Assembly (NCBI GenBank): GCA_001899285.1
Contig: MKWA01000001.1
Span: forward strand, 119,915-171,795
DNA from: Rhizobiales bacterium 64-17
Lineage (GTDB): Bacteria; Pseudomonadota; Alphaproteobacteria; Rhizobiales; Xanthobacteraceae
DNA length: 51,881 bases
Direction of reading: 5' to 3'
Of this stretch, positions 1 through 51,881 are shown piece after piece (position 1 is the first letter of the stretch; each line of letters starts with the position of its first letter). A program made the position numbers and the translations under genes. The notes beneath the pieces are model-generated. The model was not told the origin of the DNA and did not search any database. It saw only the letters and a program-made list of their open reading frames with translations.

Positions 1-1
1 G

Positions 2-313
2 ATCTCCGGCGCGATCTGCGGCCTCGCCGGTGTGCTGCTTGCCGGCAGTCAGAATTTTGTCAGCCCTGCCGACCTGTCATGGATTCGCTCGGCTGATCTC
101 GCGATCATCGCCGTGCTCGGCGGCGTTTCAGTGACGTGGGGACCGGTCCTCGGCGCCATTGTTTTCTATATCGCCGAGCTGTGGCTTTCGTCGCTGACGG
201 TCCATTGGCAACTGCCGTTCGGCATCATGGTCATCGTCATCGGCGCGTTGCTCAACGGCGGCATCGCCGATCTTGTCCTTCATGCGATGCGCCGCCTGCG
301 ATCGAAGGAGTAA
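2..313 (+). CDS. livM: Branched-chain amino-acid-type ABC permease LivM, C-terminal part
   Basis: This is the last 103 codons of an inner-membrane permease of the Liv (HAAT) ABC importer family; the start lies outside the window and the first complete codon is at base 2. The segment is hydrophobic, with at least two membrane spans, and includes the stretch 'AVLGGVSVTWGPVLGA', which is typical of the last third of LivM/LivH proteins. The two Liv ATPases follow in the same direction, the next start being 5 bp after this stop, so it is the membrane partner of that pair. The substrate cannot be told from this piece; Liv-type systems carry branched amino acids, amides, urea or aromatic acids. Confidence 0.85.
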   Translation: MSGAICGLAGVLLAGSQNFVSPADLSWIRSADLAIIAVLGGVSVTWGPVLGAIVFYIAELWLSSLTVHWQLPFGIMVIVIGALLNGGIADLVLHAMRRLRSKE

Positions 314-317
314 TAGG

Positions 318-1073
318 ATGAGTGACACCCTGTTGCAGATCGACGGATTGACCAAGCGGTATGGCGGCCTGATCGTGACCAATACCCTCGATCTGGCCAT
401 CCGGCGCGGTGAGACGCATGCCCTGATCGGTCCGAATGGCGCGGGCAAGACGACACTGATCGCGCAGATTCAGGGTGAATTGCCGTCCGATAGCGGACAG
501 ATCCGCTTCGACAATGCCGACATCACCCGCGACCCGCCGCACCGGCGCGCACGGCGCGGCATTGCCCGGACCTTCCAGATCACCTCGATCTTTCCGGAAT
601 ATTCGGTGTTGATCAACGTCGCCTTGGCCCGACAGGCGGCACTGGGCGATGGCATGCGGTTCTGGGCTCCGGTTGAATCGGACGAAACGCTGCTCGCTCC
701 GGCACGTGCCGCTCTTGCGGAAGTCGGATTGAGCGACCGGCTCGCGTTCGCGGCACAGGATCTCTCGCACGGCGAACGCCGGCAACTGGAACTGGCGATG
801 GCGCTGGCGATGCAGCCGCGCCTGCTGCTGCTGGACGAACCGATGGCCGGCATGGGCCGTCAGGATTGCGCGAAGCTCGAGCAACTCCTGGCGCAACTGA
901 AGCAGCGCTACACGATCCTTCTGGTAGAACACGATATGGGCGCGGTGTTCGCGCTGGCGGACCGCATCACCGTACTGGTGGCCGGACAGGCCATCGCGAC
1001 AGGCTGTCCCGACGACATCCGCAACGACAGCCGCGTCCGCGATGCCTATCTCGGCCACTCAACGGCACAGTGA
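318..1073 (+). CDS. livG: Liv-type ABC transporter ATP-binding protein LivG
   Basis: A 251-residue cytoplasmic ATPase that powers the Liv importer. It has a Walker A motif GPNGAGKTT (residues 38-46), an ABC signature in the form LSHGE (near 150) and a Walker B with LLLLDEP (near 170), and its length is normal for LivG. The ATG at 318 is chosen because AAGGAG lies 7 bp upstream; a longer in-frame reading from 273 would run back into the permease gene and adds no LivG-like sequence. livF begins 4 bp after the stop, so the three genes form one operon. LivG and LivF normally act as a heterodimer. Confidence 0.93.
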   Translation: MSDTLLQIDGLTKRYGGLIVTNTLDLAIRRGETHALIGPNGAGKTTLIAQIQGELPSDSGQIRFDNADITRDPPHRRARRGIARTFQITSIFPEYSVLINVALARQAALGDGMRFWAPVESDETLLAPARAALAEVGLSDRLAFAAQDLSHGERRQLELAMALAMQPRLLLLDEPMAGMGRQDCAKLEQLLAQLKQRYTILLVEHDMGAVFALADRITVLVAGQAIATGCPDDIRNDSRVRDAYLGHSTAQ

Positions 1074-1077
1074 CACC

Positions 1078-1782
1078 ATGCTGCTCGAGATCCGCGACCT
1101 TCAGACATCTTACGGACTGAGCCAGGTTCTGTTCGGCGTATCGCTGTCGCTCGAACCGGGCGAAGTGATCACGCTAATGGGCCGGAACGGCATGGGCAAG
1201 ACCACCACGGCCAATTCCGTCACCGGGCTTTGCAAACCACACGCCGGAGAGATTCTGTTCGAGGGCGAGCGGATCGACGGCCTGGCGCCGCACCAGATCG
1301 CGCGACGCGGCATCGGCCTCGTTCCCGAAGGCCGTCGGATTTTTCCCAATCTCACCGTGCGGGAAAATCTGCTCATGGCCTACGCCAACCGGCGCGGCGC
1401 CCGCGATCCGTGGACGTTCGAGCGGGTGCTCGATTTCTTTCCCCGGCTGGCCGAACGACTCACCAACGCCGGCAACCAGCTATCCGGCGGCGAGCAGCAG
1501 ATGCTGGCGATCGGCCGCGCGCTGATGACCAACCCGGCGCTGCTGGTTCTCGACGAAGCGACGGAAGGGCTGGCCCCGCTGATCCGCGAGGAAATCTGGC
1601 AGCAACTCGACCGGCTCAAGCAGTCGGGTCTCTCGCTGATCCTGATCGACAAGGATCTGCAGGCTTTGTCGCGGCTCGCCGCTCGCCACTACATCATTGA
1701 GAAGGGTCAGATCGTCTGGAGCGGCACCAATGCAGATCTCCTCGCCGACAACACGCTTCAGACACGCTATCTAAGCGTCTAG
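1078..1782 (+). CDS. livF: Liv-type ABC transporter ATP-binding protein LivF
   Basis: A 234-residue ATPase, the second nucleotide-binding subunit of the importer. It has Walker A GRNGMGKTT (residues 36-44), the signature LSGGEQQ (near 135) and Walker B LLVLDEATEG (near 155). Its short length and the EATEGLAP segment are LivF hallmarks. The ATG at 1078 follows the livG stop directly. The gene's last 12 bases overlap the last 12 bases of the oppositely directed molybdopterin oxidoreductase gene (1771-1782), so there is no room for a terminator between them. No substrate-binding gene is adjacent; two orphan Liv-type receptors at 20143-21408 and 33266-34468 could in principle feed this transporter. 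Confidence 0.93.
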   Translation: MLLEIRDLQTSYGLSQVLFGVSLSLEPGEVITLMGRNGMGKTTTANSVTGLCKPHAGEILFEGERIDGLAPHQIARRGIGLVPEGRRIFPNLTVRENLLMAYANRRGARDPWTFERVLDFFPRLAERLTNAGNQLSGGEQQMLAIGRALMTNPALLVLDEATEGLAPLIREEIWQQLDRLKQSGLSLILIDKDLQALSRLAARHYIIEKGQIVWSGTNADLLADNTLQTRYLSV

Positions 1783-3885
1783 CAATAGGTTCGCCTGTTC
1801 GGCTGGTTCGTTCGCCACCGTCGTCTGCCTGATCCACACCGCGGTATCGTGGAAGACGGCCCCACCGTTCGGCAGCCCTGGCGCGGCGCTGGTGAGAATA
1901 TTGATGCCCTCGCCATCAATAAACGCGTGGTTCGGCCACACACCTTCGACGATCACCACGCCGCGCTGAACGCCATCGAACGCCCGCGCGTGCACCCGCA
2001 ACGAGCCGCGGTCGTTACCGATCCGCAACACATTGCCATCACTGCCACCGATCGCCGCAAGATCGGACGGGTGAATCAGGATGGTTGGTCGTCCTTCACG
2101 CTTCTGCGATCCCGGCGTTTCAGTGAAACTGGTGTTGAGGAACGAACGCGCCGGTGCTGCAACCAGACGAAATGGCCGCTCCCCATTCGGTTGATCGATC
2201 ACATCAAGATGATCGGGCAAGGCGCTCATCGCGGCATGCGCGGGCCCGAGCGCTGACCAATCCGCCTTGAAATGAAACTTGCCGTCCCGATGCGCAAATC
2301 CATTTAGGAAATGCATGTCCTCATAAGAAGGCGTGCGATCGAGCCAACGCATGGCATGGACTTCGGCAGCCCCAGGCAGCCCGCTGGCACGCAGCGTCTC
2401 ATCGATCATTTCCCAGGCGTCGATCTCGAAGCCGCGATGCCGCGCACCGAGCCGCTTCGCCAGCGCACACAGGACATCGTGGTTGGAACGCGCCTCGCCC
2501 ACCGGCGAGATCGCCGCGCGCGCCACCTGCAGCGCGGTATGGCCGGCGGCAATATAGATGTCGTCATGTTCAAGGAAGGTGGTGGCCGGCAGCACGATAT
2601 CGGCCATTGCTGCCGTTTCCGTCATGAATTGCTCATGGACGCAAACGAACAGGTCGTCACGATTGAACCCGTCGCGCACCAGCCGACCTTCCGGCGCAAC
2701 CGTCACCGGATTGGTGCTTTGGACGAACAGGCCGGTGACCGGGGGGCCTTTGCCGAGATCGCGACGGTCGCCCGTCAGCACCGGGCCAATGCGCGACTGG
2801 TCAAGCAGCCTGATCGACGGATCGATCGCGTCAAGACCACGGATCAGCGTCGCATCGAGACCATAGATACCACCCTGGTTGTACATCGCACCGCCACCGC
2901 GATGCCGCCATGCGCCGGTGACAGCCGGCAAGCAGCTCGCGGCATGCATCTGCTGCGCGCCGTTGCGACTGCGCGAGAAGCCGTAGCCGAGCCGGATAAA
3001 ACTGTTCTTGTGCCGACCGTAGAGCCGCGCAAACGACACGATCTCCTCGACCGTTAGCCCGGTGATCGCGCTCGCCCATTCCGGCGTACGGTTGGCAACA
3101 TGCCGCTCCAACTCATCAGGAGCATCGGTATAGCGTGCAAGATAGTCGCGGTCGGCAAAGCCTTCCGCGAACAGCACGTGCATGACCGCCGTCGCCAAAG
3201 CGCCGTCCGTACCGGGCTTGAGCATGAGATGGATATCCGCCCGCTCGGCAGTCGGCGTCCGATAAGGATCAATCACGACGAAAGTTGCGCCCCGCGCTTT
3301 CTGGGCGGCGGCGATATGATGCATCAGATTGACCTGGGTGTGGACCGGGTTGCCACCCCACACCACGATTACGTCGGATTCCTTTACCTCGCAGACATCG
3401 ACGCCACGCAGGACACCGGCGCCGGCGACGTAGCCGACATTGGCGAGTTGCACGCAGATGGTGCTGTGCTGGCGTGAATAGCGCAGCACATGGCGAAACC
3501 GCTCGATGCCGTCGCGCTGCACCAGCCCCATGGTGCCGCCGTAGAAATACGGCCATACCGTCTCGCTGCCATACCGCTCTGTCGCACGCTGAAAGCGGAG
3601 CGCCACCTCATCGAGCGCATCATCCCAACTGATCGGACGATACGCTGAAATCCCCTCCCCCTTCGCACCGATCCGTTGCAGCGGCGTGCGCAGACGGCCA
3701 GGATGATGTACGCGCTCGGCATAGCGCGCGACCTTCGCGCAGATGACGCCGGCCGTATAGGGATGGTCGGCGGCCCCCCGCAAGCGGCCGACCGTCCGAC
3801 CGTCGCGCCGCTCCACTTCCAGCGCACAGACGCTCGGACAATCGTGCGGACAGGTCGAGGCAACCCATGACGCGCGGTCAGACAT
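1771..3885 (-). CDS. Molybdopterin-dependent oxidoreductase (DMSO reductase superfamily)
   Basis: A 704-residue member of the large molybdenum oxidoreductase family. The N-terminal Mo4Fe4S domain shows C12-x3-C16-x3-C20 and C49 as ligands of a [4Fe-4S] cluster. A molybdopterin-binding body follows (about 65-480, with 'VVWGGNPVHTQ'), then a C-terminal molybdopterin-dinucleotide domain (about 590-690). I see no Tat signal, so it is probably cytoplasmic. No electron-transfer subunit is adjacent. The start overlaps the end of the GMC oxidoreductase gene by 8 bp, which implies translational coupling and a shared substrate pathway. The molybdenum ligand is not certain: a Cys in 'STIC' near residue 142 is one candidate. 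The substrate is unknown. Confidence 0.85.
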   Translation of the reverse strand: MSDRASWVASTCPHDCPSVCALEVERRDGRTVGRLRGAADHPYTAGVICAKVARYAERVHHPGRLRTPLQRIGAKGEGISAYRPISWDDALDEVALRFQRATERYGSETVWPYFYGGTMGLVQRDGIERFRHVLRYSRQHSTICVQLANVGYVAGAGVLRGVDVCEVKESDVIVVWGGNPVHTQVNLMHHIAAAQKARGATFVVIDPYRTPTAERADIHLMLKPGTDGALATAVMHVLFAEGFADRDYLARYTDAPDELERHVANRTPEWASAITGLTVEEIVSFARLYGRHKNSFIRLGYGFSRSRNGAQQMHAASCLPAVTGAWRHRGGGAMYNQGGIYGLDATLIRGLDAIDPSIRLLDQSRIGPVLTGDRRDLGKGPPVTGLFVQSTNPVTVAPEGRLVRDGFNRDDLFVCVHEQFMTETAAMADIVLPATTFLEHDDIYIAAGHTALQVARAAISPVGEARSNHDVLCALAKRLGARHRGFEIDAWEMIDETLRASGLPGAAEVHAMRWLDRTPSYEDMHFLNGFAHRDGKFHFKADWSALGPAHAAMSALPDHLDVIDQPNGERPFRLVAAPARSFLNTSFTETPGSQKREGRPTILIHPSDLAAIGGSDGNVLRIGNDRGSLRVHARAFDGVQRGVVIVEGVWPNHAFIDGEGINILTSAAPGLPNGGAVFHDTAVWIRQTTVANEPAEQANLLLDA

Positions 3886-5533
3886 CGGCTATCTCCCGCA
3901 CGGCAGGTTCTGCTGCTGCTTGCGACATGCCGCAGATCAGATCGGCTGCTTTATCGGCGATCATCATCACCACTGCGTTGATGTTGCCGCCGACCATGTC
4001 CGGCATCACCGAGGCATCGACCACCCGCAAGCCATCGACGCCGCGCACACGCAGATCCTGCCCAACCACGGCATCCTCGTCATTATCCGTGCCCATCCGG
4101 CAGGTGCCGAGCGGATGATGCGCGGTCGCGGCGGTCGCACGGATATGCGCATCGAGTTCGACCCGACTTGACGCCTGTGGCGGTGGCGTAAGCTCCGCGC
4201 CGACGAATTGCGCAAGGGATTTCTGGCGGCCGAGATCGCGCACCAACGCCAACCCGTCACGCAGAACGGCCGCGTCGCGCTCGCGTGTCAGGAAGTTCTG
4301 CGCGATGCGTGGCGGCGCGAATGGATCAGCCGACGCCAGCGTGATCGTGCCCCGACTTTCCGGACGCAACAACACCGCCCGGCAGGCGAAACCATCGGCG
4401 AACGCGTTACGGAACGGCGGCAGATATGGATAAGCACCGAGCGGGCCAGCGCGAAACAACAGTTGAATATCTGGCAGCGCGGCAGCCGACGACGATTTCA
4501 GAAACGCGGTCCAGCCGCTCGGCAAATCGCTGGCGAAACCGCGCCCCGCACACCAGGCAGCGGCCATGTTCCCCGAGAGCCGATCAAGTCGCATATTGGT
4601 GACAAACGGACCGGGCTCACGACGGGAATATTCGACGCCGATCGACACATGGTCCTGCAGATTGCGGCCAACGCCGCGCAGCGGCGCCGTCACCGCGATC
4701 CCGTGCTGCTCCAGCGTGTCCGGATCGCCGATCCCGGACAGCATCAGCAGATGCGGCGAATTGACGACACCGGCAGCGAGAATGATCTCCCTTGCTGCCC
4801 GCGCCATACGCAATTGCCCGTCACAGCGATAGCGAATGCCGACCGCGCGCTGCCCCTCGACGACGAGACCGACGGCATGCGCACGGGTTTCGACCCGCAA
4901 CGACGATCGCACCAAGGCCGGATGCAGAAACGCCGTCGCGGCGCTGCATCGCGCGCCGTCGCGGATCGTCATCTGCAGAATACCGAAACCTTCCTGCTGG
5001 ACGCCGTTGTAGTCCGCGGTCTGCGGATGGCCGGCGGCGACGCCCGCGGCGAGCCACGCATCGACCAGCGGATCGAAGTCGCGATAGCGCGAATTCCGGG
5101 TGGTGAGCGGCCCATGGGCGCCGCGATAAGCATCGGCGCCGCCTTCCCAGCATTCCTGCCGCTGGAAATGTGGCAGGACGGCTTCATACGACCAGCGATC
5201 GAGGCCGCGCTTAGCCCATCGCTCATAATCTCCACGATGACCGCGTACATAGGCCATCGCATTGGTAGACGACGACCCGCCGATCACCTTGCCTCGCGCG
5301 AATTCGACGCGCCGGCCGTTGAGCATGGACTCCGGTTCGCTGTCGTACATCCAGTCGTGCAGCCGCGACTGGAAGACCTTGCCCCAGGCCAACGGGATGC
5401 GCAGGAACGGATCGCGGTCCCATCCTCCGGCTTCCAGCAAGAGAACGGAACCATGCCGGGACAAGCGGTTCGCGAGAACACAGCCGGCCGATCCGGCGCC
5501 GACGATCACATAGTCATAAGTGGGGTCGGACAT
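3878..5533 (-). CDS. GMC-family FAD-dependent oxidoreductase (choline-dehydrogenase-like)
   Basis: A 551-residue flavoprotein that oxidises an alcohol. The FAD-binding GAGSAG motif is at residues 12-17, the GMC signature with 'GGSSSTNAMAYVRG' lies near residue 85, and the C-terminal catalytic region has HHPLGTCRMG (His near 472) and GGNIN (Asn near 517). The ATG at 5533 is chosen because the protein then begins just before the FAD fold; an upstream in-frame start at 5584 would add residues encoded by the operator repeats. It is the first gene of a two-gene operon with the molybdopterin enzyme (8-bp overlap) and diverges from a GntR regulator. The substrate is not identifiable from sequence. 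Confidence 0.88.
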   Translation of the reverse strand: MSDPTYDYVIVGAGSAGCVLANRLSRHGSVLLLEAGGWDRDPFLRIPLAWGKVFQSRLHDWMYDSEPESMLNGRRVEFARGKVIGGSSSTNAMAYVRGHRGDYERWAKRGLDRWSYEAVLPHFQRQECWEGGADAYRGAHGPLTTRNSRYRDFDPLVDAWLAAGVAAGHPQTADYNGVQQEGFGILQMTIRDGARCSAATAFLHPALVRSSLRVETRAHAVGLVVEGQRAVGIRYRCDGQLRMARAAREIILAAGVVNSPHLLMLSGIGDPDTLEQHGIAVTAPLRGVGRNLQDHVSIGVEYSRREPGPFVTNMRLDRLSGNMAAAWCAGRGFASDLPSGWTAFLKSSSAAALPDIQLLFRAGPLGAYPYLPPFRNAFADGFACRAVLLRPESRGTITLASADPFAPPRIAQNFLTRERDAAVLRDGLALVRDLGRQKSLAQFVGAELTPPPQASSRVELDAHIRATAATAHHPLGTCRMGTDNDEDAVVGQDLRVRGVDGLRVVDASVMPDMVGGNINAVVMMIADKAADLICGMSQAAAEPAVREIADV

Positions 5534-5558
5534 AACCCGGCAAGGATGGCCCAAAATG

Positions 5559-5602
5559 CCAACCAACTCAACCAACCATTTCAACCAATTTTAGTTGGTT
5601 GG
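5559..5602. promoter_or_regulatory. Operator cluster between GMC gene and GntR regulator
   Basis: The intergenic DNA contains CCAACCAACT (5559-5568) and its exact reverse complement AGTTGGTTGG (5593-5602). Two more copies of the AACCAA core lie between them, at 5570 and 5583; the latter pairs with TTGGTT at 5595-5600. Four copies of one half-site in both orientations, in a divergent promoter next to a GntR/FCD gene, is the usual layout of an autoregulated operator. The sequence is direct observation; assignment to the neighbouring regulator is inference. Confidence 0.6.
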
Positions 5603-5726
5603 ATCGCCGGTTATATGGTATTCTATTGTTTATTGAGCCGATTCAGTTGAAGAAGCGCCACTAAAGCCGCTTCCCAACCCCGTATGGCGATCGTGTTGGG
5701 CCTTATTTTCAAGCCGGATAAGAACC

Positions 5727-6395
5727 ATGGATAAGCTGGTTGACGGGAATTTGCAGACCGATCTGAACTCGCTGATCGAGGCTGTGCGCGGGCTGGCCTC
5801 AGCGAACGGGCTGTCGTCGGAGCGAACGCTCGCGGACAAGCTCAACGTCAAACGCCATCAGTTGCGCCGCGCACTGCAAGTGTTGCGCGATAGCGGCGAG
5901 ATCGCGCCGGCAAAAACCAAACGCAAGGGATTTGCCGCCCGCAATGGCGAGAACCTGGTCAAGGATACCAACCCGCTCGAAGTGATCGAGATGCGGATCG
6001 CGATCGAGCCATTTCTCGCGCGTCTTGCCGCACTTCGCGCGTCGCCCCTGGACATCGCCCGCATCGAGCGGGCCGCCACGACGCTTGCCGGCACCGATTC
6101 CGGTGTCGCCGACCTGCGGTTTCACAAGGCCATCGCCACAGCGTCCGGCAATCATCTTGCGGAAGCGTTTTACGCGATGCTGCGGCAAGTCGCGAGTGAT
6201 GCGCGGATGCGGTTGGGCAAAAACCAGCCGTCCTGCCCGAAGCGGATTCAGCAGCGAGACTCCGAGCATCGCGCGATCGCCTCAGCCATCGCCGCACGCG
6301 ATGCCGACAATGCAGAACGCGCCATGCGATTGCATCTTGCCGCCGTCCAGAAGCGGATTATCGAACATCTTCATCCGCTAACTGCGGTTGGCTGA
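5727..6395 (+). CDS. GntR-family transcriptional regulator with FCD domain
   Basis: A 222-residue DNA-binding protein. A winged-helix domain (about 10-70, 'SERTLADKLNVKRHQLRRAL') is followed by a helical FCD ligand-binding domain (about 85-215). Likely metal or ligand residues of FCD proteins are visible: Asp and His in 'DLRFHKAIA', then His in 'SEHRAIA' and in 'MRLHLAAVQ'. It is transcribed away from the GMC/molybdopterin operon and most likely controls it, because the repeated AACCAA half-sites lie between them. FCD-type GntR proteins commonly sense an organic acid. It ends 28 bp before the convergent cysA gene. Confidence 0.9.
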   Translation: MDKLVDGNLQTDLNSLIEAVRGLASANGLSSERTLADKLNVKRHQLRRALQVLRDSGEIAPAKTKRKGFAARNGENLVKDTNPLEVIEMRIAIEPFLARLAALRASPLDIARIERAATTLAGTDSGVADLRFHKAIATASGNHLAEAFYAMLRQVASDARMRLGKNQPSCPKRIQQRDSEHRAIASAIAARDADNAERAMRLHLAAVQKRIIEHLHPLTAVG

Positions 6396-6423
6396 CCATC
6401 CCACCGGGGAGCGGCGAGAACAT

Positions 6424-7479
6424 CTACGCTGCCGTCAGCGGGAAAAGCCGATAGGATTGCGGCGCGAGACTGACAATCTGACCGACGCCTACGGGCAAGG
6501 CCCGCGGCGTGCTGATTTCGACCAGATGCTCGCCCGATGCGGTGCGCAATGCGACCTCGGCACGACGCAGCGCGCCAAGCCCATAGAGCCGCCGCACCTC
6601 GCCCGTGAGCCCACCGGCAATCGACCCGGCGTGAATCGCGATGTCGTAAGGGCGCGCGCACAGCGTCGCGCCGCCGTCCGGCACGCCTTGTGCATCGATG
6701 GCAATCGGCGAGCCGTCAAACCGGACCTCGCCGCCAGTGACGGTGACCGGCAAGGCCACTGAATCGCCGATGAACTCATGCACAAAGCTGCTGGTTGGCC
6801 GGTCATGGACCTGCTGTGGCGTCCCCGTCTGGATGATATGCCCCTTGTCGAGCACAACGACGCGGTCAGCGACCTCAAGCGCCTCTTCCTGATCGTGCGT
6901 CACGAACACCGACGTGATCTGAATGTCTTCGTGCAGGGTCCGCAGCCACCGTCGCAGCTCCTTGCGAACCTTCGCATCGAGCGCGCCGAAGGGTTCGTCG
7001 AGCAGCAGCACCCGCGGCTCGACCGCCAAGGCCCGCGCTAGCGCGATGCGCTGCCGCTGCCCGCCCGACAACTGATCGGGATAGCGTTGCGCCGTCCAGC
7101 TTAGCTGCACGAGATCGAGCAGATCGCCGACACGCTTGCGGATCGCAGGTTCGCTAGGGCGCTGGTGGCGCGGGCGCGCCCGCAAACCGAAGGCGACGTT
7201 CTCGAACACCGTCATATGCCGGAATAACGCATAGTGCTGGAATACGAAACCGACATGCCGCTCCGCGGCGCCGAGCGCCAAAGCATTCTCGCCGCCGAAC
7301 CAGACCGAGCCGCTATCCGGCCAGTCGAGTCCGGCCATGATCCGCAGCAGCGTCGTCTTCCCCGAACCCGAAGGGCCGAGCAGCGCGACCAGTTCGCCGG
7401 AGTGAATGTCGAGGTTAACCCGGTCGAGCGCGACAAATGCGTCAAAGCGTTTGGTGACGTTCTGAATACCGATCTTCAT
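6424..7479 (-). CDS. cysA: Sulfate/thiosulfate ABC transporter ATP-binding protein CysA
   Basis: A 351-residue ATPase that energises sulfate or thiosulfate import. Walker A is GPSGSGKTT (residues 35-43), the signature is [15 protein letters not shown], and Walker B is [11 protein letters not shown]. The C-terminal third is a TOBE-like regulatory domain. The [13 protein letters not shown] run is characteristic of CysA. The ATG at 7479 is chosen because the family begins just before the [12 protein letters not shown] strand; reading back to 7704 would enter cysW in another frame. It is the last gene of sbp-cysT-cysW-cysA and lies 10 bp after cysW. Confidence 0.95.
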
Positions 7480-7489
7480 CGTCTTGTCC

Positions 7490-8401
7490 CTACCGTGTTG
7501 TCCTCGCGATCCGCTTTTCCAGCACAACCTTGGCGACCAGTGTGACCAGCGCCAGAAAAGCCAGCAGCGACGCGACCGCGAACGCCGCCATGAATTGATA
7601 CTCGTTGTAGAGAATCTCGATATGCAGCGGCATCGTATTGGTCTCGCCACGGATATGGCCGGACACCACCGAGACCGCGCCGAATTCACCCATTGCGCGC
7701 GCATTGGTCAGAAGGACGCCGTACAGCAGCGCCCATTTGACGTTCGGCAGTGTCACGCGGAAGAAGGTCCGCAACCCGGAGGCACCGAGCGAGAGTGCCG
7801 CTTCTTCGTCCTGGATACCCTGCTCCCGCATCAGCGGAATGAGTTCGCGGGCAACGAACGGGAACGTAACGAACACCGTCGCCAGAATGATGCCGGGCAC
7901 GGCAAAGACGATCTTGATATCGTTGTCCTGCAGCCAAGGCCCGAAATAGCCCTGCGCGCCGAACAACAGGATAAAGACAAGACCGGAGATCACCGGCGAC
8001 ACCGAGAACGGCAGATCGACCAGGCTGATCAGGAGGCTTTTGCCGCGAAACTCGTATTTAGTGATCGCCCAGGCCGTGATCGTTCCAAAGACCACGTTCA
8101 GAACCACGGCCACCACGGCGGCCACGACCGTCAACCAGATCGCCGCCAGCGCGTCCGGATGGCTGATGGCTGCAACATAGGCCGCAACGCCTTTGGCCAG
8201 CGCCTGCGCAAACACATTCACGAGGGGAATGACAATGAAGATCGTCAGGAAGAAGAGCGCAACACCTGTTAGCGTCCATTGCAGCCAAAGCGGGTCGGCC
8301 CGTCCGTCGCGGCGGGAGCGATGCATGACGAGCGCGGGCGCGAAACTGGTCGCGAGCAAGTCCACGGTTTCCTGCGATTGAATCACGGGATTGAACGACA
8401 T
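7490..8401 (-). CDS. cysW: Sulfate/thiosulfate ABC transporter permease CysW
   Basis: A 303-residue inner-membrane permease, one half of the sulfate channel. About six membrane spans are visible. The cytoplasmic coupling loop with '[21 protein letters not shown]' is the EAA motif that contacts CysA. The segment '[18 protein letters not shown]' is a CysW/CysT hallmark. The longer N-terminal extension (about 40 residues before the first span) and its place between cysT and cysA fit CysW rather than CysT. The start ATG at 8401 shares one base with the cysT stop (TAATG arrangement), so the two subunits are translationally coupled. Confidence 0.94.
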
Positions 8402-9249
8402 TATCGTTTTCCAGCGCGCCGCTCGGACCAGCGCTGCAACAGATTGATGATCAGCAACAGGATGAACGACGCAACCAGCATCACCGCCGCGATCGCTGTC
8501 GCATCCGCATAACGGAACTCCTCCAGGCGAATGATGATCAGCAGCGGCGCGATTTCCGACACATTCGGAAGATTGCCGGCAATGAAGATGACAGAGCCGT
8601 ATTCCCCCACCGCGCGGGCGAAGGCGAGCGCGAAACCCGTGAGCAGCGCCGGCACCAGAGTCGGGAAAATAACCCGGCGGATTGTGGTCCAGCGGCTGGC
8701 GCCAAGGGTCGCCGCCACCTCTTCAAGCTCGGCCTCGAGATCCTGCAGTACCGGCTGAACCGTCCGGACCACGAACGGCAAACCGATGAACACCAACGCG
8801 ACGAAGATACCGAGCTGGGTGAAGGCGACCTTGATCCCCAGCGGCGCCAGCAGGCTGCCGATCCAGCCGTTCTCCGCATAGAGATTGGTCAGCGCGATGC
8901 CCGCGACTGCCGTCGGCAACGCGAATGGAATATCGATCACCGCGTCGAACATCCGCCGGGCGGGAAATTCGTAGCGAACCAGAACCCAGACCGCGATCAG
9001 GCCAAACACTAAATTCGTCGCTGCCGCGGCCAGCGCCAGGCCGAAGGACAACTCCAGCGCGTGCAGCGTGCGCGGGCTGGTGACGATCGCCACGAACCGC
9101 TCGAACGACAGCTCCGTTGTCTTCAGGAACAGCGCGGCGAGCGGAATGAGAATAATCAGCGACAGCCATGTCAGGGATACGCCCAGCGTGATCCCAAATC
9201 CCGGAACGACGCTCGGCTGCCGCCGCAGCAACAGAATTCCGCTCACCAC
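8401..9249 (-). CDS. cysT: Sulfate/thiosulfate ABC transporter permease CysT (CysU)
   Basis: A 282-residue inner-membrane permease, partner of CysW. It has about six hydrophobic spans, an EAA-type loop with '[17 protein letters not shown]', and the conserved '[16 protein letters not shown]'. The start is a GTG at 9249; the GAGG that overlaps the sbp stop codon lies 7 bp upstream, supporting it, and a second GTG follows at 9246. No ATG is available near the expected N-terminus. The gene lies 9 bp after sbp and overlaps cysW by one base. Confidence 0.94.
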
Positions 9250-9258
9250 GACTGTACC

Positions 9259-10251
9259 TCAGTTCTGGTAAATGGTGTCGAACACACCGCCATCGGCGAA
9301 GTGCGTCTTCTGGGCATTGCGCCAGCCGCCGAATACCTCGTCGATGGTGAACAGGTTCACCTTGGGAAATTGCGTCTCGTATTTCTTGACGATCTCCGGG
9401 TCACGCGGCCGGTAGAAATTCTCGGCCGAAATCTCCTGCCCCTGCTTGCTGTAGATGAAGTTCAGATAGGCCGTCGCCACCGCACGCGTGCCTTTCCGGT
9501 CGACAACCTTGTCGACGACGGCGACTGGCGGCTCCGCGAGGATCGAGACCGAAGGAACGACGATGTCGAACTTGTCCTGCCCGAACTCCTTGATGGACAG
9601 GAATGCCTCGTTTTCCCAGGTGACCAGCACGTCGCCCACATTGCGCTCGACGAATGTCACTGTCGAACCTCGGGCGCCGGTGTCCAGCACCGGCACATTG
9701 GCATAGATCGCTTTGACAAACGCCTTGGCCTTATCCGGCGTTCCACCGGGCTGCTTGAGGGCATAACCCCACGCCGCCAGATAGTTCCAGCGCGCGCCGC
9801 CGGACGTCTTCGGATTTGGCGTAATGATCTTCACACCGGACCTGGCCAGATCGCCCCAGTCCTTGATGCCTTTCGGATTTCCCTTGCGCACCAGGAAAAC
9901 GATCGTCGAGGTGTATGGCGCCGAATTTTCCGGAAGCCTCTTCTGCCAGTCGCTCGCCAGCAGCCCGCGATCGGCGATGGCGTCGATGTCGTAAGCCAGC
10001 GCCAGCGTGACGACGTCGGCAGCGAGCCCGTCGATCACGGATCGAGCCTGCTTGCCGGAGCCGCCATGCGACGACTTGATCTCGACTGTTTTCCCTTCAG
10101 GCGACTTGTATTGGCTGGAAAACGCCTTGCTCAACGCCGCATGCAGCTCGCGGGTCGGATCGTAAGATACATTGAGCAACGTGATATCCGCAGCATGCGC
10201 ATTTACGCCCAGAGCGGCAGCTAAAACCAGACCGTAAAGAGTACGTTTCAT
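9259..10251 (-). CDS. sbp: Periplasmic sulfate/thiosulfate-binding protein
   Basis: A 330-residue secreted receptor that delivers sulfate (or thiosulfate) to CysTWA. An N-terminal signal peptide ([15 protein letters not shown]...AHA) is followed by the mature domain, which has the conserved runs '[15 protein letters not shown]' and '[19 protein letters not shown]'. These identify the Sbp/CysP family, but I cannot separate Sbp from CysP with confidence. Two ATGs are close together; the one at 10251 has GGAG 6 bp upstream and gives a clean signal peptide, while the one at 10257 abuts the GGAG. It is the first gene of the sulfate-import operon, with a 13-codon leader ORF 45 bp upstream. Confidence 0.93.
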
Positions 10252-10296
10252 CCTCATCTCCACTTCCACCGGAAGATCGGTCACCATTGATGATCG

Positions 10297-10338
10297 TCAG
10301 AGTCGGTGCACGACGTGCATCGCTCCGATCATTTTCAT
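10297..10338 (-). CDS. Candidate 13-residue leader peptide upstream of sbp
   Basis: On the sbp strand there is an ATG at 10338 preceded by a very strong ribosome-binding site (CGGGAGG, 6 bp upstream) that opens a 13-codon frame, MKMIGAMHVVHRL, ending in TGA at 10297. It lies 45 bp before the sbp start. The 3' half overlaps a 13-bp palindrome, TGCAC-GAC-GTGCA (10307-10319), which could be an RNA hairpin or a protein-binding site. A strong ribosome site on such a short frame suggests a translated leader used for attenuation of the sulfate operon. It has no Cys codon, so if it senses something through translation the signal is not obvious. Confidence 0.45.
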   Translation of the reverse strand: MKMIGAMHVVHRL

Positions 10339-10452
10339 GTTTTCCTCCCGAATTTTATTTCTCATCGTCATTGCTTCGGCATTGCATCCATTTTTTCCAA
10401 ATCGTCTGAACGGAAAGAACTTTTCTATTTTCAAACGACACCATTCTGTTTG

Positions 10453-10480
10453 TTGACGCGCTCACGCCTCGGCTTACAAA
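10453..10480 (+). promoter_or_regulatory. Candidate promoter for cysD-cysNH
   Basis: TTGACG (10453-10458) and TACAAA (10475-10480) are separated by 16 bp and read toward cysD, which fits a housekeeping sigma-factor promoter. The stretch from about 10320 to 10530 is clearly more AT-rich than its surroundings, as expected of the control region between the divergent sulfate-import and sulfate-activation operons. The region between sbp (10251) and cysD (10623) is 371 bp. Besides this promoter I see only the two leader ORFs and the palindrome described separately. No start site has been measured. Confidence 0.4.
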
Positions 10481-10506
10481 CAAAGATCTACGACAAAAGC
10501 CAAAAA

Positions 10507-10530
10507 ATGTTGTGCCTTTGTTGTTCGTGA
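10507..10530 (+). CDS. Candidate Cys-rich leader ORF (MLCLCCS) upstream of cysD
   Basis: ATG at 10507 opens a seven-codon frame encoding M-L-C-L-C-C-S and ends in TGA at 10530, 92 bp before cysD and on the same strand. Three of seven residues are cysteine, in front of genes that lead to cysteine synthesis. Short Cys-rich leader ORFs acting as cysteine-responsive attenuators are known in mycobacteria ahead of sulfur genes, so the placement is suggestive. There is no strong ribosome-binding site upstream (only an A-rich run), and I do not see a convincing terminator pair between it and cysD, so translation and function are uncertain. The candidate promoter lies 27 bp upstream. Confidence 0.4.
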   Translation: MLCLCCS

Positions 10531-10622
10531 CCTTGGAATGTTCAGCAATGTGCAGCGAGACGGCGGAGATGGTTTCTTCTGTTGCCGATCAGCGCACGAT
10601 CGCGGACGCGGAGTAAATTTCG

Positions 10623-11417
10623 ATGGATCGGCTCGATGAGCTCGAAGCGCAAAGCATCTTCATCTTCCGCGAGGCATTCGCCCGGATGAAGAACATCGCC
10701 CTGCTGTGGTCGCTGGGCAAGGATTCGAACGTGATGATCTGGCTGGCACGAAAGGCGTTCTTTGGCCGCGTGCCCTTTCCGGTCATGCACGTCGATACAG
10801 GCAAGAAATTCGCGGAGATGTACGAATTTCGCATCCGATACGCGAAGGAATGGGCGCTCGATCTCATCGTCGAGAATTGCCCACCGATCGATTCCGTCGA
10901 TCCAACGCTGCCGCCCGCGGCCCGCTCTGCCGCGCGCAAAACGGAAGGATTGAAGAGCGCACTCGTCAAGCACGGCTTCGATGGCCTGATTACCGGCATC
11001 CGCCGCGACGAGGAACCGACCCGCGCCAAGGAGCGCGTATTTTCACCGCGCGGCGCGGAAGGTCTGTGGGATGTCCGCGACCAGCCACCCGAATTCTGGA
11101 ATCACTTCAACGCGTCGCCACCGCCCGGCGCACATTTGCGCATTCATCCGATCCTGCATTGGACCGAAATCGACATCTGGGCGTATACGCGACGCGAGAA
11201 CATTCCGATCATCCCGCTCTATCTGAGCCGTAACGGAAAACGCTATCGCTCCCTCGGTGATGCGGACATCACCTTCCCTGTCGCGTCCAACGCGCGCTCC
11301 ATCGACGAAATCATCGACGAACTGCACGACACGAAAGTGCCGGAACGATCCGGGCGCGCCATGGATCACGAATCCGAAGATGCGTTCGAGCGTTTGCGCA
11401 CCGCCGGCTACCTGTAA
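10623..11417 (+). CDS. cysD: Sulfate adenylyltransferase subunit 2, CysD
   Basis: A 264-residue cytoplasmic enzyme that forms adenosine-5'-phosphosulfate (APS) from ATP and sulfate together with CysN. The ATP-binding PP-loop reads SLGKDSNVM (near residue 30), followed by 'PVMHVDTGKKFAEMYEFR' and 'DGLITGIRRDEEPTRAKER', all diagnostic of CysD. It is somewhat shorter than the roughly 300-residue enterobacterial form. The ATG at 10623 has GGAG about 9 bp upstream. The fused cysN-cysH gene starts 14 bp downstream, so the complete path from sulfate to sulfite is encoded by two adjacent genes. Confidence 0.95.
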   Translation: MDRLDELEAQSIFIFREAFARMKNIALLWSLGKDSNVMIWLARKAFFGRVPFPVMHVDTGKKFAEMYEFRIRYAKEWALDLIVENCPPIDSVDPTLPPAARSAARKTEGLKSALVKHGFDGLITGIRRDEEPTRAKERVFSPRGAEGLWDVRDQPPEFWNHFNASPPPGAHLRIHPILHWTEIDIWAYTRRENIPIIPLYLSRNGKRYRSLGDADITFPVASNARSIDEIIDELHDTKVPERSGRAMDHESEDAFERLRTAGYL

Positions 11418-11431
11418 CTCCTGGAACTACC

Positions 11432-13471
11432 ATGAACGTCCTGGTAAATCCCGAACTGCTTCCCGTCGCGGACCAGCGTCCGCTCGTCCGCATCGTCATT
11501 GTCGGGCATGTCGATCACGGCAAATCGACCCTGATCGGCCGGCTTCTTTACGAGACCGGCAGCCTTCCCGACGGCAAGCTCGAGCATCTCAAGGCCGTCA
11601 GCGCACGGCGCGGCATGCCGTTCGAATGGTCATTCCTGCTCGATGCGCTGCAGACAGAGCGCGACCAGGGCATCACCATCGACACCAGCCAGATCCGGTT
11701 TCGCACGGCGTCACGCGACTTCGTTCTGATCGACGCGCCGGGTCACGTCGAATTCCTGCGCAACATGATCACCGGCGCAGCGCAGGCCGATGCGGCGGTC
11801 CTGATGATCGACGCGACGGAGGGCGTGCGCGAGCAGACCCGCCGCCACGGCTACCTGCTGCATCTTCTCGGGGTCCGTCAGGTTGCCGTGGTGGTCAACA
11901 AGATGGATCGCACCGGCTACAGCGCCGCGCGCTTCAACGAGATCGCGGAAGAAATCGACGCCTATTTAACCGGTCTCGGTCTCAAACCGGCGGCCATCAT
12001 TCCGGTCTCCGCTCGTGAAGGCGACGGCGTGGCCCTCAAGAGCGCGTCGCTGGCATGGTACGACGGCCCGCCGGTGGTGCAGGCGCTCGATCAGTTCTCG
12101 CCGGCGGCGCCGCTGCAGAACCTGCCGCTCCGGCTGCCGGTGCAGGCGGTTTACAAATTCGACGATCGGCGGATCATCGCCGGGCGAATCGAAAGCGGCG
12201 AGATCGGCGTGGGTGACGAGATCACCGTCATGCCCGGCAACAAGATCGCCCGCATCCGCTCCATCGAGAATTGGCCGGTCCCTCACGAAGGCAAGACAGT
12301 CACCGTAGCAAACGCCGGGCGCTCCGTGGGGATCACGCTCGATCGCGAATTGTTCGTGCAGCGGGGCGAGATCATCGCCCGCGCCTTGGCTCCCGTCCCC
12401 GCCACCCGCCGCCTCCGCGCTCGCGTCTTCTGGTTGCACCCCACGCCCCTCGTGCCGAATACGACAATCACGCTGCGTCTGGGAACCAGCGAAGCCCGTG
12501 GGCAGGTATCCGCGATCGTCAATACCCTCGATCCGGGCGCCCTGCAGTCCGGCATCAGCCACGCCATTCCGCAGAACCACATCGGCGAAATCGACATCGA
12601 GCTGGCGAAGCCGCTTGCCGCGGACCGCTCCACCGAGAACCCGGCTACCGGGCGCTTCGCCTTGGAGATCGACGGACGTATCGGCGGCGGCGGGCTGATC
12701 CTCGATCTGCTGGACCAGCGCCGTGACCAGAATGAGATTCGCGGTTCGGATTCGACCGTTCCCCGCGCGTTGCAACAGCAAGCCGACGCGCTCGCCGCGC
12801 TTCTGGCGGATCTGCCGCCGGTCGATCGGCTCAAGCTGCTGCGCGATCAGATCGAGGGACGGATCGTCTTTACCACCAGTTTCGGCATCGAAGATCAGGC
12901 CATCCTCGAGATGATCGTCCGCAACGACATCGACATCGACGTGGTGACACTGGATACCGGCCGCCTGTTTCCGGAAACCTACAATCTGTGGGCACAAACG
13001 GAGAGCCATTTCGGCAAACGCATCCGCGCCCTCTATCCGCGCCACGACGCTCTTGAAGCTCTGGTCGAAAAGCAGGGAATCAACGGGTTCTATGCCAGCC
13101 GCGAGGCCAGGCTGGCCTGCTGCTTCGTGCGGAAAGTGGAGCCGCTGAACCGCGCGCTCGCCGGCGCAACGGGATGGATCACCGGGCTGCGGGCGGATCA
13201 ATCCGCCAATCGCGCCGATATGGCGTTGCTCACGGCGGATGCCTCGTATCGCCTGCTCAAACTCAATCCGATCTTTGATTGGTCACGCGAGCAGGTTGCT
13301 GCATTCACCGCATCGCAAGGCGTTCCGGTCAATCCGCTGCACGAGCGAAACTTCGCATCCATCGGCTGCGCACCGTGTACACGCGCGTTGCGGCCCGGAG
13401 AGCCGGAACGCGCCGGCCGCTGGTGGTGGGAAGAGGCCACCAAGAAGGAATGCGGATTGCACGGCCGATAG
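11432..13471 (+). CDS. CysN GTPase fused to CysH-type APS reductase
   Basis: One uninterrupted 679-codon frame joins two enzymes. Residues 1 to about 430 are CysN, the regulatory GTPase of ATP sulfurylase: GHVDHGKS (25-32), the GITID switch region (80-84), DAPGH (101-105) and NKMD (156-159), then beta-barrel domains. Residues from about 445 to 679 are CysH: TTSFGIEDQ (481-489), Cys-Cys (563-564), CAPC (646-649) and the catalytic C-terminal ECGLH (Cys674). The paired Cys motifs that bind a [4Fe-4S] cluster mark the APS-reducing type, so no APS kinase is needed, and none is present in the window. CysN is commonly fused to CysC; fusion to CysH is an arrangement I do not know as standard. The join around 425-455 shows no frameshift. 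Confidence 0.92.
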   Translation: MNVLVNPELLPVADQRPLVRIVIVGHVDHGKSTLIGRLLYETGSLPDGKLEHLKAVSARRGMPFEWSFLLDALQTERDQGITIDTSQIRFRTASRDFVLIDAPGHVEFLRNMITGAAQADAAVLMIDATEGVREQTRRHGYLLHLLGVRQVAVVVNKMDRTGYSAARFNEIAEEIDAYLTGLGLKPAAIIPVSAREGDGVALKSASLAWYDGPPVVQALDQFSPAAPLQNLPLRLPVQAVYKFDDRRIIAGRIESGEIGVGDEITVMPGNKIARIRSIENWPVPHEGKTVTVANAGRSVGITLDRELFVQRGEIIARALAPVPATRRLRARVFWLHPTPLVPNTTITLRLGTSEARGQVSAIVNTLDPGALQSGISHAIPQNHIGEIDIELAKPLAADRSTENPATGRFALEIDGRIGGGGLILDLLDQRRDQNEIRGSDSTVPRALQQQADALAALLADLPPVDRLKLLRDQIEGRIVFTTSFGIEDQAILEMIVRNDIDIDVVTLDTGRLFPETYNLWAQTESHFGKRIRALYPRHDALEALVEKQGINGFYASREARLACCFVRKVEPLNRALAGATGWITGLRADQSANRADMALLTADASYRLLKLNPIFDWSREQVAAFTASQGVPVNPLHERNFASIGCAPCTRALRPGEPERAGRWWWEEATKKECGLHGR

Positions 13472-13478
13472 CTCGAAT

Positions 13479-13506
13479 GATCCCGGGCGCAAACGCGCCC
13501 AGGATC
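13479..13506. terminator. Hairpin between convergent cysNH and Bug-receptor genes
   Basis: Eight bases after the cysNH stop, GATCC plus GGGCGC (13479-13490) pair with GCGCCC plus GGATC (13495-13506) around an AAAC loop, with one C-A mismatch. Such a stem between two convergent gene ends is the normal position of a bidirectional terminator. There is no T-tract on either side, so it may only partly stop transcription or may act as an RNA 3'-end stabiliser. Confidence 0.5.
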
Positions 13507-13525
13507 ACGGCGGCGATGGAGACGT

Positions 13526-14515
13526 CTACTGTTTCACAAATCCGATCTCGTCGATGACCCGGCGATACTTCGTGTCCGCGGCTTTCAGCAATTTGGCATA
13601 ATGGTCCGGCGAATAGTCGGGGATCGTATCGTTGCCCCGATCGGTGATGAATTTACGTCCCTCCGGAGACGAGACGATCGCTGCGATCTCGCGATTGAGC
13701 CGCTGCACGATCGGCTGCGGCGTTCCGGCCGGAGCCAGGATGCCGACGACATTGATGATCTCGAAATCCTTGAGACCGCTTTCCGCAAGCGTCGGCACAT
13801 CCGGAACCGTCGGGCTGCGCTGCAATGAGGTCACCGCCATCATCCGCAGTTGCCCGCTCTGGATCTGCGGCTGCATGGCGGAATAGGGATTGAAGACGAT
13901 ATGCGCGTCGCCGCGCACCACACCGATCATCGCCTCGGCGCCGCCGCGATACGGCACGATCTGCAACTGAAGGCCGGCGGCATGACGGAACATCATGCTG
14001 ATGACATCGCTGAAGCCACCGAGCGACGCGGCGTTCAGCTTGCCGGGATTGGCCTTTGCATACTGGATCAACTCGGCGATGTTGTGCACCGGGATGGTCG
14101 CCGATGACACCATCAGGAACGGATGCTGGAAGGCCGCAATAACCGGCGCGAAGTCCTTCACCGTATCGAAAGCGGGATTCTTCTGCAGCAACGGGCTCTG
14201 CATTGTCGTGCTGCTGGCGACAAGAAGAGTGTGCCCGTCAGGCGCCGCCTTTGCGACAACGCCGGCGCCGATCAACCCGCCGGCCCCGCCGCGATTTTCC
14301 ACCACCACCGGCTGTCCGAGCGCGGCACTAAGCTTGGGCGCGAGAAAGCGCGCAAGGAGATCGGTGGATGCGCCGGGCGGGAATGGCACCAACAACTGCA
14401 CCGGCCGCGCTGGAAATGTCTCCTGCGCCGGTGCCGCGGAGAAAGTACCCGTCATCAAAGCCGAGAGACATGCCAGCATGCCCGCGGCGCGCTTCCAAGA
14501 ACGCGACAATGTCAT
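13526..14515 (-). CDS. Bug-family (tripartite tricarboxylate type) periplasmic binding protein
   Basis: A 329-residue secreted receptor of the Bug/TctC family, which binds carboxylates. It has a signal peptide (MTLSRSWKRAAGMLAC...APAQ), the mature start 'FPARPVQLLVPFPPGASTD', then the family runs 'GQPVVVENRGGAGG' and 'VPDVPTLAESGLKDFE'. The ATG at 14515 has GGGAGG 8 bp upstream; an ATG at 14551 would precede the signal peptide. It is the last gene of a five-gene operon starting at 19129. The TctA/TctB membrane partners of this transporter class are not in the window, as is usual for the many orphan Bug proteins. Ligand unknown. Confidence 0.9.
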   Translation of the reverse strand: MTLSRSWKRAAGMLACLSALMTGTFSAAPAQETFPARPVQLLVPFPPGASTDLLARFLAPKLSAALGQPVVVENRGGAGGLIGAGVVAKAAPDGHTLLVASSTTMQSPLLQKNPAFDTVKDFAPVIAAFQHPFLMVSSATIPVHNIAELIQYAKANPGKLNAASLGGFSDVISMMFRHAAGLQLQIVPYRGGAEAMIGVVRGDAHIVFNPYSAMQPQIQSGQLRMMAVTSLQRSPTVPDVPTLAESGLKDFEIINVVGILAPAGTPQPIVQRLNREIAAIVSSPEGRKFITDRGNDTIPDYSPDHYAKLLKAADTKYRRVIDEIGFVKQ

Positions 14516-14554
14516 AGTCTGATCCTCCCGCTGTGCGGAGATGAAGGGCATGGG

Positions 14555-15586
14555 TTAGTTCGCACCCACCAGATTGGCTTTCTTGACCACGTCGCTCCAG
14601 ATCGCGAGCTCTGCCGCGAGTTCTCGGCTGAACTGGCCGGCATCGCTCGCCTTGTCCTCAAAGCCCATTTCACCGAACTTCTTGCGGACATCTGGCAGGC
14701 GGGCGACCTCGACAATCGCCTTCGACAGCCGGTCAACAATCGGCTTCGGTGTCTTTGCGGAGACGAAGAACCCGACCCAGGCGAGCACGGGCAGCGACGG
14801 CACGCCGGCCTCGCCGAAGGTCGGCACATCCGGCAATTGCGCCGAGCGCTGCTCGCTCGCCACTGCAACAGCCTGGATCTTGCCGGATTTGACCAGCGGC
14901 ACCGCGGGCGGAATGGTCGCAGACCCGACCTCGACCTGATTGGCGACCACCGCCGTCAAGGCCGGTGCCGCGCCGGGGAACGGCACATGCTGCATCCGCA
15001 AGCCGGGTTGTGACGTCAGCAGAAACTCCACCGTGAGATGCGACAGCGATCCGGCGCCGGTGGTGGCATAGTTGAGCGGCTTCTGGCGCGCGAGCGAGAG
15101 CAAATCCTTCAGCGAATGCGCCGGCACCTGCGGCGACGTGACGATGACGATCGCCTGCGGCGCGACGCTGGCCACCGGGGCCAGTTCATCGGCGATCTTG
15201 AAATTCGTCTCGGGTTTCAAAAGCTGGTTGATCAGCAGCGGGTTCGACGCGACCAGCACCGTCGTGCCGTTTGGCTCCGCGCTCGCCACCTGTCGCCCGG
15301 CGATGATGCCGGCGGCACCCGGACGGTTCTCCACGATCACCGTCTGGCCGAGCGACGTGGTGAGCCGGTCCGCGATCAGGCGCGCGACCACATCGACACC
15401 GCCACCCGGCGCGAACGTCACGATCAGCCGGATGGTCTGGTTTGACGGGATCGTCTCTTGCGCTGCGGTCCGCGACGGCATGCCAAGCACGGCGACCGCA
15501 AACAAGAGGCTGACAACAGCGAGACGGATGCGATCAAACAGGGGCGGCAACAAGGCTTGACGTCCAGGCGATGTCGAACGGCGCAT
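14555..15586 (-). CDS. Bug-family periplasmic binding protein
   Basis: A 343-residue Bug/TctC receptor with a long basic N-terminus and a signal peptide ending near 'GMPSRTAAQE'. Family runs include 'IRLIVTFAPGGGVDVVARL', 'GQTVIVENRPGAAG' and 'LPDVPTFGEAG'. The ATG at 15586 is chosen because it begins a plausible signal sequence; an in-frame ATG at 15673 lies inside the DUF35 gene and adds non-Bug residues. It sits 39 bp before a second Bug gene in the same operon. The two differ clearly, so they are not a recent duplication and may bind different acids. Confidence 0.88.
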   Translation of the reverse strand: MRRSTSPGRQALLPPLFDRIRLAVVSLLFAVAVLGMPSRTAAQETIPSNQTIRLIVTFAPGGGVDVVARLIADRLTTSLGQTVIVENRPGAAGIIAGRQVASAEPNGTTVLVASNPLLINQLLKPETNFKIADELAPVASVAPQAIVIVTSPQVPAHSLKDLLSLARQKPLNYATTGAGSLSHLTVEFLLTSQPGLRMQHVPFPGAAPALTAVVANQVEVGSATIPPAVPLVKSGKIQAVAVASEQRSAQLPDVPTFGEAGVPSLPVLAWVGFFVSAKTPKPIVDRLSKAIVEVARLPDVRKKFGEMGFEDKASDAGQFSRELAAELAIWSDVVKKANLVGAN

Positions 15587-15642
15587 GATCGTAGTTCCCC
15601 TCTCTCTCGAAACTGAACTCCGGTTCGATTCCGGCAATCCCT

Positions 15643-15954
15643 TCAACCCAATGCGCGGCGCGCGATCGGACAACCGTCCCGGTCGAACAGCCTGACCGCT
15701 GTCTGCTCCGGCAACGGCTCTTCAAGCCCGGCATTGATGACCTGGCCTTCGCTGGTCCGCACGCAGGCGATGTAACGCGGCTCCCACCGATCGCGGCCGG
15801 CGGCGTAACGCACCGTGGTCATCTGCTCGACCACGCCGGCCTCAACCCGATCCGTCTGCCACGATGCCTCCCCGCAGCGCGGACAGATCAGCCGATGCGG
15901 AAAGAATCCCGTGCCGCAACCCGTGCAGCGCGAAAGTGGAATCCCCGGTGTCAT
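15643..15954 (-). CDS. DUF35 OB-fold / zinc-ribbon protein (thiolase partner)
   Basis: A 103-residue protein of the acyl-CoA-associated DUF35 family. A rubredoxin-like zinc ribbon (Cys10, Cys13, Cys24, Cys27) is followed by a small OB-fold. Proteins of this family bind next to thiolase-like proteins; in steroid side-chain degradation a DUF35 domain pairs with an Ltp2-type thiolase fold to form an aldolase. Here it overlaps the thiolase gene by 4 bp (ATGA), so the two are almost certainly made together. The start ATG at 15954 is set by that overlap and places the zinc ribbon at the N-terminus as usual. Confidence 0.85.
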   Translation of the reverse strand: MTPGIPLSRCTGCGTGFFPHRLICPRCGEASWQTDRVEAGVVEQMTTVRYAAGRDRWEPRYIACVRTSEGQVINAGLEEPLPEQTAVRLFDRDGCPIARRALG

Positions 15955-17096
15955 GATGCGCGCTCCAGAACAGCCGCGCCGGCGCAAGCGCCGTAGCGGT
16001 AAACAACCATGCCGTAACCGCTGACCACCGCCAGCCGCGCGTCGGGGACTTGCCGGTCGCCGGCGCGACGATGCAGTTGGCGCACCGCTTCGACGGTGCC
16101 GTTGAGTCCCCCCGCCGCGCCGGCCTGCCCCGCCGACAGCAATCCACCAGACGTGTTGAGCGGAAACCGCTGCTCACCAATGGTCACGCGGGCAAACCGC
16201 GCCAGGTCATTGCCAGGAATCATCCTCAGGTCGCTGAGCTGGGCCAGCACCATGGCCGGGTAATCGTCGTAGATCGACGCGAGGTCGATCTCATCCGGGC
16301 CAACACCGGCCGCAGCCCACAGATCGTCGGCAACTTTTGAGAGGCCGGTCTTCAGCCCCTCACCTTCCTGGTTGTCATAGTTGAAGCTCTGGCGTAACGC
16401 GCGCACATGCACCGGCTTGCGATCCGCCGGACAACGGTCCGCCGTCGACACCACCAGCGCGGACGCGCCGCAGCATGACGGCACGCAATCGAACCGCGTC
16501 AGCGGATCGGCGACCATCGGCGACGCGAGATATTCCTCCATGGTCAGCGGCTGCCGGTATACCGCGCCGGGATTGCCGGCCGCCCAGGCGCGCTGCGCCA
16601 CGGCGATGTGGCCGTAATCCTGCCGCGTCAAGCCATAGGCTTTCATCTGCCGCTGGGTGAGCAGCGCGAACAGCGAGTTCGGACCGGAATGACCGAGCGG
16701 AGCCACATGATCGCGGATCGCGCGGTTGTAGTTCGAGGAAACTTTCGCCACCTGTTCAGCGTTCAGCGCATCGCCGGAGACGATCACGATGTTCGAGGCC
16801 GCACCAGCCTCGATTCCGCGGATCGCATGGCCCAGCATGTTCATGCCGGACGCGCCGCCATTGGTGTCGTGCAGCAGCCAGCGCAGCGACAGGCCGAACC
16901 GCCAGGCCATATCGACGGCCTTGTCCGGATCGATGGAGAACGAGCAGATCGCCAGCCCGTCGATATCAGACGGCTTCAGCCGCGCGTCTTTCAGCGCCGC
17001 AACCACCGCATCGCGCAGGAACGTGTGCGTGTTCTGGTCCGGGCGCGGATGCCGCGTATAGCCCGCTTCGCCGGTGCCGATGATCGCCGCCTTCAC
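15951..17096 (-). CDS. Thiolase-fold protein (SCP-x/Ltp type) lacking the usual active-site Cys
   Basis: A 381-residue member of the thiolase superfamily, lipid-transfer-protein branch. It starts with GTG at 17096, in a 4-bp overlap (GTGA) with the upstream acyl-CoA synthetase. The region where thiolases carry the nucleophilic Cys reads 'HDTNGGASGMNMLGHAI' (about residues 76-92) and has no Cys. C-terminal motifs include 'LASIYDDYPAMVLAQ', 'LNTSGGLLSAGQAGAAGG' and 'VVSGYGMVVYRYGACAGAAV'. Loss of this Cys together with a DUF35 partner fits a retro-aldol or other carbon-carbon bond reaction on a CoA ester rather than ordinary thiolysis. The substrate is unknown. Confidence 0.85.
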   Translation of the reverse strand: MKAAIIGTGEAGYTRHPRPDQNTHTFLRDAVVAALKDARLKPSDIDGLAICSFSIDPDKAVDMAWRFGLSLRWLLHDTNGGASGMNMLGHAIRGIEAGAASNIVIVSGDALNAEQVAKVSSNYNRAIRDHVAPLGHSGPNSLFALLTQRQMKAYGLTRQDYGHIAVAQRAWAAGNPGAVYRQPLTMEEYLASPMVADPLTRFDCVPSCCGASALVVSTADRCPADRKPVHVRALRQSFNYDNQEGEGLKTGLSKVADDLWAAAGVGPDEIDLASIYDDYPAMVLAQLSDLRMIPGNDLARFARVTIGEQRFPLNTSGGLLSAGQAGAAGGLNGTVEAVRQLHRRAGDRQVPDARLAVVSGYGMVVYRYGACAGAAVLERAS

Positions 17097-19129
17097 CGTA
17101 ACTCTCCCTGATTGTTGTCGACACGGATCAGCGCATCGACCACCGTGGCGCCGTCGCCATCGGCGATCACCGGATTGAGATCGATCTCGACGATGCCGGG
17201 GTTCGCCGCGACCACTTGTGACAATCGCGCGACGATATTGGCCACCGCTGCACGGTCGATCGCCGGTGCGCCGCGATAGCCGTCCAGCAGCTTCTGCGAC
17301 CGCAGCCTGGCGAGCGCGGCCAGCGCGGCCTCAGGCGTCGCGGGCGCGCGCAGGAATACCGCGTCGTCCAGCACTTCCGCGAGGATGCCACCGATGCCGA
17401 TCATCACCACCGCACCAGTCGCCTTGCTTCGCTGCGCGCCGACGATCAGTTCGAGGCCCGGCTTGACCATCTTCTGGATCAGCACGTCCACCCGGCCGAG
17501 CTTCGCCTGCATCGCATCGACCGCCGCATGCACTTCCGGTGCGGTCTTCAGATTCAACGCTACGCCACCGACATCGGATTTGTGCGCAATCTGGGCGGAC
17601 GAGACTTTCACGGCGACAGGGAATCCGATCTTTTGCGCGGCGGCGACGGCGGCATCGGCATCGCCAGCGACCGTTTCCATCGTCACCGGTAAACCGAAAG
17701 CAGCGAGATAGATTTTCGAGCGGGCCTCGGACAGCGCGCCATCCGGCAAAGGCGCGGCATCGACCGATGCCGGAGCCCGCGGTGCAGGACGATCCACGGC
17801 GCGATCCATCAGGTGGCGGAGCGCGCGCACCGCGCGGTCGACCGACGGATAGTTAGCGACGCCTTCTCGCGCAAGAATTGCTTCGCTGTTCTCCGCAACG
17901 ACGCAAGCCACCACCGGTTTCTCGCCATTGGCGGCGACCAGCGCGTCGGCGAATTCCTTGTAGTCGAGGCCGACGGCGATGCCGATCAGCGCATCGACGT
18001 CCGGTTGCCGGATGATCGCCTGAGCGCAGGTGCCGAGGTGTTCGCGTTTGGTCTGGCCGGTGACCTCGACCGGGTTGCCCAGCGCTGCATATGGCGGCAC
18101 GATGGTGCGAAGCTCCTGCAGCTTGTCATCGAGCGCCGGCAACTCGATGCCATGCTCGTCGCAATGATCGGCGGCGACCACGCCCGGCCCGCCAGCCAGC
18201 GAAAAGATCGCGGCGCGCCGCCCACCGAGGCGACGGCCGCTATTGCGGGCAAATGCGGCAGCGACATCGAACAATTCCTGGCTGCTGGTGACGACGCTCG
18301 CGCCGGCCTCGCGCAACAGCGAATCCCAGACACGCCCGTCTCCCGCCATCGATCCGGTGTGCGACAGCGCGGCACGCTGGCCCGAGCGGGAACGGCCACC
18401 CTTGAGGATCACCACCGGCTTGACGCGGCTCACCTCGGCGACCGCATCGAGGAATTGCGGCACGTCCGGCACGCCTTCCACGAAGGCAGCGATCACATTG
18501 GTCTGCGGGTCATCCTTGAGGTAGCGGAAGATCAATGCGTGATTGAGATCGGCCATGTTGCCGACGCTGGCGAGCTTCGACATGCCGATCCGCGCTTCGG
18601 CAAGCGCGGCCATGGCGGCGTTGCCGAACGCACCGCTTTGCGACACGAAGGCAATCGGCCCGGCCGGAAGCGTCGCCTTCGCCACGGGCGAAGCATTCAT
18701 CGGCAAGTGAAAATTGCGGACGCCAAGACAGTTCGGTCCGATCAGCCGCACTTTTCCGCCGGCGCGCCGCAGCATGTCGTCCTGCAACGCGCGCCCTTCC
18801 CGCCCGACTTCCTGGAAACCCGCCGTGAAAACCACAGCGGCTTTCGCGGAGATCGCCACCGCATCCTCGATCGCCGAGGCCGCATGCTGCACCGGAACAC
18901 TCAGCAGGACGAGATCGACCGGCACCGGAAGATCGCGCAGCGTCGGCACCGACTTGACGCCGGACACCTCCGGCGATGAGCGGCTGATCGGATAAAGCGC
19001 GCCGGGAAAACCGGATAGCTGCAAATTACGAAACACCTGCGATCCGAATTTCGCCGAGTCCGACGACGCACCGACAACGGCGATGCTCGACGGGCAGAAC
19101 ACGGCATCGATGGCGGTGGTCACGCTCAT
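17093..19129 (-). CDS. ADP-forming acyl-CoA synthetase (acetate-CoA ligase type)
   Basis: A 678-residue cytoplasmic enzyme that makes an acyl-CoA from a free acid, CoA and ATP by way of a phosphohistidine. Domains in order: a CoA-binding fold ('IAVVGASSDSAKFGSQV'), two succinyl-CoA-ligase-like domains with the phosphoacceptor His257 in ALSHTGSMAG, then an ATP-grasp domain (about 460-670) with 'GFPVAVKVSS' and 'GIVEIDLNPV'. The ATG at 19129 has AAGGAA just upstream; an extension to 19189 adds nothing family-like. It is the first gene of the operon, so the pathway seems to begin with CoA activation of an imported acid, followed by the thiolase/DUF35 pair. Confidence 0.9.
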   Translation of the reverse strand: MSVTTAIDAVFCPSSIAVVGASSDSAKFGSQVFRNLQLSGFPGALYPISRSSPEVSGVKSVPTLRDLPVPVDLVLLSVPVQHAASAIEDAVAISAKAAVVFTAGFQEVGREGRALQDDMLRRAGGKVRLIGPNCLGVRNFHLPMNASPVAKATLPAGPIAFVSQSGAFGNAAMAALAEARIGMSKLASVGNMADLNHALIFRYLKDDPQTNVIAAFVEGVPDVPQFLDAVAEVSRVKPVVILKGGRSRSGQRAALSHTGSMAGDGRVWDSLLREAGASVVTSSQELFDVAAAFARNSGRRLGGRRAAIFSLAGGPGVVAADHCDEHGIELPALDDKLQELRTIVPPYAALGNPVEVTGQTKREHLGTCAQAIIRQPDVDALIGIAVGLDYKEFADALVAANGEKPVVACVVAENSEAILAREGVANYPSVDRAVRALRHLMDRAVDRPAPRAPASVDAAPLPDGALSEARSKIYLAAFGLPVTMETVAGDADAAVAAAQKIGFPVAVKVSSAQIAHKSDVGGVALNLKTAPEVHAAVDAMQAKLGRVDVLIQKMVKPGLELIVGAQRSKATGAVVMIGIGGILAEVLDDAVFLRAPATPEAALAALARLRSQKLLDGYRGAPAIDRAAVANIVARLSQVVAANPGIVEIDLNPVIADGDGATVVDALIRVDNNQGELR

Positions 19130-19232
19130 GAATTCCTTGCGCCTGTGCAGACAACGGAAACAACCGGCGGACAGCGCCCGCATGCGCAAACTCTGCCATT
19201 TCCGGAGAGGCTGTCAACCTGTACGAAATTTT

Positions 19233-19339
19233 GTTTCCTATAAGGAAAGTCACCGGATAAACTGGCTCGAAACGCGCGGGTCCGTTTCCGCCTGTTAAAG
19301 CCAAACCTAGCCGGCGAAGATCGTTTCCCGAGTGGAAAC
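19233..19339. promoter_or_regulatory. Repeated operator GTTTCC-N5-GGAAAC between acyl-CoA synthetase and XRE-cupin regulator
   Basis: The divergent intergenic region holds GTTTCC-TATAA-GGAAAG (19233-19249) and GTTTCC-CGAGT-GGAAAC (19323-19339), two inverted repeats with the same 5-bp spacer. A third, decayed copy is GTTTCC-GCCTG-TTAAAG (19284-19300). Identical half-sites and spacing on both promoter sides point to a dimeric regulator that controls both genes. The adjacent XRE-cupin protein is the obvious candidate. The sites are seen; the protein assignment is inference. Confidence 0.6.
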
Positions 19340-19365
19340 TCGTCCGGCGCGAAGGGGAAGTCATC

Positions 19366-20013
19366 ATGCCACGGCAAAGCTCATCGAAGAGAGTTGCTCC
19401 ATCATCATCAGCAATACCGGGTTCGGTTTCGACGCCCCATGAGCGGGTGCTCGAGGCGGAAATCGGTCAGGAAGTGCGGCAACTGCGCCGCGGACTGGAT
19501 CTCACAGTGGCGCAACTCAGCGCCACCGCAGGGCTTTCCACCGGCATGCTGTCGAAAATCGAGAACGGCGCAATTTCACCCTCGCTGGCAACGTTGAACG
19601 CGCTGGCTAACGCGTTGAACGTTTCGGTACGCCAATTCTTCCGCGACAGCGCCAGTGAGCCGCCCTGCTCCTATGTCAAAGGCGGACAAGGCACGCGAAT
19701 GAATCGCCGCGGCACAAAAGCAGGATATCTCTACGATCTGCTGGTTGGGCGCTCGTTCGACGGCGACATCACCATTGAGCCCTATCTCATCACGCTCGGT
19801 CCGGACGCAGTGCCACACACAACCTTCCGCCACGCCGGCAACGAATTCCTCTATATGCTGTCGGGGACGATGGTTTATCGCCACGGGACGCGCAGCTACA
19901 CGCTGCGACCCGGCGACACATTATATTTCGACGCCAGCGCCCGGCATGGACCGGAGGAATTCACCCGGCAACCGGTCAGCTATCTTTCACTCGTGACGTA
20001 CCCGCGGCGATGA
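19366..20013 (+). CDS. XRE-family regulator with C-terminal cupin domain
   Basis: A 215-residue DNA-binding protein. After a Ser-rich tail, a lambda-repressor-like HTH (about 30-85) reads 'GLDLTVAQLSATAGLSTGML' and 'IENGAISPSLATLNALANAL'. A cupin_2 sensor domain follows (about 120-210, 'PHTTFRHAGNEFLYMLSGTM', 'LRPGDTLYF'). Regulators of this build usually control small catabolic operons in response to a metabolite held by the cupin. The gene is divergent from the acyl-CoA synthetase operon and shares with it the GTTTCC-N5-GGAAAC sites. The ATG at 19366 follows an AAGGGGAAG ribosome site. Confidence 0.92.
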   Translation: MPRQSSSKRVAPSSSAIPGSVSTPHERVLEAEIGQEVRQLRRGLDLTVAQLSATAGLSTGMLSKIENGAISPSLATLNALANALNVSVRQFFRDSASEPPCSYVKGGQGTRMNRRGTKAGYLYDLLVGRSFDGDITIEPYLITLGPDAVPHTTFRHAGNEFLYMLSGTMVYRHGTRSYTLRPGDTLYFDASARHGPEEFTRQPVSYLSLVTYPRR

Positions 20014-20104
20014 ATGGAGCGTTGAAGCGGCGGCAACCAATAACTGAGATGGCCGCAACCCGGAAATATCCGCTGCTCGAAAATAAGCTACGTTGAAATG
20101 CAAA

Positions 20105-20129
20105 CGCCGCGACGACCGTCACCGCGGCG
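20105..20129 (-). terminator. Possible terminator after the ring-cleavage operon
   Basis: CGCCGCG (20105-20111) pairs with CGCGGCG (20123-20129) around an 11-base loop. Read on the minus strand it lies 14 bp after the stop of the Liv-type receptor gene and is followed by TTTGCATTTC, a broken T-rich run. This is a weak but reasonable intrinsic terminator for the minus-strand operon, and it may also stop the convergent XRE gene. Confidence 0.45.
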
Positions 20130-20142
20130 CTCTTGTTGAGGC

Positions 20143-21408
20143 TTATTTCTTCGCATCCGCGTAAGGGTAGACCATCTTGCCGGTTTTATATTTATCCGGC
20201 CACACAATCACCTGATGATCGACCGTGCGAAACTGTTCGATGTTGTTCGGCGCAACATTCTGGAATTGAGTGAACACCGTTCTCGCCTCAGTCCAGTCGC
20301 CATTGGCGTTATATGCAATATCACCAGCAACCGTCTTGAAGGCGTTAGCGTGAATGTATTTGGCGATCTTGTCGTGGTCGAGACTTTTGGTCGCGGTCAC
20401 CGCCTGCGCCAAAATCTGTCCCGCCGCATAGCCGAACGGCACGAAACCATAGCCGAATGGATCGATCCTCTGGTCCGTGGCTCGTTTCCGGTATTGATCC
20501 AGCACTACCTGCAGACCCGGAAAATTGAAGCTCGGTGCCGGGACAAAACTTTCCATGATGGTCATGCCGTTCATCAGCGGGCCGAGTTGAACCTTGAGCG
20601 GCGTCACCAGCAGGCCGATCATGGTGCCGCCGAACATTTTCGGCTGATAGCCGATCTCGTTCGCCGCGCGGATGATACCGACGGTATCCGGCGGATAGGA
20701 TGCGACGAAAACGATATCGGCATTGGCCGCCTGGACCGCACGCACGACCGGCGAAAAATCGGTGGTGCTCGGCGGATAAGTCTTGTCGTAGATAATGTCG
20801 AAGCCAAGCGCCTTGGCGTTAGCTTTGGCGCCATCCGCCGCGGTCTTCGCAAATTCCGCGTCGGCGGCAATCATCGCCACTGTCTTCGGTTTCGGTTTCT
20901 GTGCAGCGGCCAATTCGAAATAACCGCGAGAGAACGCCTTCACGCCCTCAGGCCCAACCGGGACCATGGAGAAATAGCGCGAGTAGTTAAAGTGCGAATT
21001 GACGCCGATCGCCAGCAGGCTGATCGTGGTCTTGTTGGCTTGCATGATAACCGGCATCGCCGGCGCCACCATGTTGGTGGCGTAAGGACCGACCAGCAAA
21101 TCGACTTTGTCCACCGTCATCAGCTTGGTGTAGATGCCGGGGACATTCGACGGGTTGCTCTGATCGTCATAGTAGACCAGTTCGACAGGGCGACCGAGCA
21201 GGCCGCCCTTTGCATTGACATCATCGCGCCAGATTTCCAGCGCGATCAGTAATTGCTTGCCGTTTTGCGCCACCGCCCCGGTCAGCGCCATGCTGAACCC
21301 AACTTTGATCGGATCCGCCGCGCGGGACGGAGTGAGCGAACCGATAACAAGCAAAGCCACTGCGGCGATCATCCGCAGCGGTTTTCGCAGTCCTTTCATT
21401 CCCAACAT
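20143..21408 (-). CDS. Liv-type ABC transporter substrate-binding protein
   Basis: A 421-residue periplasmic receptor (Peripla_BP_6 type). It has a signal peptide (MLGMKGLRKPLRMIAA...PSRA), then 'IKVGFSMALTGAVAQNGKQ', 'LVGPYATNMVAPAMPVI' and 'AANADIVFVASYPPDTVGI', all typical of LivK-like proteins that bind amino or aromatic acids. GGAGGA lies just before the ATG at 21408. It is the last gene of a five-gene operon with an extradiol dioxygenase, so an aromatic acid or a derivative is a likely ligand. No permease or ATPase is adjacent; the LivMGF genes at the left edge of the window are possible partners. Confidence 0.9.
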   Translation of the reverse strand: MLGMKGLRKPLRMIAAVALLVIGSLTPSRAADPIKVGFSMALTGAVAQNGKQLLIALEIWRDDVNAKGGLLGRPVELVYYDDQSNPSNVPGIYTKLMTVDKVDLLVGPYATNMVAPAMPVIMQANKTTISLLAIGVNSHFNYSRYFSMVPVGPEGVKAFSRGYFELAAAQKPKPKTVAMIAADAEFAKTAADGAKANAKALGFDIIYDKTYPPSTTDFSPVVRAVQAANADIVFVASYPPDTVGIIRAANEIGYQPKMFGGTMIGLLVTPLKVQLGPLMNGMTIMESFVPAPSFNFPGLQVVLDQYRKRATDQRIDPFGYGFVPFGYAAGQILAQAVTATKSLDHDKIAKYIHANAFKTVAGDIAYNANGDWTEARTVFTQFQNVAPNNIEQFRTVDHQVIVWPDKYKTGKMVYPYADAKK

Positions 21409-21444
21409 TGCTTCCTCCCTGGATGATTTTTGTGTCGTGACGCG

Positions 21445-22332
21445 TTATTGCATCATCTCGTCTGGCGGCATCGGTCCCCACAGATTGGCCGCATTGGGAT
21501 CCTTCGGCCAAACTTTCGGCCGCTGTGGATTGTCGCGATGCCACGGTCGCGGCTCAAAACAACCGAGTGATTCGTCTTTCATCTGATCAAGCTCGGCAAA
21601 GAGTTCGGTGATGAGGCCGGTCGGGCTGCGGTGATATGCAAACAGGTTGTGGCCGATGCCGTGGCGGCCCGGCCCCCACAACATCCGGTAGCCGTGAATG
21701 CTCAGATAGTCGCAAGCCTGTTGCAGATGCGCCCAGTCGCGCAGTTCGAACGCGGTGTGGAAGTGGCGATTTTTGCCGGTCTCGATCAGATTGATGGTGT
21801 GATGGTCGGGACCGCAGCGCAAAAATGAGAAGTGATCACCCATCCAGTCGGACACGCGAAATCCGAGCACATCGCAATAAAATTGGGTGATGTTCTTTAC
21901 GTCCGTAACATGAAAAGCGACATGGCCGAGTTTGTGCGGGACAATTCCCTTCAGCTGAAACTTTTGCCGCAGCGGTTCCGGCCGCCGAAACACTTCCATG
22001 GTAGTGCCTTTAGGGTCCGCAAACGTGACCATGTCGGAAATCGTCGGCTCCGCGTCCTTTTTCCGCTCGGTCTTGACGCCTTGAGCCTGCGTCTGCCGCT
22101 CGAACGCATCAAGGTCGTCGTCGGGCCCGATCTGGAAGCCAAGATTGACGCATTTGATCTCGTCGCCCTTCCGCAAAACGACGGAATGATGGTCAATCGT
22201 ACTGGCGAGGTAGGCAGCATCCTTCTCCCGTTCGATCAACGTAAGGCCGAGCACATTGGTGTAGTAATCGATCTGCGGTTCCAGGTCCGGCATTTCGTAG
22301 GTTGCGTGAGCGATCTTGCGGACGCCAATCAT
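21445..22332 (-). CDS. Extradiol ring-cleavage dioxygenase-like VOC protein
   Basis: A 295-residue protein with two vicinal-oxygen-chelate (glyoxalase/bleomycin) modules. The expected Fe(II) ligands of type I extradiol dioxygenases are present in the second module: His137 in KLGHVAFHV, His192 in RHFHTAFEL and Glu243 in LITELFAEL. 'QFYCDVLGFRVSDW' and 'DHHTINLIE' also match the catechol 2,3-dioxygenase/BphC family. It would open a catechol-type ring next to the hydroxyls. It lies 29 bp after a hydroxyisobutyrate-dehydrogenase-like gene and 36 bp before a Liv-type receptor, in an operon with a fumarylacetoacetase-like enzyme, consistent with a meta-cleavage route. The actual catechol is unknown. 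Confidence 0.85.
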   Translation of the reverse strand: MIGVRKIAHATYEMPDLEPQIDYYTNVLGLTLIEREKDAAYLASTIDHHSVVLRKGDEIKCVNLGFQIGPDDDLDAFERQTQAQGVKTERKKDAEPTISDMVTFADPKGTTMEVFRRPEPLRQKFQLKGIVPHKLGHVAFHVTDVKNITQFYCDVLGFRVSDWMGDHFSFLRCGPDHHTINLIETGKNRHFHTAFELRDWAHLQQACDYLSIHGYRMLWGPGRHGIGHNLFAYHRSPTGLITELFAELDQMKDESLGCFEPRPWHRDNPQRPKVWPKDPNAANLWGPMPPDEMMQ

Positions 22333-22361
22333 GGGATTATCTCTCCTTTGATAATTGCTAT

Positions 22362-23237
22362 TCAGAACTTCGGTTTGTTTCCGGCCTCGAAGAATTCGAG
22401 CAGCGCGGCGACATCGCGTTCCCCGATCTGCGGGATAGCGCGGCGATAAACATCAATCAGACAATCCAGCAGCGGCGCCGCAACACCGGCGGAATCAGCC
22501 AGATGCTTCGCTTCGTCGAGATAATGGAGCAGACCGGGCGCCGAACCTTGCTGCGGCGTGAAACGCCGCTCCGCCATCCACGGGGCACGAATTCCGAACT
22601 GGGTCGAACCACCGCTACCATTCGCGACAGCCTTGATCATCAACGCGGGATCGACCCCGGCCTTCAGTCCGATCGCCATCGCCTGCGCGGTGCCAGCGAT
22701 GTGCAGGCCGACCAGAAGATTATTGATCAGCTTGACCTTGGTCGCCGAGCCGAATGCTCCGAGGTAGAGACAAAGATCGGCAAATCCGGCAATCACAGGC
22801 TCGAGCGATTTTGCTGCATTTGCATTGCCGGCGAGATAGATCGCGGCCTTGCGCGCCGCCACCATGCCGGGCGTTCCACTGACTTCACCATCGATGAAGA
22901 TGGCACCGGCATCGGCGAGAATTCCGACATATTTCTCCTTCACCGGCACCGCATGCGAGCCGAACTCGACGACGATTTGCCCCGGCTTGACCGCGCTCAA
23001 GATGCCGTCAGGTCCGCAAATCACCTGGTCGAGAGCCTCATCGGACGGCAAGCAGGTGAAAATGATGTCCACCTGTGCCGCCAAATCCTTCGGCGATGAA
23101 GCAGGAATGCCGCCAAGCTTGCGGAATTCGTCGAGCGAACTACGTCGATAGCCAATGACCTTGCGGCCGCTTTTGATCAGGTTTTCGCAGATTGGTAGCC
23201 CTATCTTGCCGACCCCTACGAATCCGACGGTCTCCAT
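22362..23237 (-). CDS. NAD(P)-dependent 3-hydroxyisobutyrate-dehydrogenase-like oxidoreductase
   Basis: A 291-residue beta-hydroxyacid dehydrogenase. The Rossmann motif GFVGVGKIG lies at residues 5-13, the substrate-binding segment 'DGEVSGTPGMVAARKAA' near residue 117, and the catalytic Lys in 'KVKLINNLLVG' near residue 170. The length is normal for the family, which reduces or oxidises small 3-hydroxy acids, semialdehydes or tartronate. Within this operon it would act on a ring-cleavage product or side chain. A dedicated substrate cannot be assigned from sequence. Confidence 0.87.
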   Translation of the reverse strand: METVGFVGVGKIGLPICENLIKSGRKVIGYRRSSLDEFRKLGGIPASSPKDLAAQVDIIFTCLPSDEALDQVICGPDGILSAVKPGQIVVEFGSHAVPVKEKYVGILADAGAIFIDGEVSGTPGMVAARKAAIYLAGNANAAKSLEPVIAGFADLCLYLGAFGSATKVKLINNLLVGLHIAGTAQAMAIGLKAGVDPALMIKAVANGSGGSTQFGIRAPWMAERRFTPQQGSAPGLLHYLDEAKHLADSAGVAAPLLDCLIDVYRRAIPQIGERDVAALLEFFEAGNKPKF

Positions 23238-23276
23238 GGTTCCCTCATCTCTGGTTTCCTCGCCTTCGCCGCTCTC

Positions 23277-23642
23277 TCATGAAATGCTGGTGGAGCGGTC
23301 GGAGAAATTGACGGTGATGGAAAGCGACCCTTCCATCACCATCCATTCGCGAATGCGGAAGCTGCGCATGCCGTTGACGACGAACGGATCGTTCAAAGCG
23401 ATCCTGCGCGCCTCCTCGATCGTGTCGACGCGCACGACGGTCAGACCGTCACTGCTTTTGCCGAAATCGAGTGGCCCGGACGCAAACAGCTTTCCGTCCC
23501 GCTCGAGCTGAATCATGTATTCAAGATGCGCGACCAGATGCGGACGGAGATCCACATCCCGGCCATCCCAGATGATGGCGAAGAACTTTTTCCGCCACAT
23601 CTTGCCGGTGAGTTCCTGAACACGCTCCTGGAATGACGCCAT
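23277..23642 (-). CDS. YCII-related / muconolactone-isomerase-like small protein
   Basis: A 121-residue protein with a ferredoxin-like fold of the YCII/YciI group: 'FFAIIWDGRDVDLRPHLVAHLEYMIQLERDGKLFASGPL', then 'GLTVVRVDTIEEARRIALNDPFV'. The His in 'RPHLVAHL' and the Asp in 'LNDPF' are the conserved pair seen in YciI proteins. Members occur as small accessory enzymes (dehalogenase- or isomerase-like) in aromatic pathways, but the reaction is usually unproven. The ATG at 23642 is chosen over 23675, whose extra residues would overlap the upstream gene's control region. It lies between the fumarylacetoacetase-like and dehydrogenase genes. Confidence 0.78.
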   Translation of the reverse strand: MASFQERVQELTGKMWRKKFFAIIWDGRDVDLRPHLVAHLEYMIQLERDGKLFASGPLDFGKSSDGLTVVRVDTIEEARRIALNDPFVVNGMRSFRIREWMVMEGSLSITVNFSDRSTSIS

Positions 23643-23675
23643 ACGCAAAACTCCACCTTGACGTATCCGCAGCAA

Positions 23676-24602
23676 TTACTGGTCGTCCGCGACCATGCGG
23701 TTTGTCAGCGTGCCACAACCCTCGATCTCGATTTTCACTTCGTCGCCGATCTTGAGGAATTCACCGCGCGGCATGCCGACGCCGGCGGGCGAGCCGGTCG
23801 CAATCACGTCGCCGGGTTGCAAGGTGACATGCCGGCTCAGATAGGCGACCTGCTCGGCAATGCCATGCACCATCTTGCCGGTGTTGGAATCCTGCTTGAG
23901 AACGCCATTGACCCAAAGCTTGATCGCAAGATTGTTGGGGTCACGGACATAGGCAGCCGGCGTGAACCACGGACCCATCGGCGCCGCATCGGCAAAGCAC
24001 TTCTGACCGATCCAGTCGTAAATGAAGGGCGTGCCATCGCGTTTCATGAGGTCGCGCGCTGACAGATCGTTGATGATGACGTAACCCGCCACCGCGTCGA
24101 AGGCTTTGGCTTCGGAGATGCTCCGGGTCGAACGGCCGATGACGACGCCGAGCTCTCCTTCCCAATCAACCTGCTGCGAAAATTTCGGCAATCGCGCCGG
24201 CGCACCGTCACCGATGATGGAACCGGCGGTCGTCTTCATGAAGAACCAGGGTTCAGCGCCCTTGGTCATCGACAATTCTTTGCCGGTCGTGCGTTTGGCG
24301 ATTTCGGCCATCTCTTCCAGATGGTCCCAATAGTTCGCGCCGGCACAGAACAGTGACCCCGGATAGAGAATCGGAGCCAACAATTCGACTTTCGAGAACG
24401 GCACACCGCCCTTGGCGTTCTTGACCGCCGCGTGGATGCGGGGATGCGCGCGATCCCAGGCATTCAACAAACCGATGACGGTGCCGGCTTCCGGGATATC
24501 GCCGACAAGATCGGCAGCCGGATAAACCAGCCCATCGGACAAAACGCCCGCAACGTCGCGACCATTGTGCCGGTAGCTGATGAGGCGATAGCCCTCATCC
24601 AT
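23676..24602 (-). CDS. Fumarylacetoacetate-hydrolase-family protein
   Basis: A 308-residue FAH-superfamily hydrolase or isomerase. The divalent-metal ligands are visible: two Glu in 'DWEGELGVVIG' and an Asp in 'VIINDLSARDL'; the C-terminal 'DVIATGSPAGVG' is also characteristic. Such enzymes hydrolyse carbon-carbon bonds of beta-diketo acids or isomerise/decarboxylate ring-cleavage products. The ATG at 24602 puts the family start at 'YRLISYRHNGRDVAGVL'; an upstream extension to 24803 would run through the promoter. It is the first gene of the operon, divergent from the TetR regulator. Confidence 0.88.
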   Translation of the reverse strand: MDEGYRLISYRHNGRDVAGVLSDGLVYPAADLVGDIPEAGTVIGLLNAWDRAHPRIHAAVKNAKGGVPFSKVELLAPILYPGSLFCAGANYWDHLEEMAEIAKRTTGKELSMTKGAEPWFFMKTTAGSIIGDGAPARLPKFSQQVDWEGELGVVIGRSTRSISEAKAFDAVAGYVIINDLSARDLMKRDGTPFIYDWIGQKCFADAAPMGPWFTPAAYVRDPNNLAIKLWVNGVLKQDSNTGKMVHGIAEQVAYLSRHVTLQPGDVIATGSPAGVGMPRGEFLKIGDEVKIEIEGCGTLTNRMVADDQ

Positions 24603-24648
24603 GGCGCTCTCCCTTCCCTGCCGCGCGATAGGTGGCGCCCTCGCGCTT

Positions 24649-24663
24649 GTTATGTAATGTAAC
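24649..24663. promoter_or_regulatory. Candidate TetR operator upstream of the ring-cleavage operon
   Basis: GTTATGTAATGTAAC is an imperfect palindrome with GTTA/TAAC outer arms and 15 bp in length, followed by further TA-rich repeats (ACGTATCGTAC). It lies between the divergent FAH-family and TetR genes, 47 bp before the FAH start, in otherwise GC-rich DNA. This is the expected place for a TetR-family operator. The match rests on symmetry only. Confidence 0.4.
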
Positions 24664-24759
24664 GTATCGTACTGTTTGCCCGGAAAGCAATCCCGGGCTA
24701 CAGGGTTTTCTCTGCTGCGCCGCAGCGCGAATGCCAGAAGCGACGAGAAGTCAAAAGCC

Positions 24760-25455
24760 GTGAAAAACGAAGGTCGAGCCGCCAAGTCCCGCAGCACTGC
24801 CACCCGCGCGGGTCATCCGCACCACAAGCCGCGCGAGCGGCGCGGCGGTCGCATGACCGAAGGGCGCCGACAGGAGATCATGAGCAAGGCGGCGGCCCTG
24901 TTTATTCAAAAGGGCTATGACAACGTCAGCATCGACGATGTCATCAAGCTCGTGGGCGGTTCGAAAGCGACAATCTACGCCCAGTTCGGCGGCAAGAAGG
25001 GGTTGTTTGAGGCGGTGATCCGGCAGCCTTGCGTCGAAGTCACACACGCCATCGACATCAATCCGTCCGGTGATATCGAAGAGCAATTGACGCAGATCGG
25101 CCGCGCGTTTCTTGGCACTGTGCTCAGCTCACACGTACTCGAACTGCATCGTCTGATGGTGTCAATCGGGAAAACGTTTCCGGCGATCAGCGCGCTGTTC
25201 TACGAGAAAGGGCCCCTCACCGCTTACGAGATTCTGGCGCAATGGGTGGAGAAGCAACAGAAGGCTGGCAAACTTGGGCCTGGCAATCCTCGCCAGCTTG
25301 CGATCCTCTTCCACGACATGCTGATCGGTGATCACCAGTTGGCACTGCTCACCTCACCAAAGCATTGCTCGCCTAAAGCCATCGACAAGACGGTACGGGC
25401 CGCTGTTGCCGTGTTTCTGAACGGTGCACGAGTGAACGCCGGCGTCAAAGACTAA
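24760..25455 (+). CDS. TetR-family transcriptional regulator
   Basis: A regulator of about 231 residues. After a very basic N-terminal tail comes the TetR helix-turn-helix: 'RRQEIMSKAAALFIQKGYDNVSIDDVI' with the recognition helix 'GGSKATIYAQFGGKKGLFEAV'. A ligand-binding C-terminal domain of the AcrR type follows ('FPAISALFYEKGPLTAYEIL'). The start is uncertain: GTG at 24760 is preferred because the DNA before it looks like an untranslated leader with two small hairpins. A TTG at 24676 would give 259 residues and an ATG at 24853 would give 200. It is divergent from the ring-cleavage operon and probably controls it. Confidence 0.85.
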   Translation: MKNEGRAAKSRSTATRAGHPHHKPRERRGGRMTEGRRQEIMSKAAALFIQKGYDNVSIDDVIKLVGGSKATIYAQFGGKKGLFEAVIRQPCVEVTHAIDINPSGDIEEQLTQIGRAFLGTVLSSHVLELHRLMVSIGKTFPAISALFYEKGPLTAYEILAQWVEKQQKAGKLGPGNPRQLAILFHDMLIGDHQLALLTSPKHCSPKAIDKTVRAAVAVFLNGARVNAGVKD

Positions 25456-25503
25456 CCGGTTCGTTCTCACCGCAGCCGCGCAACAAGAATCCCCGAATTG
25501 CGC

Positions 25504-26628
25504 TCAAGCATCGGGAATATCGCTATCGTGCTCGCCCAATTCCGGAGGCGGCCTGCCGGAAATATCGCGACTACCATCGATCAGCACGGGACGACGGATC
25601 AACGTCAACTCACCCTGGTTCGGATGAACCTGCTGATAGAACGTCCCGAGATGCACGATCTGCGGATCATCAAGCACCTCCGCCATGGTCTGGATCGGCG
25701 CAAACGGCACATCGGCCTGTTCAAGTCTGGTCATCCAATATAACCGGTCCTGACCGATGAACACGCCGGCCAGCTCCTGCTCCAATGCGAGATAATTTTT
25801 GACCCGCCCATCCCGAGCGGCAAAGCGCGGGTCGTCTTTCAACTCCGGCCGTCCAATCACATCAACTAGACTTTCCCAGAATTTCTGCGGTGACGACAGA
25901 TGCAGCGCCAGCAGCTTCCCGTCGGCACATCGAAAAGCATAGGACTGCGACGCCGCGACGCGCGTGCGCGGATGAGCTTCGATCTGCAAGCGCGTGAAGT
26001 TCGAGAACGTGTCCGGAATGAAGGCAATGGCCGCCTCCAGCATATTGACTTCGACACGCCGCCCTTTCCCGGTCTTTTCGCGCTCGTAGAGCGCACCCAG
26101 AATTCCATAAGCGGCGTACATTCCCGTGACATTGTCGGCGATGGTCGGACCGCTAGCCGTCGGCTGGTCGCGGTCGATCATGATCGCACCCACGCCTCCG
26201 AGCGCCCCCGCGACGGCATCGTAGGCCGGGCGCTCCGCGTAAGGGCCGCTCGGTCCGAACCCGCTGATCGAACAGGCAATCAGCCGGGGATACCGGCTGC
26301 CAAGGACATCAGCACCGAAACCGAGCCGGTCCATCACACCCGGCCTGTAATTTTCGATCAGCACATCGGCCGACGCCAATAAACGGTCGAGTTTCGACTT
26401 GCCGGCCTTGCTTTGCAGGTCAAGCCTGATGCTTCGCTTGTTGCGATTGAAGGCGATGAAATGCGGACTATACAGTCCGCCGCGAAAGCTGCGGAACGGA
26501 TCGCCGCCATCCGGCCGCTCCACCTTGATGACGTCGGCGCCGAGATCGGCCAGCATCATGCCTGCCAAGGGCGCCGTGATCATCGTGCCGAGTTCGATCA
26601 CCCGCACGCCCTTGAGCACTTCGGTCAT
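25504..26628 (-). CDS. CaiB/BaiF family (class III) CoA-transferase
   Basis: A 374-residue enzyme that moves CoA between carboxylic acids. The N-terminal 'GVRVIELGTMITAPLAGMMLADLGADVIKVERPDGGDP' is diagnostic of the family. The catalytic Asp is likely the one in 'RPAYDAVAGALGG', and 'ENYRPGVMDRLGFG' is also typical. GGAGG precedes the ATG at 26628. It is the last gene of an eight-gene minus-strand operon and follows a Bug-type receptor gene by 37 bp, suggesting that an imported acid receives CoA here. Donor and acceptor are unknown. Confidence 0.9.
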   Translation of the reverse strand: MTEVLKGVRVIELGTMITAPLAGMMLADLGADVIKVERPDGGDPFRSFRGGLYSPHFIAFNRNKRSIRLDLQSKAGKSKLDRLLASADVLIENYRPGVMDRLGFGADVLGSRYPRLIACSISGFGPSGPYAERPAYDAVAGALGGVGAIMIDRDQPTASGPTIADNVTGMYAAYGILGALYEREKTGKGRRVEVNMLEAAIAFIPDTFSNFTRLQIEAHPRTRVAASQSYAFRCADGKLLALHLSSPQKFWESLVDVIGRPELKDDPRFAARDGRVKNYLALEQELAGVFIGQDRLYWMTRLEQADVPFAPIQTMAEVLDDPQIVHLGTFYQQVHPNQGELTLIRRPVLIDGSRDISGRPPPELGEHDSDIPDA

Positions 26629-26665
26629 CCGTTCCTCCTGATCGATAGACGCCGGTTTCCGGTTC

Positions 26666-27661
26666 TTATTTTGCCTTGATGCCCGCCACCGCGAAGATCC
26701 GTTTGAAGCGACCGAAATTCGCGCCGAGGAAATCTGAGAATTCCTTCACTGATCCGCCGACCAGCGTCGCCCCGACCGTTTCAAAACGTTTGCGGATCTC
26801 TGGCTTTTGCAGGATCAGGTTGATTTCCTTGTTGAGCCGCTCGACGATCTCTGGCGGCGTATTCTTGGGCGCCGCGAGACCATAGAACGTTACGAAATCG
26901 TACTCCGGATAACCCTGCTCGGCGATGGTCGGCAGATCCGGTGCGTTCGCCAGACGCTTCGGGCTGGTGACGCCGAGCGCGCGCAGCTTACCCTGACGGA
27001 TCAGATCGTCCGCCACCGAAACGCCGAGAAACATACCCTTTACCTGCCCCGCAACCACATCCTGCAAGGCTGGCCCTACGCCTTTGTAAGGAACCACCAG
27101 CGCATTCATCTTCGACATCGCCTTGAACCACAGCACGCCGATTTCATGCGGGCTGCCCGGCCCGAGCGAGCCGAAGGTGAACCAGTCCGGATGCGACTTC
27201 GAGTAGGCGACGACCTCCGGCAACGTCTTCATCGTCACTTGCGATGTATTGACAATGAACACCAGTGGCACGTCCGCCAGTTTGATGATCGGTGAGAAAT
27301 CAGCTTGCGGATTGTAGGGTACCGGCGTTCCCAGCGCTTCGTTGATCGCCAGCGAGTCGAACACCATCCCGACCGTGTAGCCGTCGGGCTCGGCCTGCGC
27401 CAGCGCCGCCGTGCCGGTGACCGTCGAGGCGCCACCCCGGTTCTCGACCACGATCGGCTGACCAAGCACCTTCTCCAGTTCGGAGCCGATGATACGCGCC
27501 ATCAGGTCGGTGCCGCCGCCGGCCGGATAAGGCACGATCCAGCGGATCGGCCGGTTCGGCCATTGGCCTTGAGCTTGCGCCGACTGCATAAACGACGCGC
27601 CAGCGAGCAACGCCAAGCCGGACAGCATCAAGCCGAACAGCGTGTATTTCCAGATTTTCAT
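26666..27661 (-). CDS. Bug-family periplasmic binding protein
   Basis: A 331-residue Bug/TctC receptor. It has a signal peptide (MKIWKYTLFGLMLSG...QSAQAQ), then 'WPNRPIRWIVPYPAGGGTDLMARI', 'GQPIVVENRGGAST' and 'APDLPTIAEQGYPEYD'. GGGAGG lies 6 bp before the ATG at 27661. It is the seventh gene in the operon running from 34468 to 25504 and is one of four Bug receptors in the window, all without adjacent TctA/TctB channels. The ligand is unknown, probably a carboxylate acted on by the neighbouring CoA enzymes. Confidence 0.9.
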   Translation of the reverse strand: MKIWKYTLFGLMLSGLALLAGASFMQSAQAQGQWPNRPIRWIVPYPAGGGTDLMARIIGSELEKVLGQPIVVENRGGASTVTGTAALAQAEPDGYTVGMVFDSLAINEALGTPVPYNPQADFSPIIKLADVPLVFIVNTSQVTMKTLPEVVAYSKSHPDWFTFGSLGPGSPHEIGVLWFKAMSKMNALVVPYKGVGPALQDVVAGQVKGMFLGVSVADDLIRQGKLRALGVTSPKRLANAPDLPTIAEQGYPEYDFVTFYGLAAPKNTPPEIVERLNKEINLILQKPEIRKRFETVGATLVGGSVKEFSDFLGANFGRFKRIFAVAGIKAK

Positions 27662-27694
27662 GTCATCCTCCCGGTTATATTTTTGGCCGTGTCT

Positions 27695-28471
27695 TCAGTC
27701 CCTGTTGTCGAAAACCTCTCCCTCTGCGCGTTCCCACATTTCCCGCGCCAGCGGATTGCGCATCTCTTCGGCGAGATGGCCGACCAGCCCGACGGCCCGT
27801 GAAATGATCGCGACACCGCGGCAGATCCGCCACGGAAACTGCAATTCACACAGGATGGCGCCGATCGCGCCGGTCGCATTGATAGGGAGTGAGCGATTTA
27901 ACTGCGCTTCTGCCGTCCGGCTGATCGCTTCCAGCAAGGCGACGTAGCGGCCACGAAAGCCGTTGCGCTCGGCGATGGCGAACAGCACCGGCGTGCGCGG
28001 ATCAATCGGCTTGTGCAACGGATGACCGATGCCGGGGATCGGCGCCTTGCGCGCGATATGGGCCTCGACGATCGTTATCGCCAAGGCATCAAGGTCGGCA
28101 TCGTCCCGCTGATCGCGCAAAGCTTCCTGCAAAATTTTCGCGATCTGCTCCGATCCGCCGGCAAAGACACTGCCAACTCCGAGCAGCCCCGCGGCCACCG
28201 CGCCTTGCAAGGCTTCCGGCGCGGCGAGATGCACGAGACGCGTCGCCATCGCCTGCGGCGTCATCCCGTGCTCGACCAGGGTCACGAGCAGCGCATTGAA
28301 CACCTCTGATTCCTGCGCCGTAGGACGGCGTCCGGTGATTTCCAGAAATGCCATGGAGCCGAGATCAATCTTGCCCAGCAAGTCGTTGGGCAAATCGTGA
28401 CCTCGCACGACAATACGGTCCGGGCTGCTCCATCCCATGGCCGACTTCAACGGTTTTCGCTCTTTCATCAT
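27695..28471 (-). CDS. Citrate-synthase-like protein (citryl-CoA lyase type)
   Basis: A 258-residue protein that matches the C-terminal two-thirds of citrate synthase. Recognisable elements are GIGHPLHKPIDPRTP (the GxGHxxxxxDPR catalytic loop), 'LPINATGAIGAILCEL' and 'AVGLVGHLAEEMRNP'. The first catalytic His of true citrate synthases (the HGGAN loop) is replaced here by 'FAGGSEQ', and the length is short. Such short homologues are often annotated as citryl-CoA lyases, cleaving a citryl-CoA-like ester. The start ATG at 28471 overlaps the acyl-CoA dehydrogenase stop by 4 bp. In an operon with CoA ligase, CoA-transferase and dehydrogenase, a CoA-ester lyase role is sensible, but its substrate is unknown. 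Confidence 0.8.
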   Translation of the reverse strand: MMKERKPLKSAMGWSSPDRIVVRGHDLPNDLLGKIDLGSMAFLEITGRRPTAQESEVFNALLVTLVEHGMTPQAMATRLVHLAAPEALQGAVAAGLLGVGSVFAGGSEQIAKILQEALRDQRDDADLDALAITIVEAHIARKAPIPGIGHPLHKPIDPRTPVLFAIAERNGFRGRYVALLEAISRTAEAQLNRSLPINATGAIGAILCELQFPWRICRGVAIISRAVGLVGHLAEEMRNPLAREMWERAEGEVFDNRD

Positions 28472-29604
28472 GCGGCTCCACGCAGAATCATTTTCGCCAA
28501 GGCGGTGCGCAGCACCTCGGTCGGTCCTTCGGTGATCATGAAACTGCGCTGATCGCGCCAGAATTTCTCGATCGGCAGTTCGGTGGTGAGGCCGATACCG
28601 CCGTGCAGTTGCAGACAGCGGTCTGCGACGCGAAACCCCATCTCGTCGCCATAGATCTTCGCCATCAGCGTTTCTGCGCGCGCCTCGGTTCCGGCATCGA
28701 CCTTTTCCGCCGCATCGCGGACCATCAGCTTGGTCGCGTGCAACTCGGTGAAACAATCAGCCAAAATCCATTGAACGCCTTGCCTCTCCGCCAGCGGTTC
28801 GCCGAATGTCCGCCGTTGCTTCACATAATCGACAGCCAGTTCGAGGCATCGCTCCGCCACACCACACGCCCGCGCACCGTGGCGAATACGCCCTTCGTTG
28901 AGCCAGCTCTGAGCGACAGAAAATCCCACACCTTCGGCACCAACACGGTTTTCTTCCAGTATTTCGACATTGTCGAACACCAGCTCGCACGGCCGATCTC
29001 CCATCATGGTTTCATGCTGCGTGGCGATCCGCAGCCCTGGCGTATCCATATCCACGAGGAAACAGGAAATTCCACCGCGCACGCCCTTGGCTGGATCGGT
29101 CACAGCAATGACCTGAGCGAAGTCAGCGACATCCGCATGGGTGATAAAGCGTTTGACCCCGTTGATGACGTAACGGTTGCCCTTTCGCGCCGCACGGGTG
29201 CGCATCGACGCGGGGTCTGACCCGGCATCGGGTTCGGTCTGAGCGAAACAGGCCCGCTTTCGTCCGGCGAGCACCGGATCGAGATAACGCTCCTTTTGCT
29301 GCCCAGACAACGACAGCAGGATCGGGCCAGTCACCGGACCGAACAACGAATGATCGCGCGCCGGCAACGCCGTGGTGCGTGACACCTCATGCCAGAACAC
29401 CGCCATGCCGCGCATGCCGAGCCCCTGACCACCCAGTGCTTCCGGCACATCCATCAGCCAGAAGCCCGCTTCGCGCGCGCTGTCCTGCGCCTTCCGGCGC
29501 TCCGCTTCGGTCATCACCCGCCGCTCGAACGGGATCAATTCGCGCTCGACAAACCGCCGCAAGCTACGTCTGAACTCTTCCAGTTCATCGTAAGACAATG
29601 TCAT
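28468..29604 (-). CDS. Acyl-CoA dehydrogenase
   Basis: A 378-residue FAD-dependent enzyme that introduces a 2,3 double bond into an acyl-CoA. The three-domain ACAD fold is visible: an N-terminal helical domain, the middle FAD segment 'CFAQTEPDAGSDPASMRT', and the C-terminal helical domain with 'LQLHGGIGLTTELPIEKFWRD'. The catalytic base is probably the Glu in 'MITEGPTEV', where medium-chain dehydrogenases have YEGT. It overlaps both neighbours by 4 bp (ATGA), coupling it to the enolase-superfamily gene upstream and the citrate-synthase-like gene downstream. Confidence 0.92.
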   Translation of the reverse strand: MTLSYDELEEFRRSLRRFVERELIPFERRVMTEAERRKAQDSAREAGFWLMDVPEALGGQGLGMRGMAVFWHEVSRTTALPARDHSLFGPVTGPILLSLSGQQKERYLDPVLAGRKRACFAQTEPDAGSDPASMRTRAARKGNRYVINGVKRFITHADVADFAQVIAVTDPAKGVRGGISCFLVDMDTPGLRIATQHETMMGDRPCELVFDNVEILEENRVGAEGVGFSVAQSWLNEGRIRHGARACGVAERCLELAVDYVKQRRTFGEPLAERQGVQWILADCFTELHATKLMVRDAAEKVDAGTEARAETLMAKIYGDEMGFRVADRCLQLHGGIGLTTELPIEKFWRDQRSFMITEGPTEVLRTALAKMILRGAA

Positions 29605-30701
29605 GCGGCGCGTGTCTCCCTGGAAAAAGCCTCGACCGCCGCCCAGTCAACCAGCGACGCCACCGATCCGGCCGCCGGCAATTCCAGCATGCCGCCGGCA
29701 ATGCGTGGCGTGTGAACCGTGACCTGCTCCTGCATCGCCAGATACCAGGACAACTCCGCCAGCAACGTCGCCTCATCGAGCGTGGCGGCAAACTGCAATC
29801 CGGTCAGCGTGCCCAGTGCGCTCTCGCCCATCAGCCCGACAACAGGCCGACATCCGGCCGCGTGGGCCGCACGGTGCATGGCGCGCGATTGCGTGAGGCC
29901 AAAGCGCCCCGGCTTGATGCTGAGCGCGCGCGCGCCACGTGCCATGAATTGCTCCGCATCGCGTAGCGACGTGCAGCCAAAATCCACCAGCACCGGCACA
30001 GGGCAACCCGCCTGCAAGGCACTGAAATTCGCGTCCGGTTCGAGCGGGCTGGGATCTTCGACCATCTCCGCTCCCGCATCCGCCATCAGAGCCACATATC
30101 GCGCCGCGTCTTCACGCGGATAGGCGCCGTTGGCGTCAACATAGAGTCGAACTCCATGGCCAACCGCGGCGCGGATCGCCCGCATCCCTTCCTGGTCGGT
30201 TTCAAAGCCCTGCCCGCCCTTGACCTTCAGCACCGCGAAGCCGTGCCGGGCGACCATTGCCTCGGCTTCCGCCGCCATCAGTATCGGTGCCTGGCGTGTC
30301 AGCGCGAAACTCATCGGCACATGTTGCCGGCCACCCCAGCGCCACCATAACGGCTTGCCATCCGCAGCGGCGGCCAGATCCCAACAGGCATTATCGATCA
30401 GTGTCTTGGCGGCAGCGTTGTCAGGAATCCTGTCGAGTGCCACGCGCACCGCTGCCGGATCGTCCAGATCGAGGCGCGCCAGCAATGGCAGGAACATCTC
30501 CTCGAGCGCAGCGATCAGGCTGCGGGCGGTCACCCCGCACCACGTCGGCTTGACGGTGATTTCGGCAACGCCGGTTGCGCCGCTTTCGCCAACCAGACGC
30601 AGCAGCACGAACGGCGCCGCCACTTCGACAACATCACTCCACTGCACCGGCCGCTCATAGCGCAAGCTGTAACAATGCAGCGAATGTTCGACGAGGCGCA
30701 T
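29601..30701 (-). CDS. Mandelate racemase / muconate lactonizing enzyme family protein
   Basis: A 366-residue enolase-superfamily enzyme. The barrel carries the muconate-lactonizing-enzyme pattern: catalytic Lys159-x-Lys161 in 'VLKVKGG', metal ligands Asp189 ('YVDANGAY'), Glu215 ('MVEDPS') and Asp240 ('VLVDFG'), and Lys263 in 'SIKPGRFG'. It may be a cycloisomerase, racemase or dehydratase on a carboxylate; the family cannot be narrowed from these residues alone. The ATG at 30701 gives the family's usual start strand; 30755 would lie inside the upstream Bug gene. It sits 11 bp after that gene. Confidence 0.87.
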   Translation of the reverse strand: MRLVEHSLHCYSLRYERPVQWSDVVEVAAPFVLLRLVGESGATGVAEITVKPTWCGVTARSLIAALEEMFLPLLARLDLDDPAAVRVALDRIPDNAAAKTLIDNACWDLAAAADGKPLWWRWGGRQHVPMSFALTRQAPILMAAEAEAMVARHGFAVLKVKGGQGFETDQEGMRAIRAAVGHGVRLYVDANGAYPREDAARYVALMADAGAEMVEDPSPLEPDANFSALQAGCPVPVLVDFGCTSLRDAEQFMARGARALSIKPGRFGLTQSRAMHRAAHAAGCRPVVGLMGESALGTLTGLQFAATLDEATLLAELSWYLAMQEQVTVHTPRIAGGMLELPAAGSVASLVDWAAVEAFSRETRAA

Positions 30702-30712
30702 CCGGCACCCGA

Positions 30713-31699
30713 TCACTTCGCCTGGGCGTTCATGCCTTGCAGCAGCTTTCCCCATTTCGGGGATTCGACCGACACATAATCGGCAAGCTGCCGGGCATCC
30801 AGGAAATGCGCCTCCATGCCAAGCTCGACCATCTTCTTGCGCACGTCCGGCTGCTGCAGAATCTTGCCAATCTCGATATCGAGCTTGTCAATGATCGTCT
30901 GTGGCGTGCCCCGTGGCGCGAACAGCGCGAACCAGGCCAACGCCTCGAACCCCGGATAGCCTAATTCGGCAACAGTCGGGATATTAGGCGCAACGGCACT
31001 GCGCTTCATGCTGGTGATGGCGAGCGCCCGCAACTTGCCGCTCTCCACCTGCGGCAGCACCGATGGAACGGTGAAGAAGACGAACGAGACATCGCCAGAA
31101 ATCACGCCGGTGACGGCTTCCGGTCCGCTCTTGTACGGAACGTGTCGCATATCGACACCGGCTGCCTGCTTCAACATTTCCGCGGCGAGATGCCCGGAGG
31201 TGCCGATGCCCGCCGATGAATAGGTCAGTTGACCCGGCTTCTCGCGCGCGAGTCTGACCAGATCGTCAAGCGATTTCACCGGCAGTGACGCGTTAACGAC
31301 CAGCAGGTTCGGCGCGATTGCAATCATGGCGACCGGCGGCACATCGCGCATTGGATCGTAGTTCAGGTTCTTGAAAAGATGCGGACCAACCGAATGGGTC
31401 GGACTTCCGCTCATCAGAAAGCTGTAGCCGTCCGGGTCCGAATGGGCGACAGCGGACGCACCGACATTGCCGCCGGCGCCGGGACGGTTTTCGACGACGA
31501 CCGGCTGGCCGAGCACCGGCGAGAGCTTGTCAGCCAATAACCGCGCGACAATGTCTGCCGTTCCGCCGGCGCCGAACGCTACAACGATCCGGATCGGCCG
31601 TACCGGCCAGTTCTGTGCCTGCGCGGACGCCGCCAGCGGCAGGAGCAGACCGGAGAGAATGAACAGCGCGGTCGCTGCTCGTCGTGCCATGTTGCGCAT
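30713..31699 (-). CDS. Bug-family periplasmic binding protein
   Basis: A 328-residue Bug/TctC receptor. It has a signal peptide (MRNMARRAATALFILSG...ASAQAQ), then 'WPVRPIRIVVAFGAGGTADIVARL', 'GQPVVVENRPGAGG' and 'APNIPTVAELGYPGFE'. It begins at the very next base after the stop of the AMP-dependent ligase gene, so the two are tightly coupled. An alternative ATG at 31690 would remove three residues. The ligand is presumably a substrate of the ligase next to it. Confidence 0.9.
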   Translation of the reverse strand: MRNMARRAATALFILSGLLLPLAASAQAQNWPVRPIRIVVAFGAGGTADIVARLLADKLSPVLGQPVVVENRPGAGGNVGASAVAHSDPDGYSFLMSGSPTHSVGPHLFKNLNYDPMRDVPPVAMIAIAPNLLVVNASLPVKSLDDLVRLAREKPGQLTYSSAGIGTSGHLAAEMLKQAAGVDMRHVPYKSGPEAVTGVISGDVSFVFFTVPSVLPQVESGKLRALAITSMKRSAVAPNIPTVAELGYPGFEALAWFALFAPRGTPQTIIDKLDIEIGKILQQPDVRKKMVELGMEAHFLDARQLADYVSVESPKWGKLLQGMNAQAK

Positions 31700-33250
31700 T
31701 CAGCTCACCTTGCGGTCATGCTCCGCCCAGAACGGAGCGCGTAAAGCCTTCTTGTCGATCTTTCCGTTGAACAGTCGCGGTAACGCGTCGACGAATTCGA
31801 CACTGCGCGGCTTCTTGTAACTGGCGATCAACGAGCGGCAGTGCTGGATCAGTTCGTCGGCGGAGCCTGCTCCGTTGCGCAACACCACGAATGCCTTGAC
31901 CGACTCTCCCCATTGCGGGTCCGGGACGCCGATGACGGCGGCTTCCGCCACCGCCGGATGCGCACGCAGCGCCTCCTCGACCTCCCAGGAATAGATGTTC
32001 TCGCCGCCGGAGATGATCATGTCCTTCTTGCGGTCCACGACGAACACAAAATGATCCTCATCGAACTGACCGAGATCGCCGGTGTAGAACCAGCCGTTGC
32101 GCAGAACCTTCGCGGTCTGGGTGCTATTGTTCCAGTAACCGTTCATGACACCGGGGCCGCGCACGAGAATTTCGCCGGTTTCTCCCACGGCAACATCGCT
32201 GCCGTCGTCGCGCACAATGCGGATGTCGCAGCCGAGGAAAGGCTGCCCTGCCGAACTGAGCCGACGCGTCTGGCGCGCGTCGCCTTCGAGAACATGCTGC
32301 GCCGGCGTCAGCAAGGTCGCAGTGATACATTCGGTCATGCCGTAGACTTGCGTCAGCACCGGGCCGAACGTGGCGATCGCACGGCGCAACACCGGCACTG
32401 GCATCGGCGCCGATGCATAATGGATGTTGCGCAGCGTAGCGATCTCCGCACGCGCCAGCGCCGGACTGTCGAGCAGACGTTGCACCATCACGGGCGCCAG
32501 ATGCGCGCTGGTTACCCGCTCCCGTCCAATCGATTCCAGTACCGCCTCGGCGTCGAAGGCGGGATGCAGCACGATCGTTGCACCCACGATCGTGAAAGAC
32601 AGTTGCTCGATACGGCCACCAATGTGGAACATCGGCATCACGATGAGCATCACATCGCAGCCACGCGCGCCACCTTCGTGTGAAATCTGCCGCGCGCACT
32701 CGACGACGGCGCGATGACTGAGCATGACCCCTTTGGGCCGACCGGTGGTTCCGCTGGTGTAGATCAGATAAGCAACATCGCTGTCCTTGATCGTGACCGC
32801 GGGAACCGTTTCCGGTGCAGCCTGGATGATATCCTCGTAAATCAGAGCAGCGGGATGACCGCTGCCGATGAAGACGAGATGACGAAGGCTCGGCAACGCG
32901 GCCGCCACCTCTTCGGCCACAGCCCGGAACTGCTCATGAAAGATGAGTACCCCCGGCTCGCAGTCGCGACCGATGTCGATCAGCTCACGCGCGGACAGCC
33001 GGTGATTCAGATTGACGATGACGAGGTTCGCGCTCTCGCAGGCGCAAAACACTTCCAGATATTCCGGGCAATTCGGCCCGAGCATCGCGACCCGCTCCTG
33101 CGCCTGCAGACCGAGGCCGAGCAGCGCATTGGCGAGACGGAAGCCGCGCGCCGCGAAGTCGCGATAGGTCATGCGCCGATCGCCGAAGATCAGCGCTTCC
33201 CGTTCCGGACTGAGCTGCGCGTTGCGGATCGTGATGTCACGCAGGTTCAT
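31700..33250 (-). CDS. AMP-forming acyl-CoA synthetase
   Basis: A 516-residue adenylating enzyme that converts a carboxylic acid to its CoA ester. Motifs in order: the P-loop YTSGTTGRPKG (164-174), the adenylation motif YGMTE, YTGD in the hinge region and the C-terminal catalytic Lys in NGKIDKKAL. The length is normal for fatty-acid, benzoate or cinnamate CoA ligases. The acid pocket does not let me tell them apart. It is the second gene of the operon after a Liv-type receptor. Together with the Bug receptor that follows, the layout suggests uptake then CoA activation. Confidence 0.92.
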   Translation of the reverse strand: MNLRDITIRNAQLSPEREALIFGDRRMTYRDFAARGFRLANALLGLGLQAQERVAMLGPNCPEYLEVFCACESANLVIVNLNHRLSARELIDIGRDCEPGVLIFHEQFRAVAEEVAAALPSLRHLVFIGSGHPAALIYEDIIQAAPETVPAVTIKDSDVAYLIYTSGTTGRPKGVMLSHRAVVECARQISHEGGARGCDVMLIVMPMFHIGGRIEQLSFTIVGATIVLHPAFDAEAVLESIGRERVTSAHLAPVMVQRLLDSPALARAEIATLRNIHYASAPMPVPVLRRAIATFGPVLTQVYGMTECITATLLTPAQHVLEGDARQTRRLSSAGQPFLGCDIRIVRDDGSDVAVGETGEILVRGPGVMNGYWNNSTQTAKVLRNGWFYTGDLGQFDEDHFVFVVDRKKDMIISGGENIYSWEVEEALRAHPAVAEAAVIGVPDPQWGESVKAFVVLRNGAGSADELIQHCRSLIASYKKPRSVEFVDALPRLFNGKIDKKALRAPFWAEHDRKVS

Positions 33251-33265
33251 GGCAATATCCGCCGC

Positions 33266-34468
33266 TCAGTGCGTCAGCTTGCAGCCGCTCTCGGCAAGGG
33301 TCAGGAACGCTTCATCGCCCGGCACTGTGGAGATCAGCTTGTAGAAATCCCATGGCGCCTTCGATTCCTCCGGCTTTTTCACCTGGAACACGAACTCGTC
33401 GTGGATCTTGCGGCCGTTCGCGAGAATCTTCCCCTTGCCGAACAACGGGTCGTCGGTCGGCATCTCCTTCATCTTGGCGACGACCCTGGCGCCATTATCG
33501 GCGCTGCCAACCGCCTGTACCGCCTTAAGATAATGCAGCACCGCCGCGTACACGCCGGCCTGCATCATGGTCGGATAACGCCCGTTGTTGCGGGCGGACC
33601 AGCGCTGGCTCCAGGCGCGCGTTTCCGGCGTACGATCCCAGTAGAACGTCTCGGTGACATAAAGTCCCTGCGTGGCAACAAGCCCGAGCGCCTTGATATC
33701 GGTGATCATGGTCGACAGGCCGACGATGATCTGGCCGCTTTGCTGGATTCGGAATTCCTGCGCCTGCTTGATCGCATTCGCCGTGTCGTTGCCGCCATTG
33801 GCGAGCGCGATGACATCAGCCTTCGAGGCTTGCGCCTGCAGCAAATAAGATGAGAAGTCGGAGCTATTGATCGGATGGCGGACCGAGCCAACCACCGTGC
33901 CACCGTTCGCGGTGACAACCTTGCTTGTTTCATCGCGGAGGTTGTAACCGAAGGTATAATCGGCCGTCAGGAAATACCACTTCTTGTGACCGGCCTTGAC
34001 TAGCGCCTTGCCGATCGCGCTCGATTGCGACCAGGTATCGTAGGTCCATTGCACCGTGTTTGGCGTGCAGTTCTTGCCGGTGAGCGCGGTGGTGCCCCCT
34101 GCCGAAATCAACGCGACCTTGTTCTTGTCGCGCGCGATATCGTTGACCGCAAGCGCAACCGCCGAATTACCCAGATCGGCGATGGCATCGACGTTTTCCA
34201 AATCGAACCAGCGCCGCGCGATGCCAGCCCCGACGTCCGGTCGGTTCTGATGATCCGCGGCGATCACTTCGATCGGCTTGCCCGCAACCTTGCCGCCGAA
34301 ATCTTCCGCCGCCATCTGGGCGGCCAGCGTTGATCCCGATCCGGTGCTATCCGCAAAAACACCCGACTGATCATTGAGAACGCCGATGCGAACCGTATTG
34401 CCACCAGCCCACGCAGCCGCAACACCGGCGAGCCAGATCGCCGCCGCCGATAGATAGATTGAACGCAT
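33266..34468 (-). CDS. Liv-type ABC transporter substrate-binding protein
   Basis: A 400-residue periplasmic receptor (Peripla_BP_6 type). It has a signal peptide (MRSIYLSAAAIWLAG...AAWA), 'VRIGVLNDQSGVFADSTGSG', and 'KNKVALISAGGTTALTGKNC'. 'YTFGYNLRDETSKVV' and 'LYVTETFYWDRTPETR' recall receptors near aromatic-acid degradation genes. AGGGAGG lies just before the ATG at 34468. It is the first gene of the eight-gene operon and diverges from an enoyl-CoA hydratase gene. No permease genes are adjacent. Confidence 0.9.
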   Translation of the reverse strand: MRSIYLSAAAIWLAGVAAAWAGGNTVRIGVLNDQSGVFADSTGSGSTLAAQMAAEDFGGKVAGKPIEVIAADHQNRPDVGAGIARRWFDLENVDAIADLGNSAVALAVNDIARDKNKVALISAGGTTALTGKNCTPNTVQWTYDTWSQSSAIGKALVKAGHKKWYFLTADYTFGYNLRDETSKVVTANGGTVVGSVRHPINSSDFSSYLLQAQASKADVIALANGGNDTANAIKQAQEFRIQQSGQIIVGLSTMITDIKALGLVATQGLYVTETFYWDRTPETRAWSQRWSARNNGRYPTMMQAGVYAAVLHYLKAVQAVGSADNGARVVAKMKEMPTDDPLFGKGKILANGRKIHDEFVFQVKKPEESKAPWDFYKLISTVPGDEAFLTLAESGCKLTH

Positions 34469-34521
34469 AACGACCTCCCTTGATCTAGCGCCATTCGGCG
34501 TTTTTGTTCTAGACGACGCGA

Positions 34522-34574
34522 AAGATCACACCTGCCACGCACCCCCTGCTATGGATTTGTGATCTTCGGTCACA
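34522..34574. promoter_or_regulatory. Inverted repeats in the divergent promoter of the acyl-CoA operon
   Basis: AAGATCACA (34522-34530) is the exact reverse complement of TGTGATCTT (34558-34566). The second copy also forms TGTGA-N7-TCACA with bases 34570-34574. Both lie between the Liv-type receptor gene (minus) and the enoyl-CoA hydratase gene (plus). Two symmetric half-sites 36 bp apart suggest a regulator that binds both promoters. Which regulator is unknown. Confidence 0.4.
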
Positions 34575-34591
34575 CCAACCAGGACATGGTC

Positions 34592-35365
34592 ATGACGACG
34601 ACGCCCCTTCTCGAAGACATGAGTCCACGCGGCGTCCTCACGCTGACGCTGTCGCGCCCGGACAAGGGAAACGCGCTCGACCGGGCAACCCTGGAACGGC
34701 TTGCGGCCGCGCTCGCGCGTGCTGAGCGGGATCAGAGCATCCGCCTCGTCGTCTTGCGCGGCGCCGGCAAGCACTTCTGCAGCGGTGGCGACGTCAGTGG
34801 CGGCATCAGCCAGGACAACGCGACCGCCAGCGCATCCATCAGCGGCGTCTGCGCCCAACTGAACAACCTGCCAAAGCCGACAGTTGCGGTGCTCCACGGC
34901 GCCTGTATCGGCGGTGGTGTCGCGCTCGCGGCCTGTTGCGACACCGTGCTGGCCACCCCGGATGCATTCTTCGCGATCCCGGAAACGCGGCTCGGTTTCC
35001 CGCCCGCAGAATTGATGCCGTTCTTCCTTGCCGCCTGCGGCGCGCGATTCCTGCGCCGCCATCTGCTCGCAGGCAGCCGCTTCACCAGCGCCGAGGCGCG
35101 GCAATGTGGGCTCGTGCATGGCGTTCATGAGGCGGATGCCATCGGCACAATTCTCGCCGAAACGGTGGACGCCTATCTGCATGCGGCTCCTCGCGCCGTC
35201 GCCGCCGCCAAAGAGTTGATCGCGCGCCTCTTGCACGAAACGGTCACGACCGGCGAACTGCACCGTCTTCACGACGCCTTCGCCACCAGCGCGGAAGCGC
35301 AGGAAGGACTCGCGAGTTTCAAGGAGAAGCGGCGTCCGCACTGGTATCCTCCCAGCGAAGCCTGA
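34592..35365 (+). CDS. Enoyl-CoA hydratase/isomerase family protein
   Basis: A 257-residue crotonase-family enzyme. The oxyanion-hole segments are visible: 'KHFCSGGDVSGG' and 'GACIGGGVALAACCD'. The catalytic region reads 'IPETRLGFPPAELMPFFL': the first Glu position of hydratases is kept, but the usual PGAGG run is replaced, so it may hydrate, isomerise or hydrolyse. The ATG at 34592 has AGGA 7 bp upstream; earlier in-frame ATGs (34559, 34586) lie inside or too near the inverted repeat. It is convergent with another crotonase-family gene 6 bp away. Confidence 0.87.
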   Translation: MTTTPLLEDMSPRGVLTLTLSRPDKGNALDRATLERLAAALARAERDQSIRLVVLRGAGKHFCSGGDVSGGISQDNATASASISGVCAQLNNLPKPTVAVLHGACIGGGVALAACCDTVLATPDAFFAIPETRLGFPPAELMPFFLAACGARFLRRHLLAGSRFTSAEARQCGLVHGVHEADAIGTILAETVDAYLHAAPRAVAAAKELIARLLHETVTTGELHRLHDAFATSAEAQEGLASFKEKRRPHWYPPSEA

Positions 35366-35371
35366 CCGGAT

Positions 35372-36184
35372 TTACCCCGGATGCGCTTCGAGGCCGGGCT
35401 TGTATTTGCCCTTGAGAAAGTCCTGGATGCCTTCCTTGCGGAACGCATCGTTCTGCCGCTGCACCAGTTCGAGTTCCTTCGCCATCGCGTAATTCATCGC
35501 GGCGTCCCAGGTCATCTCCAGCGAATAGCGATAGCCCTCCTTGGTGGCCCGCATCGCATTGGGATCCTTGGAGGCAAGGTTGCGTGCGACCGCCATGGTC
35601 TGCTCGACCAGCTTGTCCTTGGGAAACGCCTTGTTGATGAAACCGATGCGCGCGGCCTCGACACCGTCGAACGTTTCCCCGCTCATCCCGTAATAAAGTG
35701 CGTCGCGCGGACGGAGCAGATTGGCCAAAGACTTGGACACGCAGCCGCCGGGAAACAGCTTGAAATTGATCTCCGACAGACCGAACGTCGCTTCTTCCGC
35801 TGCGAAGGCAAGATCGCAGCCTTCAACAATGGAAAACGCTCCGCCGAAACAGAAACCATTGACCATGGCGATGACCGGCTTCGGATAATAGCGCAACGTA
35901 CGGCCGCGCCATTCGGTCGCCATTTTCCACACCGCTTCGTATTCGCTCGGCTTGTCCTTCAATTCGAGGAAGAATTCCTTGAGATCCATCCCAGCGCAGA
36001 ACACGCCACCGGCGCCGGTAATGACCACGACGCGGGCATTTTTGTCATCGCGCAGCAATTCGAGCGCCGCCACCATGTCGCGGTGCAACGCCGGGCTCAT
36101 CGCGTTTTTTTTGCTGGGACGGTTGAGCGTGATGACGGCGACGCCGTCCTTCTTCTCGAGCAGAAGATTGTCGAATTTTGCCAT
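35372..36184 (-). CDS. Hydroxycinnamoyl-CoA hydratase-lyase-like crotonase
   Basis: A 270-residue crotonase-family enzyme. It aligns along its whole length with p-hydroxycinnamoyl-CoA hydratase-lyase (HCHL, feruloyl-CoA to vanillin plus acetyl-CoA): 'KKNAMSPALHRDM', 'AGMDLKEFF', 'KPVIAMVNGFCFGGAFS', 'EEATFGLSEIN' and the C-terminal 'KPGLEAHPG'. The catalytic Glu143 of HCHL is kept as Glu138. The two Tyr that contact the substrate's phenol in Pseudomonas HCHL (75 and 239, from my memory of that sequence) are Phe71 and Met234 here. It may therefore use a substrate without a para-hydroxyl. No aldehyde dehydrogenase is nearby. The gene is divergent from a LysR regulator. Confidence 0.8.
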   Translation of the reverse strand: MAKFDNLLLEKKDGVAVITLNRPSKKNAMSPALHRDMVAALELLRDDKNARVVVITGAGGVFCAGMDLKEFFLELKDKPSEYEAVWKMATEWRGRTLRYYPKPVIAMVNGFCFGGAFSIVEGCDLAFAAEEATFGLSEINFKLFPGGCVSKSLANLLRPRDALYYGMSGETFDGVEAARIGFINKAFPKDKLVEQTMAVARNLASKDPNAMRATKEGYRYSLEMTWDAAMNYAMAKELELVQRQNDAFRKEGIQDFLKGKYKPGLEAHPG

Positions 36185-36247
36185 GCCTTGGTCTCCGGGG
36201 GACTTTCTCGAAAGACTGAAGACTGGCCTACTATTTGTCTAATGCTC

Positions 36248-36278
36248 ATTCATAATTTACATTATTATCATAATGAAT
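36248..36278. promoter_or_regulatory. Palindromic LysR-type operator candidate
   Basis: The 88-bp gap between the HCHL-like and LysR genes is strikingly AT-rich. It holds ATTCAT (36248-36253) with its reverse complement ATGAAT (36273-36278), the latter including the LysR start codon, and a perfect 11-bp palindrome, ATTATCATAAT (36264-36274). LysR proteins typically bind such interrupted symmetric sites in divergent promoters and repress themselves when a site covers their own start. Confidence 0.45.
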
Positions 36279-37190
36279 ATCAGGACGCTCGATCTCAATC
36301 TTCTCAAAGTGTTCGACGCGCTGATGCGCGAGCGGAATACGACTCGCGCCGCCGCGCGGCTCGGCCTGTCGCAACCGGCGGTCAGTTCGGCGCTGCGGCG
36401 TCTGCGTGAGCATCTCGACGACCCGTTGCTGGTGCGAACTCAGGGCGGCATGCGGCCAACCCAGCGCGCCGAACAGATTTTCGCATCGGTGACGCAATCG
36501 CTGGATTCGATCCAGAGTGCCCTGCAGACCGGCACGCCGTTCACCCCGCGTCAGTCAGAGCGCGCCTTCAACGTCATGATGACCGATATCGGCGAGATCA
36601 TTTATCTGCCGCGGCTGGTCGAGCGTCTGCACCAGGAAGCGCCAGGTGTTCATCTGTCGGTGCGTCGCCTGAACCGCCGGCGCGTCCATGACGATCTGGC
36701 CAGCGGCACGATTGATCTTGCCATCGGCTGGATCGACCGGCCCGGCGATCTGAAACGCGAGGCGCTGTTTCACGAAAATTTCGTCTGCATCGTCCGCGCC
36801 AAACACCCGCGGATCGGCCGCCGCCTCACGCTCGCCCAGTTCCTGTCAGAATGGCATCTCTCCGTAGGGCGCGACGGCGGCGTCGACGCCTTCTTCCGCT
36901 CCCCCGATGGTACCCTGCAGCGGGATCTTGCCGGACGACGGCGCAAGATCGCGCTGCAGATTCCGCAATTCCTTGCGGTTCCGAATATCATCGCCAATTC
37001 GGATCTGTTGTGTGTGGTGCCACGACAGCTTGGCAGTATTTATGCCGAACTCGGGCAAGTCCGCATTCTGCCGCTGCCGGTCAAAAGCGATTCTTTCGTC
37101 GTCTCGCAATTCTGGCACAAGCGCTTCGACGCCGATCAGGGTAACCGGTGGCTGCGCGCTATCATCAGTCAGTTGTTCCAACAGCGATAG
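36273..37190 (+). CDS. LysR-family transcriptional regulator
   Basis: A 305-residue regulator. The N-terminal winged HTH (about 5-65) reads 'LNLLKVFDALMRERNTTRAA' and 'LGLSQPAVSSALRRLREHL'. A periplasmic-binding-protein-like effector domain follows (about 95-300, 'VVPRQLGSIYAELGQVRILPLP'). The start 'MNIRTLDLNLLKVFDAL' resembles NodD/SyrM-like and aromatic-responsive LysR proteins, but that is a weak guide. It is divergent from the HCHL-like gene and probably regulates it, perhaps also the large acyl-CoA operon. It is the last intact protein gene before the tRNA-Gln boundary. Confidence 0.92.
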   Translation: MNIRTLDLNLLKVFDALMRERNTTRAAARLGLSQPAVSSALRRLREHLDDPLLVRTQGGMRPTQRAEQIFASVTQSLDSIQSALQTGTPFTPRQSERAFNVMMTDIGEIIYLPRLVERLHQEAPGVHLSVRRLNRRRVHDDLASGTIDLAIGWIDRPGDLKREALFHENFVCIVRAKHPRIGRRLTLAQFLSEWHLSVGRDGGVDAFFRSPDGTLQRDLAGRRRKIALQIPQFLAVPNIIANSDLLCVVPRQLGSIYAELGQVRILPLPVKSDSFVVSQFWHKRFDADQGNRWLRAIISQLFQQR

Positions 37191-37261
37191 ATCCGGCTGA
37201 CGAAATTACCGGTTTTGTGGCTGGCTGGTTGAACACAGGATTTCTCGCGCGTTTAAACGAA

Positions 37262-37684
37262 TCCGCAAGAAAACGAGACGGATTGCCACCCGTCACCGTT
37301 CCATACTCGATCACCGGTTTCAGGTTGCGGAGTCCCTGCAGGGTCGTATCGGGCCTGTTGCCCTCATCTCGTGACAAGGTGACGTCGTTATACGTCACCT
37401 CTCCGGTATCCTTGTTCTTTGACACCACGGCCGCAGTGATCGGAACGATCTCGGCATCGAAACGACCCTCCTGCTGCGCAGCAGCCGTGCGCTGCTGAGA
37501 GATCAAAGAGTATTCGTCCTGCCGTTCGCGGCTCAAGCCGTTTTTCGCCGCGACAAATTCTGCGGTCTGCAACATCGGCATGTAAGCATGAGGTGCGAAG
37601 CGCGCCGAGCGTGAGCAGCGCCGGTACGCGAAACGCACTGCAAAGCGCGCGCTCGCTGCCACCCGCAAGCGCCATGCGCATGTG
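37262..37684 (-). pseudogene. Broken thiolase (acetyl-CoA acyltransferase) remnant
   Basis: The minus strand encodes the middle of an ordinary thiolase, cut at both ends. In one frame, just below 37681, is 'MRMALAGGSERA', which resembles the AGGxESM region. After a frameshift near 37600, another frame continues with 'TAEFVAAKNGLSRERQDEYS', 'ISQQRTAAAQQEGRFDAEIVPI' and 'LRNLKPVIEYGTVTGGN', matching the TAE...GISRExQD...GRFxxEIVP...GTVTAGN succession. Beyond GTVTGGN (about 37262) the match stops. About 140 of roughly 390 residues remain and the active-site Cys regions are missing, so it cannot work. It lies between the LysR gene and tRNA-Gln. Confidence 0.75.
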
Positions 37685-37777
37685 CTGGTGAACAAAGCCG
37701 CTACAGAATTTCAGAATGAGACAGCGGACGATTTTCAGAATGAAAATCAGCCGTCACGCAAGGTATTGAAATCCTAG
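37592..37777 (+). other. Open frame without a clear start: possible C-terminal scrap of a basic protein
   Basis: A stop-free plus-strand frame from 37592 (just after TGA) to TAG at 37775-37777 encodes about 61 residues with a coding-like look: 'RRYAKRTAKRALAATRKRHA', then 'VLVNKAATEFQNETADDFQN' and a short tail. It has no ATG start. The repeated FQNE corresponds to an 11-bp direct repeat, TTTCAGAATGA, at 37709-37719 and 37733-37743. The second copy lies in a perfect stem, GATTTTCA-GAA-TGAAAATC (37730-37748). This may be the tail of a lost gene or a mobile-element end. It overlaps the thiolase remnant on the other strand, so at most one reading is real at each base. I do not recognise the protein. 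Confidence 0.3.
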
Positions 37778-37784
37778 AAGAGTT

Positions 37785-37859
37785 TGGCTGGGGCACCTGG
37801 ATTCGAACCAGGGAATGGCGGAATCAAAATCCGCTGCCTTACCACTTGGCTATGCCCCA
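37785..37859 (-). tRNA. tRNA-Gln (anticodon UUG)
   Basis: On the minus strand a full cloverleaf is readable. The 5' acceptor strand TGGGGCA (37859-37853) pairs with TGCCCCA (37795-37789), then discriminator G and an encoded CCA (37787-37785). The T-arm contains GGTTCGAATCC. The anticodon stem-loop has TTTTGAT, placing UUG at the anticodon, which reads glutamine codon CAA. The 3' end faces the accessory region to the left, the side where integrative elements normally insert. The 8-bp stem at 37730-37748 lies downstream of the tRNA and could help end its transcript. Confidence 0.96.
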
Positions 37860-37914
37860 TCCGGCCGCGAAACGTCCGGCCTGATCGCCTGACCTCAACG
37901 GTCGATCTGATCGG

Positions 37915-37947
37915 ATGGTCCGGGGCCTCGCGCGGCGCGCGGACCAT
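37915..37947. repeat. Strong inverted repeat between tRNA-Gln and the acyl-CoA dehydrogenase gene
   Basis: ATGGTCCG (37915-37922) and CGGACCAT (37940-37947) are perfect 8-base arms around a 17-base GC-only-like interior that can pair further. There is no T-tract on either strand. It lies about 55 bp upstream of the tRNA gene on its own strand and about 145 bp before the dehydrogenase start. It may be a protein-binding site or a stray terminator. The rest of the 233-bp gap (37860-38092) shows no gene; the ribosome site for the next gene is AGGA at 38083-38086. Confidence 0.4.
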
Positions 37948-38092
37948 ACCGGCCGATCCTGCCTATCGCAACGCATTGTGTCTGTCACGCACAGGCGTTG
38001 ACCACCGGGGGGTGCCGCCTAGGATGATCGCCTCACCTTGAAAATCCGCGCGATCAGGCGCGGTTTTGCCGGGGAATCGCCGAGGAACAACA

Positions 38093-39838
38093 ATGACCTA
38101 TCGCGCGCCGGTGTCGGATATCGTCTTTACCTTGCGGCATGCCGCCGGCTTCGACCGGGCGCTGGCCGATGGCCTTTACGGCGACCTGACCGAAGCCGAT
38201 GTCGCCGCCGTGCTGGAGGAAGCCGGCCGCGTCGCCAATGACGTGATCGCGCCGCTCAACCGCGCCGGCGATACCAACGGCACCCCGATCAAGGATGGCG
38301 CGGTCACCACCGCTCCCGGCTGGAAAGAGGCCTACGCGACCTGGATCGCTGGCGGCTGGAACGGCCTCGCCGGCCCGGCCGACTGGGGCGGCCAGGATCT
38401 GCCACAGGCGGTCAACGCCGCCTGCATCGAGATGTGGAACGCGGCGTCGATGGCGTTCGGCATCGGTCCGGTGCTGACCATGGCCGCGGTCGATGCGCTC
38501 GCCGATTTCGGCAGCGACGACCTGAAACAGCGTTATCTGGAAAAGCTCGTCAGCGGCACATGGACCGGGACGATGGAACTCACCGAGCCGCAGGCGGGCT
38601 CGGATGTCGGCGCGCTGCGCACCAAAGCCGAGCGTGCCGGCGACGGCACCTATCGCATCACCGGGCAGAAGATCTTCATTACTTATGGCGAGCACGACCT
38701 CACCGAAAACATCATTCATTTCGTGCTGGCCCGCCTCCCCGATGCGCCGGCCGGCACCAAGGGCATCTCATTATTCCTGGTGCCGAAGTTCCTGCTGACG
38801 GCGGACGGCAAACCAGGCGAGCGCAACGACCTGCGCGCGCATTCGGTCGAACACAAGATGGGCATCCACGGCTCGCCGACCTGCACCATGGTCTACGGCG
38901 ATCATGGCGGCGCCATCGGCTATCTGATCGGCCGCGAGCACGAAGGCATGCAGGCGATGTTCACGATGATGAACCGCGCCCGTCTCGCCGTCGGATTGCA
39001 GGGCGTCGCCATCGCCGATCGCGCGACGCAGCAGGCGCTGGCTTATGCGCACGACCGCAAGCAAGGCCCGCAGACCATCATCAGCTACCCCGATGTGAAG
39101 CGCATGCTGCTCACCATGCAGGCGCTCACCGCCGCGGCACGCACCATCTGTTATGCGACTGGCGTCGCCATCGACGGCGCGCATCGCGCCAGCGACGCAG
39201 CCGCGCGGCAAACCGCGCAGGCGCGCGCCTCGCTGCTGACGCCACTCGCCAAGGCGTTCTCCACCGACATCGGCATTGAGGTCGCCTCGCTCGGCGTGCA
39301 GGTGCATGGCGGCATGGGCTTCATCGAGGAGACCGGCGCGGCGCAGCACTATCGCGATGCGCGCATCGCCGCGATCTATGAAGGCACCAACGGCATCCAG
39401 GCGCTCGATCTCGTGACCCGCAAGCTGCCGCTCGATGGCGGCAAGGTGGCGAGCGCGCTGATCGCCGAACTGCGACAAACCGTGGCGGAGTTGGCCGCCG
39501 TGAACGATCCGGCGCTCGGCGCGTCGGCCGCGCGGCTCGGCGAGGCGCTCGATTGCACCGAGCGCGCCGCGCACTGGCTGCTGGCGCAGGGCAAGAGTGA
39601 CGCGGCTCTCGCCGGCGCAACGCCGTTCCTGCGGCTGTTCGCCAGCGCCACCGGCGGATGCCTCCTCGCGCGCAACGCACTCGCGGCGATCCGTGGCGCG
39701 GATGGCGGCGAACCGGCGCGCTGGATCGGCCTCACCCGCTTCTTCGCTGAAAACGTCGCGGTGCAGGCGCCATCGCTGGAGCGCATCGTCACCGAAAGCG
39801 CCGACAGCCTGTCGGCCGCGCCGGCTTTGTTGAACTGA
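38093..39838 (+). CDS. Acyl-CoA dehydrogenase, DmdC-like long form
   Basis: A 581-residue flavoenzyme, about 200 residues longer than ordinary acyl-CoA dehydrogenases. It has the extra N-terminal segment ('YRAPVSDIVFTLRHAAGFDRAL') and the C-terminal extension seen in 3-methylmercaptopropionyl-CoA dehydrogenase (DmdC) and related long-chain enzymes. The core has 'MELTEPQAGSDVGALRT', and the catalytic Glu430 is in IYEGTNGIQ. The ATG at 38093 has GAGGA about 7 bp upstream. An SDR gene follows after 21 bp. DmdC identity is not proven, as many of these act on long or branched acyl-CoAs. Confidence 0.9.
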   Translation: MTYRAPVSDIVFTLRHAAGFDRALADGLYGDLTEADVAAVLEEAGRVANDVIAPLNRAGDTNGTPIKDGAVTTAPGWKEAYATWIAGGWNGLAGPADWGGQDLPQAVNAACIEMWNAASMAFGIGPVLTMAAVDALADFGSDDLKQRYLEKLVSGTWTGTMELTEPQAGSDVGALRTKAERAGDGTYRITGQKIFITYGEHDLTENIIHFVLARLPDAPAGTKGISLFLVPKFLLTADGKPGERNDLRAHSVEHKMGIHGSPTCTMVYGDHGGAIGYLIGREHEGMQAMFTMMNRARLAVGLQGVAIADRATQQALAYAHDRKQGPQTIISYPDVKRMLLTMQALTAAARTICYATGVAIDGAHRASDAAARQTAQARASLLTPLAKAFSTDIGIEVASLGVQVHGGMGFIEETGAAQHYRDARIAAIYEGTNGIQALDLVTRKLPLDGGKVASALIAELRQTVAELAAVNDPALGASAARLGEALDCTERAAHWLLAQGKSDAALAGATPFLRLFASATGGCLLARNALAAIRGADGGEPARWIGLTRFFAENVAVQAPSLERIVTESADSLSAAPALLN

Positions 39839-39859
39839 CCTCAAGCCCGGAGACCGATC

Positions 39860-40720
39860 ATGTCGCTCAAGGGCAAAACACTCTTTATTACTGGTGCCTC
39901 ACGCGGCATCGGCCTCGCCATCGCCTTGCGCGCGGCGCGCGACGGTGCGCGCATCGCCATCGCTGCGAAGACCGATACGCCGCACCCGAAGCTTGAGGGG
40001 ACGATCCACACCGCAGCGGCCACGATCGAGGCCGCCGGCGGCGAGGCATTGCCGCTCGTCGTCGACGTGCGCGACGAAGCGGCCGTCACCGGTGCGCTCG
40101 CGCAGACCGCGCAGCGCTTTGGCGGCATCGACATCGTCGTCAACAATGCGAGCGCGATTTCCATGACGCCGGTTGAACAGACCGACATGCGCCGCTTCGA
40201 CCTGATGCACCAGATCAATGCGCGCGGCACCTTCATGGTGTCGAAGCTCGCGCTGCCCTATCTCCTGAAAGCGCACAACCCGCATATCCTGATGCTGTCG
40301 CCGCCGCTCGACATGCAGGAAAAGTGGTTCGCACCCTCGACCGGCTACACCATGGCGAAGTTCGGCATGAGCATGGTGGTGCTCGGTCTCGCCGGCGAGA
40401 TGCGCGGCAGGATCGCCGTCAACGCGCTGTGGCCACGCACGACCATCGCCACCGCCGCGATCAAGAACCTGCTCGGCGGCGATCAGGTGATGAAGATGTC
40501 GCGCAAGCCGGCGATCATCGCCGACGCCGCCTATGCGGTTTTCCACAAGCCGGTCGATTTCACCGGGCATTTTCTCATCGACGACAGCTTCCTCGCCGGC
40601 GAGGGCGTCACCGATTTTGAGGCTTATCGTGCCGATCCGAAGCAGCCGCTGGCGGCGGATTTCTTCGTGCCGGACGACAGCCTGCCGCCGCCGGGCGTGG
40701 TGGTGACGCCTTATCGCTGA
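39860..40720 (+). CDS. Short-chain dehydrogenase/reductase (HSDL2-like)
   Basis: A 286-residue NAD(P)-dependent oxidoreductase. The cofactor motif TGASRGIG is near residues 11-18 and 'VNNASAIS' near 95. The catalytic Tyr-x3-Lys is in 'GYTMAKFGMSM' near 166-170. 'LEGTIHTAAATIEAAGG' and 'PLLLDMQEKW'-like positions ('LSPPLDMQEKWF') resemble the hydroxysteroid-dehydrogenase-like 2 group, of unclear substrate. It lies 21 bp after the acyl-CoA dehydrogenase and 34 bp before the deacetylase-like gene, probably in one operon. Confidence 0.88.
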   Translation: MSLKGKTLFITGASRGIGLAIALRAARDGARIAIAAKTDTPHPKLEGTIHTAAATIEAAGGEALPLVVDVRDEAAVTGALAQTAQRFGGIDIVVNNASAISMTPVEQTDMRRFDLMHQINARGTFMVSKLALPYLLKAHNPHILMLSPPLDMQEKWFAPSTGYTMAKFGMSMVVLGLAGEMRGRIAVNALWPRTTIATAAIKNLLGGDQVMKMSRKPAIIADAAYAVFHKPVDFTGHFLIDDSFLAGEGVTDFEAYRADPKQPLAADFFVPDDSLPPPGVVVTPYR

Positions 40721-40754
40721 CGGGGTGGCAGAGCGCCATCGCAGGCGCTACATA

Positions 40755-41690
40755 ATGTCGATGGCCACCCTCCTCCTGACCCATCCCTCGTCGCTCAACC
40801 ACATCACCCCCGCCGGACACCCGGAGCGGCCGGACCGCATCCGAGCGCTCGATGCTATCTGGGCCACGGACGCGTTCAAGCCGCTCGCGCACGAGCAGGC
40901 GCCGATGTGCGATCTCGACACCGTCGCGCTGTGCCATCCGATGGATTACGTCGAGCTGATCCGCGATAACGCGCCGAAGGAAGGCATGATCGGGCTCGAC
41001 GGCGACACGGTGATGTCGCCCGGCAGCTTCGAGGCATCGCTGCGCTGCATCGGCGCCGCCACCCGCGCCATCGACGCGGTGATGTCGAAGGAAGCCGGCA
41101 ACGCTTTCTGCTCCATGCGCCCGCCCGGCCATCACGCCGAGACGGCGAAGCCGATGGGCTTCTGCATCTTCAACAGCGCCGCCATCGCCGCGCGCTACGC
41201 GCAGCAGAAGCACGGCGTCGAGCGCGTCGCGCTGATCGACTTCGACGTGCATCACGGCAACGGCTCGCAGGACATCTTCTGGCGCGATCCGTCGGTGATG
41301 TACTGCTCGACGCACCAGATGCCGCTCTATCCCGGCACCGGCGCCAAGACCGAGCGCGGCGAGTTCAACACCATCGTCAACGCGCCGCTGCGGCCGAACG
41401 ACGGCGGCGAACAGTTCCGCGAGGCGGTCGAGACCGTGATCCTGCCGCGCCTGCGCGAATTTCAGCCGGATTTTGTGCTCATCTCCGCCGGCTTCGACGC
41501 GCATCATCGCGACCCGCTCGCCAACCTCAATTTCGACGAAGCGGATTTCGACTGGGTCACGCGCAAGCTGATGGAGGTCGCCGACCAGCACGCCGGCGGC
41601 CGCATCGTCTCGCTGCTGGAAGGCGGCTACGACCTGCAGGGCCTGTCCGGCTCCGCCGCAGCGCACGTGAAGGCGCTGATGCAGGCATAA
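40755..41690 (+). CDS. Histone-deacetylase-family amidohydrolase
   Basis: A 311-residue zinc amidohydrolase of the HDAC/AcuC/polyamine-deacetylase superfamily. The start 'HPSSLNHITPAGHPERPDRI' is typical. The charge-relay pair is His126-His127 in RPPGHHAE, and the zinc ligands are Asp164 and His166 in FDVHHGNG and Asp248 in AGFDAHH. Bacterial members remove acetyl groups from proteins, polyamines or small amides; the exact target cannot be told. It lies directly after the acyl-CoA dehydrogenase and SDR genes. The next ATG, at 40761, is an alternative start. Confidence 0.9.
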   Translation: MSMATLLLTHPSSLNHITPAGHPERPDRIRALDAIWATDAFKPLAHEQAPMCDLDTVALCHPMDYVELIRDNAPKEGMIGLDGDTVMSPGSFEASLRCIGAATRAIDAVMSKEAGNAFCSMRPPGHHAETAKPMGFCIFNSAAIAARYAQQKHGVERVALIDFDVHHGNGSQDIFWRDPSVMYCSTHQMPLYPGTGAKTERGEFNTIVNAPLRPNDGGEQFREAVETVILPRLREFQPDFVLISAGFDAHHRDPLANLNFDEADFDWVTRKLMEVADQHAGGRIVSLLEGGYDLQGLSGSAAAHVKALMQA

Positions 41691-41774
41691 ATCGCCCGCT
41701 TTTCCCCCCGGCCCGACCCGACTTGACACCCGCGCCCGAACCGGGCGACCTGCCCGCGAGCAGAGGACGACACC

Positions 41775-42023
41775 ATGGCCGATTCCGCACCCGACGTGAA
41801 AAAACTGCCGTTCGAGCAGGCGATTGCGGAGCTTGAAACCATCGTCAAGAAACTCGAGGAAGGCAAAGTGCCGCTCGAGGAATCGGTGGCGATCTACGAG
41901 CGCGGCGAACTGCTGAAAAAGCGCTGCGAGGAACTTCTGGCGCAGGCGGAAGCGCGCGTCGAGAAGATCACCCTCGGTGCCGGCGGCAAACCCAGCGGGA
42001 CCGAGCCGCTCGATGTCGACTGA
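41775..42023 (+). CDS. xseB: Exodeoxyribonuclease VII small subunit XseB
   Basis: An 82-residue helical protein that multimerises around XseA to form the single-strand exonuclease ExoVII. The pattern '[34 protein letters not shown]' followed by '[20 protein letters not shown]' is diagnostic. Its last 11 bases overlap the start of the next gene (42013), so translation is coupled. The large subunit XseA is not in the window, which is usual. A small hairpin, CGCCCG-AAC-CGGGCG (41733-41747), lies upstream of its start. Confidence 0.95.
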
Positions 42024-43254
42024 GAGGACCGACGCCGGCGCATCCGCTTTGCCGCGCGTCCGACGCCGCCATGTCGTCTACGCGCAGGGCTACGACCCGC
42101 GTGGCCTCGCCGAATACTACCGGCTGTTTCGCGGCGAATACCGCAAGTTCTGCGCGCTCTACGGCCTGACCGGCAAGGTCGGCAAGATCGTCAATCCCGA
42201 CGACCGCTTCACCACCCACTGGACGCTCGACACGCAAGGTGAAGACGCCGCCGGTGCGCCGTGGCGCGTCGACACGACATACGAATTCCTGCGCTGGGAA
42301 GACATCATCCGCGAGGACTTCGCGCGGCCGGCGTGGTGGAAAACGCTCCACGCGCTCGGCTCGCTGTTCAACTCGCTCGCCAATGGCGTCTATGCGCGCG
42401 TCTTCGCCGCGCACTGGCGTTTCGGTTTGTTCACGCTCTATCCGTTCGTCATCCTGCTGACGAATACGCTCGCCGCCGCGCTGGTCGGCGGCCTCGCCGG
42501 CGGCTTGCTGGCGCTGGTCGCGCCATCGGTCGTCGCGTGGCTGATCGGCCTCGCCGTCTTCGCCGCCGCGTTCGTCGTGATCGTGCGCAAGACCGAGCCG
42601 CTGTCCTACATGCTCTACATGTTCGACGACATCGTCTCGACGCACCAGTTTGCCTATGGCCAGCGGCCGGACTGGGAAAAAAGGTTCGAGACTTTCGCGG
42701 GCTATCTGATCGAGGAGGTCCGCGCCTCCGACGCCGACGAGTTCGTGGTCGTCGGCCATTCGTCCGGCTCGTTCATCGCGGTGGAGGTGGTCGCGCGCGC
42801 CTTCGCCCGCGATCCGGAGTTCGCGCGCGGCAAGCATCTCGCGCTGGTGACGATCGGCGCCAACCTGCCGATCATCGGCTTCAATCCATCGGCCGACGCG
42901 TTCCGGGCGCGGCTCGCCGCTCTCGCCGCCGCCGCCGACCTCGACTGGGTCGATTACCAGTCGCGCAAGGACGTGATGAATTTCTATCCGTTCGAGCCCA
43001 TCGCCGGGCATGGACTGAAGCCGGGCCGCAATCCTGCCGTGGTGCCGGTCCGGTTCCGCGACATCATCGCCCCGGAGAGCTATCCCAGGTTCCGCTGGCG
43101 CTTCTTCCGGGTCCACTTCCAGTTCCTGATGGCCAATGAGCGGACCGGCTCGGCCTACGACTATTTCATGATCTGCTGCGGCCCGTTCCGGCTCGGCGAC
43201 CGGGCGCGGAAACCTGCCGCCGTGGTCGCGCAGACCGGCCATCCACGGCCCTGA
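42013..43254 (+). CDS. Membrane-anchored alpha/beta-hydrolase-like protein of unknown function
   Basis: A 413-residue protein I cannot name. The N-terminal part (about 15-120) has conserved-looking aromatic and charged runs ('[20 protein letters not shown]'). Residues about 137-195 form two or three membrane spans. The second half has a lipase-like nucleophile elbow GHSSG with Ser250, and further '[16 protein letters not shown]', suggesting an alpha/beta-hydrolase fold interrupted by the membrane segment. The ATG at 42013 overlaps xseB by 11 bp. dxs follows 91 bp later. The position between xseB and dxs and the tight coupling suggest a stable, possibly conserved gene. Confidence 0.8.
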
Positions 43255-43275
43255 TTCCCGCTGCCGGCGGCCGAA

Positions 43276-43302
43276 TTGCCGCCTGTTTTGATGTGGTATA
43301 AA
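43276..43302 (+). promoter_or_regulatory. Candidate dxs promoter
   Basis: TATAAA at 43297-43302 preceded by TGG forms an extended -10 element. A weak TTGCCG lies 15 bp upstream at 43276-43281. It is in the 91-bp gap before dxs. Downstream, GCCGGC (43315-43320) and GCCGGC (43326-43331) can form a small stem in the leader, just before the GGAG ribosome site. Confidence 0.4.
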
Positions 43303-43345
43303 TGTCGCAAGCGCGCCGGCCCTTTGCCGGCCGCCGGATTCCGGA

Positions 43346-45280
43346 GTGCCTTTGTCCTCTTCCTCCCAGACCCCCTTGCTTGACCGCGTCCGCACCCCGG
43401 CCGATCTGCGTCAATTTCCCGACGATCAGCTTCCGCAGCTCGCCGAAGAGTTGCGCCGGGAGACGATTGATGCCGTCGCAACCACCGGTGGCCATCTCGG
43501 CGCCGGGCTCGGCGTCGTCGAACTGACCGTCGCGCTGCATCATGTGTTCAACACGCCGCAGGACCGGCTGATCTGGGACGTCGGCCATCAGGCCTATCCG
43601 CACAAGATCCTCACCGGCCGGCGCGACCGCATCCGCACGCTGCGCCAGGGCGGCGGCCTCTCCGGCTTCACCAAGCGCGCCGAGAGCGAGTACGACCCGT
43701 TCGGCGCCGCGCATTCCTCGACCTCGATTTCCGCCGGCCTCGGCATGGCGGTCGCGCGCGACCTCGACGGACGCCATAATAATGTGATCGCGGTGATCGG
43801 CGACGGCGCCATGTCCGCCGGCATGGCCTACGAGGCGATGAACAATGCCGGCGCGATGAATTCGCGGCTGATTGTCATCCTCAACGACAATGACATGTCG
43901 ATCGCGCCGCCGGTCGGCGCCATGTCGTCGTATCTGGCGCGGCTGATTTCCGGCAAGACCTACCGCACCCTGCGCGACATCGGCCGGCAGCTCGCCAAGA
44001 GCCTGCCAAAATTCTTCGAGGAGAAGGCCGAGCGCGCCGAGGAATTCGCGCGCGGTTTCTGGACCGGCGGCACGCTGTTCGAGGAACTGGGCTTCTATTA
44101 CGTCGGCCCGATCGACGGCCACAACTTCGATCACCTGCTGCCGGTGCTGCGCAATGTGCGCGACGCGGAAACAGGACCGATCCTCGTTCACGTCGTCACG
44201 CAGAAGGGCAAGGGCTACGCGCCGGCCGAAACCTCCGCCGACAAATATCACGGCGTCGTCAAGTTCGACGTGAAGACCGGCGCGCAGGCGAAGTCGAAGG
44301 CGACCGCGCCGAGCTACACCAAGGTGTTCGGCGAGAGCCTGACGCGCGAGGCGCAGAAGGACGACAAGATCGTCGCCATCACCGGCGCGATGCCGTCCGG
44401 CACCGGCGTCGATATCTTCCAGAAGCGGTTTCCTGAGCGCACCTTCGATGTCGGCATCGCCGAGCAGCATGCGGTGACGTTCGCCGCCGGGCTTGCGAGC
44501 GAAGGTTACAAGCCGTTCGCCGCGATCTATTCGACCTTCCTGCAGCGCGCTTACGATCAGGTGGTGCACGACGTGGCGATCCAGTCGCTGCCGGTGCGTT
44601 TCGCCATCGACCGCGCCGGGCTTGTCGGCGCCGACGGGCCGACCCATGCCGGATCGTTTGACGTCGCCTATCTCGGCTGCCTCCCCGGCTTCGTGGTGAT
44701 GGCGGCGGGCGACGAGGCCGAACTGATGCACATGGTCGCGACCGCCGCGGCCATCGACGACCGGCCATCGGCGTTCCGCTATCCGCGCGGCGAAGGTCTC
44801 GGCGTGCCGATGCCGGCGGACGGCGTGCCGCTCGAGATCGGCAAAGGGCGCGTGCTGCGCGAGGGCTCCAAGGTTGCGCTGCTATCGTTCGGCGCGCGGC
44901 TCGGCGAATGCCTCGCCGCCGCCGACGAACTCGCCTCGTTCGGACTGTCCACCACCGTCGCCGATGCGCGGTTCGCGAAGCCTCTCGACACCGATCTGGT
45001 GCTGCGGCTCGCGCGCGAGCATGAGGTGCTGCTCACCATCGAGGAAGGTTCGGTCGGCGGCTTCGGCAGCTTCGTGCTGCAGGCGCTGTCCGATCACGGC
45101 GTGCTCGATCGCGGGCTGAAGGTCCGCACGCTCGTTTTGCCGGATCGCTTCATCGATCACGACACGCCGGCGGCGATGTATGCGGCGGCCGGTCTCGACG
45201 CCAAGGGCATCGTCGCCAGGGCGTTCGAGGCGCTCGGCAAGGATATCGGCAAGGATAGCCACGGCGTGATGCGCGCCTGA
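43346..45280 (+). CDS. dxs: 1-deoxy-D-xylulose-5-phosphate synthase
   Basis: A thiamine-diphosphate enzyme of about 644 residues that condenses pyruvate and glyceraldehyde 3-phosphate, the first step of the methylerythritol-phosphate route to isoprenoids. '[14 protein letters not shown]' at the N-terminus, '[13 protein letters not shown]', the TPP motif '[18 protein letters not shown]' and '[15 protein letters not shown]' are all standard Dxs sequence. The start is not an ATG. GTG at 43346 gives 644 residues, but GGAG at 43343-43346 would then overlap it; TTG at 43352 has that GGAG 5 bp upstream and may be the true start. Confidence 0.96.
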
Positions 45281-45410
45281 GCTTCACGCGCCCGCGGCGT
45301 CATCGCATCACCGGCAGCGATCGATCCATCAAAAACAACGATGGTTCGTCGCCGTTCCTTTCGTATTTTCTCCACGATCCCGCGCTAAACGGACGCGCGG
45401 ATTAATCCTC

Positions 45411-46826
45411 ATGACAATGACACCGACACACCCCGCCGGGCCTCGGGCACCGGCGCGCGATCCCGCCGCCTGGCGGACCGAACTGACCGAGACCGTCCGG
45501 CTCGCCGTGCCGATGGCCGCGACGCAGCTCGGCCAGATCGCGATGATGACCACCGACCTGATGCTGCTCGGGCGGCTCGGCCAGGACGTGGTCGCGGCGG
45601 TGGCGCTCGCGCATATCGTGCTGTTCCTCTGCTTCATGCTCGGCATGGGGCTCGTCTCCGCCGTCGCGCCGCTCGCCGCGCAGGCATTCGGCGCGCGCGA
45701 GCCGCGCATGGTGCGCCGTGCGCTGCGCGTCGGGCTATGGGCGGCGACTCTTGTCGGCATTCCCCTCACCGTCTTGCAGATGTTCGGCGCCGACATCCTC
45801 ACCGCGCTCGGCCAGGATCGCGCGACCGCGCAGCTCTCCGGCCATTATCTGCACGGGCTCGCCTGGAGCATGGTGCCGGCGTGGTGGTTCATCGCGCTGC
45901 GCAGCTTCATGGGCGCGGTGAACCGGCCTGAACCCGGCCTGTGGATCACGCTCGCCGCGATCCCCGCCAATCTCGTGCTCGCCGCGATCCTTATCTTCGG
46001 CCTGTTCGGCCTGCCGCCGCTCGGCGTGCTCGGCGCCGGACTCGCGACCACGCTGGTCAATCTCGGCATGTGCGCCGCCGGCGTCTGGGTCTGCTATGCA
46101 CGGCCACCGTTCCGCAAATATCAGGTCCTCGGCCGCTTCTGGCGCACCGACTGGCCGCTGATGCGCAAGCTGTTCGTGATCGGCGTGCCGATCGCCGGCA
46201 TGTTCGCGCTGGAATACGGCTTGTTCGCCGTCGCCGCGATCATGATGGGCTGGATCGGCACCACCGCGCTCGCCGCGCACCAGATCGCGCTGCAGTTCGC
46301 CTCGGTGATCTTCATGGTGCCGTTCGGCATCGCCCAGGCGGCGACGGTACGCGTCGGCCAGGCGGCCGGACGGCGCGATCCCGCCGGCACGCGGCTTGCC
46401 GGTTTCGTCGCCATCGCGCTCGGCGCGGCCTTCATGGTGACCATGGTGCTGCTGGCGATCACCGGCCGCAACGTGATCCCGCTCGCGTTCCTCGGCAGCG
46501 ACACCGCGCACGCGGCGGAAACCATCGCGCTCACCGCGACGCTGCTGCTGGTCGGTTCGACCTTCTTCATCGTCGACGGCATCCAGTCGGTCACCGCCGG
46601 CGCGCTGCGCGGCCTCAACGACACGCGGGTGCCGCTGCTGATCGCCGCCGTGTCGTTCTGGGCGATCGGCTTCACCGCCTCCTATGGTCTCGCCTTCCCG
46701 GCCGGACTGGAAGCGGCCGGCATCTGGTTCGGCTTTACCATCGGCATCGCCGTCTATGCGATTCTGCTGGTCTGGCGCTTCCATGCGCTGACGCAACGCG
46801 GTTATCTTCCGGACGCACCCGGCTAA
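45411..46826 (+). CDS. MATE-family multidrug efflux transporter
   Basis: A 471-residue inner-membrane protein with about 12 hydrophobic spans in two similar halves, typical of NorM-type MATE pumps that exchange cationic drugs for Na+ or H+. Recognisable family runs are '[21 protein letters not shown]' near the start and '[21 protein letters not shown]' in the second half. The start ATG at 45411 is followed closely by another ATG at 45417. The RNA methyltransferase gene begins 5 bp after the stop. No regulator is adjacent, and the transported compound is unknown. Confidence 0.93.
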
Positions 46827-46831
46827 ATCCG

Positions 46832-48055
46832 ATGACAGACGTGTTGACGATCGAACGCATCGGCCATCGCGGCGACGGCATCGCCGTGACCGCGACGGGC
46901 GAGGCGTTCGTGCCTTATGCGCTGCCCGGCGAAACGGTGGAGGCCGCCGCCGAGCCCGAGCATCCGGAGCGGCGCAGCCTCGTGCGCGTGATAACGCCAA
47001 GCCCGGAACGGATGACGCCCATCTGCCCGCATTTCGGCATCTGCGGCGGCTGCGCCACGCAGCACTGGCAGCTTGCGCCTTATCTCGCGTGGAAACGGCA
47101 ACTGGTCGTCGAGGCGCTGCGGCTCGAAGGGATCGATGCGCCGGTCGAAGATTGTATCGACGCCCATGGCGAGGGCCGGCGACGCGTCACGCTGCATGCC
47201 CGCAACGGGTCGGTCGGCTTCATGGAGGCGCGCGCGCATCGCCTCGTCGCCATCGAACGATGCCCGGTGCTGTCGCCGGCACTCGCCGGTGCATTGCCGG
47301 CAGCGCACGCCATCGCCGCGCTGCTGCGCGATGGGAAACCGCTCGATTTGCAGATCACCGCCACCGACACCGGCCTCGATGTCGATGTCCGCGGCTCCGG
47401 CGCACTCAACGCAAATCAATCGGCCGCGCTGGCTCGGATCGCCGCCGCGCACCGGCTCGCGCGCCTCACCCGCCATGGCGAGATGATCGCGCAGAACACG
47501 GTGCCGGTGCTGCGCATCGGCAAGGCGATGGTCACGCCGCCGCCCGGCGCATTCCTGCAGGCCACCGTGACGGGCGAAGACACCCTCAGCACGCTCGTCA
47601 TGGACAACGCCGGCAAGGCGAAACACATCGCCGATCTGTTTTGCGGCATCGGCACCTTCGCGCTCCGTCTTGCCGAACGCGCGCGCGTCCTTGCCGCCGA
47701 CAGCGAGGGCGGCGCCATCGAGGCGCTGAAGAAAGCCGCCGCCAGCACGCAGGGCCTCAAGCCCGTCGACACGCAGGCGCGCGACCTGTTCCGCCGGCCG
47801 ATGCTGCCGCTCGATCTCAAGGGGATCGACGCCGTGGTGTTCGATCCACCGCGTCAGGGCGCGACCGAACAGGCGAAGATCCTCGCCACGTCCGCCGTTC
47901 CCGTCATCGTCGCGGTGTCGTGCAATCCGGCGACCTTCGCCCGCGACCTGCGCACGCTGATCGCCGGCGGCTACCGGCTGACCCGCGTCACGCCGGTCGA
48001 TCAGTTCCGTTATTCGCCGCATGTGGAAGTGGTCGGGCGGCTGGAGAAGCGCTGA
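46832..48055 (+). CDS. RNA 5-methyluridine methyltransferase (TrmA/RlmD family)
   Basis: A 407-residue SAM-dependent enzyme that methylates uridine C5 in RNA. An N-terminal TRAM-like domain ('[12 protein letters not shown]', '[10 protein letters not shown]') is followed by the [4Fe-4S] cysteines Cys65-x5-Cys71-x2-Cys74 and a later Cys in 'IERCPVLS'. The catalytic domain has '[13 protein letters not shown]', 'FDPPRQGA' and nucleophile Cys364 in [11 protein letters not shown]. These match the RlmD/RlmC/TrmA group; the target uridine (rRNA or tRNA) cannot be assigned. The same frame is open far upstream through the MATE gene, but the real start is the ATG at 46832, where the TRAM domain begins. 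Confidence 0.92.
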
Positions 48056-48058
48056 ACG

Positions 48059-48925
48059 CTACTGCGGGTTGCCCCACCGCTCCTGCCAGATCCGCTCGCC
48101 GACGGTGCAGGAGACGCGCGGCTTGTCCGCGGCCGCCGGAATGACGCGCGGGGTATCCGGCGCGGGAATCTTGTCGGCGATCTCCAGCACCAGCTTGGTG
48201 CGCGTCGCCTCGACGAATTTCTCGCGCTCGCGGATCGGCACGACGAACGCGCCCGGCCCGCCGATCACGCAATCCTCGTAATAGACGTCGAGATTGTCGA
48301 TATCCATCGGGTTACGATACGGCCGTTTCAGCATGATCGGCAGACCATTGATGGTGATGCCGCTGGCGATCACGTCGTCGCGCACCAGCGCGACCATGGC
48401 GCCGCTGTTGTTGACGCCATCACCCGACACGTCGATGACACGACGCAGGCCGCGATAGCCGCTGCCGTCGAACAGCATCTTGGAGAATTGCAGCGCGCCG
48501 GAAATCGACGTGCGCGAGGCGCGGCGATAGGGCGCGCGCGCGATATCGGCGGCAAACGAATCGGCGCTTTCCGGTCCATCGATCATCCGCCACGGCACGA
48601 TGATGCGCTGATTGTCGGCGCCAGCCCACTCCACATAGGTGATGGCGATGCGGCCGTGCGCGCCGTTCTTCAGCGCCTGCAGGAATTCCCTGGAGGTCAG
48701 CGCGAGGATATAGCCCTCGCGTTGCAGCGCCTGCTCGTCCGGGTCCATCGAATAGGAGATATCGACCGCGAGAACGAGTTCGACATCGACCGGCGTCGCA
48801 TTGGCGGAACGGTCGGCAAGTCTGTGATCGAGCGAGGGATAAAGGTCGCGCGGGGCAAAAGCGGCGGCGACCGACGCCGCGAACAGCGTCATCAGCACCG
48901 CGATCTCGACGCTCCGCCAGCGCAA
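48059..48925 (-). CDS. DUF1194 von-Willebrand-factor-A-like secreted protein
   Basis: A 288-residue protein with an N-terminal signal or anchor ('VEIAVLMTLFAASVAAAFA') and a vWFA domain of the DUF1194 family. The metal-ion-dependent adhesion motif is Asp55-x-Ser57-x-Ser59 in 'VLAVDISYSMDPDEQAL', followed by 'VIDVSGDGVNNSGAMV' and 'ITINGLPIML'. The function of DUF1194 proteins is not known. The start is a TTG at 48925 with GGAGAG about 9 bp upstream; an ATG at 48892 would truncate the signal sequence. It ends 3 bp from the convergent methyltransferase gene. Confidence 0.87.
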   Translation of the reverse strand: MRWRSVEIAVLMTLFAASVAAAFAPRDLYPSLDHRLADRSANATPVDVELVLAVDISYSMDPDEQALQREGYILALTSREFLQALKNGAHGRIAITYVEWAGADNQRIIVPWRMIDGPESADSFAADIARAPYRRASRTSISGALQFSKMLFDGSGYRGLRRVIDVSGDGVNNSGAMVALVRDDVIASGITINGLPIMLKRPYRNPMDIDNLDVYYEDCVIGGPGAFVVPIREREKFVEATRTKLVLEIADKIPAPDTPRVIPAAADKPRVSCTVGERIWQERWGNPQ

Positions 48926-49011
48926 GATGGATTGCTCTCCGCGAACACCCAGCCTGACGCTATGCTGCCACGAACCGGGGCAACCGGGAAGCGCTCAGAC
49001 GGCGGCGCGGA

Positions 49012-50106
49012 TCAGCCATCCAGAGGATCGGTGCTGACGATCTCGATGCCAAACCCGCCTAGACCGACATAGGTGCGGTTGCTGGACGACAGCAGCCGGA
49101 TCGAGGAAATGCCGAGATCGCGCAGGATCTGCGCGCCGACCCCGATCTCGCGCCATTGCTGCGAGCGCGCGGCCTCGGTTCCCGTGGTGTCGCCGTGGGG
49201 AATATCGACGGCCGGCACGCCGGCCGCGCCGTCGCGCAGATAGACGAGCACGCCCTGCCCGGCCTTCTTGAACCGCTGCAGGGTCGCATGCACGGTCTTG
49301 GCCCCGCCGAACACGTCGCCGATCACGTCGGCGCGATGCAGCCGCGCCGGCACGTTCTCGCCGTCCTCGATGTTGCCGTAGACGAAGGCGAGATGATGCA
49401 CCTTGTCGAACGGCGTCATGTAGGCATAGCCGGTGAGCGGGCCAATGTCCGTCGGGACCTGGAAGGTGCCGATCCGCTCGACCAGCTTGTCGCGCGCCTG
49501 GCGATAGCTGATCAGATCGGCGATCGAGATGAATTTGAGGCCGTGCTTCTCGGCAAAGGCCCGCACCGCCGGCCCGCGCATCACCGTGCCGTCGTCGTTC
49601 ATCAGTTCGGACAGCACGCCGACCGGGGCGAGCCCGGCGAGCCGGCACAGATCGACGCAGGCTTCGGTATGGCCGGAGCGCATCAGCACGCCGCCCTCGC
49701 GCGCGATCAGCGGGAATACATGGCCCGGCCGCACGAAGTCCGACGCGCCGGAATTGCCGTTGGCCAGCGCGCGCACGGTATTGGTGCGCTCTTCCGCCGA
49801 GATGCCGGTGGTCAGCCCGTGCTTGACGTCGACCGTCACGGTGAAGGCGGTGCCGAGCGGCGCGTCGTTCGCCGCCACCATCGGCGCGAGGTTGAGCCGG
49901 CGCGCCCATTCCACATCGAGCGGCGCGCAGACGATGCCAGAGGTGTGGCGGATGAAGAACGCCATCTTCTCCGGTGTGCACAGCGAGGCGGCGACGAACA
50001 GGTCGCCTTCGTTCTCGCGATCATCGTCGTCGGAGACCACCACGATCTCGCCCGCCGCGAACGCCTTGACCACCGCTTCGATATTGTGAGTGACCGCCTG
50101 CAACAC
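49012..50106 (-). CDS. ribB: 3,4-dihydroxy-2-butanone-4-phosphate synthase with degenerate GTP cyclohydrolase II domain
   Basis: A 364-residue riboflavin-pathway enzyme. The N-terminal 200 residues are RibB, which makes dihydroxybutanone phosphate from ribulose 5-phosphate: 'DDDDRENEGDLFVAA', 'HTSGIVCAPL' and 'RSGHTEACVDLCRLAG'. The C-terminal half has the GTP cyclohydrolase II fold, but the zinc-ligand region reads 'RLHRADVIGDVFGGAKTVHATL' with none of the usual three Cys, so that activity is almost certainly lost. Such RibB-plus-dead-RibA proteins are common in alphaproteobacteria. The start is GTG at 50106 with AAGGA 5 bp upstream. Only 24 bp separate it from aroC, so there is no room for an FMN riboswitch here. 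Confidence 0.93.
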   Translation of the reverse strand: MLQAVTHNIEAVVKAFAAGEIVVVSDDDDRENEGDLFVAASLCTPEKMAFFIRHTSGIVCAPLDVEWARRLNLAPMVAANDAPLGTAFTVTVDVKHGLTTGISAEERTNTVRALANGNSGASDFVRPGHVFPLIAREGGVLMRSGHTEACVDLCRLAGLAPVGVLSELMNDDGTVMRGPAVRAFAEKHGLKFISIADLISYRQARDKLVERIGTFQVPTDIGPLTGYAYMTPFDKVHHLAFVYGNIEDGENVPARLHRADVIGDVFGGAKTVHATLQRFKKAGQGVLVYLRDGAAGVPAVDIPHGDTTGTEAARSQQWREIGVGAQILRDLGISSIRLLSSSNRTYVGLGGFGIEIVSTDPLDG

Positions 50107-50130
50107 ACCCGTCCTTTGATTTGCTTGTCG

Positions 50131-51255
50131 TTACGCGCCCGGCATCGGGAAAGGCCATGCCCGGCCCTCGCCCACCTGCCCGCGGTGACGCAGATAGTGA
50201 TCGGCGATGACGCACGCCACCATGGCTTCCGCCACCGGCACGGCGCGGATGCCAACGCAAGGGTCGTGACGGCCCTTGGTCAGGATCTCGGTGTCGCGGC
50301 CGTAACGGTCCACGGTCTGGCGCGGCGTCAGGATCGACGAGGTTGGCTTCACCGCGAACCGCGCCACCACCGGCTGGCCGGTGGCGATGCCGCCGAGAAT
50401 GCCGCCGGCATGGTTCGACAGGAACACCGGCTTGTTGTCGTTGCCGATCCGCATCTCGTCGGCATTCTCCTCGCCGCGCATCGCCGCGGTGGCGAAGCCG
50501 TCGCCGATCTCCACCGCCTTCACCGCATTGATGCTCATCAGCGCCGCCGCGAGATCGGCGTCGAGCTTGCCGTAAACGGGAGCGCCGATCCCGGCCGGCA
50601 CGCCCTCGGCGACCACCTCGATCACCGCGCCGACCGAGGAGCCTTCCTTGCGGACGCTGTCGAGATAGGTCGCATAGAATTCGGCCTGCACCGGATCGGG
50701 GCAGAAGAACGGATTGTTGTCGACTTCATTCCAGTCGAACCGCGAGCGGTCGATCTTGTGCGGCCCCATCTGCACCAACGCGGCGCGCACCGACAGACCC
50801 GGCACGATCCTGCGCGCCACCGCGCCGGCCGCGACCCGCGACGCGGTCTCGCGCGCCGAGGCGCGGCCGCCGCCACGATAATCGTGCACGCCGTATTTCG
50901 CGTCATAGACATAGCCGGCATGGCCCGGCCGGTATTTGTCCTTGATGTCCGAATAGTCCTTGGAGCGCTGGTCGACATTCTCGATCAGCAGCAGAATCGG
51001 CGTGCCGGTGGTGACGTCCTGCCCGGTCGCCTCGTCGCGGAACACGCCGGACATGATCTTCACCGCGTCCGGCTCCTGCCGCTGGGTGGTGAAGCGGGAC
51101 TGGCCCGGCCGGCGCTTGTCGAGATGGTGCTGGATGTCGGCCGCGGTCAGCGGAATGCGCGGCGGACAGCCGTCGACCACGCAGCCGATCGCCGGCCCGT
51201 GGCTCTCGCCGAACGTCGTAAACCGGAACATCTGGCCGAAGGTATTGAATGACAT
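50131..51255 (-). CDS. aroC: Chorismate synthase AroC
   Basis: A 374-residue FMN-dependent enzyme that makes chorismate, the last step of the shikimate pathway. Diagnostic runs are '[18 protein letters not shown]', '[11 protein letters not shown]' and '[13 protein letters not shown]', with '[15 protein letters not shown]' and '[18 protein letters not shown]' in the second half. The ATG at 51255 gives the standard N-terminus [12 protein letters not shown]. The ribB gene follows 24 bp after it on the same strand, so the two may be one operon. Confidence 0.97.
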
Positions 51256-51321
51256 GGTTTTTCGTCGAAAGGGCTGCCGCGGGCTGTGGTAGCCGCGCGG
51301 CCTGCGGCGGTCAAATGTCGC

Positions 51322-51350
51322 GCGCTCCCGATTCCCCGTTGCGGGAGCGC
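51322..51350. repeat. Perfect 9-bp inverted repeat upstream of aroC
   Basis: GCGCTCCCG (51322-51330) and CGGGAGCGC (51342-51350) are exact reverse complements around an 11-base loop, 67-95 bp before the aroC start. No T-tract follows on either strand. The 353-bp gap between aroC (51255) and the lysine-rich gene (51609) holds, besides this, a candidate promoter at 51501-51529. I see no further gene in it. Confidence 0.45.
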
Positions 51351-51500
51351 ACAGCAACCGACTGCGCCGCGTCTGTCCCGTTTCAATGCACCGGCCGGTG
51401 CAAATCATGCGGCAAAAAGGTTTCTGTCTGAACGCCGATTAATGCCAAGCTGAATGCTCGTTAAGATATTGAAATCTCTACACTTTTTTTGAAATAGCGC

Positions 51501-51529
51501 TTGCAGGCGAAATCGCTCCGCAGTATGGA
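51501..51529 (+). promoter_or_regulatory. Candidate promoter for the lysine-rich repeat protein
   Basis: TTGCAG (51501-51506) and TATGGA (51524-51529) are 17 bp apart and lie about 80 bp before the ATG at 51609. Both hexamers are imperfect, so this is only the best match in the gap. An AT-rich run with seven or more T lies just upstream, at about 51484-51490. Confidence 0.3.
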
Positions 51530-51608
51530 ATCCATGTCTGGCAAAAGGGCGCGAGGCCAAGGGGGCCACAACTCTTCGCCGACTGAACAGTCATCAAAGG
51601 ACACGACC

Positions 51609-51881
51609 ATGCGCACGTTCACTGCCCTCGTCGCAGCCCTGGGTCTCCTCGCCGCCACGACGCTCCCGTCCGTTGCCGCGCCGACCAGCAAAGCTGCCAC
51701 CGTCGAATTCGCCGCCGCCAAGAAGAAGGCGAAGAAGCCGGCGATGAAGAAGTCCGAGATCGTCTCCGATCTCTCGGCCGCGAAGAAGAAGGCCAAGAAG
51801 AAGTCGATGAAGAAGTCCGAGCTCGTCTCCGACCTCTCGGCTGCGAAGAAGAAAGCCAAGAAGAAGTCGATGAAGAAGTCC
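51609..51881 (+). CDS. Secreted lysine-rich protein with 21-residue tandem repeats (3' end beyond window)
   Basis: The gene runs off the right edge; 91 codons are visible. A signal peptide (MRTFTALVAALGLLAATTLP, then SVAA) precedes a repeat region. Unit 1 is at 51714-51776, unit 2 at 51777-51839 and a partial unit 3 at 51840-51881, each 63 bp. The unit reads AAKKKAKKKSM followed by KKSELVSDLS; unit 1 differs slightly (KKPAM, SEIV). About half the residues are Lys. AAAGGA lies 7 bp before the ATG at 51609; an in-frame ATG at 51534 would hide the signal peptide and is less likely. A polycationic repeat could bind DNA, RNA or acidic cell-surface polymers. I do not recognise the family. Confidence 0.8.
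   Translation, partial: MRTFTALVAALGLLAATTLPSVAAPTSKAATVEFAAAKKKAKKPAMKKSEIVSDLSAAKKKAKKKSMKKSELVSDLSAAKKKAKKKSMKKS

Follow-up and report, generated by a model that had tools for sequence, protein, structure and literature searches.

A CysN–CysH fusion next to cysD in Xanthobacteraceae: apparent exchange of an APS kinase for an APS reductase

APS marks a branch point, from which sulfate goes either into reduction (to cysteine) or into sulfation (via PAPS). Which branch is served by a sulfurylase whose GTPase subunit bears an APS reductase at its C-terminus? This question is raised by a locus in the window—the whole stretch of 51,881 nucleotides analyzed here—in which cysD is followed by one gene, cysNH, for a CysN GTPase fused to a CysH reductase. 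An earlier note on this DNA had claimed the two enzymes in one polypeptide with CysD next door, and both claims are borne out. An unbroken single frame runs from the ATG at 11432 to the stop codon at 13469–13471 and encodes 679 residues with Pfam domains of both enzymes—GTP_EFTU at 18–222 (3e-49), GTP-eEF1A_C at 328–423 and PAPS_reduct at 478–652 (4e-39)—and no Pfam match to the APS kinase PF01583; cysD lies upstream on the same strand, at a spacing of 14 bases (Table 1). Further upstream and in divergent orientation lie the genes of a sulfate transporter (cysA, cysW, cysT, and the binding protein). Downstream of cysNH (window 13526–15673) two adjoining genes are 32% similar to each other; their products are presumably receptor proteins of tripartite tricarboxylate transporters.

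Table 1 Features of the cysD–cysNH locus, in positions of the window
Feature	Position	Strand	Remark
cysA sulfate transporter ATPase	6424..7479	-	putative start; mechanical ORF extends to 7704
cysW sulfate permease	7490..8401	-	
cysT sulfate permease	8401..9249	-	
sulfate ABC transporter substrate-binding protein, divergent	9259..10287	-	
cysD, short-type ATP sulfurylase catalytic subunit	10623..11417	+	264 aa
cysNH (CysN GTPase fused to APS reductase)	11432..13471, stop included	+	679 aa
CysN part, residues ~1–427: G domain and two EF1A-like beta barrels	11432..12712	+	
G1 motif GHVDHGKS, residues 25–32	11504..11527	+	
variable linker, residues ~428–441	12713..12754	+	pLDDT <50 at 430–440
CysH (APS reductase) part, residues ~442–679	12755..13468	+	
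Cys563-Cys564, first Fe-S ligand pair	13118..13123	+	by homology
CAPC 646–649, second Fe-S ligand pair	13367..13378	+	by homology
Cys674 of ECGLH, catalytic cysteine	13451..13453	+	by homology

The CysN part bears the GTPase motifs G1, G3, and G4 (GHVDHGKS, DAPGH at 101–105, NKMD at 156–159) and the EF1A-like three-domain fold. For the CysH part, the earlier note had located the cysteines at residues 563–564, 646–649, and 674, and a motif check of the translation finds them there, as CC, CAPC, and the ECGLH tail. Its assignment to the Fe-S, APS-using type of reductase is supported by these four cluster cysteines together with ECGLH, and by a score above the TIGR02055 APS-reductase cut-off, if narrowly (237.5 versus 235.3 bits); the CysH equivalog NF002537 of NCBIfam is passed with 247.2 bits at a cut-off of 154. 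The part aligns over nearly the whole domain with the P. aeruginosa APS reductase 2goy, cysteines included. CC, CxxC, and ECGLH are complete in 16 of 17 fusions—in the remaining one (G279) the frame ends at a contig edge. Since the Foldseek structure matches span residues 13–429 only, the CysH part is judged by its sequence. In a predicted single-chain model both domains are mostly confident, whereas the linker between them has low confidence and is predicted to be floppy; with an overall pTM of 0.56 and an uncertain domain placement, the model is compatible with active sites that face each other as well as with ones that do not. An internal start yielding a free CysH was rejected for the lack of an in-frame ATG or GTG between residues 415 and 480; TTG447 is the sole candidate start there, hence a separate CysH translation is unlikely.

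How widespread is this architecture? The earlier note had proposed to check domain order and spread in protein databases; in the genome samples searched here the fusion recurs. A single frame running from the CysN start into CysH is carried by 16 or more of the 391 family genomes, in six genera, and within the own genus by 5 genomes in a sample of 36 and 5 in another of 43. Among the matches listed, the order sample holds the window's own fusion only (1 in 397 genomes), the class sample (385 genomes) two, the own and one in a genome of another order (G1147), and the phylum sample (378 genomes) again the own; the listed matches reach down to about 610 bits for the family, 251 for the order, 257 for the class, and 242 for the phylum, below which fusions that are fragmented or have diverged further may have escaped. 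Among the 1537 plasmid records with a match, 12 reach 80% coverage of the query, in two or three pieces over 2.7–3.3 kb, as separate genes would. cysD adjoins the fusion in the window and in the other 16 fusion loci—in G295 it is interrupted by the contig end—and none of these 17 loci matches CysC. The fusion of G1147 (L177) occurs in one of the five genomes of its family, so both lateral transfer and bin contamination are possible. Among 80 named loci five are fusions, from two Pseudolabrys sp. (a genus of Xanthobacteraceae), one Hyphomicrobiales, one Xanthobacteraceae, and one Hyphomicrobiaceae MAG, with one of the five ending at a contig edge. In all remaining 75 CysN is followed by CysC, which supports the earlier statement that CysN–CysC is the common known fusion.

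A CysN–CysH fusion was not found described in the open-access literature, a scope that mostly excludes subscription papers. In the relevant parts of PMC4921024, the enzyme listed together with CysN is APS kinase; one figure legend gives a CysH fusion as an example, whose partner that passage does not name. Judged from sequence comparison, the CysN–CysH fusion is hence real, conserved in its clade and apparently undescribed, while a sulfurylase–reductase fusion as such is already known in some eukaryotes.

The origin of the fusion can be traced in its two halves. The named cysD–cysNC loci—from Bradyrhizobium, Afipia, Nitrobacter, Rhodopseudomonas, and Tardiphaga—encode a CysD that is 81–87% identical to that of the fusion in 74 of 75 cases and a CysN that is 66–70% identical in all 75. 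This similarity ends at residue 424–430, where the CysNC proteins go on with CysC. One clade of the CysN tree unites the fusions with the Bradyrhizobium-type CysNC proteins (support 100/97; the CysN trees took 21 or, with outgroups, 15 of the 75 named loci), while the CysN of the genus's cysH–cysD–cysN operons is 34–37% identical and falls outside. All eight outgroup relatives from other families and orders are CysD plus CysNC. Nearest to the Bradyrhizobium-type CysC in the CysC tree are G678 and then G638, the same two rows as in the CysN tree; hence, kinase and GTPase seem to have traveled together, which in turn suggests that the CysNH form is the derived one. In its trees, the CysH part falls in with stand-alone CysH from the genus (57–65%, 19 loci) and from the order; 16 fused and eight stand-alone CysH of the genus form a clade with support 97/87 (the larger CysH tree is without G279, incomplete at its contig end). 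The Bradyrhizobium-type CysH, 33–39% identical (65 loci) and outside this clade, was ruled out as the donor. The trees thus point to a swap, in which a CysNC protein lost its C-terminal APS kinase and gained in its place an APS reductase from a lineage already in the family.

Whether this happened once is answered differently by the two halves. In the free CysN tree, the fusions do not form one clade but a grade around CysNC, with weak support; a tree constrained to a single fusion origin is no worse (p-AU 0.645; 0.499 with outgroups), and of 200 bootstrap trees with outgroups 46% have the fusions as one side. The CysH data leave one origin borderline (p-AU 0.048; 0.0855 with more rows), because the eight stand-alone genes of the genus are interspersed with the fused CysH. 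These eight might be either split-offs from the fusion or a second capture. A further stand-alone cysH (G031, L155:1818–2424) is broken over two frames and represents a pseudogene or an assembly error.

We read cysD–cysNH as a pair of genes that together cover the conversion of sulfate to sulfite, born of a CysC-to-CysH swap, and that would commit the sulfurylase to the reductive branch; we give this reading a probability of roughly 0.83. Beyond the architecture, motifs, conservation, relatives, and gene context, it draws on the activities expected from the families: CysD and the CysN part would use ATP and sulfate to form APS, with GTP hydrolysis on CysN as the driving force, and thioredoxin would provide the electrons with which the tethered Fe-S CysH part reduces APS to sulfite. 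The sulfurylase would hereby be held to reduction rather than to PAPS making, at a fixed stoichiometry. Tethering would presumably also raise the local APS at the reductase—a benefit likewise expected rather than observed.

The gene content of the hosts bears on this commitment. A PF01507 search covered 16 fusion genomes. In 15 of them the matches are confined to the fused CysH and to copies of CysD (in G000, G004, and G259, the second copy was identified as CysD by its position beside CysNC), and G279 has two further PF01507 fragments; a second, stand-alone CysH was not found in the window's own genome. The earlier note had held the kinase to be absent, which is right for this locus but not for the genome (G000): its contig C2 (L178:7735–18529) carries a second cysD and a canonical cysNC, followed by the gene of a 2446-aa type I polyketide synthase. 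This second pair could supply PAPS, perhaps dedicated to a sulfated polyketide. PF01583 matches strongly (>200 bits) in five of the 16 genomes (G000, G001, G004, G252, G259), weakly (21–57 bits, above the Pfam cut-off of 21.1) in five (G073, G214, G110, G244, G295) and is without a match in six (G032, G033, G080, G285, G189, G279), whereby G032, G033, and G080 are 99–100% complete.

The sulfotransferase family PF13469 was compared with these kinase matches. Ten of the fusion genomes have a completeness of ≥90% and a contamination of ≤5%; among them, PF13469 is present in G000, G004, G252, and G259, all with a strong kinase match, and was not found in G032, G033, and G080 (no kinase match) nor in G073 (weak match); G110 and G244 have it together with weak kinase matches only. 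As to the other six, G001 has kinase and PF13469, G189 has neither, G214 and G295 combine PF13469 with a weak kinase match, and G285 and G279, 77 and 75% complete, have PF13469 without a kinase match, which does not fit. From this distribution, part of the fusion clade may activate sulfate solely for reduction. It might be thought that the Bradyrhizobium group kept its kinase because its CysH is a PAPS reductase; this was ruled out, as all 65 Bradyrhizobium-type CysH found among the 75 named loci bear CC, CxxC, and ECG(L/I)H.

The step beyond sulfite may be encoded close by in some hosts. In G004 (L131:1958–5468), nitrite/sulfite reductase-family and flavodoxin/FAD/NAD reductase genes are divergent from cysD–cysNH, and four neighboring genes perhaps cover the way from sulfate to sulfide. 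A nitrite/sulfite reductase-family gene also lies near the cysD–fusion pair in L177; L131 and L177 are the two loci with Pfam-confirmed reductase genes near the fusion. In G032 and G033, there are matches near cysD to the longest ORF of L125, which is probably antisense to the reductase gene of that locus. The window's own genome has its nitrite/sulfite reductase-family genes on contigs C14 and C24.

What, then, is gained by fusing? The fusion might only set the stoichiometry and co-production of two tethered enzymes, with no catalytic gain—a serious contender, to which we give somewhat less than even odds. It would fit with a linker that varies in sequence and length among the fusions and evolves faster than the domains: in six pairs from eight of the 17 fusions, dN/dS is 0.10–0.21 for CysN (residues 1–425), 0.08–0.28 for CysH (476–679), and 0.23–1.6 for residues 426–475, taken as the linker. 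The eight nested stand-alone CysH also suggest that splitting may be tolerated. On the other hand, both domains are under purifying selection in the pairs tried, the fusion is found in six genera, and 15 of the 16 fusion genomes lack another CysH. A more far-reaching proposal, possible if doubtful, is that the swap made a dedicated sulfate-to-sulfite enzyme handing APS to its tethered reductase, whereupon some hosts could lose the APS kinase and PAPS-dependent sulfation.

The earlier note had suggested a direct hand-over of APS to the tethered reductase. Such true channeling, with APS made at CysD reaching the CysH active site without ever joining the bulk pool, we regard as rather unlikely. 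The two steps are consecutive within one complex, several hosts are without an APS kinase match, and the same idea has been proposed for a eukaryotic fusion in the pertinent part of PMC2275785. However, the linker is variable and predicted to be poorly ordered, with uncertain domain placement, which speaks against a fixed channel, and APS is made by CysD, not CysN; hence, a tether to CysN provides proximity only via the complex. Moreover, PMC4220642, in its passage on the eukaryotic fusion, describes this fusion itself as lacking activity and kinetics data.

Very improbable is that the CysN part has left the ATP sulfurylase for another, EF1A-like role, with CysH merely attached. It would explain why the EF-1alpha model (307.4 bits) scores nearly as high as TIGR02034 for CysN, whose cut-off is not reached (327.3 versus 336.1 bits), and why the Foldseek E-values of 1zun_B (9.5e-41) and of EF1A chains (1.3e-40) are near-equal. 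The best NCBIfam matches of the N-terminal part are the CysNC and CysN models, both below cut-off, and the CysNC sister L049 barely clears TIGR02034 (341.1 versus 336.1 bits), a cut-off that is a score threshold and not a biochemical trait. We would hence call the window's CysN a member of a divergent, CysN-like clade. The combination of a divergent CysN, near-equal EF-1alpha and CysN scores, and a short CysD is seen both in window 10623–12712 and in the Bradyrhizobium-type relatives. With the fusion below the CysN cut-offs and above the CysH cut-off, automatic pipelines may label only half of the protein. Negligible, finally, is an assembly or frameshift artefact fusing two genes, since the same single-frame fusion in at least 16 family genomes—with G004 a single contig—and in G1147 excludes the error at about 12700–12760 that the earlier note had considered.

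The two-gene, reduction-committed reading can be set against systems already described. The P. syringae CysD–CysN complex (1zun, whose molecule name includes adenylylsulfate kinase) shares the CysN fold but is without a reductase, and the P. aeruginosa CysH 2goy shares CC, CxxC, and ECGLH but is unfused. The eukaryotic APR–ATPS proteins of dinoflagellates, Chromera, and Capsaspora likewise combine a sulfurylase and an APS reductase in one chain; according to the passages on them in PMC2275785 and PMC4220642, however, their reductase is N-terminal, while the Fe-S CysH of the window is C-terminal and CysN N-terminal, the Heterocapsa reductase belongs to a clade without the cluster cysteines, and their sulfurylase is not of the CysD/CysN GTPase type. 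With these APR–ATPS proteins, the nearest kind is CysNC, as in the Bradyrhizobium group, a type also exemplified, in the part of PMC4373884 concerned, by M. tuberculosis CysDN. Besides the CysN part and the short CysD, both systems share a C-terminal enzyme that consumes the APS made by CysD; in CysNC this is a kinase with PAPS as the expected product, in the window an Fe-S APS reductase with sulfite. One C-terminal domain seems to set the APS branch, a kinase in CysNC and a reductase in CysNH. These closely related CysD–CysN systems offer a natural experiment on what is fused to a sulfurylase, and comparing CysNC with CysNH makes APS channeling directly testable.
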